A DNA stretch of 64,000 nt from contig NZ_CP029488.1 of assembly GCF_003177035.1 (NCBI RefSeq), forward strand, positions 1,674,001 to 1,738,000, read 5' to 3'. The notes under the pieces are model-generated. The model saw only the letters and a program-made list of their open reading frames with translations, was not told the DNA's origin and ran no database searches. This DNA is from Salinisphaera sp. LB1 (GTDB taxonomy: Bacteria > Pseudomonadota > Gammaproteobacteria > Nevskiales > Salinisphaeraceae). Positions 1-64,000 of this stretch are shown in pieces. The translations under genes were made by a program, and so were the position numbers. The first letter of the stretch is position 1; every line of letters starts with the position of its first letter.

Positions 1-2
1 TG

Positions 3-113
3 TCGGGCCTGTGCGGCGAGGGTGCATTGGAGGCAGCGATCGGCGCGATTGAAAAGCTCGATCTGCGCGAACTGTTGCCGGCACCGCACACCGCGCAAGA
101 CAAGGAATGCTGA
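3..113 (+). CDS. C-terminal end of an unrecognised protein (partial)
   Basis: An open frame enters from the left edge and ends at TGA 111-113, giving about 36 residues ending in AQDKEC. The visible tail (helical, then a short Pro/His/Cys-containing end) does not identify a family. The frame is open from the first base and three hairpins follow the stop, which supports it as a real gene end. It is convergent with the next gene. Confidence 0.5.
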   Translation, partial: SGLCGEGALEAAIGAIEKLDLRELLPAPHTAQDKEC

Positions 114-125
114 AGTGCGCGGCTT

Positions 126-164
126 ATTAACCCGGCACAAAAATAGATGATTTTTCGGGTTAAT
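126..164. terminator. Hairpin 1 between convergent genes
   Basis: ATTAACCCG (126-134) pairs with CGGGTTAAT (156-164), and inside it AAAAAT (139-144) pairs with ATTTTT (150-155). The small asymmetric bulge is GCAC. It lies 12 bases after the upstream stop. Confidence 0.5.
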
Positions 165-210
165 AGCGCGCGTATGCGACCGCATGCTCGCTGCGGCCAT
201 CGGCCGCGAA

Positions 211-259
211 GCCTTCAAAAATAAAAGACGGACAGGCGCCGGCTTTTATTTTTGAAGGC
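211..259. terminator. Hairpin 2, perfect 17-bp stem
   Basis: GCCTTCAAAAATAAAAG (211-227) is perfectly repeated in inverse at 243-259, with a 15-base GC-rich loop. The A/T tracts make it usable in both directions. Confidence 0.6.
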
Positions 260-263
260 GTTG

Positions 264-290
264 AAAACAGCTGATGAAGTCAGCTGTTTT
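264..290. terminator. Hairpin 3, perfect 11-bp stem with U-tract
   Basis: AAAACAGCTGA (264-274) pairs with TCAGCTGTTTT (280-290) around a 5-base loop. Runs of A and T on both sides fit a bidirectional Rho-independent terminator just before the stop of the minus-strand gene. Confidence 0.65.
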
Positions 291-299
291 GATGCCGGA

Positions 300-1515
300 T
301 TAATAATTGAAATTCCGGCTTAGAGCAGCTTCTGCCTCCGCCACAAGCCGAGCGATGATCTCGCCGGCCGGCGCGATCTGTTCGATCAGGTCGATGGCTT
401 CGCCGGCGAACAGCACGGCGGTGTCGGCATCGCCTTCGGCTACGGCCTTCCGGTAGCGCTCGCGTTCGCGTGTGACCTGATCGGCCAGAGCCGATTCACG
501 GTGGTGCCAGTCCTGGGTGAAGCGATTGTCGATCACGCGGCCGGTATAATCGCCCCAGTCATAGCCGCGCACGATATCGAATACGCGCGTGCGCAGGGTC
601 TGGTCTCCGCCGGAGCGCGTGATCGCCTGTTTCGCGGCCTCCAGACCCAGGGCTTCGGTGCTGGCATAGAACCGGGTGCCCATGAGCACGCCGCACGCGC
701 CGAGCATGAGTGCGGCGGCCAGCCCGCGGCCGTCGGCGACCCCGCCGGCCGCGACGACGGGCACCGGGGCCACGGCGTCGGCCACCGCCGGTACCAGGCT
801 GAAGGTGTTGCGCGTTGCGCCGTGGCCGCCGCCTTCAGTGCCCTGTGCGACGATCAGATCGGCGCCGATTTCGGCGGCGTGTCGGGCATCGGCAAGGTTC
901 TGGATCTGGCATATCACCAGAGCTCCGGCCTAGGGCCTGTTGCCGTTTCGTGCGAGCGCCGCGTTGGCGTCCGCAAATCGTGTCCGGCAAGGCGCGAGCC
1001 GCCGCGTCGTGGCGTGCCACGACCCAGGCTTGCAACGCCGCCGGGCGCGATTTGCGGCCCAACCCTTAGGGACAAGCGCTGTTTTGCGGCAATCCAGCGT
1101 TGTAGCTCTCTCACGTAGAATGATTACGCTACGTTCGCTACGCCTCGTCTTGCCGCAAAACAGCGCTTGGCGCGGACTCGTACGAAACGGCAACAGGCCC
1201 TGGTACGCGTGGGACGTATTTCGCGCAGTCGCCAAAGGAGAACATGATGGCCGCGGGGCCTTGTGCAAGCGCCTGATCGAGCAGGGCCGGCTGCTCGTGC
1301 AAAGCCCAGGTGATGAAGCCGACGCCGAAACGACAATGCCGGCAGTAGGCCATTTCTTGCGCCAGCCAATCGGCATCGCCGTAACCGGCGCCGATCAACC
1401 CAAGTCCGCCCGCGAGGCTGACCGCGCGGGCAAGCGCCCCGCCGGAAACGCCGCCCATGGGGGCAAGCAGGATCGGATGTTCAATATCGAACTGGCGGGT
1501 CAACGCGGTGTGCAT
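300..1515 (-). pseudogene. Nitronate monooxygenase-family flavoprotein, split by a MITE-like insertion
   Basis: The N-terminal piece (1515 down to about 1202) starts after a good AGGAGG site and carries HPILLAPMGGVSGG, the usual start of FMN-dependent nitronate monooxygenase/2-nitropropane dioxygenase TIM barrels. The C-terminal piece (about 929 down to 300) resumes with AGALVICQIQNLADAR and IVAQGTEGGGHG, then the FMN phosphate-binding AAGGVADGRG and MGTRF segments. The family order is kept and only a couple of residues look missing at the junction. The intervening 271 bp is a repeat element found intact elsewhere in the window. The first piece reads into the element and stops after about 125 residues; the second has an in-frame TAG at the element edge. 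The gene should make no full enzyme, though a GTG at 917 could start a C-terminal fragment. Confidence 0.85.
931..1201 (-). mobile_element. MITE-like element, full copy 1 (inside the nitronate monooxygenase gene)
   Basis: About 271 bp bounded by inverted copies of GGGCCTGTTGCCGTTTCGT (left end near 933, right end finishing at 1201). Its reverse complement matches the element at 17933-18204 along its whole length with few differences. Inside are two further inverted repeats: AGCGCTGTTTTGCGGCA with its complement, and CCGCAAATCG with CGATTTGCGG. There is no protein-coding potential of its own. Terminal inverted repeats, small size and repeated occurrence fit a non-autonomous element; the transposase that moves it is not in the window. 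Target duplication is unclear, perhaps TA. Confidence 0.85.
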
Positions 1516-1636
1516 AAACGCCTCCTGGGTTGAATGGCACAAGCCCGTAACGGTCGCGCTCGGTTACCGTAGACGCGTTAAGCGCCCGGATGAAACAGTT
1601 CCTGTTTGTCTGGCTTGTGGCCGCTTCGCGGGGCGG

Positions 1637-2560
1637 TCAGACGAATGGCGCGACCCGATCGCGGAGAAGCGCCGCTGACTGCGCGAGGGCAGCGCGTTCG
1701 GGGCCGTCGAGCGCCATTTCGATCACCCGTTCGACACCGGCGCGCCCGACCACGCAGGGCACGCTGAGATAGAGGTCCGACACGCCGTAGGCGCCGTCGA
1801 GAGCGGTGGAGACCGTGAGCACGGCGTGGTCGTCGTTCAGGATGGCCGCGCAGATGCGATCCAGCGATAACGCGATCGCATAGCTGGTATGGCCCTTCGC
1901 ACGGATCACCTCGTAGGCCCCGTCTCGCGTGGCGCGGGCGATGTCTTCGCGTTGCGCGGCAGGCAGCGCCAACGGTGCGCCCGCTACATGCGCATGGCTC
2001 CAGACCACGAGCTCGCTGTCGCCGTGCTCGCCGATGACGTGGGCATGGACGTGCCGGGCATCGACGCCGAGCACCTCGCCCAGCCCCCAGCGCAGGCGGG
2101 CGCTGTCGAGTACGGTGCCCGAGCCGATCACCCGGCTATTCGGGCGGCAGGCGTGGCGCGCCGCGATCTGGGCCAGTGTATCGACCGGATTGGTGGCGAT
2201 CAGCAGCACGGTGTCCGGGCCCATGTGCTGCTCGGCGGCCGCAACGATGGAGGCCATGATTTGTCCGTTGCGCTCGAGCAGCGCCTCGCGCGACTGGCCG
2301 GGTTTCTGGGCGGCGCCGGCGGTAATGATCACGATGGCGGCACCGGCGCAGTCGGCGTAGTCACCGGCGCGCACTCGGGCGCCGCCGGCCAGGGCCTGGC
2401 CATGTTGCATGTCGAGCGCTTCGCCGCGGGCGCGTTGTTCGTCGATATCGACCAGCACGATATCGGGCGCCCGTTCGCGCAGATACAGCGTATACGCCGT
2501 ATCGGCGCCCACCGCGCCGGCGCCGATGATGACGATGCGGGGTGTGCGGGAAACGGTCAT
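1637..2560 (-). CDS. ldh: L-lactate dehydrogenase (LDH/MDH superfamily)
   Basis: The 307-residue product fits the length of NAD-dependent L-2-hydroxyacid dehydrogenases interconverting pyruvate and lactate. The Rossmann motif GAGAVGADTAY sits near residue 13, followed by the acidic D of LVDID that favours NAD. The substrate loop reads AGAAQKPGQSR, where Gln rather than Arg points to lactate instead of malate. The ATNPVD segment, GSGTVLDSARLR and the catalytic IGEHGDSE (active-site His) are all present. The ATG follows no strong ribosome site. It is on the same strand as its neighbours but well separated, so it is probably a single unit. Malate dehydrogenase is the alternative, less likely because of the Gln. 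Confidence 0.88.
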   Translation of the reverse strand: MTVSRTPRIVIIGAGAVGADTAYTLYLRERAPDIVLVDIDEQRARGEALDMQHGQALAGGARVRAGDYADCAGAAIVIITAGAAQKPGQSREALLERNGQIMASIVAAAEQHMGPDTVLLIATNPVDTLAQIAARHACRPNSRVIGSGTVLDSARLRWGLGEVLGVDARHVHAHVIGEHGDSELVVWSHAHVAGAPLALPAAQREDIARATRDGAYEVIRAKGHTSYAIALSLDRICAAILNDDHAVLTVSTALDGAYGVSDLYLSVPCVVGRAGVERVIEMALDGPERAALAQSAALLRDRVAPFV

Positions 2561-2755
2561 GGGAATTCGCGGGCGTTGAATCGTGTCCGCAGACTAAACC
2601 ATGGCGCCCGATGGGCCTTGATGCATATCAACCAACGCGGGCTCTTTGTTGCTCGCGAGTCGCTGGCGTCTTGAATGCAGCGCCGTGCGTGCCGGAATAC
2701 GCTAAATCCTGAAGTGTCGTGTCTGTATTTTCGTCCCGCCGGCGCCGCGCCGGGT

Positions 2756-2819
2756 GCTCTTCTCTTGGTTGCTTCTCTTGAGCAAGCAAGAGAAGTGACT
2801 CGCGCTGCAGCGCGAAACC
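2756..2819 (+). repeat. Dispersed intergenic repeat, copy 1
   Basis: This stretch contains a small stem (CTTCTCTTG / CAAGAGAAG) followed by CGCGCTGCAGCGCG and GAAACC. On the minus strand its spurious translation, FALQRESLLLLAQEKQ, closely resembles that of the copies at 31927-31990 and 32359-32423. Shared sequence in three gene-free places shows a repeat and not a gene. I see no convincing gene in 2561-3014. Confidence 0.65.
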
Positions 2820-2964
2820 GGAGGTCGGCGAAGACGGGTGGCTCGAGACTTTTATCAGGACTCGTTCGGCATTTCCGAACCAGTAAGCCGTCCATTCGTC
2901 CAGCGCCGTGCCTGAGCCGTCAGAATCCGCGGGCGTCATCGTCCGAAAATCTACGATGAACCAC

Positions 2965-2990
2965 GAAAAAGCCCGGCCGGGGCCGGGCTT
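2965..2990 (-). terminator. Rho-independent terminator of sat
   Basis: AAGCCCGGCC (2969-2978) pairs with GGCCGGGCTT (2981-2990). Read on the minus strand the stem is followed by a T run (TTTTTCG), 25 bases after the sat stop. Confidence 0.8.
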
Positions 2991-3014
2991 CGTGCGTGAT
3001 CGCCCGCTGACGGA

Positions 3015-4211
3015 TCAGGCGGTCTTGCTCTGATAGTAGTCCATCAGAATTTCGGCCACCTCCGGGCGCGAGAATTCCGGCGGCGGGGCGATGCCCTGAC
3101 CGAGCATCTCGCGCACCTTTGTGCCCGACAGGATCACGAAGTCTTCCTTGCTGTGGTCGGGCGCGTCGGACATCATCACAACGCGGCCGAGTTTCTTCGA
3201 GAACGCCGTGTGATCGGCCTTGAAGATCTCGATTTCCAGCGCGTCGTCCGGCACTTTCTCGTCGAAGATAGCCTGGGCGTCGAAGGCGCCGTAAAAGTCG
3301 CCCACGCCGGCATGGTCGCGGCCGACGATGAGATAAGAGCAGCCGGCGTTCTGGCGGAACACGGCATGCAGCACGGCTTCGCGGGGCCCGGCATACATCA
3401 TGTCGAAGCCGTAGCCGGCGATCATCACCGAGTTTTCCGGGAAATAATGCTCGACCATCTTGCGGATGGCGGCATCGCGCACGCGCGCCGGCACATCGCC
3501 GGGTTTGAGCTTGCCGAGCAGCATATGCACCAGCACGCCGTCGGCGCCGGTGGCCTCCAGCGCCATCTTGCACAGTTCTTCGTGCGCGCGGTGCATCGGG
3601 TTGCGGGTCTGGAAGGCCACGACCTTGTCCCAGCCGCGCTCGGCGAATTCGTCGCGGATCGAGGGTGCGGTGCGGAAGGTATCCGGGAAGTCGTGCTCGA
3701 AGTAGGAGAAATTCAGCACCTGGATCGGGCCGTGCACGATATAGCGGCCCAGGCCCTTGAAGGTGGCCACGCCGGGATGCGCGTCGTCATCGGTGCCGAA
3801 GATGTGCGTGACCATCTCGGTCATCTCGGCGTCCGAGATTTCCTCGATGCCGTCGACATCCTGCACTGCGATCGCCGGGGTGCCTTCGACGTTCGGGTCG
3901 TTCAGCGCGATGCGCGCCGCCCCCCGGATCGGTTCCGGGTCGGCCACGATATTCACGATCGGAATCGGCCAGAACAGGCCGTCGGCGGTGCGCATATCCC
4001 GCGCCACCGACATCGCGTTGGCTTTGTCCATATAGCCGGTCAGCGGATTGAAATAGCCCGCGCCCAGCATCACCGCATTGGCCGCGGCGGCTGAACTGAC
4101 CGTAAGCTGCGGCAGCTCGCGCGCTTCCTGGACGAGCTGGTTGCGCGCTGTCTCGTTGGCCACGAACAGCGGATTGAGCGTTTCCGAACCGTGGGGTTTG
4201 ATCATGAGCAT
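3015..4211 (-). CDS. sat: Sulfate adenylyltransferase (ATP sulfurylase)
   Basis: The 398-residue product is a homo-oligomeric type Sat that makes adenosine 5'-phosphosulfate from sulfate and ATP, or runs in reverse during sulfur oxidation. The active-site motif QTRNPMHRAHEELCK (QxRNPxHxxH) and the second motif GRDHAG are intact, as is the N-terminal PUA-like part with GYFNPLTGYM. It lacks a fused APS-kinase domain, as expected for about 400 residues. No aprAB or cys gene lies beside it, so the sequence does not decide between assimilatory and oxidative use. Start taken at 4211; an in-frame ATG at 4205 is equally possible. A strong terminator follows. Confidence 0.93.
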   Translation of the reverse strand: MLMIKPHGSETLNPLFVANETARNQLVQEARELPQLTVSSAAAANAVMLGAGYFNPLTGYMDKANAMSVARDMRTADGLFWPIPIVNIVADPEPIRGAARIALNDPNVEGTPAIAVQDVDGIEEISDAEMTEMVTHIFGTDDDAHPGVATFKGLGRYIVHGPIQVLNFSYFEHDFPDTFRTAPSIRDEFAERGWDKVVAFQTRNPMHRAHEELCKMALEATGADGVLVHMLLGKLKPGDVPARVRDAAIRKMVEHYFPENSVMIAGYGFDMMYAGPREAVLHAVFRQNAGCSYLIVGRDHAGVGDFYGAFDAQAIFDEKVPDDALEIEIFKADHTAFSKKLGRVVMMSDAPDHSKEDFVILSGTKVREMLGQGIAPPPEFSRPEVAEILMDYYQSKTA

Positions 4212-4303
4212 TCCGCGTGGGTGTTTCGCGGCCGAAGACCGATCGCCCGCGTCGGCTTTTTATGCCGGTGCGTTATGGCCGCGATTCGTGTTAAAGCAAA
4301 GGA

Positions 4304-4365
4304 GTCTAACGACGTGCCGAAAGGCGCGGCAACCCGGAAGTCGGGTCTAACGTCATGCCGAAAGG
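4304..4365. repeat. Short direct repeat between fur and sat
   Basis: GTCTAACGACGTGCCGAAAGG (4304-4324) recurs as a near copy at 4345-4365, with two differing bases. Between them lies a small hairpin (ACCCG..CGGGT). It could be upstream control of sat or leftover sequence; nothing shows which. Confidence 0.45.
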
Positions 4366-4392
4366 TTTGGAGGCGCGCTGGGCGGCGCCGGG

Positions 4393-4833
4393 TTACGAGT
4401 CCTTCTTGCGCCCGCTGGTGTCGTTCTCGCAGTTGGCGGCCTGGCATTCGCCGTAGAGCACGAGCGTGTGCTTGGACAGGTCGAAGCCGGATTTCTGCGC
4501 GAGATCGCGCTGGCGCTGCTGCATTTCGTCGTCGAAGAATTCCTCGATCTTGCCGCACTTCACGCAGATCAGATGATCGTGCGGGCCCTGCTCCAGCTCG
4601 AACAGGGCATGGCCATCCTCGAAATGATGACGGATGACGAGCCCCGCGTCCTCGAACTGGGACAGCACGCGATAGATCGTGGCCAGGCCGATGTCTTCCT
4701 CGTTGTCGAGCAGCTTGCGGTAGACGTCCTCGGCCGACAGATGATCCTGTCGGTTCTGTTGCAGAACCTCCAGAATTTTCAGGCGCGGCAGCGTAGCCTT
4801 GAGGCCCGCCTTGCGCAGATCGCTGGTTTCCAT
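4393..4833 (-). CDS. fur: Ferric uptake regulator Fur
   Basis: About 146 residues starting METSDLRKAGLKATLPR, preceded by a GAGGT site; the frame extends 8 residues further but without a ribosome site. The winged-helix DNA-binding half contains LKILEVLQ and TIYRVLSQFEDAGL. The dimerisation/metal half has HHFEDGHALFELE and HDHLICVKCG with the CxxC pair. A second Cys pair (ECQAANC) sits near the end, as in many zinc-containing Fur proteins. It represses iron uptake genes with Fe(II) as corepressor. The last residues are lysine-rich. It is distinct from the Zur paralogue at 17.3 kb, which differs in its N-terminal His-rich stretch. Confidence 0.93.
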   Translation of the reverse strand: METSDLRKAGLKATLPRLKILEVLQQNRQDHLSAEDVYRKLLDNEEDIGLATIYRVLSQFEDAGLVIRHHFEDGHALFELEQGPHDHLICVKCGKIEEFFDDEMQQRQRDLAQKSGFDLSKHTLVLYGECQAANCENDTSGRKKDS

Positions 4834-4912
4834 ACTCGACACCTCGAAAACGCTCACGTGGCGTGGCGCAGGGCCGCGCCGGCGGCTGACGATTCAGCGG
4901 CGCGGGTGGCTG

Positions 4913-6250
4913 TCAGCGCCGATCGTAGCTCAACGCCTCGCCGATACAGCCTTGGCTAAGTTTACCGTCATGATACGCGGCTTGACCAGATACGAAAGTC
5001 GCCATGACCCGGGCATCGAAGGTGTGCCCGTTGAAAGGCGTCCAGCCGCACTTGGCCAGCACGGGTTCGTCGTCGACCACGGTGCGCGCGCTCGGGTCGA
5101 CCAGGACCACGTCGGCCCAGTAGCCCTCGCGCAGATAACCGCGTTCGGCGATATCGAATCGCTCCGCCACGTTATGGGCCATCTTCTGGACCAGTTGCTC
5201 CATGCTGAAATGACCGGCCGAGACCTGATCCACCAGCGAGATCAGCGCATGCTGAACCAGCGGCAGCCCGGCCGGGGCCGAGAAATAGGGGTTGTCCTTG
5301 TCGGCGCGCACATGCGGCGCATGATCCGTGGCCAAGATATCGATGGTGTCGTTGGCAACGGCTTTCAACAGGGCGGCGCGGTCTGCGGCGGTCTTGATCG
5401 CCGGGTTGCACTTGATCAGCGTGCCGAGGCGTTCGTAATCCGCGTCGCTGAAGAACAGGTGGTGCACGCAGGCTTCGGCCGTGATCTGTTTCCCCGTCAT
5501 CGGGCCGGGCGTGAACAGGTCCAGTTCCTCGGCCGTGGTGATGTGCAGGATATGCAGCCGGGCGTCGTGCCGCGTGGCCAGGTCGATGGCTTTTTTCGAC
5601 GAGGCCATGCAGGCGGCCCTGGAGCGGATGACCGGATGCTGGCTCATCGGTACGTCCTCGCCGAAGCGCGCACGGGCTTTTTCCGCGTTCGCCTCGATCA
5701 TGGGCGTGTCCTCACAGTGCGTGAGGATGGTCAGCGGCGAGTGTTCGAATATCGCCTCCAGCGCGGCCTCGTCGTCGACCAGCATCTTGCCGGTGGAGGC
5801 CCCCATGAATATCTTGATGCCCGCCGCGCGGGTCACGTCGACCGACTTGATCGCCTCGATGTTGTCGTTGGTCGCGCCGAGATAGAAACCGTAGTTGGCC
5901 GCGCAGCGGCCCCGGGCCATTTCCAGCTTGGCCAGCAGGGCTTCGTTGTCGATCGTCGGCGGCTGGACGTTCGGCATGTCCATGAAACTGGTGATGCCGC
6001 CGGCAACCGCCGCGCGCGATTCGCTGGCCAGGTCGGCCTTTTCGGTCAGGCCGGGCTCGCGGAAATGCACCTGATCGTCGATCATGCCGGGCAGCAGATA
6101 GCAGCCCGCGCCGTCGATCACCCGGGCATGCGGCGGCGCGGCGATCTCGCCGTCGATGCGCGCGATGCGACCGTCGGAGATCAGCAGGTCGGCGATGAAG
6201 CGTTCGCCCTCGTTAACGAGGGTCGCGTTGGTGATCAGGGTGTCGGTCAT
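4913..6250 (-). CDS. pyrC: Dihydroorotase, class I-like amidohydrolase
   Basis: A 445-residue amidohydrolase that cyclises carbamoyl-aspartate to dihydroorotate in pyrimidine synthesis. The metal motif appears as GMIDDQVHFREPG near residue 55, and the substrate Asn segment as MDMPNVQPP. The next region is IKIFMGAST, then THCEDTP, HILHITT and finally DILATDHAPH, the catalytic Asp/His stretch. The first motif has DxVHxR in place of DxHxH, a variant common in this dihydroorotase subgroup. It lies 33 bases behind the QueD-like gene, suggesting one unit with Trm112. A hydantoinase/allantoinase role is the alternative, but TDHAPH and the Asn site favour dihydroorotase. Confidence 0.85.
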   Translation of the reverse strand: MTDTLITNATLVNEGERFIADLLISDGRIARIDGEIAAPPHARVIDGAGCYLLPGMIDDQVHFREPGLTEKADLASESRAAVAGGITSFMDMPNVQPPTIDNEALLAKLEMARGRCAANYGFYLGATNDNIEAIKSVDVTRAAGIKIFMGASTGKMLVDDEAALEAIFEHSPLTILTHCEDTPMIEANAEKARARFGEDVPMSQHPVIRSRAACMASSKKAIDLATRHDARLHILHITTAEELDLFTPGPMTGKQITAEACVHHLFFSDADYERLGTLIKCNPAIKTAADRAALLKAVANDTIDILATDHAPHVRADKDNPYFSAPAGLPLVQHALISLVDQVSAGHFSMEQLVQKMAHNVAERFDIAERGYLREGYWADVVLVDPSARTVVDDEPVLAKCGWTPFNGHTFDARVMATFVSGQAAYHDGKLSQGCIGEALSYDRR

Positions 6251-6283
6251 GGTCGCACCGTTACGATGAGTCGGTTGAGCGTA

Positions 6284-7150
6284 TCAGGGACGGGCCGCGT
6301 GGCTGCGCGTCGCGATCGCGCCCTTGCCCACGCCCTCGTAGGCGCGCACCGCCACCAGGTGGCCGGGATGGCGTGCCGCGAGCTCGCTGGCGATATGGTC
6401 GGCGATGTTCTCCACGGTGGGCGGCCCCTCCAGCAGCACGCAGCGCGCGGCCGCGATGTCCAGCGCGAATTCGCCCTGCGGCGCCCTATAGCCGAAGCCC
6501 AGGCGTTCCGCATCGGCCGGCGTGGTCAGGTCGGCCCGATGGCCGATGAACACGCCCTGCCAGGCTTTGGCCCAGGCCTGGGCGATGTCGGCGCGGGCCA
6601 CGCCGTCGATGGTCACCGCCAGCCGGCAGCGATGGCCGTGCGCCAGCCGCTGGCAGTTGCCATCGTGGGCCGCCAGGCCGTGCGTGTAGTCGTAGGCCGC
6701 GTCGCTAATGGATTCGGCGCGCAGGTCGATCTTCAGCGCTTCGACGTTGGCGGGCAGTTTCGGGCCGACGCGTTCCTCCAGCCAGCGGGCCAGCGCCCGG
6801 GGTTCGATCGCGGCCGTGTCGAACACAGTGGTCGCGCTCGCCGGCCCGACATAGCGGTAACGATCCCCCGACCTGGTGGTGAAATCGATGCGATAGCCGT
6901 CTATCGTGGCGCCCGGTACGCGCGCGGGCACCAGCAGACGATGATCGACCAGGGCATCGATCTCGGCTTTGAGCAGCCGCTTGGCCGGGCCGAAGTCGAA
7001 CAGCATGCCGTCTTCGCCGCGCCGCCCGGTGAGCGTGGCATCGACCAGCCAGGTGGCGCCGCGCAGGCCGGCCTCGGCGTCGAGCACGCCGCAGTCGATA
7101 TGCGTGACGTGTTCGACGAACAGTTGCAACGAGTGATCGTTCGGGTTCAC
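6284..7150 (-). CDS. Two-domain 6-pyruvoyl-tetrahydropterin synthase/QueD-like protein
   Basis: The 288 residues appear to hold two T-fold copies. The N-terminal one (about 1-125) has VEHVTHIDC and LFDFGPAKRLL, the core D-F-x-x-(A/L)-K/R of the family. The C-terminal one (about 150-280) has CQRLAHGHRC, where the His pair binds zinc and the Cys can act as catalyst, then PPTVENIADHI and the final VRAYEGVGKG with the substrate-holding Glu. QueD-type enzymes make 6-carboxy-tetrahydropterin for queuosine; PTPS-type make tetrahydrobiopterin precursors. The first domain has lost the clear HGH, so it may be structural. It starts with GTG in a 3-base overlap with the Trm112-like gene, which means translational coupling. 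Confidence 0.75.
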   Translation of the reverse strand: MNPNDHSLQLFVEHVTHIDCGVLDAEAGLRGATWLVDATLTGRRGEDGMLFDFGPAKRLLKAEIDALVDHRLLVPARVPGATIDGYRIDFTTRSGDRYRYVGPASATTVFDTAAIEPRALARWLEERVGPKLPANVEALKIDLRAESISDAAYDYTHGLAAHDGNCQRLAHGHRCRLAVTIDGVARADIAQAWAKAWQGVFIGHRADLTTPADAERLGFGYRAPQGEFALDIAAARCVLLEGPPTVENIADHIASELAARHPGHLVAVRAYEGVGKGAIATRSHAARP

Positions 7151-7401
7151 GACACCTCGGGCAGGGCAATGCCGCGCTCGGGCAGCATGATCGGGATGCC
7201 GTCGTCGATACGATAACCGGTGGCACGGTCGCGGGTGACCAGCAGGGCGGCGACGCGTTCATTTACCGCGCTGCCGTCGGCGTATACCGCCGAGCCGTTG
7301 TCGATGGCGGCGTTGAGCGCGTCGATTTCGGCCGATTCCGCCAGCGACAGCGAGAGTCCTGTCACCGGGCAAACCAGAATCTCGAGCAGTTGCTTGTCCA
7401 T
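7147..7401 (-). CDS. Trm112-family small zinc-ribbon-like protein
   Basis: An 84-residue protein starting MDKQLLEILVCPVTG, the hallmark opening of the bacterial Trm112/YcaR family. The second conserved stretch, DDGIPIMLPE near the C terminus, is also present. Only one Cys remains (CPVTG), as is usual in proteobacterial members that bind no zinc. Family members act as small partner proteins of methyltransferases in other domains of life; the bacterial role is poorly known. Its stop overlaps the GTG start of the QueD-like gene. A MITE end lies 36 bases upstream and may have replaced promoter sequence. Confidence 0.85.
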   Translation of the reverse strand: MDKQLLEILVCPVTGLSLSLAESAEIDALNAAIDNGSAVYADGSAVNERVAALLVTRDRATGYRIDDGIPIMLPERGIALPEVS

Positions 7402-7436
7402 GGGTAGGGCCGGCGTGGCTAGACTTGTGCCTAGTT

Positions 7437-7461
7437 TAGGGCCTGTGGCCGTTTCACGCGA
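7437..7461 (+). repeat. MITE terminal inverted repeat (isolated left end)
   Basis: A diverged copy of the element end, TAGGGCCTGTGGCCGTTTC, pointing rightwards. Paired with the right end at 8425 it brackets the two SMR genes. Confidence 0.7.
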
Positions 7462-7485
7462 CACCGGGCCGGCGTCGGCGTTTGG

Positions 7486-7800
7486 CTACATGCTGAGCTT
7501 GAGGCCGATCACGGCGACCACCAGCCCGGCGACCCATGCCAGCCGTGCCGGACGCGCCGATTCGCCCCAGAACACGATGCCGATGAGCGTGCTGCCGAGC
7601 GCGCCGAGGCCGGTGAATACGCCGTAGGCCACCGCCATCGGCAGATCGTTCATCGCAACATGCAGACACGCCAACCCGCAGGAAAAAGCCACGCCGGCGA
7701 TGAGCGCGCCCGAGACGCGGCGCCCATGACTGATGCGGGCGAAACCGACCACGCCCACGATCTCGCAGGCGCCGGCGGCCATAAGCCAGAGCCAGGCCAT
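7486..7800 (-). CDS. SMR-family efflux subunit (paired, YkkC/D or SugE-like)
   Basis: 104 residues with four hydrophobic helices, the normal size for small multidrug resistance transporters of the inner membrane. The essential membrane Glu is present in helix 1 (AGACEIVGVVG), and the C-terminal helix ends VVAVIGLKLSM. It is separated by one base from a second SMR gene. Adjacent unequal SMR genes normally form a heterodimeric pump such as YkkCD. Substrates (cationic biocides or guanidinium-type compounds) cannot be told from sequence. The TetR gene 0.7 kb away, transcribed divergently, is a plausible regulator. Confidence 0.88.
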   Translation of the reverse strand: MAWLWLMAAGACEIVGVVGFARISHGRRVSGALIAGVAFSCGLACLHVAMNDLPMAVAYGVFTGLGALGSTLIGIVFWGESARPARLAWVAGLVVAVIGLKLSM

Positions 7801-7801
7801 G

Positions 7802-8128
7802 TCATGCCTCCGGCCGGCGATCGCCGGTCTTTTTCAGCCCGACGATGCAGACCAGCAACAACACGAGGAAGCCGTAAGTCGCCGGATGCAGTGGCGTATC
7901 GAATACCACGGCTTCGAAGAGCACCGTGCCGACGGCGCCAAGGCCGACGAACAATACATACACGGTAGTCGCCGGCAGATCGCGCGTCGCGCCCAGCGCC
8001 AGCGCCACACTGGCCACGGCGCAAATCACCGTGGCGGCCCATGCCAGGGGCGATGCGGCCAGCTTCAGGCCGGCAACCCAGCCGATTTCGGTACCAGCGC
8101 CCAGCGCCAGCCAGAACCAGGCTCTCAT
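7802..8128 (-). CDS. SMR-family efflux subunit, first gene of the pair
   Basis: 108 residues with four membrane helices and the conserved Glu in GAGTEIGWVAG. Loop and helix 3 residues (TVYVLFVGLGAVGT) match the SMR pattern, and the tail is charged (KKTGDRRPEA). It precedes its partner by a single base, so the two are cotranscribed, perhaps with translational coupling. The alternating bias of basic residues in the two loops suggests opposite topology of the two subunits, as known for paired SMR proteins; that is inference. Confidence 0.88.
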   Translation of the reverse strand: MRAWFWLALGAGTEIGWVAGLKLAASPLAWAATVICAVASVALALGATRDLPATTVYVLFVGLGAVGTVLFEAVVFDTPLHPATYGFLVLLLVCIVGLKKTGDRRPEA

Positions 8129-8351
8129 TGCTTACTCCGCTAACGAACGGTCGGTAGTTTAACAATCCATGATTCGCCGTGGCCAGTGTTCCGAGTGGCA
8201 TGCGACCGGATCGGTAACACAGTGGTTGGCATGCCGAGTGCAGCCTGAAATCGCGCTATCTGGCGGCAGGGCTTGAACGCCGAATGACCGTGCGCCGCGC
8301 CTCGGCCGACAGGATTTCGGGCCGCTCATAAAACCAGTCAGGGCGCCGATA

Positions 8352-8425
8352 CGGCGACCCGCGCCTTGTCTCGACGGATTTGCGGTCTCCAACGCGGCAC
8401 GTGTACGAAACGGCAACAGACCCTA
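8352..8425 (+). repeat. MITE right-end fragment
   Basis: About 74 bp matching the last part of the element at 17933-18204, ending in ACGAAACGGCAACAGACCCTA. It lies in the 385-bp gap between the SMR pair and tetR. The remaining gap (8129-8350) shows no gene. Confidence 0.75.
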
Positions 8426-8513
8426 AAATGAGACGATCAATAATCATTCGTTCCGTTCACAGCGTGCGGTGGTCGCGGCGTCGCATGACATCCAAAACCC
8501 GCAAGGCCCTGCC

Positions 8514-9122
8514 ATGAGCACTTCGTCTGCCTCCCGAGCTACTGTTGATCGCGTCCACGACATTGCGTTGTCGTTGTTCGCCCGCCACGGCTACGACGGC
8601 ATGAGTCTGTCGCAGCTCGCCAGCGAAGTCGGTATCCAGAAGCCGTCGCTGTACAACCACATCGAGAGTAAGCAGGCGTTGTTCATGGCGCTGGTCGAGC
8701 GGGTCGAGGCGGCGCTGTTCGCGGCGCTCGACCACAGCCTGACCCGGCATGCCGGCGCCGACGTGCATACGCGGTTGTTCGAACTGGTGTGCGATCTGTC
8801 GCGCTTCATCCTGGTCGAGGCACAGGGCGTGTTCTACAAGCGCTATCTGCTGTTCCCGCCCGAGCCGCTGGCCGCCGAGGTGCGGGCCGTGACCGGGCGG
8901 GGCGAGGCGCGTATCAACGCCGCGCTGCACGATATCTATGCCCAGGGTGTGCGCGACGGCGTGTGGCCGGAACTCAGCGAGCGAGGCTTCCTCGATGCGT
9001 TCTATTGCCTGATGGACGGCCTGTTCAGCGAACGCTTCATGTACTCCGTGGATGAGTACGACCGCCGCGTCGCCTCGATCTGGCCGATCTTCTGGGCCGG
9101 ACTGACCGCGCCCCAGGACTGA
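8514..9122 (+). CDS. TetR/AcrR-family transcriptional regulator
   Basis: 202 residues from ATG 8514, behind an AAGG site; a longer frame begins upstream without one. Residues about 10-55 form the HTH: VHDIALSLFARHGYDGMSL, then LASEVGIQKPSLYNHIESK, the recognition helix of TetR proteins. The C-terminal ligand domain (VFYKRYLLFPPEPLAAEV) has no match I can name. It is divergent from the SMR pair, an arrangement typical for local repression of an efflux pump. The MITE end between them sits where an operator would be expected. Confidence 0.88.
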   Translation: MSTSSASRATVDRVHDIALSLFARHGYDGMSLSQLASEVGIQKPSLYNHIESKQALFMALVERVEAALFAALDHSLTRHAGADVHTRLFELVCDLSRFILVEAQGVFYKRYLLFPPEPLAAEVRAVTGRGEARINAALHDIYAQGVRDGVWPELSERGFLDAFYCLMDGLFSERFMYSVDEYDRRVASIWPIFWAGLTAPQD

Positions 9123-9199
9123 ATCGCTGGGCTGCAACAGGACAATATCGGTTCCAGAGTGCTGCCGCACAGCCGCCGGCGCCATCGCGGCGACCTGAC

Positions 9200-10069
9200 C
9201 TAATGCCGATCGGGAACCGCGGAGCGTGCTGCGCCTATGGTTCGCCCGCCTGCGACGCGCGCTAACCGGGGTGAGCGCGTGGTCAACCAGGCCAGGGCGT
9301 AAACGGCGAAGCTGCTGCCTGCAATCGCCGACGAGGCCGGCAGGTTGATGTAATAGGACGCAACGATACCGCTCCAGGTTTCGGCCAGGGACAGCACCAC
9401 GGTCAGGGCGAGGCCGCTGGCCACGCGTTTCGTCCACGCCTGGGCCGCCGCGGCCGGGCCAACGAAGATGGCAAAACTGAGCAGCGCGCCGATCACCGGC
9501 ACGGTGACGGCGGCCATGGCAGCCAGCAGCAGGAGAAACAGCAGACCGATCAGGGCGACCGGGATGCCGCGGGCGCGCGCCGAGTCGGGGTTGAGGCTGG
9601 CAAAGCGCAACGGGCGGAACAGCACCGCCAGCGCGCCCACGACGGCCAGCGACACGCCGGCGGTGATCGCCAGCTGGGTTGCGTTTACGCCGTACAGGCT
9701 GCCGAAGAGAATACCGATCGCCGCGTTCGCGTTCGCGCTGTATAGATTGACGAACAGAATGCCGAGCCCGAGCGAGAACATGAGAATCATGCCGACGGAC
9801 ACGTCGCGCTCGCCCAGTTCGGTGCCGCCCAGATGCATGACCGCGGCGGCACCGAAGACGAACACGAACAGCCCCAGCATCGGATCGGCGCCGATCAACG
9901 AGGCGCCTGCGGCGCCGGCGAAGCCGACGTTGGCCAGCGCATGGGCGGCGAATGCCTGCCGGCGCAGGACCACGAAGTAACCGATCGCCGAGCCCGCGAT
10001 CGCCACGCAGGTGCCGGCGGCAAACGCGTGACGCATGAACGCCATGTCGAGAAAAACCGGCCAGTTCAT
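9200..10069 (-). CDS. znuB: Zinc/manganese ABC transporter permease
   Basis: 289 residues with about eight hydrophobic segments, typical for ABC-3 family permeases (ZnuB/TroC/MntB). The N-terminal VVLRRQAFAAHALANVGFAGAAGA and the VPVIGALLSFAIFVGPAAAA segment are the conserved family blocks. It is the last gene of znuABC; its ATG overlaps the znuC stop (ATGA). Together they import Zn(II) across the inner membrane. The Zur-type palindrome upstream of znuA supports zinc over manganese. Confidence 0.9.
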   Translation of the reverse strand: MNWPVFLDMAFMRHAFAAGTCVAIAGSAIGYFVVLRRQAFAAHALANVGFAGAAGASLIGADPMLGLFVFVFGAAAVMHLGGTELGERDVSVGMILMFSLGLGILFVNLYSANANAAIGILFGSLYGVNATQLAITAGVSLAVVGALAVLFRPLRFASLNPDSARARGIPVALIGLLFLLLLAAMAAVTVPVIGALLSFAIFVGPAAAAQAWTKRVASGLALTVVLSLAETWSGIVASYYINLPASSAIAGSSFAVYALAWLTTRSPRLARVAGGRTIGAARSAVPDRH

Positions 10070-10926
10070 GCTTGTTTGCGCTGTCGCTCGTCGACCGGCG
10101 CGCAGTCGCAGTCGAGGCTTGCGCAGTTGGCGCCCGGGGCTTCGTCGCGCATCACGAACAACCGGCCGCGATCGCGCACGACGTGCATGGGCACGCCGTA
10201 GAGCCGGCTAAGCCCGGCCTCGGTGACGACTTCGTCGATGGCGCCGATATGGCCCCGGCCCCCGGCCAGATAGAGCACCCGGTCGGCCACATCGGCAATC
10301 GGATTGACGTCGTGGGTCGAAAACAGCACGGCCAGTCCCAGCTCCTGGCGCAGCCGCTCGGCCAGGGCCACCACCTGCGCCTGGGCGCCCGGATCGAGTT
10401 GCGCCAGCGGCTCATCCATGAATAGCAGGCGCGGCGAATTGACCAGAGCCTGCGCGATCATCAATCGCTGGCGCTGTCCGCCGGACAGGCTGTTCAGGCG
10501 GCGATCGGCCAATGCCTGGCCGTCGACCAGCGCAAGCGCCGCATTGACCGCGCGCGCGGCGTCGCGCCAGCGCCAGGTCGGGCCCCAGCGATGACTGGCG
10601 TAGGCCGCGGCCACGAATTCCCGGCCACTGAACTGGCCGTCGTGTGTCAGGCGCGTGCTTTGTGGCACATAGGCCACGCCGCGCCGTGCCTCCCGCGGTG
10701 CGCGGCCCAGCACCCGAACATGGCCGGCGATCGGCGGCACCAGCCCCAACAGGGTTTCGAACAGCGTGGTCTTGCCACAGCCGTTGGGGCCGGCCAGTGC
10801 CGTGAAGCTGGCCGGGGCAAGATCGAAGTCGAGGCCCGAAAAAGCCGGCTCGCCGGCCTTGCCGGCGGCCAGATCCTGCACGGAAACCACGCTGTCCGCG
10901 GTATTGATGGGGCTCGTGTCGGTCAT
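10066..10926 (-). CDS. znuC: Zinc ABC transporter ATP-binding protein
   Basis: 286 residues from the ATG at 10926, which overlaps the znuA stop. Walker A is GPNGCGKTTLFETLLG, the signature LSGGQRQRL and Walker B LLFMDEPLAQLDP, followed by the switch His in STHDVNP. The extra C-terminal region ends in a Cys/Asp-rich stretch, NCASLDCDCAPVDE, which could bind metal or sense it; E. coli ZnuC also carries a metal-binding tail. It energises import through ZnuB. Confidence 0.92.
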   Translation of the reverse strand: MTDTSPINTADSVVSVQDLAAGKAGEPAFSGLDFDLAPASFTALAGPNGCGKTTLFETLLGLVPPIAGHVRVLGRAPREARRGVAYVPQSTRLTHDGQFSGREFVAAAYASHRWGPTWRWRDAARAVNAALALVDGQALADRRLNSLSGGQRQRLMIAQALVNSPRLLFMDEPLAQLDPGAQAQVVALAERLRQELGLAVLFSTHDVNPIADVADRVLYLAGGRGHIGAIDEVVTEAGLSRLYGVPMHVVRDRGRLFVMRDEAPGANCASLDCDCAPVDERQRKQA

Positions 10927-11828
10927 GAGGATCGGGCCGCTGCCTGGTCGAGCGCCTGCTTGATCGCCTTGAGCTGTTCGATTTGCCACCGGGCGTAATC
11001 CTCGCCGTGCAGCGGAATGGCGCTCACGCCCACGGTGGGCACACCGCTGGCGCGAGCCGTCTTGACTTCCTGATCGGTCAGCCGGTTGTGCACTTGCTCG
11101 TTATAGATCAGCAGATCGACCTTGTGTTGCTGCAGCGCCTGGATGAAGGTCTTGACCTGCCGGGCGCTGGGCTGGCTGTTTTCCTCCGAGGCGTACTGAA
11201 TCTTGCGATAGAGTTCGTGATAACCGAGCAACGCCAGCATGTAGTTGTAAACCGGCACAGTCGCGGTCACGGTGAGGTTCGGGTGCGCGGCGATCAGCGT
11301 CTGGACGGCGTCGTAGACCGGCAGCATCTGCGCCTGGAACCGATCGAGGCCCTGGCGATAATCCGCCGCGTGATCCGGGTCGATTCGCGCCAGCGTCGCC
11401 GCGACCTGGCTGGCGGTGGCCAGCACCGCCTGCGGCGAATAGAACAGATGCTCGTTCTTGTCCGGGCTCACAATGCCGCTGGCGGCATCGGCCGCGCGCA
11501 CGACCTGACGCTTCGGGTTCGATGTGCCGGACAGCAGCGGCTCCATCCAGCCGTCGAAACCCAGACCATTCATGACCACGAGATCGGCCTGGCTCAGTTG
11601 ACGCCCGATGCGCGGATTCGCCTCGAACTGGTGCGGATTGACGCTGGGGCTGTCGAGCAGCGAGGTCACCTTCACGTGCGAGCCGCCGACTGTCTTGGCG
11701 ATACTGCCGTAACTGCTTTCCGCGGCCACGACGTTGACGGGGGCTGCGAACGCGGCCGGCGCCGACAGGGCGCAGGCGAGCAGGATGAGCCATCGCAATG
11801 CGGGCCGGGCGGTTGCAGGGTGAGTCAT
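10923..11828 (-). CDS. znuA: Periplasmic zinc-binding protein of the znu importer
   Basis: 301 residues with a clear Sec signal peptide (LRWLILLACALSAPAAFAA). It is a cluster A-I (TroA-like) protein. NPHQFEANPR provides the first His ligand, the usual second block appears as NEHLFYSP, and LLIYNEQ and AIPLHGED lie near the end. It lacks the long His/Asp-rich loop of E. coli ZnuA, and the third-ligand position reads VPVYNYMLALLGY, where a His is usual. Metal choice is therefore not certain from the protein alone. The Zur palindrome 27 bases upstream argues for zinc. Confidence 0.85.
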   Translation of the reverse strand: MTHPATARPALRWLILLACALSAPAAFAAPVNVVAAESSYGSIAKTVGGSHVKVTSLLDSPSVNPHQFEANPRIGRQLSQADLVVMNGLGFDGWMEPLLSGTSNPKRQVVRAADAASGIVSPDKNEHLFYSPQAVLATASQVAATLARIDPDHAADYRQGLDRFQAQMLPVYDAVQTLIAAHPNLTVTATVPVYNYMLALLGYHELYRKIQYASEENSQPSARQVKTFIQALQQHKVDLLIYNEQVHNRLTDQEVKTARASGVPTVGVSAIPLHGEDYARWQIEQLKAIKQALDQAAARSS

Positions 11829-11854
11829 GATTATCGCCGGATAATGATAAGTAC

Positions 11855-11867
11855 GTTATATTATAAC
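11855..11867. promoter_or_regulatory. Zur-type operator
   Basis: GTTATATTATAAC is a perfect 13-bp palindrome centred 33 bases before znuA, and it matches the core of the E. coli Zur box (TGTTATAATATAACA). It lies in the divergent gap (11829-12189) shared with the EF-hand/NicO genes, so Zur could affect both. The adjacent ATAATGATAA (11841-11850) resembles two-thirds of a Fur box. No other signal stands out in this gap. Confidence 0.8.
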
Positions 11868-12189
11868 AATCAAATGATCGCAACAAGCACTTCGCCATGC
11901 TTTGAGGACGTGTGGGCGTGACGCGTCCGCACGCCGCTGGCGTCTGCCGTCGCGTTGCGATCGGGCGGGCGGGTTTGCGATACGCTGTGGGCTCGAACCG
12001 CCGTCGCGAATCGTCGATCGTGCACGGCCCGTTATGCTGTGGCAGGGGTTCCGCCGTTCATGGGGTGCCGGCAACTTTGGCTTCACTGATCCAGGCGCCG
12101 CCCCGGCGTGAGCGCGACCCGTGGCTGCGCGCCGCCGGTAAGTACGGATTATCCGGCCGGTGCGAACTTTGCCCCGAGGTCGCGCCGCG

Positions 12190-12780
12190 ATGAGGCGGCT
12201 CCGCCGCACAACACGACTCGCGCTGTGGATCGCGCTCGCTGCCTTGTTCCTGTGCCCCCTGGCCGTGATCGGCATCCGTTGGCTGACGGCGGCGCGTGCG
12301 CCCCATTTCGACACCAGTTATCTCAGCATCCGCGCCGATCCCGGCGATGCGCATGTCTTTCATGGCGAGTGGGATATTTCCGTGCGCGATCTGAACTCCG
12401 TGTTCCACTTGGACGCCAATGGCGACGGCGACGTCACGTTCGACGAATTGAAACCGCATTTTCCGAAGCTGGCGCAATACGCTTATGCCCACCTGCGCTT
12501 CAGTGATGGGCACAACGCTTGCGCCATCCGGCCGGAGCAGGTCGAGGAGGCCAACCGAAGCGGCGCCGAGGAATACATGGTGCTGCTGTTCCGGGTGGTC
12601 TGTCGTGCCGCAAAACCGGACATCCTGTCGGTGGAATACCGGTTGTTTGTCGCTTCGGACCCGAGCCATACCGGCCTGTTGGTGTTCCACGACCGGGGCC
12701 GCACCGACACCGCGCTTCTGTCCGCCGCCAACAAGCGGGTCCGCCTGCATCTGCCGGCCGGGTCGGGAGGGCCGGAATGA
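12190..12780 (+). CDS. Membrane-anchored EF-hand protein ahead of the NicO exporter
   Basis: 196 residues. An N-terminal hydrophobic helix (LALWIALAALFLCPLAVIG) anchors or exports it. The periplasmic part has one canonical EF-hand, LDANGDGDVTFDEL near residue 75, with D, N, D and E at the binding positions. Two Cys (NACAIR and VVCRAA) could form a disulphide. Its stop overlaps the start of the NicO gene by ATGA, so the two are coupled. I do not recognise a named family. Its layout resembles the N-terminal domain of the following protein, which suggests a related accessory domain. A role in metal sensing or partnering the exporter is inference. Confidence 0.7.
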   Translation: MRRLRRTTRLALWIALAALFLCPLAVIGIRWLTAARAPHFDTSYLSIRADPGDAHVFHGEWDISVRDLNSVFHLDANGDGDVTFDELKPHFPKLAQYAYAHLRFSDGHNACAIRPEQVEEANRSGAEEYMVLLFRVVCRAAKPDILSVEYRLFVASDPSHTGLLVFHDRGRTDTALLSAANKRVRLHLPAGSGGPE

Positions 12781-14528
12781 CGTGGCGCCGGTTGGCGCGG
12801 TGCGCCGTGTGTCTGCCCCTCGTGCTGCTGGCGGTACTGTGTCCGGCGCACCGGGCGCGCGCCGATACGGTCGTGAGTTTGTTGGGGAATTACACGATCA
12901 ATCAGTTCGTGGCGCTGCATGTGGACAAGCATCGGGTGACCGCGCATTACGTGGTGGTGATGGGCCAGATTCCGGCGCTCAAGGCGCTGCACGGGGCCGA
13001 TACCAATCACGACGGGGTGACGTCCGAGAGCGAGCGCAGCGCGTACCTGAAGAAAATGTCGCCCCGGTTCGCCCGCCACCTGCGGCTGCAGGTCGATGGC
13101 CGGCGGCTGCCGTGGCATCTGGTGTCGTGGCACACCGGCCTGCCGTCCGACGACAGCGGATTCTCGCTGCGCTTCGACGCCTATTACACGGCGTCCCTGC
13201 CGGCGGCGACGGGCCAGGGGATTCATCATCTGCGCTGTGCCAACACCAATTACGGCGGCCGCAACGGCTGGAAGGAAATCGTCGTTCGATCCGGCGCCGG
13301 CGTGTCGATATTCGATACCAATGCCGCCAGCCGATCGCTTACCCATGCACTGCGGGAAAACCCGGGCCATTTGCCGCCCGGCGGCCCGCTGGACCAGCGA
13401 AGCGTACATCTGGCCTTCACCCAGGGCCCGCCGCCGGCCGGCTCGGTGCCGCTCGGCCCCAATCACGCACATCACGCGAACCCGTCGGCCCGTCATGGCG
13501 ATGGGGCGAGCTGGTGGGGCTGGCTCGGTCGTCATGTCATGTTCGGCGCCTGGTCGCCCTCGACCGACGTCACGGCCGGATCATCGGGGGGCTGGTTTCA
13601 GCGTGCGACGCGCCAGCTGACGCACCTGATCTCGCCCGCGGGTCAGGCCGGGCCCGGACTGGCCTTGCTGGCGCTGTTGTTCGCGGCGCTGCTGGGGGCG
13701 GCACATGCCCTGTCGCCGGGCCACGGCAAGACGGTGGTCGGTGCGTATCTGGTGGGGACCCGCGGTACGCCGCGGCATGCCGCGTTCCTCGGATTGACGG
13801 TGACCGTCACCCACACGGCCGGCGTGTTCATGTTGGGCGCGGCCACGCTTGTGGCATCGCAGTACATTGTGCCGGAGCGGCTTTTTCCGGTTCTGAGCCT
13901 CGTCTCGGCCCTCATGGTGGTGATCATTGGCGTCGTGCTGTTGATCGCACGGATTCGCGACTGGCGCCGACAGGCCCGGAACGTCGAAGTCCCGGACGCC
14001 GTCCCGCCGGGCGCGGTCTATCGCTTCCAGCCGACAGGCGCAACGAGCCTGGCGCATCGTCACGACCACGACCACGACCACGACCACAGCCACAGCCACA
14101 GCCACAGCCACAGCCACGACCATGTGGATGCGAGCGGCGTACTCTGGCATCGCCACGGCGGTGGCTGGCATTCGCACCGGCCGCCCGGCGCCGACGGCGA
14201 ACGGGTCACCTGGAAGAGCCTGCTGGCGCTCGGCATCTCCGGCGGACTCGTGCCCTGCCCGTCGGCGCTGGTGTTACTGCTGGCCGCCATCGCCGTGCAT
14301 CGCACGGCCTATGGCATGGTTCTCGTGCTCGCCTTCAGCGTCGGGCTGGCGGCGATGCTCACGGCCGTAGGGCTGCTGTTTCTCTACGCGCGTCGGTTTC
14401 TGGACCGGCGATCATCGCGTCAGGGCCGGTTCCTGCGAATCTTGCCGGTGTTGAGTGCCGGCTTGATCGTATTGGTCGGCTGTTTCATGTGCTATGCCGT
14501 GTTGGCCGCGCTCGAGGCGGGCTTCTGA
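12777..14528 (+). CDS. NicO-family nickel/cobalt exporter with periplasmic EF-hand domain
   Basis: 583 residues. A signal sequence (CLPLVLLAVLCPAHRARA) is followed by a periplasmic domain of about 250 residues with the EF-hand-like DTNHDGVTSESE and the VVMGQIPAL block known from NicO-type transporters. About six membrane helices follow. ALSPGHGKTVVGAYLVG and TVTVTHTAGV are the NicO signatures, and SGGLVPCPSALVLLL completes the fold. Between the two membrane halves lies a His-rich cytoplasmic loop of alternating HD and HS, as in RcnA. This suggests efflux of Ni(II)/Co(II), with the loop as the metal-binding part. It pairs with the NiCoT-type uptake gene at 16.1 kb. Confidence 0.85.
   Translation: MTWRRLARCAVCLPLVLLAVLCPAHRARADTVVSLLGNYTINQFVALHVDKHRVTAHYVVVMGQIPALKALHGADTNHDGVTSESERSAYLKKMSPRFARHLRLQVDGRRLPWHLVSWHTGLPSDDSGFSLRFDAYYTASLPAATGQGIHHLRCANTNYGGRNGWKEIVVRSGAGVSIFDTNAASRSLTHALRENPGHLPPGGPLDQRSVHLAFTQGPPPAGSVPLGPNHAHHANPSARHGDGASWWGWLGRHVMFGAWSPSTDVTAGSSGGWFQRATRQLTHLISPAGQAGPGLALLALLFAALLGAAHALSPGHGKTVVGAYLVGTRGTPRHAAFLGLTVTVTHTAGVFMLGAATLVASQYIVPERLFPVLSLVSALMVVIIGVVLLIARIRDWRRQARNVEVPDAVPPGAVYRFQPTGATSLAHRHDHDHDHDHSHSHSHSHSHDHVDASGVLWHRHGGGWHSHRPPGADGERVTWKSLLALGISGGLVPCPSALVLLLAAIAVHRTAYGMVLVLAFSVGLAAMLTAVGLLFLYARRFLDRRSSRQGRFLRILPVLSAGLIVLVGCFMCYAVLAALEAGF
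14060..14121 (+). repeat. Coding microsatellite for the His-rich loop
   Basis: Tandem CACGAC and CACAGC hexamers encode alternating His-Asp and His-Ser in the NicO gene. Hexamer slippage would change loop length without breaking the frame. Confidence 0.85.
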
Positions 14529-14695
14529 AGCGCCTGGGGTTGTTGCAAAGATCGCATGCCGGTCGCCGTGGCATGGCGCCTCGGGCAGCGCGCGGGTTTC
14601 GGTACGGCTTCGGTCGCCGGGGAGTTAGTCGTGCACTCGGTTGATTGGTTTAAGCTCTGTGCTTTGGCTTGAAAGCGCAGGATGAAGGCAGGTTG

Positions 14696-16057
14696 ATGGC
14701 GGCACGATGGTGCAGTTGGGGATTGGCGTTGGGCCTGATGCTCACGAGTGCCGCGGCATACGCGGCCAGTACCACGCTCGAATCGGTGCGCCTCGACTCG
14801 CAGGCCAGCGGCGTCAGCGTGCATTTCCACTTCGACAGCGTGCCGAAATATCACTGGTTTTCGCTCGCGAATCCCGCACGTGCGGTCATCGATTTCGACG
14901 ATACACGGGCCGGCGACATCAACAGCGTTTCCGGCGGTGCCGTGCACCGCCTGCGCCTGGCGCGCCATGCGGACGGGACCCTGCGCGCCGTGCTCGATCT
15001 GGGCGGCAAGGCGCAGCTTGATAACGTCCATGTGCGCGGCGACGATGTGATCGCCTCGATACACGGCGGTGCTTCAGCCGCCCGTGGCGCCTCGTCTTCG
15101 TCGGATCAGGACGGCTCGGCATCCTCGACATCGAAACCCGACCGTAGCCATGCCGCGTCGCGCCGCCCGAACGCCGTCTATCGTGCCGAGGCCAGCAACG
15201 ACAGCATCGTGGTCGTGATCGATCCGGGCCACGGTGGTCATGATCCGGGCACGCGAGCCGGCAACGGTCTGAAGGAAAAGACGGTCAATCTGGCCATCGC
15301 CAAGCGGCTGTATGAGCGGCTCAAGCAGACGCAACGCATACATCCGATACTCACGCGCCACAACGACACGTTCGTCACCCTCCGCCAACGGGTGCGCATC
15401 GCGCAGGAACATCACGCCAACTTGTTCGTGTCCATCCATGCCAATGCGTATCCCAATGATCGATCGGTCAAGGGCGGGACTTGCTACATGCTGTCCGAGC
15501 ACGGCGCGACCGACGCCAAGACGGCCCAGCTGGCGCATTTCGAAAACACGCGCGATCGCAGTCTGGCGGGCGTGCATTTTTCCGGGGACCCGACGCTCAA
15601 TGCGGTCCTGACCGATCTGTTCCAGAATGCCTCGATCGAGGATGCCGACGATGTGGCGCAGAATATCATTCACCAGTTTGCCCAGATCGAGCCGATCTAT
15701 CGGCATAAGCCGCCGCGGGCCAATTTCGCGGTGTTGCGCGACCCGATGGTGCCTTCGGTGCTGTGTGAAACCGCGTTCCTGTCCAATCCGCATCAGGCCA
15801 AACTCATGGCAACCCGCCATTTCCGCAACGAGCTGGCCGATGCCATGTACAAGGGCATCGTGAAGTATTTCCACGACCATCCGCCCGAGAAAATGCGGGC
15901 AACCGGCGGCTCGACGTACACCGTCAAGCCGGGGGATACCCTGTCCGAGATCGCCTCGCGCCAGGGCGTGTCCGAAAACGCGATCATGGATATCAACCAT
16001 CTGCATTCGAAGACGCTTCAGGCGGGGCAGAAACTACAACTGCCGCACAGCCATTAA
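14696..16057 (+). CDS. amiC: N-acetylmuramoyl-L-alanine amidase, AmiC type with LysM
   Basis: 453 residues starting at ATG 14696, which places the signal peptide (GLALGLMLTSAAAYAA) correctly; an ATG at 14669 is also in frame. Residues about 20-120 form an AMIN domain. The amidase_3 domain begins VVVIDPGHGGHDPGT (zinc His), continues with NLAIAKRL, LFVSIHANA (second zinc His) and ends at VPSVLCETAFLSNP with the catalytic Glu. A C-terminal LysM domain, YTVKPGDTLSEIASRQGV, binds peptidoglycan. It cleaves septal murein during division in the periplasm. Confidence 0.93.
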   Translation: MAARWCSWGLALGLMLTSAAAYAASTTLESVRLDSQASGVSVHFHFDSVPKYHWFSLANPARAVIDFDDTRAGDINSVSGGAVHRLRLARHADGTLRAVLDLGGKAQLDNVHVRGDDVIASIHGGASAARGASSSSDQDGSASSTSKPDRSHAASRRPNAVYRAEASNDSIVVVIDPGHGGHDPGTRAGNGLKEKTVNLAIAKRLYERLKQTQRIHPILTRHNDTFVTLRQRVRIAQEHHANLFVSIHANAYPNDRSVKGGTCYMLSEHGATDAKTAQLAHFENTRDRSLAGVHFSGDPTLNAVLTDLFQNASIEDADDVAQNIIHQFAQIEPIYRHKPPRANFAVLRDPMVPSVLCETAFLSNPHQAKLMATRHFRNELADAMYKGIVKYFHDHPPEKMRATGGSTYTVKPGDTLSEIASRQGVSENAIMDINHLHSKTLQAGQKLQLPHSH

Positions 16058-16108
16058 TTAGATTGAGCGTTCGCCGGGCCAGGGCGAGCGGGGAGCACGT
16101 GTTGGGTC

Positions 16109-17206
16109 ATGCCGACTGCAAGTGACCGCCGATCATTCGCTTCGACCGCCGCGCAGCCGTTCACGACGTCCGAGTGGGTGCGGCTATCCGGCCTGTACGG
16201 CTTCATCGGGCTGCTTCATGTCGTCGGATGGGGGCTCTATCTCGGCTATGTGCGGCAATATCCGGCGCTGGTCGGGCTTGGGCTGACGGCCTATCTGTTC
16301 GGCTTGCGCCATGCCTTCGATGCCGACCACATTGCAGCAATCGACAATACCGTGCGTTCGGTGCTGGCCAGGCGACGAAGCCCGCTCAGCATCGGGTTCT
16401 TCTTTTCGCTCGGGCATTCGACCGTGGTCTTCGGAGTCGCTGTCCTGCTGGCCTGCACGGCCTCCGCGTTCACGCAGTATCCGCGGATCGAGCATATCGG
16501 CGGGGTATTCGGGGCCTCGGTGTCCGGTATCTTTCTCTGGGTCATCGGCATACTCAACCTGCTCGTGCTGCTGGAACTGCTCCAGATCTGGGGCCGGGCC
16601 CGGCATGGCAACCACAGCCACGACGACCTCGAGGCCATGCTCGCCCGGCGAGGCCTGATCAACCGACTGCTTGGGCAGCGGTATCTGCAGGGCATCAAGT
16701 ACGGCTGGCAAATGTATCCGCTCGGTTTCCTGTTCGGCCTGGGATTGGATACCGCGACCGAAGTCAGTTTGCTGGCCATGACGGCTGGCGCTGCCAGCGG
16801 CTCGTTACCCTGGCCGGCGGTGCTTTCGCTGCCGATCCTGTTCGCGGCCGGCATGACGCTGCTGGATACCACCGACAGCGTGCTGATGACGAAGGCCTAT
16901 CGCTGGGCTTTCATCAACCCGGTTCGCAAGGTGTTCTACAACGCGACGACCACGTTGCTGTCGGTGGTCGTGGCGTTGGTCATCGGCACCATCGAGCTAT
17001 CGCAGGTGCTGGTCGGCACGCTGGGTCTGAAGGGTGGGATCTTCAGCACGATTGCCGATCTGAATTTCGGCGATGCCGGCTTCGTGATTGTCGGCCTGTT
17101 CATGCTGGCCTGGCTGGCGTCTCTGTCGCTCTGGAAATTCGGCCGGCCGGGGCGCGATTACCCTACCGCCCCATCGACCGGTGACGGCTCCTTTTCGGAG
17201 CCCTGA
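16109..17206 (+). CDS. NiCoT-family nickel/cobalt permease
   Basis: 365 residues with about eight membrane helices. The signature RHAFDADHIAAIDN (HX4DH) is intact and is required for metal selection in HoxN/NixA. The second signature GLDTATE and third GMTLLDTTDSVLM are also present, plus FYNATTT before the last helices. It imports Ni(II) and perhaps Co(II). No urease or hydrogenase gene is nearby to say which enzyme needs it. It lies 50 bases after the amidase stop, behind a weak ribosome site. Confidence 0.9.
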   Translation: MPTASDRRSFASTAAQPFTTSEWVRLSGLYGFIGLLHVVGWGLYLGYVRQYPALVGLGLTAYLFGLRHAFDADHIAAIDNTVRSVLARRRSPLSIGFFFSLGHSTVVFGVAVLLACTASAFTQYPRIEHIGGVFGASVSGIFLWVIGILNLLVLLELLQIWGRARHGNHSHDDLEAMLARRGLINRLLGQRYLQGIKYGWQMYPLGFLFGLGLDTATEVSLLAMTAGAASGSLPWPAVLSLPILFAAGMTLLDTTDSVLMTKAYRWAFINPVRKVFYNATTTLLSVVVALVIGTIELSQVLVGTLGLKGGIFSTIADLNFGDAGFVIVGLFMLAWLASLSLWKFGRPGRDYPTAPSTGDGSFSEP

Positions 17207-17328
17207 GGCTGCGTCATGGCCCGGGTGCGCCATAACGAATGGGCGCGCGGCGTCGATCGTCAGCAGCGTAAGTCGGGTGCCGAGAGAAACCATGGGCCGG
17301 TGTGCTTGCCGGGCCTCCCAAGCGAGTT

Positions 17329-17820
17329 TTAGCGGCCCGCGCAGTTCGCGCAGAGACCATCGACTTCGATGGTCTGATGATCGACGATGAACCCGCTCCG
17401 CTTCGCCTCGTTGGCAATGGCGTCGTCGATGTCGGTGCTCTGGATCTCGGCCGCGCGCCCGCATTCGCGGCAGATGAAGAACTTCGGCGGATGGCGGTCG
17501 TGATCGATGCCACAGCCGATGAACGCGTTCTGCGATTCGATCTTGTGGATCAGGCCGGCGTCGAGCAGGAAATCCAGGGCGCGATACACGGTCGGCGGCG
17601 CGGCATTGCCGCGTTCTGTGTTGATCTGGGCGAGTACGTCGTAGGCCTTGGTCGGCTGGTGATTGACCCAGATCAGTTCCAGCACGCGGCGCCGGATCGC
17701 GGTCAGGCGCAGCCCGCGTTCGGCGCAGACCGCCTCGGCCCGGTTCAGGGCGTCGGCGATGCAGGCTTCGTGATCGTGGCCGCGGTGGCCGAACGCTATG
17801 TTTGGTGCCGTCTGGGTCAT
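17329..17820 (-). CDS. zur: Zinc uptake regulator Zur (Fur family)
   Basis: 163 residues from ATG 17820; an in-frame ATG at 17865 with an AGGG upstream is an alternative. A His-rich N terminus (GHRGHDHEACI) precedes the winged helix, TAIRRRVLELIW and PPTVYRALDFLLDAGL. The metal part has DHDRHPPKFFICRECGR and ends in GLCANC, giving two CxxC pairs for a structural zinc. These features separate Zur from Fur. The likely target is the palindrome before znuA 6 kb away. The gap on its 5' side is filled by the full MITE copy, which may influence its promoter. Confidence 0.9.
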   Translation of the reverse strand: MTQTAPNIAFGHRGHDHEACIADALNRAEAVCAERGLRLTAIRRRVLELIWVNHQPTKAYDVLAQINTERGNAAPPTVYRALDFLLDAGLIHKIESQNAFIGCGIDHDRHPPKFFICRECGRAAEIQSTDIDDAIANEAKRSGFIVDHQTIEVDGLCANCAGR

Positions 17821-17932
17821 GGATGATCCGACCGAGATTGTTGGCAAGCATTGTCGCGCGAACATGCGACCCTGGCGAGCGCCGCGCGGCCCGGCGGTGT
17901 CCGTCGGCCCGATACAGCGACTCTGCGTCGTC

Positions 17933-18204
17933 TAGGGCCTGTTGCCGTTTCGTCCGAGTCCGCGCCAAGCGCTGTTTTGCGGCAAGACGAGGCGTAGCGA
18001 ATGTGGCGTAGTCGTTCTACGCGAGAGAGCTACAACGCTGGATTGCCGCAAAACAGCGCTTGTCCCGAAGGGTTGGGCCGCAAATCGCGCCCTGCGGCGT
18101 TGCGAGTCTGGGTCGTGGCACGCCACGACGCGGCGACTCGCGCCTTGCCGGACACGATTTGCGGTCTCCAACGCGGTGCTCGCACGAAACGGCAACAGGC
18201 CCTA
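17933..18204 (+). mobile_element. MITE-like element, full copy 2
   Basis: A 272-bp element beginning TAGGGCCTGTTGCCGTTTCG and ending with its inverse (ACGAAACGGCAACAGGCCCTA at 18184-18204). Nested inside are AGCGCTGTTTTGCGGCA with its complement and CCGCAAATCG with CGATTTGCGG, so a single strand can fold into two arms joined at the base. TA at both ends could be a 2-bp target duplication. It separates the divergent zur and PCuAC-like genes. Confidence 0.88.
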
Positions 18205-18291
18205 GATATTTGGCGGTAAAATACGCGTTTGACAAGAGCATGGGTCGATTGGCGCCATCGGCACCGCGAGCACCACACGGGAGCGCAGCGC

Positions 18292-18882
18292 ATGCGGTAT
18301 TCGTCGATTCTTTCTCTGCTGGCGGCGGCCGGACTGGCCGGCGCTCTGGCCGGCTGCGGGCAGTCCGGCGCGGCGTCGGACTGTGGCCAGCTCGCTATTC
18401 ACGATGCCTGGGTCACACCCGCGCATGCCGGTTCGCGCGAGATGCTCGGCTATTTCACCCTGCGTAACGACGGGTCGGCGCCCGTCACCGTGAACGGCGC
18501 GGCCAGCAATGCCTTCGATCGGGCGATTTTCCAGAACAAGGCGGCGGCCGCGCAGTCCGCGAACAATGCCAATGGCGGCGCCCAGCCGCTGGCGCCGTTC
18601 ACGGTGCAAGGCGGCGCCGAGATGGCATTCAGGCCGGGCGAGCGCGAGGTCGCACTCTACTCGCCGAGCCGGGCCTATAGCGCGGGCGACCACATCAAGC
18701 TGAGCGTGATATGCGGCAGCCAGCATGCCAAGCTGACCACCACGGCGACGGTGCGCGACCGGCACGGCAATCTGCCGGCCGCGGGCGATAGTGAGGATGC
18801 CGCCGATCGCCAGCAGGTGATTAAGGACGGGCGCGACGGCGGCGGCGCCGGGGCGACTGACGACTCCAAGACTGCGAACTGA
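18292..18882 (+). CDS. PCuAC-like (DUF461) lipoprotein with altered copper site
   Basis: 196 residues. The signal ends in a lipobox, GALAGC, so the protein should be a membrane-anchored periplasmic lipoprotein. The cupredoxin-like domain is recognisable from IHDAWVTPAHAGSREMLGYFTLRNDGSAPV and the later FRPGEREVALYSP. In true PCuAC copper chaperones the copper ligands form an H(M)x10Mx21HxM pattern. Here the first His region reads FDRAIFQNK and the expected HxM is absent, with REVAL in its place. Copper binding may be lost or moved. A low-complexity tail rich in Asp and Gly ends the protein. Confidence 0.65.
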   Translation: MRYSSILSLLAAAGLAGALAGCGQSGAASDCGQLAIHDAWVTPAHAGSREMLGYFTLRNDGSAPVTVNGAASNAFDRAIFQNKAAAAQSANNANGGAQPLAPFTVQGGAEMAFRPGEREVALYSPSRAYSAGDHIKLSVICGSQHAKLTTTATVRDRHGNLPAAGDSEDAADRQQVIKDGRDGGGAGATDDSKTAN

Positions 18883-18900
18883 TCGCGACGGATGCAAGCC

Positions 18901-19749
18901 ATGGCATTGGCCTTCACCAAGATGCACGGGCTCGGTAACGACTTCGTGGTGCTCGACGCCACGACCGCGCCGATCGCGCTCGACCAGGCGACCGCCCGGC
19001 GTATCGCCGACCGCCGCTTCGGCATCGGTTGCGATCAGATCCTGATCGTCGAGCCGCCGCGCAGCGCGGAAGCGGATTTCGCCTACCGCATTCTCAATTC
19101 GGACGGCAGCGAATCCGGCCAGTGCGGCAACGGCGCGCGCTGTTTCGTGCGCTACGTGCGCGAGGCCGGGCTGACCGACAAGCGCCGCATCGTGGTCGAT
19201 ATCCGCGACGGCCGGATGACGCTGGAAGCACTGGACGACGACCTGTTCGCGGTCGCGCTCGGTGTGCCCGAGTTCGAGCCCGCGCGTATTCCACTGACCG
19301 GTTTCGATCGCGCGCCGAGTTACCGGCTGGACGACGTGGCCGGGCAATCGGTGACGTTTGCCGCGGTATCGCTGGGCAATCCGCACGCGGTTCTTCGTGT
19401 GCCCGACGTGGCGAGCGCCGAGGTCGAGCGCATCGGTCCGGCGCTGGAGCGCCACCCCGCGTTCCCCGAGCGTGTGAATGTGGGTTTCTGTGAAATCGTG
19501 GCGCGCGATCACATCCGTCTGCGCGTATTCGAGCGCGGCGCCGGTGAGACGCTCGCCTGTGGCAGCGGGGCGGCCGCGGCGGTGGTCACGGGCATTGCCG
19601 CCGGCGACCTTGACGCCGACGTGCGAGTGGATCTGCCGGGCGGCAGTGCGCGTATACGCTGGGAAAGCGCCGATGCGCCGGCGGTTCTCATCGGGCCGGC
19701 GGAACGCGTTTTCGAGGGGAAACTGGTATCGTCTGATCAGGGGCGATGA
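18901..19749 (+). CDS. dapF: Diaminopimelate epimerase
   Basis: 282 residues from ATG 18901 (an ATG at 18892 is in frame). It interconverts LL- and meso-diaminopimelate for lysine and peptidoglycan. The start MALAFTKMHGLGNDFVV is diagnostic. The two catalytic cysteines lie in SGQCGNGARC (Cys75) and TLACGSGAAAAV. SLGNPHAVLRV and the closing PAERVFEG are also typical. dapF-DUF484-xerC is a conserved gammaproteobacterial order, seen here with 74- and 14-base gaps. Confidence 0.95.
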   Translation: MALAFTKMHGLGNDFVVLDATTAPIALDQATARRIADRRFGIGCDQILIVEPPRSAEADFAYRILNSDGSESGQCGNGARCFVRYVREAGLTDKRRIVVDIRDGRMTLEALDDDLFAVALGVPEFEPARIPLTGFDRAPSYRLDDVAGQSVTFAAVSLGNPHAVLRVPDVASAEVERIGPALERHPAFPERVNVGFCEIVARDHIRLRVFERGAGETLACGSGAAAAVVTGIAAGDLDADVRVDLPGGSARIRWESADAPAVLIGPAERVFEGKLVSSDQGR

Positions 19750-19823
19750 GCCCTGAACCGCTGTCGCCGTCCATGGCGCGTTTGTTGCCTCGCCGGTGAC
19801 AGCCACCGAAAAGATCGCCTGCC

Positions 19824-20534
19824 ATGAACGAAGCCGAAAAACAGCCTGTATCGATTGATCTCGACGAATCCGAGGTGGCGGCCTATCTCGCCGCGCACCC
19901 GGATTTTCTGCGCCGGCATCCCGAGGCCTTCGAGGCCATGGATGTGCCGCATGCCTCGGGTAGCGCCGTCTCGCTGATCGAGCGCCAGGTGCGCGTACTG
20001 CGCGATACCAACGCCAGGATCCAGTCGCGCTTCGAGGAGCTGCTGGCCGCCGCCCAGAGCAACGAGGAGCGCGTGGTCCAGCTCAATCGCGTGGCCCGGA
20101 TCATGGCCGGTGCGGTCGAGGTCGATCCCATGATCGAGTCGCTCACGCGTTGCCTGGGCGATCATCTGGCCGTGGACCGCGTTTATGTCGGCATTCAGGG
20201 CACGCTGCCGACGACCGTCGACAGTATCCAGCCGCTGGAGGATGACGCCGACGCCAGCCGGGCGCTGACCAATGTATTTCGTCGGGGCAAGCCGATCTGC
20301 GGCGAATTGAGCGCGACTCAATCCAAGGCGTTGTTCGCCAGCGACGACGATGCGCTGATGACCAGCGCTGCGATGATCCCGCTGGGCCAGCACGGCATAC
20401 ACGGCGCGATCGTGCTCGCCAGTGCCGATCCGAAACGCTTCACCGCCGATATGGGCACGCTGTTCGTGGAATTGTTCGGCGACCTGCTCACGGCCACGCT
20501 GCGTCGTCTGCTCGGCACCGACGTGTTGCCCTGA
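19824..20534 (+). CDS. DUF484 family protein
   Basis: 236 residues. The N terminus ([19 protein letters not shown]) is the DUF484 hallmark, followed by [20 protein letters not shown], a short coiled region, and a GAF-like C-terminal half with AAMIPLG and [15 protein letters not shown]. It is always found between dapF and xerC in related bacteria. No enzymatic role is established. The GAF-like fold suggests ligand sensing, which is inference. Confidence 0.9.
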
Positions 20535-20548
20535 TCGGTCGTCGCGCC

Positions 20549-21487
20549 ATGGCCGCTAGTGGCGACACGAGCACATCGAAACGCGAGGCGTTGGAGCGCG
20601 CGATCGCGGATTATCTCGATCACCTGCGACACATCCGCCGGGCCTCGGCGCATACGGTGGCCGGTTATGCCCGCGATCTGGCGGCGGCCGGGGATTTTCT
20701 GTCCGGCCGCGGCATCGACGACTGGCGCCGGGTCACGCCGGCCGACATGCGCGACCTGCTGGCCGCGCGCCATCGTGGCGGCGCCAAGCCCACCAGCCTG
20801 GCGCGGCTGGCCTCGGCCGTGCGCAGCTTCTATGTCTGGCGCATGCGCCAGGGACTGTCCGAGACCAACCCGGCGGCCGATGTGCGGGCGCCGAAAAAAC
20901 CGGCGCGCCTGCCGGAAACCATCGATGTCGACGATCTCGCGGCCATGCTCGATGCCACGCCGGGCGATACGCTCGAAGTGCGCGATCACGCTCTACTGGA
21001 ATTGTTCTATACCGCCGGCATTCGCTTGGCCGAGGCCGTGGGGCTGGACGTGACCGATCTCGATCTCGCGGCCGGTGAGGCGCGCGTGATCGGCAAGGGC
21101 AATCGCCAGCGCACGGTACCGGTCGGCTCACGGGCTGCGGCGGCACTGAAACACTGGCTCAGCGAGCGCGCCAATCTGGCCGCGCCCGGCGAAACGGCGT
21201 TGTTCGTCTCGCGTCGCGGCAGCCGGCTGTCGCGTTCCAGCGTGGCGGCGCGGATGGAGCGCTGGGCGATCAGCCACGGCCTGCCGGTGCATCTGCATCC
21301 GCACAAACTGCGTCATTCCTTTGCCACCCACATGCTGGAATCCTCGGCCGATCTGCGCGCAGTGCAGGAACTGCTCGGCCACGCCAATATCTCCACCACA
21401 CAGATCTACACCCATCTGGATTTCTCGCATCTGGCGCGCATCTACGATGCCGCCCATCCGCGGGCGCATGGCGAAGCAGAGGATTAG
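20549..21487 (+). CDS. xerC: Tyrosine recombinase XerC
   Basis: 312 residues. The N-terminal SAM-like domain ([23 protein letters not shown]) grips DNA. The catalytic domain contains the first Arg in [13 protein letters not shown], the Lys in [25 protein letters not shown] (HxxR) and [16 protein letters not shown] with the nucleophilic Tyr. It resolves chromosome dimers at dif with XerD. The neighbours dapF and DUF484 support XerC over XerD. It lacks the extra IntI patch, so it is not an integron integrase. Confidence 0.95.
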
Positions 21488-21576
21488 GGCGTGATGCGAA
21501 GGCGTATTGCCTGACGACACGCTCTCGCGCAGTGTCTTTTGGATGCAGCCTGCTTATGGGCCACGTTCTCCAACAA

Positions 21577-21622
21577 AGTCTGCGTTCATCGCATCTGCGT
21601 AGATCTGCGTCCATCTGCGGAG
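21577..21622 (-). repeat. CGCAGAT-type repeat, single-armed copy
   Basis: Four spaced ATCTGCG/GTCTGCG units lie just downstream of the AraC gene stop. They match one arm of the nested inverted repeats at 27.1 and 28.3 kb; no opposite arm is seen here. Confidence 0.6.
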
Positions 21623-21629
21623 AATCCGT

Positions 21630-22589
21630 TTACAGACCGTGTGACGCGGCTCGACGCGTGGCGGCGCGCCGCCCGGGTTCGGCCGCATGGGCGGCGGCGT
21701 CCTCGGCCAGCGATTGCCGGTATTCACGCGGCGTGGTGCCGGTCAGGCGCCGGAAGTGGCGATTGAAGTTCGACAGATTGCTGTAGCCGGCCATGAAGCA
21801 GACATCGGCCACCGAATAGCGCGAATCCAGCAGCAATCGGCAGGCGTGGTCGATCCGGAGCCGGCGCACGAAGGCAACGAACGTATCGCCCGTGGCCTGC
21901 TTGAAGAAGCGCGAGAAGGTCGAGGGCGTCATGCCCTGCCAGCGCGCCACCGCTGTCATGCTGATATGGCGATTGAAGTGGCGATGGATGTGCTGAAGGA
22001 TTGCGTCCACCTGCTCCGAGCGCACGCCGGCATGCCGCAGGTGATAATCCGGGCTGGTCAGCAGCCGATAGTCGTTGCGCGCCAGCCGGCCCAGCAGCTC
22101 GATCAGCGTGGAGACACGTGCCACATCGTCCTGGTGGCCCATGGCTTCCAGTCGGCTCGCGGCGTCCTGGGCATCGGCGCCGGTGAACAGCACGCCGCGG
22201 CCAGTGTCCTGTATCAGCCGTTCCACCCGGCGTAGTTCCGGGCACAGGCGCATCAACGATTCCAACCATTCGCCGCGAAACTGCAACACCACGTCGCGCT
22301 GCTCGATGACGTCGTCGTCTTGCAGCAGGTCGCTGAACCAGGCGTGCGGCAGGTTGGGCCCCACCAGCACCAGGTTGCCCGGCCCGAACCGGCCGGCGTA
22401 GTCCCCCACCATGTAGTGGCCGTAGGAATGCCGGATCAGGTGCAGCTCGTACTCGGGGTGGAAATTCCATTTCGCCAGCGGCGAGGGAAACCCGTGGGTA
22501 TGCCAGTAAAAGCTGTGGCGCGGATCGTGGGCAATGTTCTCGTAGACCGGCTCGCCCAGTTCGCCGGGCCGGGGGTAGGGGCCGCTCAT
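21630..22589 (-). CDS. AraC-family regulator of the adjoining polyol operon
   Basis: 319 residues. The N-terminal cupin-like sensor (WNFHPEYELHLI and GNLVLVGPNLPHAW) is the part that binds sugars in AraC-type regulators. The C-terminal pair of HTH motifs begins ISMTAVARWQGMTPSTFSRFFKQATG and continues with SVADVCFMAGYSNLSNFNRHFRRLTGTTPREYR. It is divergent from the dehydrogenase/ABC operon 298 bases away and probably activates it when a polyol is present. Confidence 0.88.
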   Translation of the reverse strand: MSGPYPRPGELGEPVYENIAHDPRHSFYWHTHGFPSPLAKWNFHPEYELHLIRHSYGHYMVGDYAGRFGPGNLVLVGPNLPHAWFSDLLQDDDVIEQRDVVLQFRGEWLESLMRLCPELRRVERLIQDTGRGVLFTGADAQDAASRLEAMGHQDDVARVSTLIELLGRLARNDYRLLTSPDYHLRHAGVRSEQVDAILQHIHRHFNRHISMTAVARWQGMTPSTFSRFFKQATGDTFVAFVRRLRIDHACRLLLDSRYSVADVCFMAGYSNLSNFNRHFRRLTGTTPREYRQSLAEDAAAHAAEPGRRAATRRAASHGL

Positions 22590-22886
22590 ATCGCGCCTGT
22601 TACGCCGCGCAATAAGCCGGCTGGTCGATCCGCGGCCGGCGGTGCGGCCGACCAGAGCCTGATTTCGCGTCCTGCTTTAGTCGTACTGATTGCTGTATCA
22701 AGCATTTTTCCAAACCCGGACGATGTCGGTAACTATGCATTCTTGCAGGATTATCAGCGAGCAGGGGTTCAGGTCGTGAAAAAAAGTACAGATCGGGCGA
22801 AAAATCCGGTCTAGTCCGCTCGCCGGGTGCAGCCGTAGCGTCGACGGTAACTTAAGCCGTACGCGGCCAGGAATTGAGGAGGCGCA
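22590..22886. promoter_or_regulatory. Divergent control region, araC-type gene and polyol operon
   Basis: About 300 bp without a gene. The middle part (22690-22810) is noticeably AT-richer than the flanks, with runs such as GAAAAAAAG, fitting promoters for both directions. I cannot name operator half-sites by eye. A good GAGGAGG ribosome site precedes the dehydrogenase. Confidence 0.5.
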
Positions 22887-23933
22887 ATGCAAGCCCAGGC
22901 GCTGGTGCTGGAACGACAGCACGAATTGTCCCTGCGAGAGATTGACCTGCCGGCGGAGCTCGGCGCGCATGACGTGCGCGTGCACGTGCATACCGTCGGT
23001 ATCTGCGGCAGCGATGTCCACTATTACACCCACGGCCGCATCGGTCCGTTCGTGGTCAACGAGCCGATGGTGCTGGGCCACGAGGCCTCCGGCACCATCA
23101 CCGAAGTGGGCTCGGCGGTCACCGACCTGGCGGTGGGCGACCGGGTGTGCATGGAGCCGGGTATTCCGGACATGACCTCCCGCGCCGCCAAGCTCGGGGT
23201 CTACAACGTCGATCCGGCGGTGCGTTTCTGGGCCACGCCGCCGATCCATGGCTGCCTGACGCCGGAAGTGGTGCATCCTGCGGCCTTCACCTACAAGTTG
23301 CCGGACAACGTGTCGTTCGCCGAGGGCGCGATGGTCGAGCCGTTGGCGATCGGTATGCAGGCCACCGTCAAGGCGCGCATGACGCCGGGCGATGTCTGTG
23401 TCGTCACCGGCGCCGGGCCGATCGGGCTGATGGTCGCGTTGTCGGCGTTGGCCGGCGGGGCCAGTGAAGTGATCGTCTCCGATCTGGTCGACGAAAAGCT
23501 CGAGATCGCGGCCGGCTATGACGGCATCACGACTGTGAACGTCGCGCGCGAGTCGCTGACCGACAAGGTCGCCGCGCGCTGCGGCGCCGACTGGGGTGCC
23601 GACGTCGTGTTCGAGGCCAGCGGCAGCCCGAAGGTCTACGATGATGCGCTGGCATCAGTGCGCCCGGCGGGCACGCTGGTACTGGTGGGCATGCCGGTAG
23701 AGCCGGTGACCTTCGACATCGTCGCCGCCCAGGCCAAGGAAATCTCGATCGAGACGGTGTTTCGCTACGCCAACGTCTACGACCGCACGATCGCCCTGAT
23801 CGCCTCGGGCAAGATCGATCTTAAGCCATTGATTTCGGAAACGTTCGACTTCGCCGACAGCGTCGCCGCCTTCGAGCGCGCCGCCCGCGGCGAGCCGAGC
23901 GACGTGAAGCTGCAGATCCTGCTGGATAAATAG
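22887..23933 (+). CDS. NAD-dependent xylitol/sorbitol dehydrogenase (zinc MDR)
   Basis: 348 residues of the polyol dehydrogenase branch of medium-chain dehydrogenases, oxidising xylitol to xylulose or sorbitol to fructose. The catalytic zinc site shows as [16 protein letters not shown] (Cys, and a Tyr typical of the branch) and LGHEASG (His, Glu), with MVEPLAIG later. NAD binding is [11 protein letters not shown]. The four structural-zinc cysteines are absent ([16 protein letters not shown]), as in many bacterial xylitol dehydrogenases. It leads the operon with the polyol importer. Confidence 0.88.
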
Positions 23934-23954
23934 AACACACAAGGAGGCCGGACC

Positions 23955-25391
23955 ATGACCACTCATCACTCACGCCGCGACATTCTCAAGGGCCTGGGCG
24001 GCGCGGCCGCCCTGACCACGCTGGGCGCGGGGTCGTTGCGTACTGCGCTGGCCCAGACCATGGCCGACGACAAGACCTGGAAACAGGCCAGCGGCACGAC
24101 CATTCAGTTCATCTCCGAGAACACGCCGCCGACCACCGCGATCGCGGCCAACCTGGAGCCGTTCAAGAAACTGACTGGCATAGACGTCAAGATCACCCAG
24201 CTTGAGCTTGGCGATCTGGTCAAGAAGGTGGCACTGGACTTCGGCTCCGGCCGCAGCGCCTACGACGTGATCTATGCCGACCCGTATCAGGTGGTTGCGC
24301 CCTATCACCAGGGCCTGATGGATCTGAACACGCTCAACGGCAAGCATGGGCTGCCGGCCGTGCCCAAGGGGCTCGGCGACTTCATCCCGACCCAGCTTGG
24401 CGCGGCGGGCTATTTCGGCAATCGCAAGGCGCTGTATGCGCTGCCCTACGATTGCCCGACCATGATCTGGATCTATCGCAAGGACTTGTTCGACAAGTAC
24501 CACGACCAGATGCAACAGGATCTCGGCTTCGACCCGACGCCGTCCGACAAGATCACCTGGGAGCAGTACTACCAGATCGCGAAGTGGTTCAATGGCGATC
24601 ACGTCAAGGAAGTGAAGTACGGCACCGGCCACCAGGCCAAGCAGTACGACTCGCTGATGTGCGATTTCTCCAACGTGCTGATGGCCTACGGCGGCGAGTA
24701 TTTCCACAATGGTGACCAGGTCGGCCTGCTCGGTACGGCCAAGCCGGGCCCGTGCACGCTGGATCAGCCGGCCGCGATCCAGGCCGCCCAGTTCTACCAG
24801 AAGTTGCTCAAGATCGCCGATCCGGGCAGCACGAGCTGGGACTGGACCGGCGTAGCCAATGCCTTCGAGAACGATCGCTTCGCGATGATGCCGGAATGGC
24901 ACGAGTTCGCCGGCTCGCTGGAATCCGGCAAGCTCAAGGGCAAGGTCGGTTATGCGCCGCTGCCCACGGGCCCCGCGCGCAGCGCCAACCTGTATGGCGG
25001 CACCGGTATCGGTATCAACGGCAACGCCACCGGCAAGCAGAAGACCGCGGCCTGGCTGTTCGTGGTCTGGGCCACCTCGCCGCAGACCCAGCTGGCCGGC
25101 CTCAAGAGCAAGCAAGGCGGCGGCACGCCGACCCGCACTTCGGTCTACAACATGCCCGAGGTGAAAAAGGCCAGCCATCCGCCGACCGACATGCCCAACA
25201 TGCTCACGGCCGATACCATGCAGGTGGCCTGGGACAGCGACCATATTGGCCTGCGGCCCAAGATTCCGTCGTGGAACCAGGCGGATACGGCCGTGTTCAC
25301 CGAGTTGTCCAAGATGCTGGCTGGTCAGCAGTCGCCCGAGCAGACCATGAAGTCGGCCAAGCACAAGGTCGACTCGGCGACGGGCGCGTAA
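23955..25391 (+). CDS. ABC sugar/polyol binding protein (Tat-exported)
   Basis: 478 residues. The N terminus has a twin-arginine motif, SRRDILKGLGG, followed by a hydrophobic stretch and an ALAQ cleavage site, so it is exported folded. The rest fits the family 1 solute-binding fold (MalE/UgpB group): ITQLELGDLVKKVALDFGSG, YALPYDCPTMIWIYRKDLF and PEWHEFAGSLESGKLKGKVG. Strong AAGGAGG ribosome site. With the following permeases it brings polyols into the cell. The neighbouring dehydrogenases make xylitol, sorbitol, arabitol or mannitol the likely substrate. Confidence 0.88.
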   Translation: MTTHHSRRDILKGLGGAAALTTLGAGSLRTALAQTMADDKTWKQASGTTIQFISENTPPTTAIAANLEPFKKLTGIDVKITQLELGDLVKKVALDFGSGRSAYDVIYADPYQVVAPYHQGLMDLNTLNGKHGLPAVPKGLGDFIPTQLGAAGYFGNRKALYALPYDCPTMIWIYRKDLFDKYHDQMQQDLGFDPTPSDKITWEQYYQIAKWFNGDHVKEVKYGTGHQAKQYDSLMCDFSNVLMAYGGEYFHNGDQVGLLGTAKPGPCTLDQPAAIQAAQFYQKLLKIADPGSTSWDWTGVANAFENDRFAMMPEWHEFAGSLESGKLKGKVGYAPLPTGPARSANLYGGTGIGINGNATGKQKTAAWLFVVWATSPQTQLAGLKSKQGGGTPTRTSVYNMPEVKKASHPPTDMPNMLTADTMQVAWDSDHIGLRPKIPSWNQADTAVFTELSKMLAGQQSPEQTMKSAKHKVDSATGA

Positions 25392-25396
25392 CGACC

Positions 25397-26284
25397 ATGG
25401 CAGCTAAGGCGCGCCGCGGCGGGCAGGGCTTCGAGCTGGCGATGATGTCGCCAGCTCTGCTCCTGCTCGCGGCGATCTCGTTCATTCCGTTGTTCACCAT
25501 GATCTGGATGAGCCTGAGCAAGGTCGGGCTCATCGGCGGGCTGTCGTTCGACTTCATCGGGCTGGCCAACTGGAAGCATCTGTTCAGCGATCCGGACATC
25601 GGCTCGAGCTGGATCCTGAGCGTGATCTATTTCGCGGCTACGGTGGGCGCGGAGATGATCGTCGGCACGGTGATGGCACTGCTTATCCACAGCCTGATCA
25701 AGGCCCGCAACATCGTGCTGTCGCTGGTGCTGATTCCGATGTTCATCGCGCCGATCATCGTCGGCCTGCTCGGGCGTTTTCTGCTGGATCCGAGCTTCGG
25801 ACTGTACTCGTGGTTTCTGTCCGCCACCGGGCTGTACGACGGCAATATCCTGGGCTCGGTCGGGCCCGCTCTGGCGGCGGTGATTGCGCTGGATATCTGG
25901 GAATGGTCGCCGCTGGTCGCGCTCATCGTGCTGGCCGGGCTCACGGCCGTGCCGACGGATATTATCGAGGCGGCTGAGGTCGATGGCGCCAGTTATCGGC
26001 ACAAGCTGGTGTCGATCATCCTGCCGTCGATCCTGCCGATTCTGCTGGTGGCCCTGCTGATCCGCGCGATGGACGCGATCCGTTTCTTCGCGATCATCTT
26101 CATCACCACCAACGGCGGGCCGGCGGATTCGACCAAGATCATCCCCATCCGGCTGTACGACATCGCCTTTCGTTTCTTCGATCTGGGCTATGCCTCGGCC
26201 GTGGGCCTGACCATGCTCGTGTTCTCGATCGTCATCGCGACCGTGTTCGTGCGCGTGCTCAAACGCAACGAGGCTGTGGCATGA
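25397..26284 (+). CDS. ABC polyol/sugar permease (MalF type)
   Basis: 295 residues with six hydrophobic segments. The cytoplasmic EAA loop, which docks the ATPase, reads IEAAEVDGASYRHKLVSIIL. It begins five bases after the binding-protein stop and overlaps the next permease by four bases (ATGA). A longer open frame runs upstream inside the binding-protein gene in another phase and is not used. Confidence 0.9.
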   Translation: MAAKARRGGQGFELAMMSPALLLLAAISFIPLFTMIWMSLSKVGLIGGLSFDFIGLANWKHLFSDPDIGSSWILSVIYFAATVGAEMIVGTVMALLIHSLIKARNIVLSLVLIPMFIAPIIVGLLGRFLLDPSFGLYSWFLSATGLYDGNILGSVGPALAAVIALDIWEWSPLVALIVLAGLTAVPTDIIEAAEVDGASYRHKLVSIILPSILPILLVALLIRAMDAIRFFAIIFITTNGGPADSTKIIPIRLYDIAFRFFDLGYASAVGLTMLVFSIVIATVFVRVLKRNEAVA

Positions 26285-27111
26285 ATACCCGGGGCCATCC
26301 GCTCAGCACGCTCTTCCGCTGGGTATTGATTGCGCTCATGCTGGTCTGGACGCTGGTGCCCATCGCCTGGATGGTGCTGTCGTCGTTCAAACCCAACAAC
26401 GCGATCACGGCCTATCCGCCGGAGCTGTTCTTTGCGCCCACGCTGGCGCACTACGGGGCGCTGTTCTCGGGCGGCAACAATCTCTGGCACAACGTCGTCA
26501 ACAGCCTGATCGCCACCGGCGTGTCCACGTTCATCGCGGTGGTGCTGGGCGCGACCGCGGGCTATGGCCTGTCGCGCATCCAGATTCGCGGCAAGGATCA
26601 TCTGGCGTTCTGGATCATCAGCACACGCATGGCGCCGATCGCGGCGGTGATCGTGCCGTTGTATCTGATGTTCCGTTATCTGCACATGCTGGATAGCTAC
26701 AGCGGCCTGATCGTGGCGTATCTCAGCTTCAACCTGCCGTTCGCAATCTGGTTGATGACGGCCTTCTTCGACGACCTGCCGCGCGACCTGGAAGAGGCCG
26801 CCCGCATCGACGGCGCCACCAAATGGCAGGTGTTCTGGCACGTCGCCCTGCCGCTGATGAAACCCGGCATCGCCACTACCACCATCCTGTGTTTCATCTT
26901 TGCCTGGAACGATTATGCGTTCGCCGCCACCTTCGCCGGCCCGGGCACGCAGACCATTCCCATCGCCGCCGCCCAGCTGCTCACGCAGACCGGCATCGAC
27001 TGGGGCAAGCTGCTGGCCATCGGCACCGTCGTTGTCTGCCCAATGGCCGTATTCGGCCTGCTGGTCAAACGCTGGCTCGTTACCGGGCTGACGCTCGGCG
27101 CGGTGAAGTAG
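26281..27111 (+). CDS. ABC polyol/sugar permease (MalG type)
   Basis: 276 residues with six membrane helices. The EAA loop is LEEAARIDGATKWQVFWHVALP. The start WVLIALMLVWTLVPIAWMVLSSFKP and the end VKRWLVTGLTLGAVK are standard for MalG-type subunits. It forms the membrane channel with the preceding permease. Confidence 0.92.
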   Translation: MNTRGHPLSTLFRWVLIALMLVWTLVPIAWMVLSSFKPNNAITAYPPELFFAPTLAHYGALFSGGNNLWHNVVNSLIATGVSTFIAVVLGATAGYGLSRIQIRGKDHLAFWIISTRMAPIAAVIVPLYLMFRYLHMLDSYSGLIVAYLSFNLPFAIWLMTAFFDDLPRDLEEAARIDGATKWQVFWHVALPLMKPGIATTTILCFIFAWNDYAFAATFAGPGTQTIPIAAAQLLTQTGIDWGKLLAIGTVVVCPMAVFGLLVKRWLVTGLTLGAVK

Positions 27112-27137
27112 GTTGTTGTGTAGTGTTCGTTCGAGAG

Positions 27138-27403
27138 TCCGCAAATGAACGCGAATTAACGCAAATGAGGACAGTAAATACAGACAGAAGGCATCTATCC
27201 GCAGATTGCACAGATTTCGCAGATTCAAGACAGATAGTTTTGTTATTTGGATTTCGGATGTGCCATTGAAAACAATCCTGGCCGCGATTGGGGGCAACGA
27301 CTCGCATGCAGCAGTCCTTTCCGCGCCAATCTGCTTGCATCTGCGTCGATCTGCGGACAAGGTCTTCGCTTTAATTTGCGCCCATGCGCGTTTATTTGCG
27401 GAC
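27138..27403. repeat. Nested long inverted repeat, copy A
   Basis: The outer arms, GTCCGCAAATGAACGC... (27138-27167) and ...CGCGTTTATTTGCGGAC (27371-27403), are imperfect inverses. The inner arms, CCGCAGATTGCACAGATTTC (27199-27225 region) and AATCTGC..ATCTGCGG (27328-27356), are also inverses. The 265-base unit should fold into one long hairpin in the transcript between the permease and the SDR gene. Most of this 333-base gap is the repeat; no gene is seen. Confidence 0.75.
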
Positions 27404-27444
27404 TGGAAAAATAGAAGCGGAAAAGCCCGCACGAGGAGCAATTC

Positions 27445-28212
27445 ATGACAGTGATGTCGAAATTCGATCTGACCGGCAAGGTTGCCGTCGTCACCGGCGG
27501 CAACGGCGGGATTGGCGAAGCGCTCGCCCATGCGCTGGCCGAGGCGGGGGCGGCGGTGGCCATCGTCGCCCGGCGGGTGGACAAGGCCGAGAATGTGGCC
27601 GCGGCCATCCGCGAGGCCGGCGGCAAGGCCATGTCCGTGGGCGCCGACGTGACCGACGTGGACGCCATCGAGCCGATGCTCGATTCGATCGAGTCCGCGT
27701 TCGGCCCGATCGATATCTTCGTCAACAACGCGGGCACCTGTGAGCACAAGCCGGCGCTGGAGGTCACGCCCGAAGGCTGGCGCCAGATCTTCGATGTGAA
27801 CGTGCACGGGTTGTGGAACTGTTGCCAGGCGGTGGGCCGGCGCATGGCCGAGCGTGGCTCGGGCAACATCATCAACGTGGGTTCGATCTCGGCCGAGATC
27901 GTCAACCGCCCGCAGATGCAGCCGGCCTACAACGCCTCCAAGGCCGCCGTGCACCAGCTCACCAAGTCTTTGGCGGCCGAATGGGCGCCGAGCGGCATCC
28001 GTGTGAATGCCATCGCGCCGGGTTATGTCCGTACCGAGATGGCCGAGGTCGACAATCCGAAGTTCAAGCCCTACTGGATCGACGATGCGCCCATGCAGCG
28101 CGCCGCCACGCCGGAAGAACTGGGACCATCCATCGTGTATCTCGCCAGCGAGGCCTCCAGCTTCATGACCGGCTCGATCCTCAAGATCGATGGGGGCTAT
28201 ACGCTTTGGTAG
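27445..28212 (+). CDS. SDR-family polyol/sugar oxidoreductase
   Basis: 255 residues. The cofactor motif TGGNGGIGEALAHAL lies at about 18; the Arg after it (VARRVDK) suits NADP or NAD. NNAG, the catalytic Ser of NVGSISAEI, and YNASKAAVHQL (Tyr and Lys) complete the site. PYWIDDAPMQRAATPEEL is the substrate-lid region seen in arabitol/sorbose-type reductases. It sits between permease and ATPase genes of one importer, so it most likely oxidises the same polyol or its ketose. Good GAGGAG ribosome site. Confidence 0.88.
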   Translation: MTVMSKFDLTGKVAVVTGGNGGIGEALAHALAEAGAAVAIVARRVDKAENVAAAIREAGGKAMSVGADVTDVDAIEPMLDSIESAFGPIDIFVNNAGTCEHKPALEVTPEGWRQIFDVNVHGLWNCCQAVGRRMAERGSGNIINVGSISAEIVNRPQMQPAYNASKAAVHQLTKSLAAEWAPSGIRVNAIAPGYVRTEMAEVDNPKFKPYWIDDAPMQRAATPEELGPSIVYLASEASSFMTGSILKIDGGYTLW

Positions 28213-28256
28213 GCCGCCAAACCGAGGACACGGGGCGAGCGAAGAAGAAGGCTTGT

Positions 28257-28510
28257 CCGCAGATCGACGCAGATTCACGCAGATCGAATACAGATAGAAA
28301 GGCATTCATCCGCAGATTACGCAGATGACACAGATTGAAGACAAAAAGATTGGAAGGGTTCGATTTTGGTTTGCGGATAGGGCTTGCGGTGATCGCGACG
28401 GCAGCGATGCCTCTGGTTCTGCAGCGCCTTCCGCGCTTAATCTGCGTATATCTGTGAAATCTGCGGATAAAACGTCTGTATTCATTCGCCGGTCTGTGCT
28501 GATCTGCGGA
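28257..28510. repeat. Nested long inverted repeat, copy B
   Basis: The outer arms are TCCGCAGATCGACGCAGATT (28257 on) and the inverse ending GATCTGCGGA (28510). The inner arms are ATCCGCAGATTACGCAGATG (28308-28340) and its near-inverse TTAATCTGCGTATATCTGTG...GCGGAT (28437-28468). Architecture and core words equal copy A at 27.1 kb. It fills nearly all of the 324-base gap between SDR and ATPase genes. Confidence 0.78.
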
Positions 28511-28536
28511 TAGAAATAGTTTCAGAGGAAAGACCC

Positions 28537-29649
28537 ATGGCAGTCGTAGAACTCAACCAAGTCGGCAAGCGTTACCCGGGCTCGGACGACCTGGCGGTGA
28601 AGGACTTCAACCTCGTCACCGAAGACGGCGAATTCGTCGTCCTTGTGGGCCCGTCGGGCTGTGGCAAGACCACGACCATGCGCATGATCGCCGGGCTGGA
28701 AGAGCACACCGAAGGCGAAATCAAGATCGGCGATCGCGATGTCACCGGCGTGGCGCCCAAGGATCGCGACATCGCCATGGTGTTCCAGAGCTATGCCCTG
28801 TATCCGCACATGACCGTGCGCGACAACATGGCATTCTCCCTCAAGCTCAAGAAATACGACAAGGCCGACATCAAGAAACGCGTCGACGACGCGGCCGAGG
28901 TACTGGGCATCACCAGCCTGCTGGATCGCAAACCTCGGGCCCTGTCCGGCGGCCAGCGCCAGCGTGTCGCCCTCGGCCGGGCCATCGTGCGCCAGCCGCA
29001 GGTGTTCCTGATGGACGAGCCGTTGTCCAATCTCGACGCCAAGCTGCGCGTCGACATGCGCGCCGAGATCGTCAAACTGCACCGCAAGCTCGGCGTGACC
29101 ACCTTCTATGTCACCCACGACCAAACCGAAGCCATGACCATGGGTCAACGGATCGCGGTGATGAAGGACGGCATCGTCCAGCAGATCGATAGCCCCAACA
29201 ATCTCTACCAGCACCCGTCGAACGAGTTCGTGGCCGGCTTCATCGGCACGCCGTCGATGAATTTCCTCGATGCCAACATCAGCGACAACCGCGTCAGCGG
29301 CCAGGATTACGGTCTGGCGCTGGACGAGGAACGCCGCCGGCTCGTGGAAGGGCGGGGCCGCGTCCGCGTCGGCATCCGGCCCGAGCATCTGCATCTGGCG
29401 ACCGGCGACGATCGTGCCTGCCGGCTGTTCGGCGCCGTGGAAGTGGTCGAGCCGCTGGGCTCGCTCACCATGATCCAGGTGAAGGTGGGCGAGAGCACGC
29501 TCACCGCCCAGATCGAACCGCACCAGCAGGTGGCCATGGGCGACGAGGTCACGCTGACCTGCGCGGCCGACAAACTGTACCTGTTCGACCCGGAATCCGG
29601 CACCGCGCTCATCGGCATCGACAACAGCCAGCACGACCGCGCCGCGTAG
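28537..29649 (+). CDS. ABC importer ATPase, UgpC/MalK/MsmK type
   Basis: 370 residues. Walker A GPSGCGKTTTMRMIAGLEE, Q-loop MVFQSYALYPHMTV, signature LSGGQRQRVALGRA, Walker B VFLMDEPLSNLDAKLR and the switch His in YVTHDQTEAMTM are all intact. The C-terminal OB-like regulatory region (about 240-370) contains GIRPEHLHL. It powers the polyol permeases. The arabinoside importer at 58.5 kb lacks an ATPase, and this protein could serve both, as shared ATPases do in other bacteria (inference). Confidence 0.92.
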   Translation: MAVVELNQVGKRYPGSDDLAVKDFNLVTEDGEFVVLVGPSGCGKTTTMRMIAGLEEHTEGEIKIGDRDVTGVAPKDRDIAMVFQSYALYPHMTVRDNMAFSLKLKKYDKADIKKRVDDAAEVLGITSLLDRKPRALSGGQRQRVALGRAIVRQPQVFLMDEPLSNLDAKLRVDMRAEIVKLHRKLGVTTFYVTHDQTEAMTMGQRIAVMKDGIVQQIDSPNNLYQHPSNEFVAGFIGTPSMNFLDANISDNRVSGQDYGLALDEERRRLVEGRGRVRVGIRPEHLHLATGDDRACRLFGAVEVVEPLGSLTMIQVKVGESTLTAQIEPHQQVAMGDEVTLTCAADKLYLFDPESGTALIGIDNSQHDRAA

Positions 29650-29725
29650 GTTGGCCATTCATTGCCGATAAACGCGGTTTCGCTGCTGGCTGAACCGTTT
29701 CCGAACCGGCGCGCTGCTGCCCGTG

Positions 29726-29754
29726 CTTGAATCGGGTCGCGCCTGGCCCCACAA
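29726..29754 (+). promoter_or_regulatory. Sigma-32-like heat-shock promoter of hslVU
   Basis: CTTGAAT (29726-29732), a 14-base spacer, then CCCCACAA (29747-29754), close to the sigma-32 consensus CTTGAAA-N13/14-CCCCATNT. It lies 34 bases before the hslV start, and hslVU is a classic heat-shock operon. Confidence 0.75.
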
Positions 29755-29787
29755 CGTTGATCACGTGACACAATGCGGGGTGACCCG

Positions 29788-30330
29788 GTGAAGCAATTCG
29801 ACGGCACAACGATTCTTTCCGTGCGCCGCGAGGGCCAGGTGGCCGTCGCCGGCGATGGGCAGGTCTCGATGGGCGACACCATGTTCAAGGGCAACGCCCG
29901 CAAGGTGCGCCGCCTCTACGACGAGCAGGTTCTGGCGGGTTTCGCCGGCGGTACCGCCGATGCGTTCACGCTGTTCGAGCGCTTCGAGGGCAAGCTGTCG
30001 CAGCACAACGGCCAGCTCGTGAAATCCGCCGTCGACATGGCCAAGGACTGGCGCACCGACCGTGCCCTGCGCCGGCTGGAGGCGTTGCTGCTGGTGGCCG
30101 ACAAGACCGCCACGCTCATGCTCTCCGGCAATGGCGACGTGATGGAGCCGGAATACGGCTGCATGGCGATCGGCTCCGGCGGCTCCTATGCCCAGGCCGC
30201 GGCCCGCGCCCTGATCGAGAATACCGACATGCCCGCGTCCGAGATTGCCGAAAAGGCGATGCATATCGCCGCGGATACCTGCATTTATACCAACCACCAC
30301 ATCACCGTCGAGGTGCTCGACTATGAGTGA
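29788..30330 (+). CDS. hslV: ATP-dependent protease subunit HslV
   Basis: 180 residues from GTG 29788, chosen because [14 protein letters not shown] matches the common start and GGGGTGA lies just before it; an ATG at 29773 is in frame. The short propeptide ends before the catalytic Thr of [25 protein letters not shown] and [17 protein letters not shown] are characteristic. It forms the dodecameric proteolytic core capped by HslU in the cytoplasm. It overlaps hslU by eight bases. Confidence 0.95.
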
Positions 30331-31726
30331 TACCGCCCCCCAAGCCATCGAAGCCGAAGACTCGCAGCGCGCACTGCCGCGTTCGCAGATGACGCCGCGC
30401 GAGATCGTCGCCGAACTCGATCGGCACATCATCGGCCAGGCCGATGCCAAGCGCTCGGTCGCCATCGCCCTGCGCAACCGCTGGCGGCGCATGCAGCTCG
30501 ACGACGCCATCCGCGGCGAAATTACGCCCAAGAACATCCTCATGATCGGGCCGACCGGCGTCGGCAAGACCGAGATCGCGCGTCGTCTGGCCAAGTTGGC
30601 CAAGGCGCCGTTCACCAAGGTCGAGGCCACCAAGTTCACCGAGGTGGGCTATGTCGGCAAGGAAGTCGATTCGATCATCAAGGATCTGGTCGAAGTCGGC
30701 ATGAAAATGTCGCGCGAGGAAGCCAAGAAGCGCGTGCATAACGACGCCGAACTCGCGGCCGAGGAGCGCATTCTCGACGCACTGCTGCCCCAGCCCAAGC
30801 ACAACGAGTGGGACGACTCCTCCAAGGCCACCGAATCCACGGCCACCCGCGAGGTGTTCCGCAAGCGTCTGCGCGAAGGCAAGATCGACGACAAGGAGAT
30901 CGAGCTGGAATTGCGCCAGAGCCAGCCCAGCGTCGAGATCATGGCGCCGCCCGGCATGGAAGAGATGACCAGCCAGCTGCAGTCGATGTTCCAGAACATG
31001 GGCGGGCAGAACAAGACCAAGCGCTCCAAGATCAGGATCAAGGATGCGTACCGTCAGCTGGTCGACGAAGAAGCCGCCAAACTGGTCGACGAAGAGCAGA
31101 TCAAGACCCAGGCCATCCACGAAGTCGAGAACAACGGCATCGTCTTCCTCGACGAGATCGACAAGGTCTGCAAGCGCTCGGACGCCGGCGGCGGCTCGGG
31201 CGGCGATGTCTCCCGCGAAGGCGTACAGCGCGACCTGCTCCCGCTGGTGGAAGGCTCCACCGTGTCGACCAAGTACGGCATGGTCCGCACCGATCACATC
31301 CTGTTCATCGCCTCGGGCGCGTTCCACGTGGCCAAGCCGTCGGACCTGATCCCCGAGCTGCAGGGGCGTCTGCCGATCCGCGTCGAGCTCGATGCGCTCA
31401 AGGCCGAGGATTTCGTGCGCATCCTCACCGAGCCGCATTGCTCGCTCACCGAGCAGTACATCGCGCTCATGAATACCGAGGGTGTCACCATCGCCTTCAC
31501 CGACGACGGCGTGAAGCGCATCGCCGAGATGGCGTTCAATGTCAACGAAGGCACCGAGAACATCGGCGCCCGGCGTCTGCACACCATCATGGAACGCCTG
31601 ATGGAGGAAATCTCCTTCGAAGGGCCGGACAAGTCCGGCGAGACACTCACCGTCGACGCCGCCTATGTCGACAGCAAGTTGAAGGATCTTGCTGCAGACG
31701 AAGACCTGTCGCGCTATATTCTGTAG
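30323..31726 (+). CDS. hslU: HslU ATPase, unfoldase of HslUV
   Basis: 467 residues from ATG 30323, inside the hslV end. Walker [16 protein letters not shown], the pore motif [14 protein letters not shown] (GYVG), Walker [12 protein letters not shown], the sensor region and the C-terminal DLSRYIL that inserts into HslV are all present. The intermediate I-domain runs from about 110 to 240. It unfolds substrates and feeds them into HslV. A perfect terminator follows. Confidence 0.97.
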
Positions 31727-31765
31727 TCGACAGGTCGGCGGTCGGGCGCTTTGCGGCTCGAACCA

Positions 31766-31796
31766 GCCGGAGCAGGATGCCTGCTCCGGCTTTTTT
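31766..31796 (+). terminator. Rho-independent terminator of hslVU
   Basis: GCCGGAGCAGG (31766-31776) pairs perfectly with CCTGCTCCGGC (31780-31790) around a 3-base loop, followed by TTTTTT. Confidence 0.92.
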
Positions 31797-31926
31797 GTGG
31801 CTCACGATACGTGGGCGGGCCAGTCGTACGACCGGCTTGGCGTTTCGCGCTGATGCACGAATCTTCCCGAGCAGTTTTGTCCGACGCCCGGCGGGATGCT
31901 TCGAGCCACGAGGCTGGTCGAAGTTT

Positions 31927-32423
31927 GGTTTCGCACTGATGTGCGAGTCCCTTCTTTTGCTTGCTCAAAAGAAGGAATCAAGAAAAGAGCATCCGCATCG
32001 GCGCCGGCTGCGCCGGTGCACTCCGATGCTCGCGTCGACGGGATGCGGCAAAAACTTGGGCGGCTTTGGCCGTCCTCAGACAGCTTGCCGCACCGGCGCA
32101 GTGCGCCGGACACCCGTCGCCGCTGCGCGTCTCCGTCGCCTCAGACGGGGCGTAATACAAACACCAACTCCGTTACCTCGCGCGCCGTGTCTGTATTCGG
32201 GGTCCCTTGAGCGCAGCGCCGAGCAGTGGAGGCCGCAAGAGGAAAAAGACAGCCGTGTGTCTGAATGCTGCGTAGCAGCGCGAGTTTCGCGGCTGTCCCT
32301 CTTGCGGGCCGGAGCCGCGCAGGGCACCGATGCGTAGCATCGGCGCAAGGTAGGGTGTCTTTTCCTTTGCTTCCTTTCGTTTGGACAAGCAAACGAAAGG
32401 GAGTCGCACATCAGTGCGAAACC
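31927..32423. repeat. Dispersed repeat, two facing copies (copies 2 and 3)
   Basis: The arm at 31927-31990 (GGTTTCGCACTGATGTGCGA onwards) and the arm at 32359-32423 (ending TCGCACATCAGTGCGAAACC) are imperfect inverses of each other and relatives of 2756-2819. Each contains a small hairpin (CTTTCGTTTG/CAAACGAAAG type). The middle (31990-32360) is GC-rich, with several short hairpins and no credible gene. The whole lies in the 846-bp gap between hslU and the DUF971 gene, which are usually adjacent. Confidence 0.7.
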
Positions 32424-32572
32424 CCAAGCACCGAGAACCACCAGAGTCGTGGCTCGGCACCGAGCCCATCCAACCCTGCACGCAAACCCCAGCAAACATC
32501 GCAAAGCGTGGTTGCTTCCAACACCCCCACACGCGGATCATGATCGCCCCACGACCGAACGGACTGCCCACC

Positions 32573-32935
32573 ATGGCCGAAGCGCCCACCGACATCACCC
32601 TCCACCAGAAATCCAAGGTGCTCGAAGTCGTCTTCGAAGACGGCGCCACCTACAACCTGCCGCTGGAATACCTGCGCGTCTATTCGCCCTCGGCCGAAGT
32701 CCGGGGCCACGGCGGCCCCATGCAACTCGTCACCGGCAAGAAGGATGTCGGCGTCGAACAGATCGAGCCGGTGGGCAACTACGCCATCCAGCTGCACTTC
32801 GACGACGGCCACAACACCGGCATCTTCTCCTGGGACACCCTGCGCGAGCTGGGCGAGAACTACGAAGCCAACTGGGCCGACTACATCAAGCGGCTCGAAG
32901 AGGCGGGGGCGACCCGCGAAAAGCTCTGGCACTGA
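32573..32935 (+). CDS. DUF971 (GBBH-like N-terminal domain) protein
   Basis: 120 residues from ATG 32573; an ATG at 32540 is in frame. ITLHQKSKVLEVVFEDGATYNLPLEYLRVYSPSAEVRG is the typical opening and NYAIQLHFDDGHNTGIFSWDTLRELG the second block. These resemble the N-terminal domain of gamma-butyrobetaine hydroxylase, but no catalytic domain follows. DUF971 genes commonly sit behind hslU in gammaproteobacteria. Here the order is kept but separated by repeats. The function is not established; links to iron-sulfur metabolism have been suggested for related proteins. Confidence 0.9.
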   Translation: MAEAPTDITLHQKSKVLEVVFEDGATYNLPLEYLRVYSPSAEVRGHGGPMQLVTGKKDVGVEQIEPVGNYAIQLHFDDGHNTGIFSWDTLRELGENYEANWADYIKRLEEAGATREKLWH

Positions 32936-33169
32936 AATCCGAAAAGACGTGTGTTAAACGCACTTACCACCCATATCCGGTGATAGCCCGTCATCCGGAC
33001 GGCGTGAGTCCTCGTCTAACTCACTGAAACGAAAAGCCCCACGCCAACCTGCGCGAAAGGTTTATTGAGCCTCCCATTTCCGTTGTGCTATGCAATCAGC
33101 ACGAAGGGGGATCGTGGCTGGCCAAATGAGTGGCCGGCCGCGTTTCATGGAAACCGGGGGAATCATGTC

Positions 33170-33328
33170 ATGCGTGCCCGCATCCTGGCCGCCGCGCTCG
33201 TTCTGAGCACGGCCGCCGTCTCCGCTCATGCGGAATCCGTTAGTCATTACCTCGGTCGCGTCGTTGGCGGTTTCGGTGCCGGCGTTGGCCAGGCCGCCAT
33301 GCGGCCGATTGCCGATTCACAGCCGTAG
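33170..33328 (+). CDS. Small putative secreted protein (52 residues)
   Basis: From ATG 33170 a 52-residue frame opens with a convincing signal peptide (MRARILAAALVLSTAAVSAHA), leaving about 30 mature residues rich in Gly, including GRVVGGFGAGVGQAAMRP. A GGGGGAA stretch precedes the start. I do not recognise it; it may be a small exported peptide or a decayed gene. The gap 32936-33169 holds nothing I can name. Confidence 0.4.
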   Translation: MRARILAAALVLSTAAVSAHAESVSHYLGRVVGGFGAGVGQAAMRPIADSQP

Positions 33329-33610
33329 TGGGTGACCGTGGCGCCGCGATCCAAGACGGAATGTCTGGCGCTGACGCATCAGGCGTTGAACCGGGCGTAT
33401 CTGCGGTGCCGGCGTGGGTGGCAGGAGTATGTCCGGTATGACGCGGCGGGGCGGAAGGTTGTTTTGTCGGAGCGGAGGATTCCGAGTTGGGGATGGTGTT
33501 TGCAGCAACGAGCGATAATTGCCGGATATATATAGATATGGATGGCTATATATCTAATGCTAGATATATTTCGTCTACTTGGCGTTAAGCGTCCAATCTA
33601 GGAAAGATAG
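33329..33610. other. Boundary from core DNA to AT-rich cassette array
   Basis: 33332-33535 holds a 67-codon open frame with a GTG start and no recognised motif, probably a remnant. From about 33525 the base composition swings to AT-rich, with several TATATATCTA words forming partial inverse repeats (33530-33572). The sequence GGCGTTAAGC at 33581-33590 includes GTTAAGC, which fits the integron recombination core GTTRRRY. That makes this the left limit of the cassette array, either an attI-like site or a worn attC. Confidence 0.5.
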
Positions 33611-34669
33611 ATGGTCCAAGAACAGACAGATATAGATTTCGTCATATTTTATTCGTGGCAAAGTGACTTGCCAGACTCGACAAATCGAAGAGCAATAAGG
33701 TCAGCTATTAGAGCCGCCAGCTCTAAGGCTGAGGAAACATCAGATGTTAGAGTAGTTATGGACGAAGCTACCCGGGATTTAAGCGGTAGCCCTAATATTC
33801 CCGCATCAATAATTGCAAAGATTGAAGCATGTGATTTGTTTATTTGCGATTTGACCACGATTAACTCAGGTGGTGATGAAAGCTTAAGGCGTACACCTAA
33901 CCCTAATGTTCTTTTCGAGCTTGGCTATGCTGTTAGTCAAGTTGGGTGGTCTAGAGTTGTCATGTTGTTTAACCAAGAATTTGGTAAATTTCCAAGCGAC
34001 CTTCCTTTTGATATCGACAGACATAGAGCGTCTCCTTACGAGATAAATTCAGAAAATCCAAAAGATAAGGCCAATATTAAAAAATTGGAAACCCTGATCT
34101 CTGACGCAGTGAGCTCGGTTATTTCTAATAACCCACCAAAACTGTCAGACCTTAAAGCTAAGTCCCCGCAAGAAATCAAGAAAGAGAGGGATGTGAAAAA
34201 TATAAGCTGGGCTATTGCTTCCCTGCATATACCGTCGTTGACTGAATTAATTGAAGGCCTTCCGCGCTATCTGCCTGACAGGATTTTCCACTTCTGGGAA
34301 AGCTTTAAGGGTATTGTAAGAAACCCGCTATTCCATGTTTATGACAAACGAGTCGAAGAATTACTTGTATCGCTCTGTGAAGCATGGGAAACCTGTCTTT
34401 CTTTTCCTGGAAGATATCATTCGGCCCCAGGCGGTAAGGTCCATATTTTTGCTAATCCTGGAGATGCAGCGTTAGACAATGAGCAAGAGCTCGATTGGGA
34501 TGAGATAAACAATGCGAGATCGCTGATGGCAGCCAAATTTTATGAGCTTCTGGATGTGATAAGAGCTGAGTATATTGAAATTGATGTTGATTTATTGAGT
34601 AAGAATGCATGGAAAGAGTATATTGAATTTCAACATGAAATGTTGGATGAACTAGAGAATGATGTTTAA
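33611..34669 (+). CDS. TIR-like nucleotide-binding protein (candidate defence effector), cassette gene
   Basis: 352 residues. The N-terminal 160 residues match the TIR-like family with the FYSWQSDLP start. DEATRDLSGSPNIPASIIAKIEACDLFICDL and PNPNVLFELGYA follow, with the Glu of FELGY as the likely catalytic residue if it is an NADase. The C-terminal half (about 190-352) is helical, with WAIASLHIPSLTELIEG and a closing acidic helix, and is unknown to me. Such N-terminal domains are found in anti-phage systems, often with other effectors. The gene is strongly AT-rich compared with its neighbours, a mark of transfer. Its stop lies within the following attC, as usual for integron cassettes. Confidence 0.7.
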   Translation: MVQEQTDIDFVIFYSWQSDLPDSTNRRAIRSAIRAASSKAEETSDVRVVMDEATRDLSGSPNIPASIIAKIEACDLFICDLTTINSGGDESLRRTPNPNVLFELGYAVSQVGWSRVVMLFNQEFGKFPSDLPFDIDRHRASPYEINSENPKDKANIKKLETLISDAVSSVISNNPPKLSDLKAKSPQEIKKERDVKNISWAIASLHIPSLTELIEGLPRYLPDRIFHFWESFKGIVRNPLFHVYDKRVEELLVSLCEAWETCLSFPGRYHSAPGGKVHIFANPGDAALDNEQELDWDEINNARSLMAAKFYELLDVIRAEYIEIDVDLLSKNAWKEYIEFQHEMLDELENDV

Positions 34670-34741
34670 CAATCGGCTGCACAGCGACCGATTTTCCGCC
34701 GCGTTGCAGCTTCAAACCGGCGTGTGAGCCGGGCGTTAGCT
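34664..34741 (+). other. attC-like recombination site 1
   Basis: It begins GTTTAAC (34664-34670), which fits RYYYAAC, and ends GCGTTAGCT with the GTTAG core at 34735-34739. Between lie inverse segments (GGCTGCA..TTGCAGC). It directly follows the TIR-like gene and overlaps its stop codon. Confidence 0.7.
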
Positions 34742-34753
34742 AGAGAATGTAGG

Positions 34754-35302
34754 ATGGAATCAGCTGTTGATCAAAAAACTAAGGCACTAACAGCTCTTTA
34801 CGAAAAATATAGGTGCGAGCACCCGACCACGAAGCTTCGATTGCGAACCGTGCGCGGAGGCGCTACTCAGCGAGTCCTCCAGTGCGTGACCTGCGGGGAA
34901 GCGACGTCTAGAGCCTTCTCGAAGCAAGAAGCGCAGGAGATGAATGGCGGTAATGAGCCTCCAGCATTTGACGACGCCCTCCTTCGAAATTGGAAAGAGC
35001 GTTACAACGCCGAAACGCAGCAAATAATAGGACGCTATAAAACCCGGTCTGCTTACGAGCGCGCCGAGTTCTTCCGTTGGTACGACAAGTACTTGAAATC
35101 GTCGAAATGGAAAGAGAAAAGAGAAAAAGTATTACTACGCGCCCAAGGGGTTTGTGAAGGCTGTCGAGAAACGGCAGCGTCGGAGGTTCATCATTTGACC
35201 TACCGAAATGTTGGCGATGAGTTGCTATTCCAGCTAGTCGCGGTTTGTAACTCTTGCCACAAGCGGCTGCACGATAGTGAAGATGAGTTTCCGGAAAGCT
35301 AA
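34754..35302 (+). CDS. HNH endonuclease-like protein with N-terminal zinc finger, cassette gene
   Basis: 182 residues from ATG 34754. An N-terminal treble-clef-like zinc site is suggested by RCEHPTT and LQCVTCGEA. After a charged helical linker, the HNH module reads GVCEGCRETAASEVHHLTYRNVGDE, then AVCNSCHKRLHDS. These are the CxxC, the catalytic HH and the second CxxC of zinc-stabilised HNH nucleases. It probably cuts or nicks DNA; whether for defence or for mobility is unknown. It stands alone between two attC sites. Confidence 0.72.
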   Translation: MESAVDQKTKALTALYEKYRCEHPTTKLRLRTVRGGATQRVLQCVTCGEATSRAFSKQEAQEMNGGNEPPAFDDALLRNWKERYNAETQQIIGRYKTRSAYERAEFFRWYDKYLKSSKWKEKREKVLLRAQGVCEGCRETAASEVHHLTYRNVGDELLFQLVAVCNSCHKRLHDSEDEFPES

Positions 35303-35371
35303 GGAATCGCTGCAGTTGACCGCCCAAAGCGCTGCCGCGCTTCGGTCGGCAACTGAGCTTAGACGTTAGCT
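35297..35371 (+). other. attC-like recombination site 2
   Basis: AGCTAAGGAATCGCTGCAGT opens it and GGCAACTGAGCTTAGACGTT leads to the GTTAGCT core (35365-35371). Most bases equal site 3 at 38038-38140, including TGACCGCCCAAAGCGCT, so the two share ancestry. Confidence 0.8.
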
Positions 35372-36156
35372 TCTTAGTGCAATGACCTCAGTCTCCGGCT
35401 ACATCGTCCGCCTTTCTCACGAACGGGAGGAATTACTTGCGTCCTCGATCTACGAGAGTTTCGCCGAGCCGGTGCCTGAATTTCAGCATAGCCGGAACGT
35501 TCCTCTTATCTGCTTCGTTGTTTCAGATAATGGAATTCTTCGTTGGATAGCTCGAGGCAGGCGCGGCGTGAGAGCAGGAACCGACCTGCGGCGCTTGAAT
35601 CTTGAGGATTTTTACACCCTCACCGAGAACGTTCACATCAATGCGCTAATTGAGCGCAGCGCCAAGCGGTTCAAAGCAAAACTATCCGAAAGATTTAGCA
35701 GCGGTGGCTTATTACCGCCGAAAACTTTTCAAGAGTTCCTTAGGGTGCTATCAGAATACGCGCCCCAGGCCGGGAGTACTCTTGCGGGGTTCAGTGAGGC
35801 GCGGAGCCGAAGAATTAGAGGGCTTGGTGTAAAAGTCAGAGAAAGCTTGGCGGAACAGAAGGAAGCTGTTGCAACGGCAATGAATATCGCCGGGATAGAT
35901 CGCAAGGAGCTGTTGAACTGGGATATTGATGAGTCGGAAAAGCCAAGCTCGTTCTTAGACGGGCTGAGTCAGGTGCGGCAGAGAGAAGACCCCATGGTTA
36001 TATCTGACTCTCAAGTTGTGCCCGGGTTTGATGCTATCCGTACCACTCGATTCAGCTCTGTCATCTTTGAGAATGAACGTAGGAAACTCACGGTTTTGAT
36101 CACGAACCGCCAGCCGCTTGAGGAGCAGCTTGGAGTTGATCTGATCTATTACAACG

Positions 36157-37517
36157 GGCTCTTGTGACATGGTTTGAGCCAATCATCCGGTCAGAGCGTA
36201 CAGGCCAAGGGGTGGTTCGGGCGTTGCGCTTTGCCGGATTTTGAGTTTGAAGTATTCGGTATCGAGCAGTCCGCGAGCGCGTTTACGGATCAACCCGATC
36301 GCGACGTGGCCGCCTTCGAGTCGGGCGGTGGTGATGGGGTGGGCCGCGTAGTTGCAGATCCCGGTGCGATGCCGCTGTAGCATCGCCACGAAGCGTTTCA
36401 TGGGGGCCAGCCCGGTGGCCTCGGCCAAGGCACACCAGGCATCCAGGCGCTGGCCCATGACGGTGAAGCTCGCTGGGGCGTGCCACAGTTGCTGGAGCTG
36501 TTCTTTCAAGGCATAGACTGCGTTGAGCGGGCCATTGACGGCGAGCAACCGATCGAGTCGCGCGGCCTGGCTATCGCTCAAGCGTTCGGCGTTTTTGAGC
36601 AGCAGATAACGGCTGCCAACCAAGACCTGCTTGTCGGCGTGGGTTGCCCGCTTGAACTCGGTTCGGCGGACGGTATCGATCACCTTCGAATACTGCTGCA
36701 TGACATGGAAGCGATCGAAGACGATGGCGGCGTTCGGCAACGCCTCGGCCACCGCCTGTTCAAAGGGCTTCCACATATCCATGGCTACGGCCTCGATGCC
36801 CTGGGCAACGGGCTCATCGAGCTGATCGAAAAACGCCGTCAGGCCGGCCTTGCGACGGCCCTCGGTGACCCATACCAGATCGCCGGACTCGAGGTCGTAG
36901 ACGATGGTCAGATAATCATGGCCCTTGGCGCGGGCGACCTCGTCGACGCCCAGATGCCGCAGGCCGGTCAGTGCGCCAGGATCCAGAGCCGGCAGATCAC
37001 GCGTCAACGCCCGTTCGTCCATAGCCTTGACCGTACGCCACGCCAGGCCGGTGTAAGCCGCGACGGCGGCGATGCTGATATGCCGAGCCAGTTGGCTGAC
37101 AAACCGCGCATAGCGGCGTGTGAAGCCATGGCCGGGCTCGACGAACGACAGCCGTTCCATACGGCGATCCGTCGCCCCGATCTTGAGCTGACAGTACGCG
37201 ATCGAGAGCGTCACTGAGCGGCCCCAGATCGGCAGATCCTGAACCTCGCGACGCAGCCGTCGATTGACGGTGCCTCGTGCGCCGCTCCGGTGATCCACCG
37301 GCACGAAGCGGCGATCGCGGTCGCAGTGAAACACCAGCGTGCCACGAGCTTCGTCCCACGCCACGCCCTTGACGCACTGCCCGCGCAGACCAACAATCCA
37401 ACTTGGGATGGTTGCCGCCATCTACAAACCCCTTCTGTATTTGTGTAGGAGCTTGTATTGAAACGGATTTGTCGGCGGCAGTCATCCCTCTCTAGCGCAT
37501 GTCAGTGCAGAAGAGCC
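36157..37517 (-). mobile_element. ISL3-family insertion sequence, 1361 bp
   Basis: The ends are inverted GGCTCTT: GGCTCTTGTG at 36157 and, on the other strand, GGCTCTTCTG from 37517. The 8-bp target TTACAACG is duplicated perfectly at 36149-36156 and 37518-37525. ISL3 elements start with GGCTCTT-like ends and make 8-bp duplications, so ends and duplication agree with the transposase. Perfect duplication suggests a recent insertion. Confidence 0.93.
36183..37421 (-). CDS. ISL3-family transposase
   Basis: 412 residues, full length for the family. An N-terminal zinc-finger/HTH region (CVKGVAWDEARGTLVFHC to RRLRREVQDLPIWG) is followed by the DDE domain: HLGVDEVARAKGHDYLTIVYDLESG with the first Asp, then MDMWKPFEQAVAEALPNAAIVFDRFHVMQ with the second, and a C-terminal region ending RGLLDTEYFKLKIRQ with the final Glu. 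The frame is intact, so the element may still be active. Confidence 0.92.
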   Translation of the reverse strand: MAATIPSWIVGLRGQCVKGVAWDEARGTLVFHCDRDRRFVPVDHRSGARGTVNRRLRREVQDLPIWGRSVTLSIAYCQLKIGATDRRMERLSFVEPGHGFTRRYARFVSQLARHISIAAVAAYTGLAWRTVKAMDERALTRDLPALDPGALTGLRHLGVDEVARAKGHDYLTIVYDLESGDLVWVTEGRRKAGLTAFFDQLDEPVAQGIEAVAMDMWKPFEQAVAEALPNAAIVFDRFHVMQQYSKVIDTVRRTEFKRATHADKQVLVGSRYLLLKNAERLSDSQAARLDRLLAVNGPLNAVYALKEQLQQLWHAPASFTVMGQRLDAWCALAEATGLAPMKRFVAMLQRHRTGICNYAAHPITTARLEGGHVAIGLIRKRARGLLDTEYFKLKIRQSATPEPPLGLYALTG

Positions 37518-38037
37518 TTACAACGAAACTTTCAAATCGTTTCTAATGATCCAGTACAAGGCCATGGAGCAGGAAGCGCTGGAGGCTGTCTATCGCTTTC
37601 CGAATCAGCAGCTGGATGCCGAAGTCGCCCGAATGAAAAGTATCTTGGCCGAGCTTCGGAAGTGCCCTCAAAGTACGGATGCAGATAGTTTTCGGTTCTC
37701 AGATAACCCGTTTTTCTTAAAGCTCTGTCCGCGAATTATGTTCAACCCCGATGATGTTGGCTTGATCAAGGGCATGTACCTGCCACTGGATTACTGGGAT
37801 TCGATCTCGAACCATGAGTCCATGAATGGCCCTAAGGGAGGAAAGCGCATTGCTTATTCGAATGTTCGGCGTTATTTCGACAATACAGCCTTCCTGACGC
37901 TCGCATCCGACGCATGGGTTGGCACCACTATTCCTCAGTCTGAACAATTGGAAGTATTGATCCGGTCAACGTTAGAGGCGGGTCGTGCTGTCGTGTTCGC
38001 GGTGAGCAAAGATAAAGAGGAGCGTCACCATGGCCGC

Positions 38038-38140
38038 AGCTAACAAATCGCTGCAGTTGACCGCCCAAAGCGCTTCCGCGCTTTGGGTTCCCTGCGCTGC
38101 CTGCGGCTACTCCGGCGGCAACTGAGCTTAGGCGTTAGGC
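38038..38140 (+). other. attC-like recombination site 3
   Basis: It starts AGCTAACAAATCGCTGCAGT and ends GAGCTTAGGCGTTAGGC, with core GTTAGGC (38134-38140) matching GTTRRRY exactly. The inner arms CCCAAAGCGC/GCGCTTTGGG are perfect inverses and produce the usual folded bottom strand. It marks the right end of the array. Confidence 0.85.
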
Positions 38141-38149
38141 CTTACATCA

Positions 38150-38232
38150 GGGACATTGGGGACATTGGGGACAGACCACGATTAAGTGGTACACCGCGGG
38201 TTGGGACAGAACCGTGGTCTGTCGCTTAATGC
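38150..38232. repeat. REP-like hairpin
   Basis: GACAGACCACG (38170-38180) and CGTGGTCTGTC (38213-38223) are exact inverses, preceded by a doubled GGGACATT. The words match the REP-like hairpins at 40.1, 42.9, 43.0 and 48.4 kb. It abuts attC site 3. Confidence 0.75.
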
Positions 38233-38321
38233 CATGATTGCGCCATGGCGCGCAGGGTGTTGGCGACGATGCGGCCGATCTCCTTGAGGCCATCCAGTTC
38301 CGCCTGTTTGGTAACCGTCAT
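38226..38321 (-). pseudogene. Truncated start of a type I methionine aminopeptidase
   Basis: From ATG 38321, overlapping the TetR stop by ATGA, 31 codons read MTVTKQAELDGLKEIGRIVA followed by NTLRAMAQSWH. The ELDGLKEIGRIVANTLRAM pattern is the N-terminal helix of methionine aminopeptidases. The metal-binding domain is missing: the frame runs into the REP-like hairpin and stops. A remnant of a tetR-map pair cut by the repeat or by the cassette array edge. Confidence 0.6.
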
Positions 38322-38923
38322 TGTTCGGTCTCTTTGTGAAGCGAATCGTTCGCTCGCGGGGGCATGGAGGCGTTGGATGGGTCTGTCAGGATCGAGCCGG
38401 CGACGACGTCAAAGAGATGGTCCGCGCGCGGCGCATGCGAAGGCTGCTCACGAAGCCAGGCAAGCGCCGCGATTATATCGAATAGCTCCGCACCATTGAG
38501 ATCGTCCCGTGCCTTCCCCTCGGCTTGAGCACGGGTGAGGAGTGCTGTGCCCGCTGCTCGCAGCATGACGCACGAAGCATGAAGTGCGGAGTTTGGATCC
38601 TCGATGGCATCCATCATCAACGCGATGATGCCATGCTGGCTGTGGGTGAATTCAGTCGTTTCCTTCATCCATACCACGAGTGCGTTGTCGGCGGAATCCG
38701 AGGTTTCAAGTTCTCCTGCCCGCACCACCAGTGCCTCGAAGCTGGCGCGCAGCAACGCTTCGAGCAAAGCCTCTCGCGTCGGGAAGTGTCGGTACAGCGT
38801 GCCCAGGCCGACACCTGCTCTGCGCGCTATATCACGCAGCGAGGCGTCGGCACCCTGGTCGGCGAAGGCCTCGCCCGCAACCGCTAGCAGGCGGTCGTAA
38901 TTTTTCTTGGCATCAACTCTCAT
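38318..38923 (-). CDS. TetR-family regulator, probable repressor of the divergent oxidoreductase
   Basis: 201 residues. The HTH is at about 5-50: DRLLAVAGEAFADQGADASL then IARRAGVGLGTLYRHFPTREAL. The C-terminal domain is of the SbtR-like kind by its ALMMDAIEDPNSALHASC stretch, though I cannot name an effector. It starts 88 bases from the divergent quinone reductase, with an operator-like inverted repeat over that promoter, and overlaps the map fragment downstream. Confidence 0.88.
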   Translation of the reverse strand: MRVDAKKNYDRLLAVAGEAFADQGADASLRDIARRAGVGLGTLYRHFPTREALLEALLRASFEALVVRAGELETSDSADNALVVWMKETTEFTHSQHGIIALMMDAIEDPNSALHASCVMLRAAGTALLTRAQAEGKARDDLNGAELFDIIAALAWLREQPSHAPRADHLFDVVAGSILTDPSNASMPPRANDSLHKETEQ

Positions 38924-38931
38924 GGTTCACC

Positions 38932-38975
38932 TTGACAAAGTGGAACAGCGCTCCAATTATGTGGAGCACTGTTCC
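38932..38975 (+). promoter_or_regulatory. Promoter with overlapping TetR-type operator
   Basis: TTGACA (38932-38937), 17 bases, then AATTAT (38955-38960), a sigma-70-like pair. GGAACAGCGCTCC (38942-38954) and GGAGCACTGTTCC (38963-38975) are inverses with one mismatch and straddle the -10 box. The regulator could thus repress the oxidoreductase and itself. Confidence 0.75.
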
Positions 38976-39011
38976 GGTGACGATAGCCCATTTGTGGCTA
39001 CGGAAAAAGCG

Positions 39012-40031
39012 ATGCCGACCCAGACGATGAAAGCGATTCGACAGTACGAATTCGGCGGTCCCGATGTGCTGCGATACGAGGATGCGCCCATGCCGATCCT
39101 GCAGGCGGGGGAAGTGCTCGTTCGCGTTCACGCGGTCGGTCTCAACCCGCCGGACTGGTACCTGCGCGAGGGCTATAAGTCCCTGCATCCCGAATGGCAG
39201 CCGCCGATGGATTTCCCGCTCATTCTGGGAACGGACATCTCGGGTGTCGTTGTGACGGTCGCCGACGATGTCGAAGACTTCTCCGTCGGCGACGCCGTGT
39301 ATTCGATGGTCCGCTTCCCCGGCGGCATGTTCGGTGGCAGCCAGGCCTACGCCGAGTACGTCGGCGTTCCGGCATCGGAAGTCGACCTCAAACCGGTCGG
39401 CATCGACCACGCGCATGCCGCCGGAGCGTCGATGTCGTTGCTCACCGCGTGGCAGTTCATGATCGCGCTGGGGCACGATGAACCGAACCCGCTTCAGCCG
39501 AACCGGCACGCGCCGGTGCCGCTCGAGGGCAAGACCGTACTCATCAATGGCGCCGCGGGCGGGGTAGGTCACTTCGCGGTACAGCTCGCGAAACTGAAAG
39601 GCGCGCACGTCGTCGCCGTCGCTTCGGGCAGGCATGAGTCACTACTGCGCGAACTCGGCGCCGATGAATTCATCGATTACACCCAAAGGCCTCCCGAGGA
39701 CGTTGCCCACGACATCGACCTGGTCGTCGATGCTGTCGGCGGTGCGACCACCGGTCGTTTTTTGCGTACGCTGAAGCGCGGCGGCGCCCTGTTCCCGATC
39801 TACCCACTGGGCTTCGACGGTGCCGAGGAAGCCGCGAAGCTGGGCGTCACGGTCTCGGCAACCCAGGTCCGTTCGAGCGGGGCACAGCTGTCAGAAGTCG
39901 GGCGCTTGCTCGACGACGGGACGATCCGCGTCGTCGTGGACAGCGCCTACCCATTGGCCGAGGCCCGCAAGGCACACGAACGAGCCGCCATAGGCCATAT
40001 CCAGGGCAAGATCGTCTTGACCGTCGAGTAG
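39012..40031 (+). CDS. NADP-dependent quinone oxidoreductase (zinc-free MDR)
   Basis: 339 residues from ATG 39012. The N-terminal GroES-like domain (AIRQYEFGGPDVLRYED, VHAVGLNPPDWYLREG) is that of quinone reductase/enoyl reductase MDR proteins and lacks zinc ligands. The cofactor motif is NGAAGGVGHFAVQLAKLKGA, followed by DLVVDAVGGAT. It probably reduces quinones or reactive carbonyls with NADPH. A paralogue is at 55638. A TetR repressor is divergent. Confidence 0.87.
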   Translation: MPTQTMKAIRQYEFGGPDVLRYEDAPMPILQAGEVLVRVHAVGLNPPDWYLREGYKSLHPEWQPPMDFPLILGTDISGVVVTVADDVEDFSVGDAVYSMVRFPGGMFGGSQAYAEYVGVPASEVDLKPVGIDHAHAAGASMSLLTAWQFMIALGHDEPNPLQPNRHAPVPLEGKTVLINGAAGGVGHFAVQLAKLKGAHVVAVASGRHESLLRELGADEFIDYTQRPPEDVAHDIDLVVDAVGGATTGRFLRTLKRGGALFPIYPLGFDGAEEAAKLGVTVSATQVRSSGAQLSEVGRLLDDGTIRVVVDSAYPLAEARKAHERAAIGHIQGKIVLTVE

Positions 40032-40090
40032 AAAAACGGAGGGCCAGGCTGCTACACGTCCTCGAGCACTATCCGCTACCGCATAGTTTG

Positions 40091-40153
40091 GGGACAGACC
40101 ACGGTTGTGTGGCGGGCAGCAACCGGTCCGTGACAGAAGCCGGGGTCTGTCCC
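40091..40153. repeat. REP-like hairpin
   Basis: GGGACAGACCACGG (40091-40104) pairs with CCGGGGTCTGTCCC (40140-40153), one mismatch. A further CCCTGTCCCTTAAAATGC follows. It occupies part of the 452-base gap 40032-40483; in the rest I see no gene. AAGGAG precedes the next gene. Confidence 0.7.
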
Positions 40154-40483
40154 TTAATGCCCCCTGTCCCTTAAAATGCGCGGTCGATGTCTGTCTCTTA
40201 TCGGGCTCTCGATACCTGCCGATATTTCTGGCTGCGAGAGACCCGCGCCATTGCACCTTGACGCTGCTGCCAGGCGCCACTAGGATTGAAATTGCCTAAA
40301 AAGACAGCGATGCAGGTATGGTGATAACCTGCGGTCTCTTTCGAGACAGTCACGCTTGAGCGGGCGCGCCCGCTCTTGGCCATGGCCGGACACCACAAGG
40401 GCTGACCTTGTGTGTGGTCGGTTGTGGCTGTTGTATGTATGCCGCCGATCCGTGTCCGCCCCCACGCGAACAAGGAGTACGGT

Positions 40484-41353
40484 ATGGCTATTCTCGTTAC
40501 AGGCGGAACTGGAAAGGTGGGCACGCCGCTGGTCAGGCACCTGTCGGGCCAAGGCGTCGATATTCATGTGCTCACCCGCAAACCCGACGACGCTGAGCTT
40601 CCGGAGGGTGTGACAGCCGTAGCCGGGGACCTGCTGAACATTGAAGCGATGCGGCGCGCGCTTCAACCTGTCAGTACGTTATTTCTCTTGGTTCCGGTTA
40701 CCCCGCACGAACTCACGCAAACGCTGCTGATGCTTAATCTGGCAAAGGAAGCCGGCATTGAGCGTGTGGTGTATTTGTCTGTGTACGGTGTACGCGAATA
40801 CACCAACGTGCCACATTGCGCTGCGAAACATGCGGCCGAGTTGATGATCGAGCAGCTTGGAATCCCTGCCACGATCCTGCGCCCCAACAGTTTCATGCAG
40901 AATGACCTCATGATCAGGGGCGCTATCCAGCGGGCCGGCCTGTATGCGTTTCCAATTGGGTCGAAGGGCGTTTCGAGCATCGACGTACGCGATATCGCGG
41001 AGGTTGCCGCCACGGCCATCCTGCGCCGCGAGCGATCCGCCGGGCCGCTGCCGACGGAGATCATAAACCTCGTCGGCCCAGACGTGCTCACGGGCAAAGC
41101 GAGCGCCGCGATCTGGTCGAATGCCCTAAAGCGGCCGATCACCTACGGCGGCGACGATACCCTCGCCTTTGAGCGCCAGGTTGCGAAGCACGTGCCTGAC
41201 TGGAACGCCATGGACCTGCGCCTCATGCTGGACCGGTTTCAGAAGGACGGCTTGCGCGCATCGGCGGCGGACGTCGATATCATGACGAGCCTGCTCGGAA
41301 AGACACCGCGCCGCTATGCGGACTTCGTGGCGGAAACCTGCGTGAACTGGTAA
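40484..41353 (+). CDS. NmrA-like NAD(P)-binding protein
   Basis: 289 residues with an AAGGAG site. The Rossmann motif TGGTGKVGTPLVRHL is followed by LTRKPDDAELP, where Arg can hold NADP. The chain continues with VVYLSVYG and PATILRPNSFMQN, an atypical SDR without the YxxxK pair, as in NmrA/QOR2 (azoreductase-like) proteins. It may act as a redox sensor or a quinone/azo reductase. It is a close parallel of the product at 56605. Confidence 0.82.
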   Translation: MAILVTGGTGKVGTPLVRHLSGQGVDIHVLTRKPDDAELPEGVTAVAGDLLNIEAMRRALQPVSTLFLLVPVTPHELTQTLLMLNLAKEAGIERVVYLSVYGVREYTNVPHCAAKHAAELMIEQLGIPATILRPNSFMQNDLMIRGAIQRAGLYAFPIGSKGVSSIDVRDIAEVAATAILRRERSAGPLPTEIINLVGPDVLTGKASAAIWSNALKRPITYGGDDTLAFERQVAKHVPDWNAMDLRLMLDRFQKDGLRASAADVDIMTSLLGKTPRRYADFVAETCVNW

Positions 41354-41428
41354 GCCTCGTTCGACCGGCCGCAGGCGTCGAATCGACGCCTGCGGTGGAC
41401 TCAATCAACCCGACCTAAAGCCGGCAGC

Positions 41429-41812
41429 TCATGTCGGTTTAGTCGCCTCGCCCGTTGCATTTTCATCCAGCAACCCCCGGCGTGCCGCCAAGGCCGCTAA
41501 TTCGTCGGCATGCGCCGTGCCCCACTCGCAGAGCGGCAAGAGCGCCTGGGCGAGTTTGCTGCCAAATGGAGTGAGGGAATATTCCACCTTGGGCGGGATT
41601 TCGCCGTAATCGACGCGACTGACGACGCCGTCCGCCTGCAATTCCTTCAGCTGCTGAATCAGGACCTTGTCGCTGACCTTCCCGATGGCACGGCGCAATT
41701 CGCCATAGCGGCGCGTGCTCTGCATGAGGTGAAACAGGATCAGCGGCTTCCATTTGCCGCCCAACACGAACAGGGCGGCCTCCAGGCCGCACTTGAACGG
41801 ACTCGTCGTCAT
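41429..41812 (-). CDS. HxlR-family regulator
   Basis: 127 residues from ATG 41812, where a GGAG lies upstream; an ATG at 41854 is in frame but sits inside the operator. The CGLEAALFVLGGKWKPLILFHL opening, RRYGELRRAIGKVSDKVLIQQLKEL and the wing VEYSLTPFG are the HxlR winged-helix pattern. The single Cys in the first helix (FKCGLEAAL) is the residue oxidised in redox-sensing members. It is divergent from the SDR gene. Confidence 0.9.
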   Translation of the reverse strand: MTTSPFKCGLEAALFVLGGKWKPLILFHLMQSTRRYGELRRAIGKVSDKVLIQQLKELQADGVVSRVDYGEIPPKVEYSLTPFGSKLAQALLPLCEWGTAHADELAALAARRGLLDENATGEATKPT

Positions 41813-41834
41813 ACCGCCAGCTCCGGTTTTTTGG

Positions 41835-41856
41835 GTACTTACCAAAAGGTGCATAC
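41835..41856. promoter_or_regulatory. HxlR-type operator
   Basis: GTACTTACC (41835-41843), AAAA, then GGTGCATAC (41848-41856): an inverted repeat of the TAC..ACC/GGT..TA form bound by HxlR and QorR-like proteins. It lies between hxlR and the SDR gene. Confidence 0.78.
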
Positions 41857-41913
41857 TAGAAATTGGGGATGCGCACCCCTAACTCAACTCCGTCACCACA
41901 ACAGGAGTGAGTC

Positions 41914-42660
41914 ATGGGTCAGTTGGACGGGAAGGTCGCGGTCGTTACCGGGGCCAATAGCGGGATCGGTCTGGCGGCTGCCAAGCGCTTCGTGGCCGAG
42001 GGCGCGCATGTCTATATCACGGGCCGTCGCCAGGAGGCGCTGGACCAGGCGGCCCGCGAGATCGGCGAGCGTGTGACGCCGGTGCAGGGTGATGTCTCGC
42101 GGCTGGCGGATCTGGACCGGCTGTTCGAGACCGTGCGTGTCGAACATGGGCGCCTCGATGTGCTGTTCGCCAACGCGGGCCTCGGCGAGCTGGAGCCGCT
42201 GGGGCAGATCACCGAGGCGTCCTTCGGTCTGATGTTCGATGTGAACGTGAAGGGCACGGTCTTTACCGTGCAGAAGGCTTTGCCACTCATGGGCCCGGGC
42301 GGCTCCATCATTCTCACCGGCTCGACGACCGGCACGATGGGCACGCCGGCGTTCAGCATCTACAGCGCCACCAAGGCGGCTATCCGCAACCTGGCGCGCA
42401 GCTGGACGCTGGATCTGAAAGGCACCGGCATTCGCGTGAACGTGCTGTCGCCGGGCGCGACGGCAACCCCCGGTTTGCACGGCGTTGCCGAGGCCGGCGG
42501 TGGTGATGCCTTGTATGAAAGCCTGATCGCCCAGACGCCGGCGGGCCGGATCGCCGATCCCGCGGAGGTTGCAGCCGTGGTGCTTTTTCTTGCCTCGGAT
42601 GAAAGCTCGGCGCTGGCCGGAGGCGAAGTCTTTGCGGATGGCGGCATGGCGCAGGTGTGA
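41914..42660 (+). CDS. SDR-family oxidoreductase
   Basis: 248 residues. Cofactor motif [15 protein letters not shown], Arg in ITGRRQEAL for [16 protein letters not shown], the Ser in LTGSTTG and [11 protein letters not shown] (catalytic Tyr, Lys). The end ([20 protein letters not shown]) is standard. The substrate is not apparent. Regulated by the divergent HxlR protein. Confidence 0.9.
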
Positions 42661-42846
42661 CACTCGTGGGCGGGGTACGCTCGGATGCCCCCGTCCACCA
42701 TCCAAGCCTGGCGCGTTATATGGCCTACGAAACAAAAATCATCGTCCGTCGCGACCGTCGGACATCGGTTCGGCCGGTCGTCATGGCGGCCGGCTTTGTC
42801 CTGTGCAGCGAAACCTCGGCCGTGCCCGACCTGATCGTGCCCGGTG

Positions 42847-43090
42847 CAAACTATAGGTGGCGGGAACCGTGGTCTGTCCCTGAATGCCCACAAACTATAG
42901 GTGGCGGGAACCGTGGTCTGTCCCTGAATGCCCCGAGCAGCAAGTCGCGGCAATGCTGGGGCGACGTGTGAGCCGCGGGGCGCCGGGTAGGCCGAGGAAA
43001 GAAACGAAGTAGACCAGAGTGGCGGGAACCGTGGTCTGTCCCTGAATGTCCTTGTTAAGTGAACAGCATTGGGTCTGTCCCTGAATGCCC
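42847..43090 (+). repeat. Cluster of REP-like units
   Basis: CCGTGGTCTGTCCCTGAATG occurs at 42868, 42912 and 43030, plus a shorter form near 43072. The first two are a 44-base tandem duplication (CTATAGGTGGCGGGAACC...). Between the second and third is a copied RAYT gene end. The gap 42661-42846 shows no gene. Confidence 0.8.
42937..43012 (+). pseudogene. Copied 3' end of a RAYT transposase gene
   Basis: 76 bases nearly identical to 48354-48427, the end of the RAYT gene (reading QVAAMLGRRVSRGAPGRPRK, then stop), followed by the same REP-like unit. So the REP unit and RAYT tail moved together to this place. Confidence 0.82.
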
Positions 43091-43240
43091 CGCAGTCTAG
43101 AAGCTAAACAATCGACTAAGAAAGTGCCTCGCTTATCGCTCGCCACTTGAAGTCCTTCATTCCATCGGCTGTGGTGCGCTTGGAAGTTGAGTCCACCCCC
43201 TGAATGTCCCGGGAGTGAGAACACCAGCGGTTCTAGGGCT

Positions 43241-43405
43241 GTTACCCAGCCCACCGACATGCGGCGGTCGTATGACGGGCTGGCGGCGATGGTGCGACGC
43301 CAACTCGGCGGGAACCCACTCAGCGGTCACGGCTTTGTGTTCATCAATCGCCGCCGTACCCAGCTGAAATGTCTGTACTTCGACGCGGGCGGTTACCGTT
43401 TTATG
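43241..43405 (+). pseudogene. IS66-family TnpB (Orf2) remnant
   Basis: One frame reads QPTDMRRSYDGLAAMVRRQL, then GNPLSGHGFVFINRRRTQLK and CLYFDAGGYRF, the typical first half of IS66 Orf2 (PTDMRKSFDGLAALV, PLSGHLFVFRNRR, KLLYWDGDGF). Both ends are missing. The end of the neighbouring hxlR gene runs into it. Confidence 0.8.
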
Positions 43406-43772
43406 GCCGTCCGCGGGTGTCGTACTGAAGACGGTTCCCCTCGATTATCTCCCGTTGTGTCGCCGCCCACTCAGCCAATCGTCGCACGTTTTCCGCTAAG
43501 GACTGCCCGAGCGGCGTCAGGGAATATTCGACCCGCGGCGGCGTACTTGTGTGGACCGTTCGCTCCACCATTCCGTCACGCTCCAAGGTCTTGAGTGTCC
43601 TCGTTAACATCTGTTGCGAGATACCACTCACTTGCCGTGCGATCTCGTTGAAGCGCCGTGGGCCGAGTCGAAGCGCGACTACAACTTGGATTGTCCATTT
43701 CTCGCCGACCCGGCTGAGAATTTCTCTTACGCTGCTGCATTCGCTTCGGGCATCTGGGGTGCTCACATTCAT
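43401..43772 (-). CDS. HxlR-family regulator
   Basis: 123 residues. VREILSRVGEKWTIQVVVAL, PRRFNEIARQVSGISQQMLTRTLKTLERDGMV and VEYSLTPLGQSL form the winged helix. A Cys in SECSSVREIL may sense redox change. The last few residues (about DTRGRP) come from the boundary with the IS66 remnant, so its original end was probably replaced. It is divergent from the GST gene and probably controls it. Confidence 0.88.
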   Translation of the reverse strand: MNVSTPDARSECSSVREILSRVGEKWTIQVVVALRLGPRRFNEIARQVSGISQQMLTRTLKTLERDGMVERTVHTSTPPRVEYSLTPLGQSLAENVRRLAEWAATQREIIEGNRLQYDTRGRP

Positions 43773-43885
43773 TTGACCTGCTCCTAAAGATATGCTTTGA
43801 CGGAATTTTTTAGATTACATACGTTGTGGCTGCCAACAAACGAGACTTCCTCAATGCAAGGAATTGGTGAGGGGAGGTCCATCAT

Positions 43886-44488
43886 ATGGAGACTACTATG
43901 GTCCTCTACTACTATCCGGGAGCTTGCAGCCTCGCCGATCACATCGCGCTGATCGAAGCAGGTCTTCCCTACACGCTCATTGGCATCACCCATGAGAAAA
44001 AAACCGAAGATCGTCGTGACTTCCTGTCGATCAATCCCAAGGGCTACGTCCCGGCGCTCGAACTCGACGATGGAGAAGTGCTCACGGAGAATCCGGTTAT
44101 CCTTAACTACATTGCCGAAAAGAGCGGCAAGCTTCTTCCCGAAAAAGGCATCGCAAGATGGCGCTCCTTGGAAGCACTTGCCTTCATGGCGTCTGAAATT
44201 CATGGAAACTACGCGCCATTCTTCATGGATTTTCCAGAGATGGAGAAGGAACGGGCTCGAAAAAAGCTCGCAAAAGCCTTTTCTCTCCTAGATGACCAGA
44301 TGGGCGACAAAAAGCATCTTGTGGGCGAGAATCTCACGATCGCCGACTGCTACCTTTTCTGGGTTCTGATGGCGTCTGCCAGAAGCGGCCTTGAACTGAC
44401 GGAGCGCCTTCAAAGCTACTACGACCGGATGAAGCTGCGACCGTCCGTAGCCCGTGCGTTTTCTGAGGAAAACCTGCCGTCAGGCTGA
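43886..44488 (+). CDS. Glutathione S-transferase
   Basis: 200 residues from ATG 43886, behind GGGGAGG; ATG 43898 would give the classical MVLYYYPGACSLADHIAL start. The N-terminal thioredoxin-like domain has the beta-class Cys (GACSLADH) and NPKGYVPALELDDGEVLTENPVIL with the cis-Pro and ENP glutathione site. The C-terminal helical domain has HLVGENLTIADCYLFW. It conjugates or reduces electrophiles with glutathione in the cytoplasm. An HxlR gene is divergent. Confidence 0.9.
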   Translation: METTMVLYYYPGACSLADHIALIEAGLPYTLIGITHEKKTEDRRDFLSINPKGYVPALELDDGEVLTENPVILNYIAEKSGKLLPEKGIARWRSLEALAFMASEIHGNYAPFFMDFPEMEKERARKKLAKAFSLLDDQMGDKKHLVGENLTIADCYLFWVLMASARSGLELTERLQSYYDRMKLRPSVARAFSEENLPSG

Positions 44489-44673
44489 TTGATCCCCGGC
44501 GGCGGGATGTAACCGTCATGGGCAACAACGATCCGAGCGTCCCGCTGGGTTCTACCCCGCTCTCTACTCTACCCACGTCTCACGCGAAATGGAGGAGATA
44601 ACGCACCGCAGCCGATACCGCGCTAAACAGCCTTAACTTAGCGCCATTCTGGTCTGTCCCCAATGCTGAGAGA

Positions 44674-45672
44674 CTATTCTTCAGGCGCCTTCGCCGGCGC
44701 CGGCGCCCGGCTAGTATTGCCTCCACCGCGGCTCGCGCCCGTTTCCGGCCGGGTCGAACCCAGAATGCCCCCGATCCAGCCACGCAACCATTCCGATCCG
44801 GGGTCGTTGTCGGTCTGGGCAGTCCAGACGAGAGAGACGTCGGGCACGTCGAAGGTCATCGGTACCGGCACCACCCGGAGGCCGAAGGCAGAGCCGTAGC
44901 GCATCGCCATCCGCGTGGGCAGTGTGGCGATCAGAGGCGCACAGGCGATCATGCCGAGCACGCCGAGGAACTCGGATGAGGTGGCGGCCACGTTGAGCCG
45001 CCCACCAACGCGATCCAAAGCGGACTCGAGACAGCCGTGCAGGCTGTCACTGAGGCTGACCAACGCGTGTGGATGGGTCAGATAGTCTTGCAGCGAGATG
45101 GCGTCGCCGAGGCCAACCCGATCCGGATGGAATACGCAGCTCAGAGATTGTTCGTAAAGCGGCTGCTGCCGATAGCGCTTCGCCTGGCTGTCGAAACAGC
45201 CGACGGCAACATCCAGCACGCGATCGTCGAGCATCCGGTAGGCTTCGTCCGGCTTCACCGGGCGCCCGTGCAGCCGTACGCCCGGTGCGCGCTCGCGCAA
45301 TACAGTGGCAAGCTCGGGCATGAGCAGCAGTTCGACCTCGCTGGAAAACCCCAGCCGAAACAGGCGTTCATCAGTCGCTGGATCGAAGCTGGCGGTGGTG
45401 TGGATGATGTCCTGCATCATGCGCAGCGTTTGGCCGATCGGCTCCGCCAGCGCCTGTGCCCGAGCCGTTGGCTGCATCTGCGTGCCGACGCGTACGAACA
45501 GCTTGTCGTCCAGCATCGTGCGCAGCACGGACAAACTATGGCTCATGGCCGGCTGGCGGATCTTCAGCCGCTCGGCGGCACGGGTCACGCTGCGCTCATG
45601 CATCATCGCGTCGAATGCGATGAGCAGATTGAGGTCGAAACTCCGCAGATCGAAATGGTCGATGGACTGCAT
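44674..45672 (-). CDS. LysR-family regulator
   Basis: 332 residues. The HTH is FDLNLLIAFDAMMHERSVTRAAERLKIRQPAMSHSLSVLR near residue 12. The effector domain (90-300) is NodD/NahR-like in its start DLRSFDLNLL. A low-complexity Ala/Pro tail (SRAPAPAKAPEE) ends it. It is divergent from the MBL-fold/hydrolase pair and probably activates it. The gap 44489-44673 contains only a REP-like word (TCTGGTCTGTCCCC). Confidence 0.9.
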   Translation of the reverse strand: MQSIDHFDLRSFDLNLLIAFDAMMHERSVTRAAERLKIRQPAMSHSLSVLRTMLDDKLFVRVGTQMQPTARAQALAEPIGQTLRMMQDIIHTTASFDPATDERLFRLGFSSEVELLLMPELATVLRERAPGVRLHGRPVKPDEAYRMLDDRVLDVAVGCFDSQAKRYRQQPLYEQSLSCVFHPDRVGLGDAISLQDYLTHPHALVSLSDSLHGCLESALDRVGGRLNVAATSSEFLGVLGMIACAPLIATLPTRMAMRYGSAFGLRVVPVPMTFDVPDVSLVWTAQTDNDPGSEWLRGWIGGILGSTRPETGASRGGGNTSRAPAPAKAPEE

Positions 45673-45746
45673 TCTTCAAATCGATTTGTTTGATCGAGAT
45701 ATAGCAATACGTTCGCTCGGCACATTCGTCAATTGTGGAGTACGTA

Positions 45747-46691
45747 ATGCCCGCGAACCCGACCTATCGCATCGGCAATGCCGAGATCACCCGTGTTCCC
45801 GAGATCGCGTTCGAAGACGCCGATATCGCCACCCTTTTTCCCGATAGCGCGCCGGACAGCCTTGCTCCGGATGCCAAACGCTGGGGACCACGCCATTTCG
45901 ATGCCCGCACCGGCAAGCTGCGCCAGAGCGTGCACGCCTGGCTGGTTAAAACGCCGGCGCATACCCTTCTGATCGATACCGGCGCCGGAAACGACAAGGA
46001 GCGGCCGGAGGCGCCGGCGCTTCATCGGCTGGACGAGCCTTTCCTGGCGCGGCTTGAAGCCGCCGGCGCGAGTGCGGCCGACATCGATCACGTGTTGTTC
46101 ACGCATCTGCATTCCGACCACGTCGGCTGGAACACGACCTGGCATGACGGCCGATGGCAGCCCACGTTCACCAACGCCTTGCACGTATTCTCGAAACGTG
46201 AATACGACTACAACGCCGCGCTGGCGGAGGACACGGCTCTGGCCGAGCGCATCCGAAAAAAGGCTGATCTCGGGCCTCGCGCCCGGCTACCTTCGCGAGG
46301 TTTTTTCGGAGACAGCGTACAGCCGGTCGCCGACGCCGGCCTTGCGCATCCGATTGATATCAACGAGACCGCATTCGAAGGCTTTGTCTTTCATCGCGTT
46401 CCTGGCCATAGCATCGACCAGGCCGCCATTTCCTTCACGTCTAACGGCGAAACCGCGTTGTTTTGGGGCGACGTATGTCATCACCCGCTGCAGGTTCGCC
46501 ATACCGGCGTTAATTCCATGTTCTGCGAGTTCCCCGAGGCAGCGGTCGAGGCGCGCCTCTGGGCGCTCGGCTATGCCGCCGATCACGAGGCAACGGTATT
46601 CACCACTCATTTCGGTGGCGGGTCCGTCGGCCATGTCGTCCGCGATGGCGATGGTTTCGACTGGTGCTTCAGCGAGGGGGATGCGGCATGA
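45747..46691 (+). CDS. MBL-fold metallohydrolase
   Basis: 314 residues from ATG 45747 with GGAG upstream. The zinc motif FTHLHSDHVGWN (HxHxDH), a later His in VFHRVPGHSID, and the Asp of LFWGDVCHHP form the binuclear site. The final His is in VFTTHFGG. There is no signal peptide. The group includes lactonases and aryl-ester hydrolases; the substrate is open. It overlaps the next hydrolase gene by ATGA. Confidence 0.88.
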   Translation: MPANPTYRIGNAEITRVPEIAFEDADIATLFPDSAPDSLAPDAKRWGPRHFDARTGKLRQSVHAWLVKTPAHTLLIDTGAGNDKERPEAPALHRLDEPFLARLEAAGASAADIDHVLFTHLHSDHVGWNTTWHDGRWQPTFTNALHVFSKREYDYNAALAEDTALAERIRKKADLGPRARLPSRGFFGDSVQPVADAGLAHPIDINETAFEGFVFHRVPGHSIDQAAISFTSNGETALFWGDVCHHPLQVRHTGVNSMFCEFPEAAVEARLWALGYAADHEATVFTTHFGGGSVGHVVRDGDGFDWCFSEGDAA

Positions 46692-47671
46692 ACGAGCTCT
46701 TCAACAGCGATGATCTACTCCGGGAAGTCGTACGCGTTCCCGGCCCGGGTACCGGCACGACATTGCAGTTACTGCATAGATCCCGGCGCGATGCTGGCAT
46801 CGCGTCGTCGCCTCGCACGATCATGTTGATGCACGGCGCGACGTTTTCCTCCGCCAGCCTGTTCGATGTTCCGCTCGAAGGCCAATCCTTCATGGACGTG
46901 TTGGCACGCGCCGGTTTCGATGTTTGGGCGGTGGATGTGCGCGGCTATGGCAGCTCGAGCCGGCCGGCCGCATTCCGCGAAGCCGCCGACGCGAATCCCC
47001 CGCAGACGCCGGCCATTGTGGCCGAGCAAGATCTGGCCGCGGCGATCGATGCAGTGTGCGCACGCCAAGCCATCGGCGGCCTCAATCTGCTGGGCATGTC
47101 CTGGGGCGGCTCGGTGGCCGGACGATATGCGAGTCGGCATCCGGAGCGGGTTGAGAAGCTCGTGCTGGTCGCCCCGCTCTGGCTTTCCGAGCAGCCGCTG
47201 CGTATCGATCAAGGCGGCCCGCTGCTTGCCTGGCGCGACGTCTCGCTGCACGGGGCACGCGATGCCTGGCTGGCCGATGCGCCCAAGGCCGCACGCCACG
47301 ATCTACTGCCCGACGACGGATTCGAGCAGTGGCTCGAGGTGACGCGTGCCAGCGATACCGACGTCAACTCGGCGGCCACCGTTCGCGCACCGGGAGGTGC
47401 GATCGCCGATATTCGAAACCATTGGCACGCCGGAAAACCCCTCTACGATCCGGGCGACATCACGAGCCCGACCCTGATCGTGCATGCGGAATGGGATCGC
47501 GACGTGCGTATCGACATGATGCAGAATCTGTTCAGCCAGCTGGAGCACGCACGTTATCGCCGCTGGCTAGAAATCGGCGGCGGCACGCATCGTATTCTAC
47601 TCGAACGGCAACGCGAGCAGGCGTTTGACGCGATCACCGGCTTTCTAGCCGAAGAGCGGAACACTCAATGA
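46688..47671 (+). CDS. Alpha/beta hydrolase
   Basis: 327 residues from ATG 46688, overlapping the MBL gene stop. The oxyanion segment LMHGATFSSASL, the nucleophile GMSWGGSVAG (Ser), the acid in LIVHAEWDRDV and the His in GGGTHRIL make a normal triad. Coupling with the MBL-fold enzyme suggests successive hydrolysis of one compound, such as a lactone or ester. Confidence 0.85.
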   Translation: MNELFNSDDLLREVVRVPGPGTGTTLQLLHRSRRDAGIASSPRTIMLMHGATFSSASLFDVPLEGQSFMDVLARAGFDVWAVDVRGYGSSSRPAAFREAADANPPQTPAIVAEQDLAAAIDAVCARQAIGGLNLLGMSWGGSVAGRYASRHPERVEKLVLVAPLWLSEQPLRIDQGGPLLAWRDVSLHGARDAWLADAPKAARHDLLPDDGFEQWLEVTRASDTDVNSAATVRAPGGAIADIRNHWHAGKPLYDPGDITSPTLIVHAEWDRDVRIDMMQNLFSQLEHARYRRWLEIGGGTHRILLERQREQAFDAITGFLAEERNTQ

Positions 47672-47708
47672 CCGCGCTGGGCCGCTCGTGACGTCGCTAC
47701 TTGCTTCG

Positions 47709-48427
47709 GTGGCGCGAGCGGCTCGTCGTCCTCAAACAATAGACGTCCGCGCGTCCTGCTTCCCAGCATACCGGTCCACATCATCCAGCGGGGCAACAAC
47801 CGTCAAGCCTGTTTTTTCGCTGACGACGATTACCGCTTCTATCTGGAATGGCTGCAAGACTATGCAGCCATTGAGCGCGTGGCCATACATGCCTACGTGT
47901 TGATGACGAACCACGTGCACCTGCTTTTGAGTGCGCAGACGGCCGCCGGCGCCGGTCGGCTCATGAAACGACTCGGCCAGCGCTATGTTCAATATGTGAA
48001 CCGCACCTATCGACGCAGCGGCACGCTCTGGGAGGGACGGTTCCGCTCTTGCCTGGCACAGGGAGAGCACTACGTGATGGGATGCTACCGCTATATCGAA
48101 CTCAACCCCGTCCGAGCTGAGATGGTCGAGCACCCGGCCGAATACCGGTGGTCCAGTTACCGTGTGAACGGGCAGGGCGAACAAAGCCGCCTGATCACCT
48201 CGCACGCCCTCTATGACGCCTTGGGCGACAGCCCGGGCGCTCGCCAGGCCGCGTATCGCGAACTATTCCGATACAAACTGGACCCCGGTTTAGTGGATGA
48301 AATCCGCAAGGCGACCAACGGCAACTATGTTCTCGGCACCGAGCGATTCGAGCAGCAAGTCGCGGCGATGCTGGGACGACGCGTGAGCCGCGGGGCGCCG
48401 GGTAGGCCGAGGAAAGAAAAGAAGTAG
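47709..48427 (+). pseudogene. REP-associated tyrosine transposase (RAYT), N-terminal frameshift
   Basis: From 47744 one open frame of 228 codons encodes a full Y1/IS200-like RAYT: IPVHIIQRGNNRQACFFADD, HAYVLMTNHVHLLL (HxH metal pair), ARRYRQ-like RYVQYVNRTYRRSGTLWEGRF and CYRYIELNPVRAEMV with the catalytic Tyr. The expected start VARAARR is at GTG 47709 but in another phase, separated by a few extra bases, so no normal start serves the frame. A GTG at 47879 would lose the first third. A REP-like unit follows. Such proteins move and copy REP hairpins. Confidence 0.8.
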
Positions 48428-48431
48428 GATA

Positions 48432-48466
48432 GAGTGGCGGGAACCGTGGTCTGTCGCCGAATTCCT
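48432..48466 (+). repeat. REP-like unit behind the RAYT gene
   Basis: AGTGGCGGGAACCGTGGTCT begins five bases after the RAYT stop and matches the units at 42.86-43.05 kb, as expected for a RAYT and its cognate REP. Confidence 0.78.
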
Positions 48467-48561
48467 CTTTGGATTGCATTGCAATCCATGATGCCCTTTG
48501 AGTTGGCGAAGATTAGCTCCAAGGATTCATTTTGCCACAGATGGTTACGATGCAATCCATA

Positions 48562-49239
48562 TCAGGGACTCGGGCGTGACGTTTCATCCGAGGCGTGGGT
48601 GCCGACATCGCAGGCCGCAATCAATCGTGGCGTGATGAGTAACTGCCAGGTAATCATGCAGACAATCGCCAGTTTTTCGAGCGCCCCGTGAACAGCGGGT
48701 AGCCAGGGATCCAGCGCCAGCGCCATGAAGCAGCCGAGAATGAGCGCGCTCACGAGCCCGCGAGCGTGGTTCAAGATTCTGTCGTGCCACAGCGCGCGCG
48801 TGAGTGTCGACATACCGAGCAGGCCGAATACGAAGGCGAAGATGGCGCTGAACACATGCACGGTATGCACCAACTGGGGTACCGATGGCGACTTGAGCAG
48901 TGGTGGTCCTGCCGAGAAGGCGGTCACGAAAATACATAGCGCGCAGAAGTGGAACAGCCCGGCGGCCAGCGTGGCCCGTCGGCGCGGGATCAGGGCCTTA
49001 ATAGACAGGCCGAAAAGGATCACGGCCACTGCGAACATGGCGAAAACGAGATGCAGCCAGAGCGCGAACGGACCGGCCAGATAGGCGCTGACGGGCGTGG
49101 CCAGTGGCCGGTTCGGCTGGCGGACCTGCGCCACGGCGCAGACGACGACGAATACGAGTGAACCTGCGCGCGAGAACTGCTGAAGGCGAATCAGGCCTAC
49201 CGGCGTCGCGGTAAATGTAGGCGTCTCGCGATCAGGCAT
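48562..49239 (-). CDS. DUF998-like membrane protein
   Basis: 225 residues from ATG 49239 (the open frame runs further upstream without support). Six hydrophobic helices include LVFVVVCAVAQV, LWLHLVFAMFAVAVILFG, LFHFCALCIFVTAFSAG and IFAFVFGLLGM. The overall pattern fits DUF998. No transport or enzyme motif is visible. It is isolated between the RAYT and an MFS gene. Confidence 0.7.
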   Translation of the reverse strand: MPDRETPTFTATPVGLIRLQQFSRAGSLVFVVVCAVAQVRQPNRPLATPVSAYLAGPFALWLHLVFAMFAVAVILFGLSIKALIPRRRATLAAGLFHFCALCIFVTAFSAGPPLLKSPSVPQLVHTVHVFSAIFAFVFGLLGMSTLTRALWHDRILNHARGLVSALILGCFMALALDPWLPAVHGALEKLAIVCMITWQLLITPRLIAACDVGTHASDETSRPSP

Positions 49240-49477
49240 CGCATCTTCCGTTACATGACATGGCGGCGAATCGACCCGGCCGGAGCCGTTCCACAAACCA
49301 AGCACGAGCGTTAACGGCACGGTATTAAAAGCGCAGCGCAACTGCTGCGCCGGACATTCAAGATCCGTCTCAATATAACGCGCCATATCCGACAAATATA
49401 TTCCGTAATACTGCTTATTGCAGCGTTTCGCAGCCGCTTGATAGCTTGAAAAAAATCGGTCGCCATGGGGCATAAGC

Positions 49478-50848
49478 ATGAATACGTCGGCACAAGTGGA
49501 AGCCGCCGGAGGGCAGAACGATGACACGCTGAGTAAAACGCAAATCCGCCGCGCGGTGGGTGCTGCGGCCATCGGTAATGCCATGGAGTGGTTCGACTTT
49601 GGCGTCTATGGTTACTTGGCGACAACGGTCGGCCAGTTGTTTTTTCCTTCCAAGGCAGGCCATGGCGGTCATTCCCTCCTGGCTGCTTTCGGCGTGTTTG
49701 CGATCGCATTCCTCGCCCGGCCGTTCGGCAGTCTTTTCTTCGGGCCGTTAGGCGACAAGATCGGGCGTAGTCGCGTGCTGATCATAACCATTACCATGAT
49801 GGCGGCAGGCACGACGGGCGTGGGGGTCTTACCGACTTATCAGACAATCGGGATCTGGGCCCCCATTTTGTTAATCATTACCCGTTTGGTGCAGGGCTTC
49901 TCGACCGGTGGCGAGTATGGCGGAGCGGCGACCTTCATGGTGGAGTCCTCGCCTGACGAAAGCCGCGGTTTTTTTACCAGTTTCCTGGAATTCGGCACGC
50001 TGAGTGGTTATTCGGTGGGTGCCGGCCTGGTCACCATCATGACGGTGCTGCTGCCCGACCAAGCGATGCACAACTGGGGTTGGCGCATCCCGTTTCTGTG
50101 TGCGGCGCCGCTTGGGCTGTTCGGCTTGTTTCTGCGGCTCCGGCTGGAAGATAGCGCGGCATTCACTCAGCTATCGAGTAAAGGCGAGCAGTCCCGCGCC
50201 CCCTTGCGTGAGCTGATCACCGAGCACTGGCAACGCATGCTTCGGTGCGTTGGTCTGGTGATATTGCTGAATATAGCCTATTACATCGTGCTCACGTACC
50301 TGCCGAGCTATTTTGAGAAACATCTGCATTTCTCGACCGCAGAGTCGCTCGAGATGCTTATCGCCGTATATATCGGGATGATGATCGTCATCGGATTTGT
50401 CGGGCGTATTTCTGATCGTATCGGGCGGAAACCCATCATCATCACGTCCGGAATCGGGTTTATTCTGTTGTCGTATCCCGTATTCTGGCTGTTTTCGACG
50501 GGTAACATGGTATATACCTTCGTGGGTTTGGGTGTTCTTGCTTTTCTCACGGTATTGCTGTCGGGCACCATGCCGTCGACGCTCCCCTCGATCTTCCCGA
50601 CCCGTATCCGCAACGGTGGGTTTGCCATTTCCTATAACTTCTCCACATCGGCATTTGGCGGTACGGCGCCGTATGTCGTGACCGCATTAATGGGGGCTAC
50701 CGGCAACCAATATATGCCTGCGTTTTATCTGATGCTTGCGGGAGCGATCGGTGTTGCGACGGTGTTGACGATCCGCGAAACGGCGGGGGTGCCTCTGGCC
50801 GGTTCGTCGGCTTTGCATGCGAGGCCGGCGGCGGCCCAGAGCGGCTAG
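49478..50848 (+). CDS. MFS transporter, metabolite:H+ symporter (ProP-like)
   Basis: 456 residues with 12 membrane helices. The start GNAMEWFDFGVYGYLATTVG and the loop GPLGDKIGRSRVLIITI are MHS-family signatures, with RLVQGFSTGGEYGGAATFM and a second loop GRISDRIGRKPII. Members carry proline/betaine, citrate or other organic acids with protons. The ProP C-terminal coiled coil is absent. No regulator lies beside it. Confidence 0.9.
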   Translation: MNTSAQVEAAGGQNDDTLSKTQIRRAVGAAAIGNAMEWFDFGVYGYLATTVGQLFFPSKAGHGGHSLLAAFGVFAIAFLARPFGSLFFGPLGDKIGRSRVLIITITMMAAGTTGVGVLPTYQTIGIWAPILLIITRLVQGFSTGGEYGGAATFMVESSPDESRGFFTSFLEFGTLSGYSVGAGLVTIMTVLLPDQAMHNWGWRIPFLCAAPLGLFGLFLRLRLEDSAAFTQLSSKGEQSRAPLRELITEHWQRMLRCVGLVILLNIAYYIVLTYLPSYFEKHLHFSTAESLEMLIAVYIGMMIVIGFVGRISDRIGRKPIIITSGIGFILLSYPVFWLFSTGNMVYTFVGLGVLAFLTVLLSGTMPSTLPSIFPTRIRNGGFAISYNFSTSAFGGTAPYVVTALMGATGNQYMPAFYLMLAGAIGVATVLTIRETAGVPLAGSSALHARPAAAQSG

Positions 50849-50974
50849 TATTCCGTAACGCAAGTTCAAGTTATGGATGTCGAGTGATACTTTTCGCGCG
50901 TGTAATAGGAAAATAAAGGACAGACCAGAATGGCACTTACTTAAGCGCTAACATTCTGAACTATATAATAAAAA

Positions 50975-51585
50975 GGCGAGTCTCAACGCTAAGCTGGTTG
51001 TAACCACACAAACCCTGCTTGGCATCTGGAGACTCGCCATGTCCAAGCGTAGGCCGCTGCTCGGTCGCGTTCAATACCACGCCGCGCATTGCTCGGCAGC
51101 CGACTTCTTCAGCACGTTGACCGCACCGGAGTTGTTTGACTATCTCGAAGCGCACTTACCGGCTCATCGCGCGCGTGTATTCCCGCCGACTGAAACATTG
51201 TCGATGTTTGTGGCGCAGGCAGGCGCTCAGTGCGGATGGCTCCTGTCGATGGGCTGTCGATCAGGCGGCGACGTTCCGACTCTTATCCGGCTTGCCCGGC
51301 TGCAGCACAGCCACGGGAGGTTATTGTCGGGCGCGGGCCCGGTTGCCGACGGCGCTGATCCAGCAGTTGACGCGCATGACCGCCGAGTCGATAGACGCCC
51401 GAACGCCGCAAGACTGGCACCCGACCGGTCGGCGAGTCCGCGTCGTCGACGGCACGACCCTCTCGATGGCCGATACGCCGGCCAATCAGGCGCGTTATCC
51501 ACAGCCGCGCTCACAACAGCCCGGCCTGGGTTTCCCACTGTGTCGCCTGGTCGCCGCATTCAACCTGGCCGATGGCGCGCGGCGT
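50975..51585 (+). pseudogene. IS4-family transposase remnant (frameshifted and truncated)
   Basis: The start at ATG 51039 reads MSKRRPLLGRVQYHA and later LSMFVAQA. A 4-bp duplication (GCAG GCAG near 51215) shifts the frame. The correct sequence resumes as ALSADGSCRWAVDQAA, GLPGCSTATGGYCRARARLP, RRVRVVDGTTLSMADTPANQ (first DDE Asp) and QPGLGFPLCRLVAAFNLADG. The catalytic remainder is missing after about 51575. Upstream, GGCGAGTCTC (50975-50984) and GAGACTCGCC (51029-51038) are inverses and probably include the element end. Confidence 0.85.
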
Positions 51586-51589
51586 GGAA

Positions 51590-51850
51590 GGGCGCGCCGA
51601 TATGAGCGTGGTAGTCGATTAGTCCCGGCGTCACAAATCGACCCTCACGATCGATCTCTACGCCTTCGGTTCGAGGCTGTCTCGACGCGTCGATTGGTAG
51701 GCTGGGCACGCCGACGCTGACAATTTCTTTGATACGATCACGCTCGATAACGATATCGACACACCGCCAAGGGGTGCGCCGGTGCCGTCGATAAGAGTCG
51801 CGCCACGTAAGATTAGTTGTTGATGCGGCCCATCGCCATAATCGCAACGC
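51590..51850 (-). pseudogene. Amidohydrolase N-terminal remnant
   Basis: Read on the minus strand, LILRGATLIDGTGAPLGGV is followed after a 2-bp duplication (TG, near 51760) by DIVIERDRIKEIV and then RFVTPGLIDYHAHIGAP, the first metal motif (HxH). It is cut there by the IS4 remnant, so two-thirds of the enzyme is gone. Confidence 0.8.
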
Positions 51851-51946
51851 TCAGCCGGATCCAGTTCGGTTAGGCCACGGCTCTCAAACCCAGCCAAAAC
51901 TTCTTCGCCTATCTCTATATTTTGTCCTCTCTCCGCTCGATTCGAC

Positions 51947-52879
51947 TTAGCTTCGACCGTCGTGAATCTGGCGCGGACTGTTGGCGCGGCGCACGGTAGC
52001 CCGGCTCCCAACCTGTCCGCTACGGATACTCGCAGCCAGGATGAGTGCGACGCCCACGTATTGGGTAAAACCGAGCGTCTGGCCGAAAAACACCGCCATC
52101 AGCAGCATCGCTGTCAGAGGTTCGATGGTCGTGATTACCGCTACGGCAGAGGAGCGAACGGTTCTTAATCCGCGTGTAAACAAAAAATACGAAAAAAGCG
52201 TGCCGAACAGGCTAATCGCCAGGACCAAAGCCCACGATGAGGCGGCGGAGTACAGCCAGAGTCGGTGTACGCCATGCCAGAAAAACGGCGTGATGAGGAA
52301 TACTAGTGCACTGATGCCGAACGAACTGGCCAGCAGCGTGCTCGAATCGATTCGCCGCAATAGGAGCTGGCCTAGCGTTGGGTATAGGGCGTAGCTCGCG
52401 CCTGACGCGAGTCCCATGCTCAGGCCGAAGGCGCCGATACGTTGCGTGCCTTCGCCGCTGTAAACCACCAGTACAACGCCGAGCAACGCGGCGATTGCCA
52501 GAAGCATCTTCCGCCACTCGAAACTTTCTTTTAGAATCCAAATGCTGAAAAACAGCGCCCATACCGGCGCTGTGTAGAGCAGACAAACGGCATAGGTCAC
52601 GCCGGAAGCCTTGACAGATTGAAAGTACGCGAGGTTGTAAAGCAGCACGCCAAAAACCGATTGAGCGATTGCTATCGGTAGGCAACCAATCAAGCCGCGA
52701 ATATCGATTCGGAGGAATACGAACGAGGCTGCCGCGATGGCCGCAGCCGAGATCACGACCCGAAAAGCGGATATTTCTGCAGGCGAATAGCCCCGCGCGG
52801 CGAGAAGCGACGCAATGACGCCGAGCGTGCCCCAGATTGCCGCAGCGGCAGCGACGTATACTGTGTCGGTATATCTCAT
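51947..52879 (-). CDS. EamA/DMT-family transporter
   Basis: 310 residues from ATG 52879, overlapping the methyltransferase stop by ATGA. Ten hydrophobic helices arise from two EamA repeats (AAAAAIWGTLGVIASLLA, then ASGASYALYPTLGQLLL). AVITTIEPLTAMLLMAVFFGQ is the usual second-repeat end. It probably exports a small metabolite. Coupling to a methyltransferase hints that the exported compound is methylated, which is inference. Confidence 0.88.
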   Translation of the reverse strand: MRYTDTVYVAAAAAIWGTLGVIASLLAARGYSPAEISAFRVVISAAAIAAASFVFLRIDIRGLIGCLPIAIAQSVFGVLLYNLAYFQSVKASGVTYAVCLLYTAPVWALFFSIWILKESFEWRKMLLAIAALLGVVLVVYSGEGTQRIGAFGLSMGLASGASYALYPTLGQLLLRRIDSSTLLASSFGISALVFLITPFFWHGVHRLWLYSAASSWALVLAISLFGTLFSYFLFTRGLRTVRSSAVAVITTIEPLTAMLLMAVFFGQTLGFTQYVGVALILAASIRSGQVGSRATVRRANSPRQIHDGRS

Positions 52880-53589
52880 CGCGGCTTCTTGCAGAGGTAC
52901 AAGCCAAGCTCGCCCTGCAGCCCATGATGACGCGCTCTGAGATGCACCTCGAAATCCTGCCAGACTGCACATTCCGAACTCGTGCTCAAATAGATATTGC
53001 GCTTAGCTAGTACGCATTCTTTGATTTCGACCAAGGAAAAACCTGGCTCGCCGAGCAATGACTCAATCGGATGCACTTCAGTGCATATATGCGTCAGCCA
53101 ACGATTGATCTCCGGTGTATTCACCGACAGGAAACCGCATTCGACGGCTTCGGGACGCCAGATCGAGAAGATAAAGGCGCCGTCACTTCGAAGAACGCGC
53201 CTGATTTCGCGCAGCATGCTGCGCGTATCGTGTGAGTGCACGATGGTGCCCATCATGCAGGTCACCAGATCGAAACACCCGTCTTCGAAGGGAAGAGCCC
53301 GCGCATCTGCGCGCTTGATACGATCGGTGTCGAGGTCGACCTGAGCGAGTAATCGTGCGGCGGCGTTGACCGCATGCTGTGAATGATCGACGCCGTAGGC
53401 ATCAAACCCTAACTTCGACAACGCCCTGACATACCGTCCGGTCGCGGTACCGATATCCAGACTTCGGCCCGCGTCTATCGAATCTGGAAGTTCACGAAAA
53501 GCGCCAAATTCTAGCGCCTTGACGAGATTATCGGACTTGTTACCGCGCTCGTATGCTTCATACCACGGTTCCGGATATCGTATGTCCAT
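52876..53589 (-). CDS. Class I SAM-dependent methyltransferase
   Basis: 237 residues from ATG 53589; TTG 53607 is an alternative. Motif I is LDIGTATGRYVRALSKLGFD, then VDHSQHAVNAAARLL, ADARALPFEDGCFDLVTCMMGTIVH (motifs II/III) and LREIRRVLRSDGAFIFSIW. It is a type-11 fold methyltransferase for small molecules. The substrate is unknown. It overlaps the transporter gene. Confidence 0.87.
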   Translation of the reverse strand: MDIRYPEPWYEAYERGNKSDNLVKALEFGAFRELPDSIDAGRSLDIGTATGRYVRALSKLGFDAYGVDHSQHAVNAAARLLAQVDLDTDRIKRADARALPFEDGCFDLVTCMMGTIVHSHDTRSMLREIRRVLRSDGAFIFSIWRPEAVECGFLSVNTPEINRWLTHICTEVHPIESLLGEPGFSLVEIKECVLAKRNIYLSTSSECAVWQDFEVHLRARHHGLQGELGLYLCKKPR

Positions 53590-53668
53590 GTCTCGCAGCG
53601 TCGCCAACCACTCAGCAGACGCTGCAATAATCGAGTCACGATGTCATTAGGCAAAGGTGAACCGCAGT

Positions 53669-54406
53669 TTAGTTTCTGTAAAAGGATGGTGTGGCGCCGA
53701 GATGCTTTTTGAAAAGATAGGTTAACGACGAGGTATTCTCGTAACCGAGCTGTCGAGCGATTTCGGTTACCGTATCATTTGAATTCTGAAGACGTTCGAT
53801 TGCTGCCTGTAGCCGCGCTTCCAGTTGGACTTGCTTCGGAGTTTTCTGAAAAGCGGCTCGAAACTGGCGATGAAAAAAAGAAGAGGACATGTTCAGTTGT
53901 GTCAAGAGCACGCTAACCAGATTCGGCGTGGTGATATCGGTTTCTAGCTGCCGCTTAGCAAAGCTTAAATAGGCCGGAATCACTGGTTGATCAACAGCCG
54001 TTGTGGCCTCTTCCAGTAATTCCAGGGCCGTCGTTGCAGCAGATATGGATTGCGGAAGAATTCCGCCTGGATTAGAGGTCGTGGCTGCTGCCAGAAACCG
54101 TGCATACTGGCGAAGGACATTGCTGGTATGCACTGTAAACAGACGGGGCAGACCATCGAATCGAGCTCTTATGAGCTGCGCGGAAAGGTCCAGGACCAAG
54201 AATTCGCTGTCACGTGATGTCGCGAAATCGTGTTGACTCTCGGCTGTGACAATGCCAGCCGTTTCATGGGTCAAGCGCTTAAGGGAGCCGTCGACTTCGA
54301 TCTCCATCAGGCCACGCAGCGGAATGATCGCCTGAGCAAAGTCGTGCCTGTGGGTATCCGTTACCGGACGATAACGTCGATACGCAATCGTCGTGTACGT
54401 TTCCAT
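53669..54406 (-). CDS. AraC-family regulator
   Basis: 245 residues from ATG 54406 with GGGGTGG before it (ATG 54436 is in frame). The N-terminal cupin part has RPVTDTHRHDFAQAIIPLRGLMEIEVDG. The C-terminal HTH pair reads LVSVLLTQLNMSSSFFHRQFRAAFQKTPKQVQLEARL and VTEIARQLGYENTSSLTYLFKKHLGATPSFYR. It lies upstream of the methyltransferase/EamA pair on the same strand and may control it. The gap 54437-54658 holds only a REP-like remnant (GGGGCAAACCACGG). Confidence 0.87.
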   Translation of the reverse strand: METYTTIAYRRYRPVTDTHRHDFAQAIIPLRGLMEIEVDGSLKRLTHETAGIVTAESQHDFATSRDSEFLVLDLSAQLIRARFDGLPRLFTVHTSNVLRQYARFLAAATTSNPGGILPQSISAATTALELLEEATTAVDQPVIPAYLSFAKRQLETDITTPNLVSVLLTQLNMSSSFFHRQFRAAFQKTPKQVQLEARLQAAIERLQNSNDTVTEIARQLGYENTSSLTYLFKKHLGATPSFYRN

Positions 54407-54658
54407 GGCCACCCCGCGGTCCGTATGGTCATTCATTGTGTTGCGGTATCACACCTAGATCACACCATCAAATAGGCCAACCGAAAAGCTCGTGAAAACC
54501 CGGCGTCGGTTCTTGTTTTATGCATCACACATTTCGAGCTTTTCTGCGCCAGGGGCGCGAGCAAACGCAGAACCCCCAGGGGCAAACCACGGTTAAGTGT
54601 AATTGGCTTTTCGGAGGAGCTGCCGCTCCGCCACCAAACCGCACTCCCTCGTCGCCGC

Positions 54659-55534
54659 TCATCCCCTCAGAACAAGCGACATCTGCGGGTATTGCTCGCT
54701 GATGAATTCGACAAACGCGCGCACCTTGGGTGCAGGCAGTCGTCGCGATGTGTGTAATACCCAGAGCGCGGCTTCTGCGCCGCTGACCGTGCCCCACTGC
54801 ACCAGCTCGCCACTGCTCAGCTGGCTCCAGGCGATTGACTGAGGGATGAGCGCAGCACCGGTACCGGCGACGGCTGCGTCGCGGATCATCAGGAACGAGG
54901 ACAGCTTCAGCCGCGGCACCGGTTCCAGCACCAGGCGCCCGTCATCGAGGTTCCAGCGGGTTGGCTGGAAGGTGGAATACACGATGGCAGGCACCTCGCG
55001 GACGTCGCCTGGCGCCGGCATGGGCACCGAGGGTGCCGCGACGACCACCTGCCGATCTTTCGCGAAGCAGCGACCGACCAGGCTGCTGTCCGGGCGCGGG
55101 TTGATGCGGATGGCGACGTCGAATCGCTCTTCGACCAGATCGACCATGCGGTCTTCGGCAATCACCTCGACCGTGACGTCGGGATAGCGGGCGCAGAAGT
55201 CGGCGCAGAGCCGTCCCATCGCCAGTTGGGCGAACAAGATCGGGGACGCGATGCGCAGGCGCCCGCGAGGCGTCGATAGCCCCTCGCGCGTCGATGTCAT
55301 GGCCTCTGCAACCTCATGCATCGGGCCGTCGATTCGTTCCATCAGCATTTCGCCGGCTTCGGTGAGCTTCAGGCCGCGGGCGCTGCGCTCGATGAGGCGC
55401 ACGCCAAGTTCCTCCTCCAGCCCGGCAATGCGCCGGGACAAGGTGGCCTTCGACTTGCCGCTGGCCCGGCTCGCCTTCCCCAACCCACCGTGCCCCGCCA
55501 CCAGCGCGAAGTCGGTCAATGCGTTCAGATCCAT
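54659..55534 (-). CDS. LysR-family regulator (DNA-binding of the oxidoreductase module)
   Basis: 291 residues from ATG 55534. The HTH starts DLNALTDFALVAGHGGLGKASRASGKSKATLSRRIAGLEEELGVRL. The effector domain has RGRLRIASPILFAQLAMGRL and ALIPQSIAWSQLSSGELVQ. It is divergent from the quinone reductase/NmrA pair 103 bases away, which it should control. Confidence 0.9.
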   Translation of the reverse strand: MDLNALTDFALVAGHGGLGKASRASGKSKATLSRRIAGLEEELGVRLIERSARGLKLTEAGEMLMERIDGPMHEVAEAMTSTREGLSTPRGRLRIASPILFAQLAMGRLCADFCARYPDVTVEVIAEDRMVDLVEERFDVAIRINPRPDSSLVGRCFAKDRQVVVAAPSVPMPAPGDVREVPAIVYSTFQPTRWNLDDGRLVLEPVPRLKLSSFLMIRDAAVAGTGAALIPQSIAWSQLSSGELVQWGTVSGAEAALWVLHTSRRLPAPKVRAFVEFISEQYPQMSLVLRG

Positions 55535-55637
55535 GTGTTTCACATTTGAGACGAGATGTCTTGAGTTTCGAGTCTTAGTTTTGTTCGTGCAACAGCCTAT
55601 TGTTCTCGTCACCCCAACTTGCAACGAGGACAAGGCA

Positions 55638-56573
55638 ATGAACAAGACGCAACACGCTGTACTGATCCGCGCCTACGGCGGCGCCGACGCCGCCGAGGTG
55701 GCGAAGATCGCCAAACCCGAGGCCGGGCCGGGCCAGGTGCGGGTCCAGGTCCGGGCCGCCGGCATCAACGGCATTGACTGGAAGGTTCGCGAGGGCTATG
55801 TGCGGGATGCGTTTCCGCTGCAACTGCCGGCCGTGCTGGGCATCGAGCTGGCGGGCGTGGTGGTGGGCGTGGGCCCAGGTGCCTCGCGGTTCCGCGTCGG
55901 CGACCGCGTCATGGGACCTTCGGGCGGTCTTGGCGCCTATGCCGAGTTCGTGGCGGTCGACGAAGCGAACCTGGCCCCTATTCCAGACGCGCTGGACGAT
56001 GTCAGTGCGGCCGGCATCCCGGTGGCCGCCGTCGCTGCCTGGCAAAGCCTCCATCACGCCGGGCCGATCCGGCCGGGGCAGCGGATCCTGATCCATGGGG
56101 CCGCTGGCGGGTTGGGCGGTTATGCCGTGCAGTACGCGAAAGCGGCCGGTGCCGAGGTGTTCGCGACGGCGGCGACAGCGCATGTCGACTACGTCCGCTC
56201 GCTCGGTGCCGACCATGTCATCGACTATCAGGTCCAGCGGTTCGAAGACGTCGCGAACGACATCGACCTGGTGCTCGACTATGTCGGCGGCGAGGTGCTC
56301 GACCGCTCGTGGCAGGTGCTGAAAAGCACGGGCGCCATCGTCGGCACTTCCTCGCCGGACATTCTGGTCCGCACGCCCGCCGGGCGTCGTGGCCTGTGGT
56401 TCATCAATCAGCCGGATGCCGGGCTGCTGCAGAAGCTGGCAATGGACATCGCCACCGGCGCCCTGGAGTCCAAGATCAGCGAGGTGGTCGGTTTCGCGGA
56501 GATTCCTGCGGCCATCGAGCGCAATCGGACCGACTCGCACGCCGGCAAGGTCGTGGCGAACTTTTCCCTCTGA
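55638..56573 (+). CDS. NADP-dependent quinone oxidoreductase (zinc-free MDR)
   Basis: 311 residues from ATG 55638; a frame extends upstream through the regulator gene in antisense and is not used. AVLIRAYGGADAAEVAKI and VRAAGINGIDWKVREGYV mark the quinone reductase group, without zinc ligands. The cofactor site is HGAAGGLGGYAVQYAKAAGA. It parallels the enzyme at 39012. The NmrA-like gene follows 31 bases later. Confidence 0.88.
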   Translation: MNKTQHAVLIRAYGGADAAEVAKIAKPEAGPGQVRVQVRAAGINGIDWKVREGYVRDAFPLQLPAVLGIELAGVVVGVGPGASRFRVGDRVMGPSGGLGAYAEFVAVDEANLAPIPDALDDVSAAGIPVAAVAAWQSLHHAGPIRPGQRILIHGAAGGLGGYAVQYAKAAGAEVFATAATAHVDYVRSLGADHVIDYQVQRFEDVANDIDLVLDYVGGEVLDRSWQVLKSTGAIVGTSSPDILVRTPAGRRGLWFINQPDAGLLQKLAMDIATGALESKISEVVGFAEIPAAIERNRTDSHAGKVVANFSL

Positions 56574-56604
56574 TCTTTCTATTCCTTCTATCCAGGAGAT
56601 TCAC

Positions 56605-57474
56605 ATGAGCATTTTGGTTACCGGCGCCACGGGCACCGTGGGTTCTCTCGTGGTCGAGCGCCTCGCTGCTGCGGGTGCAGACGTCAAGGCACTCGTGCGT
56701 CAATCGGGCAAACGGAGCTTTCCCGACGGCGTTACCGAAGTAGTGGGCGACTTTTCGGACGTCCCTTCGTTGCGAGCAGCCTTCTCATCCGTACGCACGC
56801 TGTTTCTGCTCAACCCTGTTGCTGCCGACGAGCTGACACAGGCGCTCGTCGCGCTCAACCTCGCTCGCGAGGCAGGCGTTGAGCGCATCGTCTACCTGTC
56901 GGTGATCCATGCGGACAGGTTCACCAATGTGCCGCATTTCACCAGCAAGCACACAGTGGAACGCATGGTCGAGAGCCTGGACATTCCAGCCTCCATCCTG
57001 CGTCCGGCCTACTTCATGCAGAACGAGCACATGGTCCAGCAGGTTATTCAGGACTACGGTATCTACCCGATGCCAATCGGTACGGCCGGCGTCGAAATGA
57101 TCGACGTGCGCGACATCGCCGACGTCGCGGCGGCCGAGCTGCTCCGTCGCGACCGGGCTCCTGCTGCACTGCCGCGGCTAACGCTGGACCTGATAGGCCC
57201 CGAGGCACTCACCGGAGTGTCGGCAGCGGAAGCTTGGAGTAAGGCACTCGGTCGTGAGGTGGCCTACGGTGGCAACGACGTCGCTGCCTTCGAACAGCAG
57301 ATGGCCTCATTCGGACCCACCTGGCTGGCCTACGACATGCGGCTGATGATGGAAGGCATCCAGCAGCACGGCATGCACGGGGCGAAGGGGGCGGCGGAAC
57401 AGCTTCAGGGCATTCTGGGACGTCCGCTGCGCAGCTACGCCGAGTTCGTCCTGGAAGTGGCCGGCGCGGATTGA
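56605..57474 (+). CDS. NmrA-like NAD(P)-binding protein
   Basis: 289 residues with an AGGAGA site. TGATGTVGSLVVERLAAAGA is the cofactor motif and ALVRQSGKRSFPDGV the following Arg loop. VEMIDVRDIADVAAAELLRRD and LDLIGPEALTGVSAAEAWSK align block for block with the 40484 product, so the two are clear paralogues of equal length. Likely a quinone/azo reductase or redox sensor, cotranscribed with the quinone reductase. Confidence 0.85.
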   Translation: MSILVTGATGTVGSLVVERLAAAGADVKALVRQSGKRSFPDGVTEVVGDFSDVPSLRAAFSSVRTLFLLNPVAADELTQALVALNLAREAGVERIVYLSVIHADRFTNVPHFTSKHTVERMVESLDIPASILRPAYFMQNEHMVQQVIQDYGIYPMPIGTAGVEMIDVRDIADVAAAELLRRDRAPAALPRLTLDLIGPEALTGVSAAEAWSKALGREVAYGGNDVAAFEQQMASFGPTWLAYDMRLMMEGIQQHGMHGAKGAAEQLQGILGRPLRSYAEFVLEVAGAD

Positions 57475-58570
57475 GTGCACCTGGAGGAAGCGGCGCTCCA
57501 GCAATAGCGCGGCTCCGATTTCAAAAGAGAAGGCCGTATGACAGGTGGCAACCGTCCAATACACAGGGCGGTCGCCATCGCTCTTTTTTTACGGAGCACA
57601 GTCGAAAGCCGTTTCCCCCTAGCCCAGAGGTCATCCATCAAGGCTGGCGCAAGTTCGCCACTGTGGCCCAACCCTCAGGGGCGCAGCCCCCGGTTTTGAT
57701 ATCGAAGGAGCCCCGGGTCGGATCTTGTTGTGAATACCGCGATTGCTTGGAGTAAGGCCTTCGGCCGGCGCCCGTGAGGCGGATGCCGACTGGTGCGGGC
57801 AAGTCGCCCGCACAGCGCCGAAAACAAGGCTCGACGCAGTGACCTGCGCCCGGCCTATTTCATCGTTTTGGGTGTCAACTGTCGCCGGCCGATACCGGGC
57901 CGTGGATGGTCTGTGTGGTCAGGTTCGGATCGGCCATGATGTCGCTGTCGGAATCGTCGCCTGCGGGTTTTCATCGAGCGGTCAGTGTGAACGCCACAAA
58001 CGTTAGCGCAGGCTATCGAGCGGGCCGATGCAAGCCCCAATCCCGAATGCTCTCTTTTTTTATCCAAGAATCGGGCGTGAAAATGATGGGGGCAAAATAT
58101 CGCGCAAATAGATAAGGCGTTAGGTGCGCAAGGGGCCGTTTTTGGCTTTACAGTTTTATTTCCATTGAGTCATCAATGGCATTGCGCCGGTTCGGCGGTT
58201 GCGACCGCACTAGGCATTGTCACGCCCGAATTGGCATGATTTAAGAGCCGAGTGATTGCTTTACGAGTTTCGGGGATCGAAGCCGTAGATAAAGCAGTCG
58301 CTTTTTGTTGCGTCATTGAAAACACGATCATGCAAAGATCAGCGAATTTATACAAAAGTCGAATAATTGACGGAGAATGTGCGCCTATCGAGCGGCCGAG
58401 TAATACATAGGTATGAAATGTCGGACTTTTGATGTACATGGCGATGGCGCGGCGGTAGGGTCGATCATATAAAGACAACTGTCGCCCGGGCTGGCCGATT
58501 TGCGTTTGGGCAGGGCGATCTGCATCGCGAACGCTCACCGTCGTTTTCCGGCGGTAGCGGAGGAGAGTCG
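57475..58570. other. 1.1-kb gap without a convincing gene
   Basis: Only short frames without known motifs are present. One, from ATG 57539, gives about 50 residues with no recognised match. Composition is GC-rich up to about 57900 and drops from about 58070, where the promoter of the arabinoside operon should be. Near its end (58540-58566) the binding-protein gene has GGAGGAG as ribosome site. I see no operator I can name. Confidence 0.5.
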
Positions 58571-59866
58571 ATGATGAAATATGCCGTTGCTGCCATCGTG
58601 CTACTGATTTGCTCGCCCTGTGTTTTCGCGGCATCGGTGACCATTAGCTATTGGAATTTCTTCACCGGCGGCGACGGCATTCGCATGAAGCAGCTGGTTC
58701 AGGATTTCAATAAAAGCCACAACGGCATTCAGGTTGACTCGGCCACGCTCAAGTGGGGTACGCCGTTCTACACCAAGCTGCACAGCGCCGTCGCATCGGG
58801 CAACGCGCCGGATGTCGTCAGTTATCACCTGTCGCATTTTCCGATCGGGATCAAACAGGGCGATCTACGCCCGAACACCACCGCAGAACTGAACAAGGTC
58901 GGCCTGCACAAGGATCAGTTTCTGAAAACCCTGATCGATAAGTCGCTGGCCGATAGCAAGGCATATGGCCAACCCGGTCGGCTCTACGGGGTGCCGCTGG
59001 ATACGCACACGCTGGTGCTCTACTACAACAAAGACGTGCTGCGCAAGGCCGGCGTGCTCGGTCAGTCGGGGCAGCTCAAGATCCAGGGCATCAAGCAGTT
59101 CGACAAGATGCTCAAGAAGATCAAGACCCAGACCAACGCGTTGCCGATCGCTTTCGCGTCGAATGATGCGCCCACCGTATGGCGCACCTGGTACACGCTG
59201 TTCAAGCAGCAGCACGGCACGCTCGAAAAGAACAACAAGCTCTATCTGAAGGATCTTGATTCGACTGGCCTGAAGAGCCTGCGCGTTATCGCTAACTGGT
59301 CGAAGCGGGGCTACACCAGTCATCACACCTCGTATCCGGCCATGGTGGCTTTATTCAGCAGCGGCCGGGCGGCGTTCATGATCAACGGCGACTGGGAGGT
59401 GCCCACGCTGGTCGACGGCAAGAAGAAGGGCACCCTTGGATTTGATTACGGCATCATGGCGTTCCCGAAAATGTATGCCAATCGAGACACTTGGGCGGAC
59501 TCGCACAACCTCGCCATTCCGGCGCATAAAGGCCAGCCGATGTCGCCGGCCAAGCGCAAGGCGGTATACACGTTTATCGACTACGTTGAAAAACACGCGA
59601 CGATCTGGGCCGCGGGCGGGCATATTCCCGCCTATAAGCCGGTGCTCGACAGCGCCCAGTTCAAGCAGATGGTGCCGAACGACGAGTACACGCCACAGGC
59701 GGCCCAGGACGTCGTATTCGCGCCCAGCCTGCCGGTCTTCGGCGTCGCCAGCCCGGCTTACAACGCGGTAGACAACTTCTTCGTGCCGGCGATGGCCGGA
59801 CAGATGACGCCCAAGGCCGCCATGGCGCACTTCCGCAAGAGTCTTGTGAGCGCCAGCCAGCACTAG
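58571..59866 (+). CDS. ABC sugar-binding protein of the arabinoside system
   Basis: 431 residues. A Sec signal (MMKYAVAAIVLLICSPCVFAA) precedes VTISYWNFFTGGDGIRMKQLVQDFNKSHNGIQV, a family 1 solute-binding opening. VPLDTHTLVLYYNKDVLRKAGV and MINGDWEVPTL are typical of MalE-like sugar binders. The GH51 gene in the same operon makes arabino-oligosaccharides the likely ligand. Confidence 0.88.
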   Translation: MMKYAVAAIVLLICSPCVFAASVTISYWNFFTGGDGIRMKQLVQDFNKSHNGIQVDSATLKWGTPFYTKLHSAVASGNAPDVVSYHLSHFPIGIKQGDLRPNTTAELNKVGLHKDQFLKTLIDKSLADSKAYGQPGRLYGVPLDTHTLVLYYNKDVLRKAGVLGQSGQLKIQGIKQFDKMLKKIKTQTNALPIAFASNDAPTVWRTWYTLFKQQHGTLEKNNKLYLKDLDSTGLKSLRVIANWSKRGYTSHHTSYPAMVALFSSGRAAFMINGDWEVPTLVDGKKKGTLGFDYGIMAFPKMYANRDTWADSHNLAIPAHKGQPMSPAKRKAVYTFIDYVEKHATIWAAGGHIPAYKPVLDSAQFKQMVPNDEYTPQAAQDVVFAPSLPVFGVASPAYNAVDNFFVPAMAGQMTPKAAMAHFRKSLVSASQH

Positions 59867-59911
59867 CTGGACGCAACCGCAGACCCGGGACAAGGCGCGG
59901 AGTCGGGAATC

Positions 59912-60850
59912 ATGGCCGAGAAATCGTCGAGCACGAAACGAGCCGAATCGGCGGGGGTGAGGGCCAAGGCGTGGTCGCGGCGTGCCATCCGTCGCAAAAA
60001 CGCGCGGTCTGCGTTGCTGATGATCGCGCCGTTTCTGGTCGTTTACGGCGTATTCCTGATCTATCCCGCCATCCGCGTATTCTGGCTGACCTTCACGAGC
60101 GCCGATCTGACGGGCAACGGCGGCGCATTCGTCGGTCTGGATAATTACACCCGACTCATCTTCGATCCGCTGTTCTGGGCTTCCGTCTGGCACACCGTTT
60201 ACTTTGTGCTGCTGACGGCCGCACCCAGCACTGCCGTGGGGTTGCTGCTCGCCATTCTCGTTCTGCGATGGAACCGATTGCGGCCGTTTTTTCTCGCCGC
60301 TTTTTTCCTGCCCTATATCCTGCCGGTGAGCGTGGTCACGATGATCTGGGCATGGATCCTCGACCCCAATTTCGGCGTGGCGAACTATCTTTTCGGCACC
60401 AATATTGCCTGGCTGGACAACGCCAGCTGGGCCATGCCGATGGTCGCTTTCGTCACGATCTGGTGGATGGTCGGCTTCAACACGGTGTTGTTCATTTCCG
60501 GACTACAGAACATTCCGAACGAGATCTATGAGGCGGCACGCCTGGACGGCTGTGGTCCCGTCCGGCTGTTCACGTCGATTACGTGGCCGATGCTGTACCC
60601 GGTGACGGTGCTGGTATTCACCTTGCAATTGATCTTGCAGTTCAAGATTTTCAATCAGGTCTATCTGCTGACCCACGGCGGGCCGTACAACTCCACCATC
60701 GTGCTCTTGCAGTATATGTACCGCCAGGCGTTCAACCAGCACAACGGCGGTTATGCCGCCACGATTTCGGTGAGCGTGTTTGTCCTCATCCTGGTCACTT
60801 CCTTCATTCAATATCGGTTGTTGAGCAGCCGCAAGGGGAGTGACGCATGA
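59912..60850 (+). CDS. ABC sugar permease (MalF type), arabinoside system
   Basis: 312 residues with six membrane helices after a basic N terminus. The EAA loop is IYEAARLDGCGPVRLFTSITWP. FLVVYGVFLIYPAIRVFWLTFTSADL is the usual opening. It overlaps the next permease gene by ATGA. Confidence 0.9.
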   Translation: MAEKSSSTKRAESAGVRAKAWSRRAIRRKNARSALLMIAPFLVVYGVFLIYPAIRVFWLTFTSADLTGNGGAFVGLDNYTRLIFDPLFWASVWHTVYFVLLTAAPSTAVGLLLAILVLRWNRLRPFFLAAFFLPYILPVSVVTMIWAWILDPNFGVANYLFGTNIAWLDNASWAMPMVAFVTIWWMVGFNTVLFISGLQNIPNEIYEAARLDGCGPVRLFTSITWPMLYPVTVLVFTLQLILQFKIFNQVYLLTHGGPYNSTIVLLQYMYRQAFNQHNGGYAATISVSVFVLILVTSFIQYRLLSSRKGSDA

Positions 60851-61674
60851 CGATACGCCGCCATCTGGCGACCGCCGCCCTGTTCATGGTCACGAGTGTG
60901 CTGGCTCTGTTCTGGCTGTTTCCGTTGTACTGGGCGGTCAAGACGTCGCTGATCAGCGAATCCCAGACCATTGCCCGCCCGCCGACCTGGTTCCCGACGC
61001 ATATCACCTTCGCTGCGTTTCGCAACGTGCTGGAAAACAGCCCGATCGTGGTCTGGTACATCAACAGCGTCATTACTGGCGTGATCATTACCGTGGCGAC
61101 CCTGCTGCTGTCAGCGATGTGTGCCTATGCGCTATCGCAGCTCCGCTTCAAGGGACGGACGATGCTGTTCTGGCTGGTCCTGGCGGGCTTCATGATCCCG
61201 CTCGAGGCCAACGCCATTCCACTTTACATGCTGCTCAACCGGTTCGGCCTGGTAAACAGCTACGCCGGCATCATTCTGCCGCAGCTCGCCTTTCCGGCTG
61301 CGGTGATCATCTACAAGCGTTTTTTCGACGATGTGCCCCAGGATTTTCGCGACGCGGCCCGTCTGGACGGCGCCGGTGAGTTTCGCATCCTGTTCAGTAT
61401 CTACCTGCCCATCAACTGGGGTATCACCTGGGCCATCGCGATCATCGTGTTCATCGTGGCCTGGAACAATTTCTTCTGGCCATTCGTGATCATCACGTCG
61501 ACCGACAAGATGACGATCCCGGTAGGCATCACCCAGGTGCAGTCGGCCTATGGCGTGACCTACGCCAACCAGATGGCCACGGCCGTATTGGCCGCAGTGC
61601 CCGTGGTGATCGCCTATCTATTCTTCCAGAAGCGGATCACCGAGGGCGTGATGTCGACCACCACGCTCAAGTGA
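60847..61674 (+). CDS. ABC sugar permease (MalG type), arabinoside system
   Basis: 275 residues. The EAA loop is FRDAARLDGAGEFRILFSIYLP, with helix starts LFWLFPLYWAVKTSLIS and the end KRITEGVMSTTTLK. No ATPase gene follows; the next gene is the arabinofuranosidase. A shared ATPase must energise the channel, possibly that at 28537. Confidence 0.92.
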   Translation: MTIRRHLATAALFMVTSVLALFWLFPLYWAVKTSLISESQTIARPPTWFPTHITFAAFRNVLENSPIVVWYINSVITGVIITVATLLLSAMCAYALSQLRFKGRTMLFWLVLAGFMIPLEANAIPLYMLLNRFGLVNSYAGIILPQLAFPAAVIIYKRFFDDVPQDFRDAARLDGAGEFRILFSIYLPINWGITWAIAIIVFIVAWNNFFWPFVIITSTDKMTIPVGITQVQSAYGVTYANQMATAVLAAVPVVIAYLFFQKRITEGVMSTTTLK

Positions 61675-61727
61675 GACCGTTCCACGACGCACGACGCGAC
61701 TGATGCAACTGACGACACGGGTTTCAC

Positions 61728-63257
61728 ATGCCGAACGCGCAACTGATTGCTGACCGGGACTTCGTCGTTTCCGAACTGGATCGAATGCTTTTCGGTTCCT
61801 TCGTCGAACACATGGGGCGCAGCGTGTACTCCGGCATCTACGAGCCGGATCATCCCACCGCTGATGCCCACGGCTTCCGCGGCGATGTGCTCGCGCTGGT
61901 AGCAGAGCTGGGTGTGACGCTGGTGCGCTATCCCGGCGGCAATTTCCTGTCCGGCTACAACTGGGAGGACGGCGTCGGCCCGCAGGCCGAACGCCCGAAA
62001 CGTCGCGATCTGGCTTGGTTTTCCACGGAAAGCAATCAATTCGGCACCAACGAGTTCATCGACTGGTGCCGCGTTACCGGCATCGAGCCGATGTTCGGGG
62101 TCAACCTGGGCACGCGCGGCATCGATGAGGCACGGCGCTTCATCGAATACTGCAACGGCGCGCCCGGTTCCGCGCTGGCGGATTGGCGCGTTGAGCACGG
62201 CTACCGCCAGCCGCACGGCATCAAATACTGGTGTCTCGGCAACGAGATGGACGGGCCCTGGCAGATTGGCAGTCTGACCGCCGCCGAGTATGGCCGCCGG
62301 GCCCAGGAAAGCGCCAAGGTCATGCGCTGGGTGGACCCGGATGTACAGCTTGCGGCCTGTGGCTCGTCAAACCGCGGCATGCAGACCTTCGGTCACTGGG
62401 AGCAGGAAGTGCTCGATCACTGCTTCGATCAGGTCGACCTTATTTCCCTGCATACCTACTTTCGCAACGACCACGACGATCTCGGCGAATATTTCGCCGA
62501 GATCGAACTGATGGATATGTTCATCCGCGAGGTGGTATCGATCTGCGACGCCGTGGCCGCCAAGCGGCGCTCGCCCAAACGCGTGATGTTGTCGTTCGAC
62601 GAATGGAACGTGTGGTACCGCACCCACAGCGAACCGTACATGCACAAGCCGGGCTGGCCGACCGCGCCGCGCCTGATCGAGGAAGTCTACGATTTCGAGG
62701 ACGCGCTGATTGTCGGTGGTGCCCTGATCACACTCATCAACAATGCCGATCGCGTGAAAATTGCCTGCCTGGCGCAACTCGTCAACGTCATTGCGCCGAT
62801 CATGACCGAACCCGGCGGGCCCGCCTGGCGCCAGACCATCTTCTGGCCATTCGCACTCGCCGCCCGCCACGGCCATGGCCGCGTCTTGCAGTTGCATACC
62901 GCCAGCCCGGGCTACACGACACAGGCGGGCATCGAGGTGCCTTATCTTTACGCCACCGCCATCGACAACCGCGCGGATGGCACGGTGACGCTGATGGCCA
63001 TGAATCGACACCAGAGCGAGCCGCTGGAATTGAATGCCGAGCTACGCGGCTATGGTCTTGAAGAGCTGGTGAGCGCCACGGAACTCCACGAACAGGACAC
63101 CAAGGCCACCAACACGGCCGACGAGCCCGATCGCGTCGTGCCCCGTCGACTCGCGAGCGCACGTTTGAGCGGGGCGATCGTACAGGCCACATTGCAGCCC
63201 GCGTCGTGGAATATCATCGTCTTGCGCACACGGGACGTATCGCACACTGAAGCCTAG
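61728..63257 (+). CDS. Alpha-L-arabinofuranosidase, GH51
   Basis: 509 residues, normal for intracellular GH51. RYPGGNFLSGYNWEDGVGP is the family hallmark. The acid/base Glu lies in CLGNEMDGPWQIG (Glu173) and the nucleophile in SFDEWNVWY (Glu292). A C-terminal beta-sandwich follows. There is no signal peptide, so it acts in the cytoplasm on arabinosides brought in by the preceding importer. It releases L-arabinose from short arabinans or arabinoxylan pieces. No ara catabolic gene is in the window. Confidence 0.93.
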   Translation: MPNAQLIADRDFVVSELDRMLFGSFVEHMGRSVYSGIYEPDHPTADAHGFRGDVLALVAELGVTLVRYPGGNFLSGYNWEDGVGPQAERPKRRDLAWFSTESNQFGTNEFIDWCRVTGIEPMFGVNLGTRGIDEARRFIEYCNGAPGSALADWRVEHGYRQPHGIKYWCLGNEMDGPWQIGSLTAAEYGRRAQESAKVMRWVDPDVQLAACGSSNRGMQTFGHWEQEVLDHCFDQVDLISLHTYFRNDHDDLGEYFAEIELMDMFIREVVSICDAVAAKRRSPKRVMLSFDEWNVWYRTHSEPYMHKPGWPTAPRLIEEVYDFEDALIVGGALITLINNADRVKIACLAQLVNVIAPIMTEPGGPAWRQTIFWPFALAARHGHGRVLQLHTASPGYTTQAGIEVPYLYATAIDNRADGTVTLMAMNRHQSEPLELNAELRGYGLEELVSATELHEQDTKATNTADEPDRVVPRRLASARLSGAIVQATLQPASWNIIVLRTRDVSHTEA

Positions 63258-63915
63258 CCGCCCATTCGTCGTCCGATTTCGGCGCTTTTTCGCGCCGTGC
63301 GCGTAGCGCGCTGCGTTGGCGCGCCGTCGATCCGGTGGGGCTTGAGCTGGCGCCCTCGTCGCAGGCACGGTTTTGACGATTGTCCCTGGAATGCCCGGGC
63401 AGAGCCCCTTGCAGGCGGCGTTGCGTTGAAAAGCGGTAACCGCGATACCGCGTGATACGATCGCTAAGTAGGCATCGGCCGTGGTGTGGGAGCATCTGCG
63501 GCGGCGTGTGATCGAGTAGCCGGATGCGGCGCAGCGCCGGGCTGGCACGCGTACGCTAACGAGGCAAGGCGTCGACCCGACGCGCAGCGGGGGTAGCAGT
63601 GGTGACCAACAATCCGGGGCTGTGGACAGCGGCGGTGGCCGTCAAAGACTGGCCGGCCTGTGCTGCAACGGTCGATGCGGTCGTGCGCAAGACGGTACCC
63701 CGTTCGGCGATCGAAAGCATCGCAGCGGATCTGAACCTTCGCCCGGCCGGTATTGCGAGCCGCGAGGCTGGTGGCCGGCAACGTCGGCCTATAGGCGATA
63801 TCACCGAGCAGCCGCCGACACGCGCCGTGACAGGACACAGGTGTCCTGTCACGGGTATTTTGCCGTATTCAGAACGCCTGTGTGCGCGCAGCACAAGGCG
63901 CGCGACTGCGCCCTA
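63258..63915. other. Gap after the arabinoside operon
   Basis: No clear terminator directly follows the GH51 gene. A 105-codon open frame (63599-63916) with a GTG start shows no known motif. I regard it as uncertain. Confidence 0.4.
63826..63853. repeat. Perfect 13-bp inverted repeat
   Basis: CGTGACAGGACAC (63826-63838) and GTGTCCTGTCACG (63841-63853) with a 2-base spacer. The near-zero loop fits a protein-binding site or cruciform better than a terminator. It lies 62 bases before the last gene. Confidence 0.65.
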
Positions 63916-64000
63916 GATGCGTCGCGCGCCGCTGGTCACGGGCCTGCTTCTGATTCTGACCGTCGCGGCCGCGGCGGCCTCGCTGTTGCAGTATTTCCGG
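63916..64000 (+). CDS. Start of a membrane or exported protein (partial)
   Basis: From ATG 63916, MRRAPLVTGLLLILTVAAAA opens with basic residues and a hydrophobic helix, continuing SLLQYFR to the window edge. A signal anchor or signal peptide is clear; the family is not visible. Confidence 0.5.

Follow-up and report, generated by a model that had tools for sequence, protein, structure and literature searches.

The analysed window is a 64,000-nt stretch of the Salinisphaera sp. LB1 genome, in which a polyol operon contains three plus-strand genes, identified as ORFs with Pfam matches: an ABC permease gene (26281–27111), an SDR gene (27445–28212, also compared with its relatives) and a MalK-type ABC ATPase gene (28537–29649). 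The gaps on both sides of the SDR gene are occupied by nested inverted repeats, copy A (27138–27403) and copy B (28257–28510), which the first-pass annotation had placed at these positions together with a one-armed third copy near 21.6 kb, and all of them are recovered here. Rather than being plain inverted repeats, the arms of A and B are short arrays of 7-nt words (CGCAGAT, CACAGAT, CGCAAAT and CGCGAAT) repeated with a pitch of 9–10 nt, three words in most arms and fewer in the decayed ones. Both copies have the feature that we use to define this type of repeat, inverted arms of CRCNRAN words at the 9–10 nt pitch, and both are gene-less, that is, have no GxxExxY gene between the arms.

In copy A, the outer left arm (27138–27166, plus strand; inverted repeat I2) is preceded by GTCC and consists of units CGCAAAT/CGCGAAT/CGCAAAT at 27140, 27150 and 27160, with 10-nt spacing, while the inner left arm (27196–27224, plus strand) is formed by CGCAGAT/CACAGAT/CGCAGAT at 27200, 27209 and 27218, with 9-nt spacing. 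On the minus strand, the inner right arm ATCTGCTTGCATCTGCGTCGATCTGCGG (27329–27361, inverted repeat I1) has units at 27339 and 27349, and is followed by the outer right arm ATTTGCGCCCATGCGCGTTTATTTGCGGAC (27374–27404), the second half of I2 (31 nt, 84% complementary). Copy B has an outer left arm of three CGCAGAT units (28252–28284, plus strand; units at 28258, 28268 and 28278, 10-nt spacing), an inner left arm CGCAGAT/CGCAGAT/CACAGAT (28305–28335, plus strand; 28311, 28320 and 28329, 9-nt spacing), an inner right arm ATCTGCGTATATCTGTGAAATCTGCGGAT (28439–28471, minus strand, inverted repeat I4; 28440, 28450 and 28459), and a decayed outer right arm (about 28493–28514, minus strand, inverted repeat I6) with one intact unit. 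The one-armed copy (21580–21621, minus strand) comprises three right units (21593, 21603 and 21613) and lies in the convergent gap between genes that by Pfam are phage-integrase-family (xerC-like) and AraC-type.

Within the window, 20 units stand in runs, compared to 2 in the reversed sequence; the pattern ATCTGCGGA is matched 8 times with 1.06 matches expected, a count reached by 0 of 100 shuffles, and one of these eight (at 45642) is a lone word with no array. A separate 27-nt inverted repeat (31927–31953 and 32397–32423, 96% complementary, 443 nt apart) lies downstream of a gene labeled hslU-like from reading the sequence, and may be another dispersed repeat. The protein encoded at 33611–34669 weakly matches the CAP12/Pycsar TIR effector domain (27.9 bits, cut-off 24.7).

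The first-pass annotation had called for a genome-wide search for the repeat unit, with the absence of further copies counting against its reading, and many copies are in fact present. In the genome, searched as one contig of 4,141,708 bases, the pattern ATCTGCGN{0,4}ATCTGCGG has 50 matches and ATTYGCGTNNATTYGCG has 33, the reversed-pattern control yielding 0 in both cases. Fifty-two stretches of the genome (163,578 bases) were parsed into 53 paired elements and 53 unpaired arms, both being working numbers, as some pairs are wide or doubtful. The interiors of the elements partly cluster, with 14, 8, 3, 3, 2, and 2 members. The logo of the element ends, selected by the CCGC start, reaches up to 2 bits at unit positions and less at most spacers; beyond the arms, conservation is slight apart from T(A/G)T, with T at –1 in 95 of 97 ends. 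Arms pair only slightly better within elements than between them (17.1 vs. 15.3), hence it is word identity, not unique pairing, that is kept. Inside or between the arrays of two stretches (L072 and L076, near 2558.5 and 3619.6–3620.2 kb) we observe GTAGGTCGG-type palindromes, and small gene pairs, which on reading resemble toxin-antitoxin modules, are found between or in place of arrays at about 3975.1–3975.8 kb (L079) and in the metH gap of the relative G002 (L147).

The first-pass annotation had also suggested that the arrays carried the SDR gene into the operon, and comparison with relatives speaks against this. SDR identity to LB1 is 96% in G006, 83% in G001, and 81% in G002, and in LB1 and G006 the polyol operon carries both A and B. 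The congener G001 has permease, SDR and ATPase in the same order as LB1 with neither A nor B, and G002 has the permease–SDR pair without A, its gap B being diverged. As these genes stand there without the arrays, the SDR gene did not need them to arrive, and carriage of the SDR gene was rejected; the gaps that A and B entered would have belonged to an operon in which it was already present.

Copies A and B are not identical in LB1 and G006. The inner right region of A in G006 contains two stacked right arms, and the inner right arm of A in LB1 looks like two layers fused, a further right-arm layer, visible in G006, having apparently been lost in LB1 by deletion between words. The inner left arm of A in G006 has one 9-nt unit fewer than in LB1, and the outer right arm of B is decayed further in G006.

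Both PF13366 genes found in the LB1 genome sit between word-array arms. The first (1338263–1338592) lies between CCGCAGATTTCACAGATTGTGCAGAT and ATCTGTGAAATCTGCGCAATCTGCGG, the whole piece parting two halves of metH; the second (3761305–3761643), flanked by CCGCAAATGAACGCGAATAAACGCGAAT and ATTCGCGTTCATTTGCGTTCATTCGCGG, occupies the carAB gap. Here metH and carAB are labels given on reading the sequence rather than by a family search. Both proteins belong to TIGR04256, GxxExxY (143.9 and 141.3 bits, cut-off 35). The words of the metH element are those of the inner layer of copy A, and the words of the carAB element, those of its outer layer, so LB1 holds two cognate genes with the words of both layers. 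In BLAST comparisons, the metH element arm matches the inner left arm of A (genome positions 1701193–1701225) and the carAB element arm, the outer left arm (1701137–1701169), both at 91% and both among many other copies. By this correspondence of words, the outer layer of A would be of the carAB type, and the inner layer, of the metH type.

The insertion of the element is polymorphic among relatives at metH, at carAB and in the polyol operon. Reading the metH states by eye, we find the gene uninterrupted in G017, G021, and G022, genomes from the same taxonomic order; metH halves with both arms and a GxxExxY gene between them in G009, G006, G018, G010, G020, and G013, and also in G003, where the locus spans a contig break; and a GxxExxY gene with decayed arms in G005 and G007. 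G001 retains right-arm words with no intact GxxExxY gene, G004 retains a right-arm remnant, the metH gap of G002 holds two other small ORFs instead of GxxExxY, and in G008 and G019 metH is split without the element. The split of metH into two ORFs by a GxxExxY element (L032, 1336763–1340092; also L135–L160 and L364) falls at a point that is presumably the linker between the first two domains. The carAB gap contains the element in G000, G003, G006, and G009; a GxxExxY element is absent from the gap in the remaining 13 genomes read, though G018 has a small CACAGAT hairpin in it.

The GxxExxY protein matches PF13366, and its D...ExK residues and predicted fold fit PD-(D/E)XK nucleases, with the D, E, and K of the motif invariant in 19 and in 42 aligned sequences. 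The structural model of one family member (L195) is confident (pLDDT 93.9), and the fold closest to it is that of the Cas4 protein SSO0001 (entry 4ic1), with a Foldseek E of 5.8e-5 and, by VIA, a Z of 10.1 and an rmsd of 3.6 over 103 residues; the next matches are other nuclease folds of the same superfamily, with Z 8.3 and less. No sequence relative with a solved structure is found at E 0.1. GxxExxY is a putative PD-(D/E)XK nuclease with a Cas4-like fold. In excerpts of one paper GxxExxY appears as a gene label (PMC8934634). The literature searched, which covers few subscription journals and preprints, yielded no account of the word arrays or of a GxxExxY role.

Association of the gene with inverted arms extends far beyond Salinisphaera. 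A search by phylum identifies PF13366 in 57 of 299 genomes, with no match in the E. coli control genome, and the inverted-flank score is at least 15 in 26 of 29 loci (30 were fetched, one with too short a flank). A second, named scan confirmed at least 564 candidates, of which the best 80 were kept; these best 80 include Bacteroidota, Verrucomicrobiota, Planctomycetota, Chloroflexi, and Acidobacteria, as well as several Desulfo-groups, a cyanobacterium, Spirochaetes, and two archaea (ANME-2 and Thermoplasmata). Among the 79 of these best 80 with sufficient flanks, 66 score at least 15 (mean 24.3) and 13 score less, compared to 5 of 55 distal windows (mean 11.7) and 11.9% of 1500 flanks paired across loci; a few of the 66 (e.g., L204, L209, L210, and L251) are A+T-rich matches, not clear arrays. 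The relatives give a score of at least 15 at 28 of 30 loci, the two failures being G005 and G007 at metH, and at 7 of 7 in a further set; of the control SDR loci 2 of 23 do so, including the A/B pair itself in G006. The scored locus sets partly overlap.

The score is also at least 15 without reversing one flank in 40 of the 79 loci (again from the best 80 of at least 564) and in 10 of the 29, which for L133 and some others is explained by a whole hairpin copy on each side. As the score alone does not prove inversion, its use as the sole criterion was abandoned and we added an oriented word rule, which demands at least two CRCNRAN units at 8–12 nt on each side in the expected orientation. It was applied to the phylum-search loci, the named loci (the best 80 of at least 564), and the two LB1 genes, 110 loci in total after 2 of 112 were dropped because of short flanks. 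Oriented arrays flank 80 of these 110 loci, compared to 1 of 83 distal windows and 9 of 110 loci in the reversed orientation; with at least three units per side, the respective numbers are 53 of 110, 0 of 83, and 7 of 110. Two further GxxExxY genes (L326 and L327) have arms that use a different word type (CAGGAT/AGGATT).

The more alike two proteins are, the more alike are their words. A word consensus is available for 100 of 112 loci (the named ones again being the best 80 of at least 564), and among these the mean difference between words falls as protein identity rises, from 2.5 of 7 letters at 30–40% identity to 1.3 at 60–70% and 0.2 at 90% or more (5 pairs), which is expected if arms and gene travel together, and is not by itself evidence of recognition. 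In 3 of the 36 listed element-limited pairs homology ends at the outer arm on both ends: L235 (Acidobacteriales) and L268 (Desulfatibacillum), L227 (Enterobacterales) and L228 (Methylobacter), L221 (Chitinispirillaceae) and L228. In the pair L208/L212 homology ends near the outer arm, in a few others this is observed at one end, and the rest stop inside the element or elsewhere. Other pairs, mostly from related genomes, align far into the flanks and represent the same site.

Comparison of the flanks at occupied sites only, in 64 GxxExxY loci and with offsets of 0–9 on each side, reveals no target-site duplication; the largest excess, of a 3-mer (5 of 64 loci vs. 0.8 expected), comes from one odd offset pair among 400 tests, and so is no signal. 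A search for viral carriage gave 65 pattern matches, with 0 relatives in viral contigs; the counts are 0 of 50,697 for phage records and 8 of 72,556 for plasmid records.

We then compared 117 relatives by their PF13366 matches, arm words and counts of ATCTGCGN{0,4}ATCTGCGG. Abundance of CGCAGAT arrays, taken as at least five matches, a threshold chosen after the counts were seen, is observed in 11 of the 13 genomes whose GxxExxY gene has CRCAGAT arms, in 0 of 19 genomes with genes of other words only, and in 1 of 85 genomes without a match to the gene. The 13 genomes are G000, G003, G005, G006, G007, G009, G010, G013, G018, G020, G025, G027, and G044, with G005 and G007 assigned to CRCAGAT by place and arm remnants. 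The 11 abundant ones have 6 to 89 matches, the exceptions being G005 (2) and G018 (0), while the 19 other-word genomes have 0 or 1 match each. The only genome with abundant arrays and no GxxExxY match is G002, with 49 array matches, and it may have lost its gene. By Fisher tests, which ignore shared ancestry, the association has p = 1.1e-12 overall, p = 1.1e-6 outside the genus (4 of 5 vs. 0 of 98), and p = 0.026 within it (7 of 8 vs. 1 of 6).

In our view A and B are likely to be MITE-like copies of the GxxExxY element, gene-less and stacked, that were moved in trans and inserted beside a pre-existing SDR gene. The full element would consist of an arm of about three 7-nt words with a 9–10 nt pitch, the gene of the GxxExxY PD-(D/E)XK nuclease, and the inverted arm. 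The nuclease may read the arm word, as suggested by related proteins sharing a word, and would then cut or nick the arm DNA, after which repair would copy the element to a new place; gene-less copies, probably including A and B, would be moved by the nuclease in trans, the chemistry being inferred. Counting against this reading are the lack of a detected target-site duplication in the 64 loci, the arrays without the gene in G002, and the genes with 0 and 2 array matches in G018 and G005, respectively. It is also conceivable that arms and gene are inherited together while the protein has no action on the arms.

A second family of genes shows a comparable arrangement. PF05635 (IVP/S23) four-helix proteins are known from the intervening sequences of 23S rRNA. 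Such genes are present in 61 of 398 genomes of the phylum search, and in 26 of 30 loci (L275–L304) the inverted-flank score is at least 15, compared to 0 of 26 distal controls; L301 scores yet has no clear array. The arm words, as read by eye, mostly repeat at 7 nt (TAGGCAG, AGTGAGT, GTGAGGA), so their grammar differs from that of the GxxExxY arms. Rfam identifies no rRNA in these 30 loci, and its matches in the 40 loci scanned beyond the window are limited to a cobalamin riboswitch and one small SRP RNA. PF05635 has 0 matches in the LB1 genome, and also 0 in the control genomes, so its absence from LB1 is not demonstrated.

On a broader scale, we tentatively propose, as a possibility we hold with somewhat less than even confidence, that GxxExxY proteins act as the enzymes of mobile elements that form a class of their own, undescribed so far, in Bacteria and Archaea. 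The Cas4-like nuclease would read the word arrays at the ends of its own element, the word changing with the protein lineage in all six copies together, would move itself and gene-less copies into operon gaps, and could split host genes into parts that persist, as in the case of metH; PF05635 proteins would be encoded by a parallel class of elements, with the 7-nt pitch.

The opposite view, that GxxExxY is a passenger, and arms with their contents are moved or copied otherwise (by host recombination, slippage, template switching in replication, or a transposase acting in trans), seems to us unlikely, though it is the best of the alternatives. It agrees with the failure to find a target-site duplication, with the presence of PF05635 genes between inverted arrays as well, which would mean that arms are not tied to one gene, with the two small ORFs that occupy the metH gap of G002, and with the whole-unit change in copy A of G006, where one 9-nt unit is absent, as slippage would give. 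On the other hand, the two families differ in word grammar, and mere cargo does not predict that the word follows the protein, nor that the number of arrays follows the cognate gene.

The element, as we reconstruct it, resembles several known systems without coinciding with any. Similar to the intervening sequences of 23S rRNA, a small ORF lies between inverted arms and the flanking parts stay usable (cf. the split metH), but the protein is another one and GxxExxY elements are located in protein-coding operons, not in rRNA. MITEs of insertion sequences lack a gene, have inverted ends and rely on a full-length relative. Copies A and B, gene-less and with inverted ends, are alike in this respect, whereas the gene that the arms enclose does not encode a known transposase, and the 64 loci have yielded no target-site duplication. 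In homing endonuclease genes, a small free-standing nuclease gene is itself the selfish unit. The putative nuclease gene GxxExxY is also small and free-standing and could be such a unit, but inverted word arrays flank it at either end, and the genome contains many copies that lack the gene.

GxxExxY and IVP-type four-helix proteins are widespread, and we have found no role assigned to them in the searches made here. If the genes code for mobile elements with word-array ends, GxxExxY (TIGR04256) obtains a testable function, a class of repeats seen in many genomes is explained, and a PD-(D/E)XK nuclease becomes one of the few enzymes known to drive dispersed repeats; the puzzle would then be the concerted change of the word copies as the protein diverges. 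Should the nuclease be shown to move the element, this would be a new class.

The suggestion of the first-pass annotation that A and B would form hairpins in the transcript is supported by predicted folding. Predicted folding energies are –105 kcal/mol for A (z = –5.2) and –123 kcal/mol for B (z = –8.5), with 0 of 200 shuffles as stable in either case, and the G006 hairpins are also strong (z = –9.8 and –6.3). Rfam 15, run on the whole window at the gathering score, has no match to a structured RNA family. Given such stability in both genomes and the position of both copies in intercistronic gaps, one could assume, following the first-pass annotation, that the hairpins are kept for the operon, separating or protecting parts of the message as REP hairpins do in malE–malF. 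We regard this as improbable, since arrays like A and B stand at dozens of other genome sites, while the operon exists without both in G001 and without A in G002. Moreover, the gaps are less conserved between LB1 and G006 (82.8% and 76.6% identity) than the SDR gene (90.6%). Changes in paired bases comprise 2 double compensations and 15 broken pairs in A, and 5 compensations and 29 broken pairs in B, and such a ratio is not the picture of a strictly selected hairpin; strict covariation was rejected on this ground. A possible effect of the predicted hairpins on the polyol message would, if the copies are mobile as proposed above, be a by-product or a later use.

Finally, REPIN/RAYT (TnpA-REP) systems are described, in excerpts of two papers, as dispersed gene-less inverted hairpin repeats tied to a co-evolving cognate enzyme (PMC3116915, PMC8266576), and the likeness is in the gene-less inverted hairpin repeats linked to a cognate enzyme gene of the same genome, repeat and enzyme changing together. 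The candidate enzyme here, however, is a Cas4-like PD-(D/E)XK nuclease, not a HUH tyrosine transposase, the arms have about three words at a 9–10 nt pitch and no GTAG/CGTC tag, and in many phyla the GxxExxY gene itself lies between the arms. That the arrays are REP/REPIN sequences moved by a RAYT (Y1 HUH transposase) is very hard to maintain: although they are dispersed, inverted and hairpin-forming, and Y1_Tnp genes are present in the genome, with 8 matches spread over 7 sites, one of them in the window, their arms are tandem words and not one palindrome, the tags GTRG and CGTC occur within 10 nt of the outer ends in 2 and 0 of 97 cases, respectively, 6 of the 7 Y1_Tnp sites have an inverted-flank score below 15, and about 1.5 kb on each side of the seven sites contain no arrays except one lone two-unit run, so this identity was rejected both on the tag (GTAG/CGTC) and on the repeat-flanked RAYT gene. 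The Y1_Tnp (PF01797) match in the window, at 47768–48100, is not flanked by arrays.
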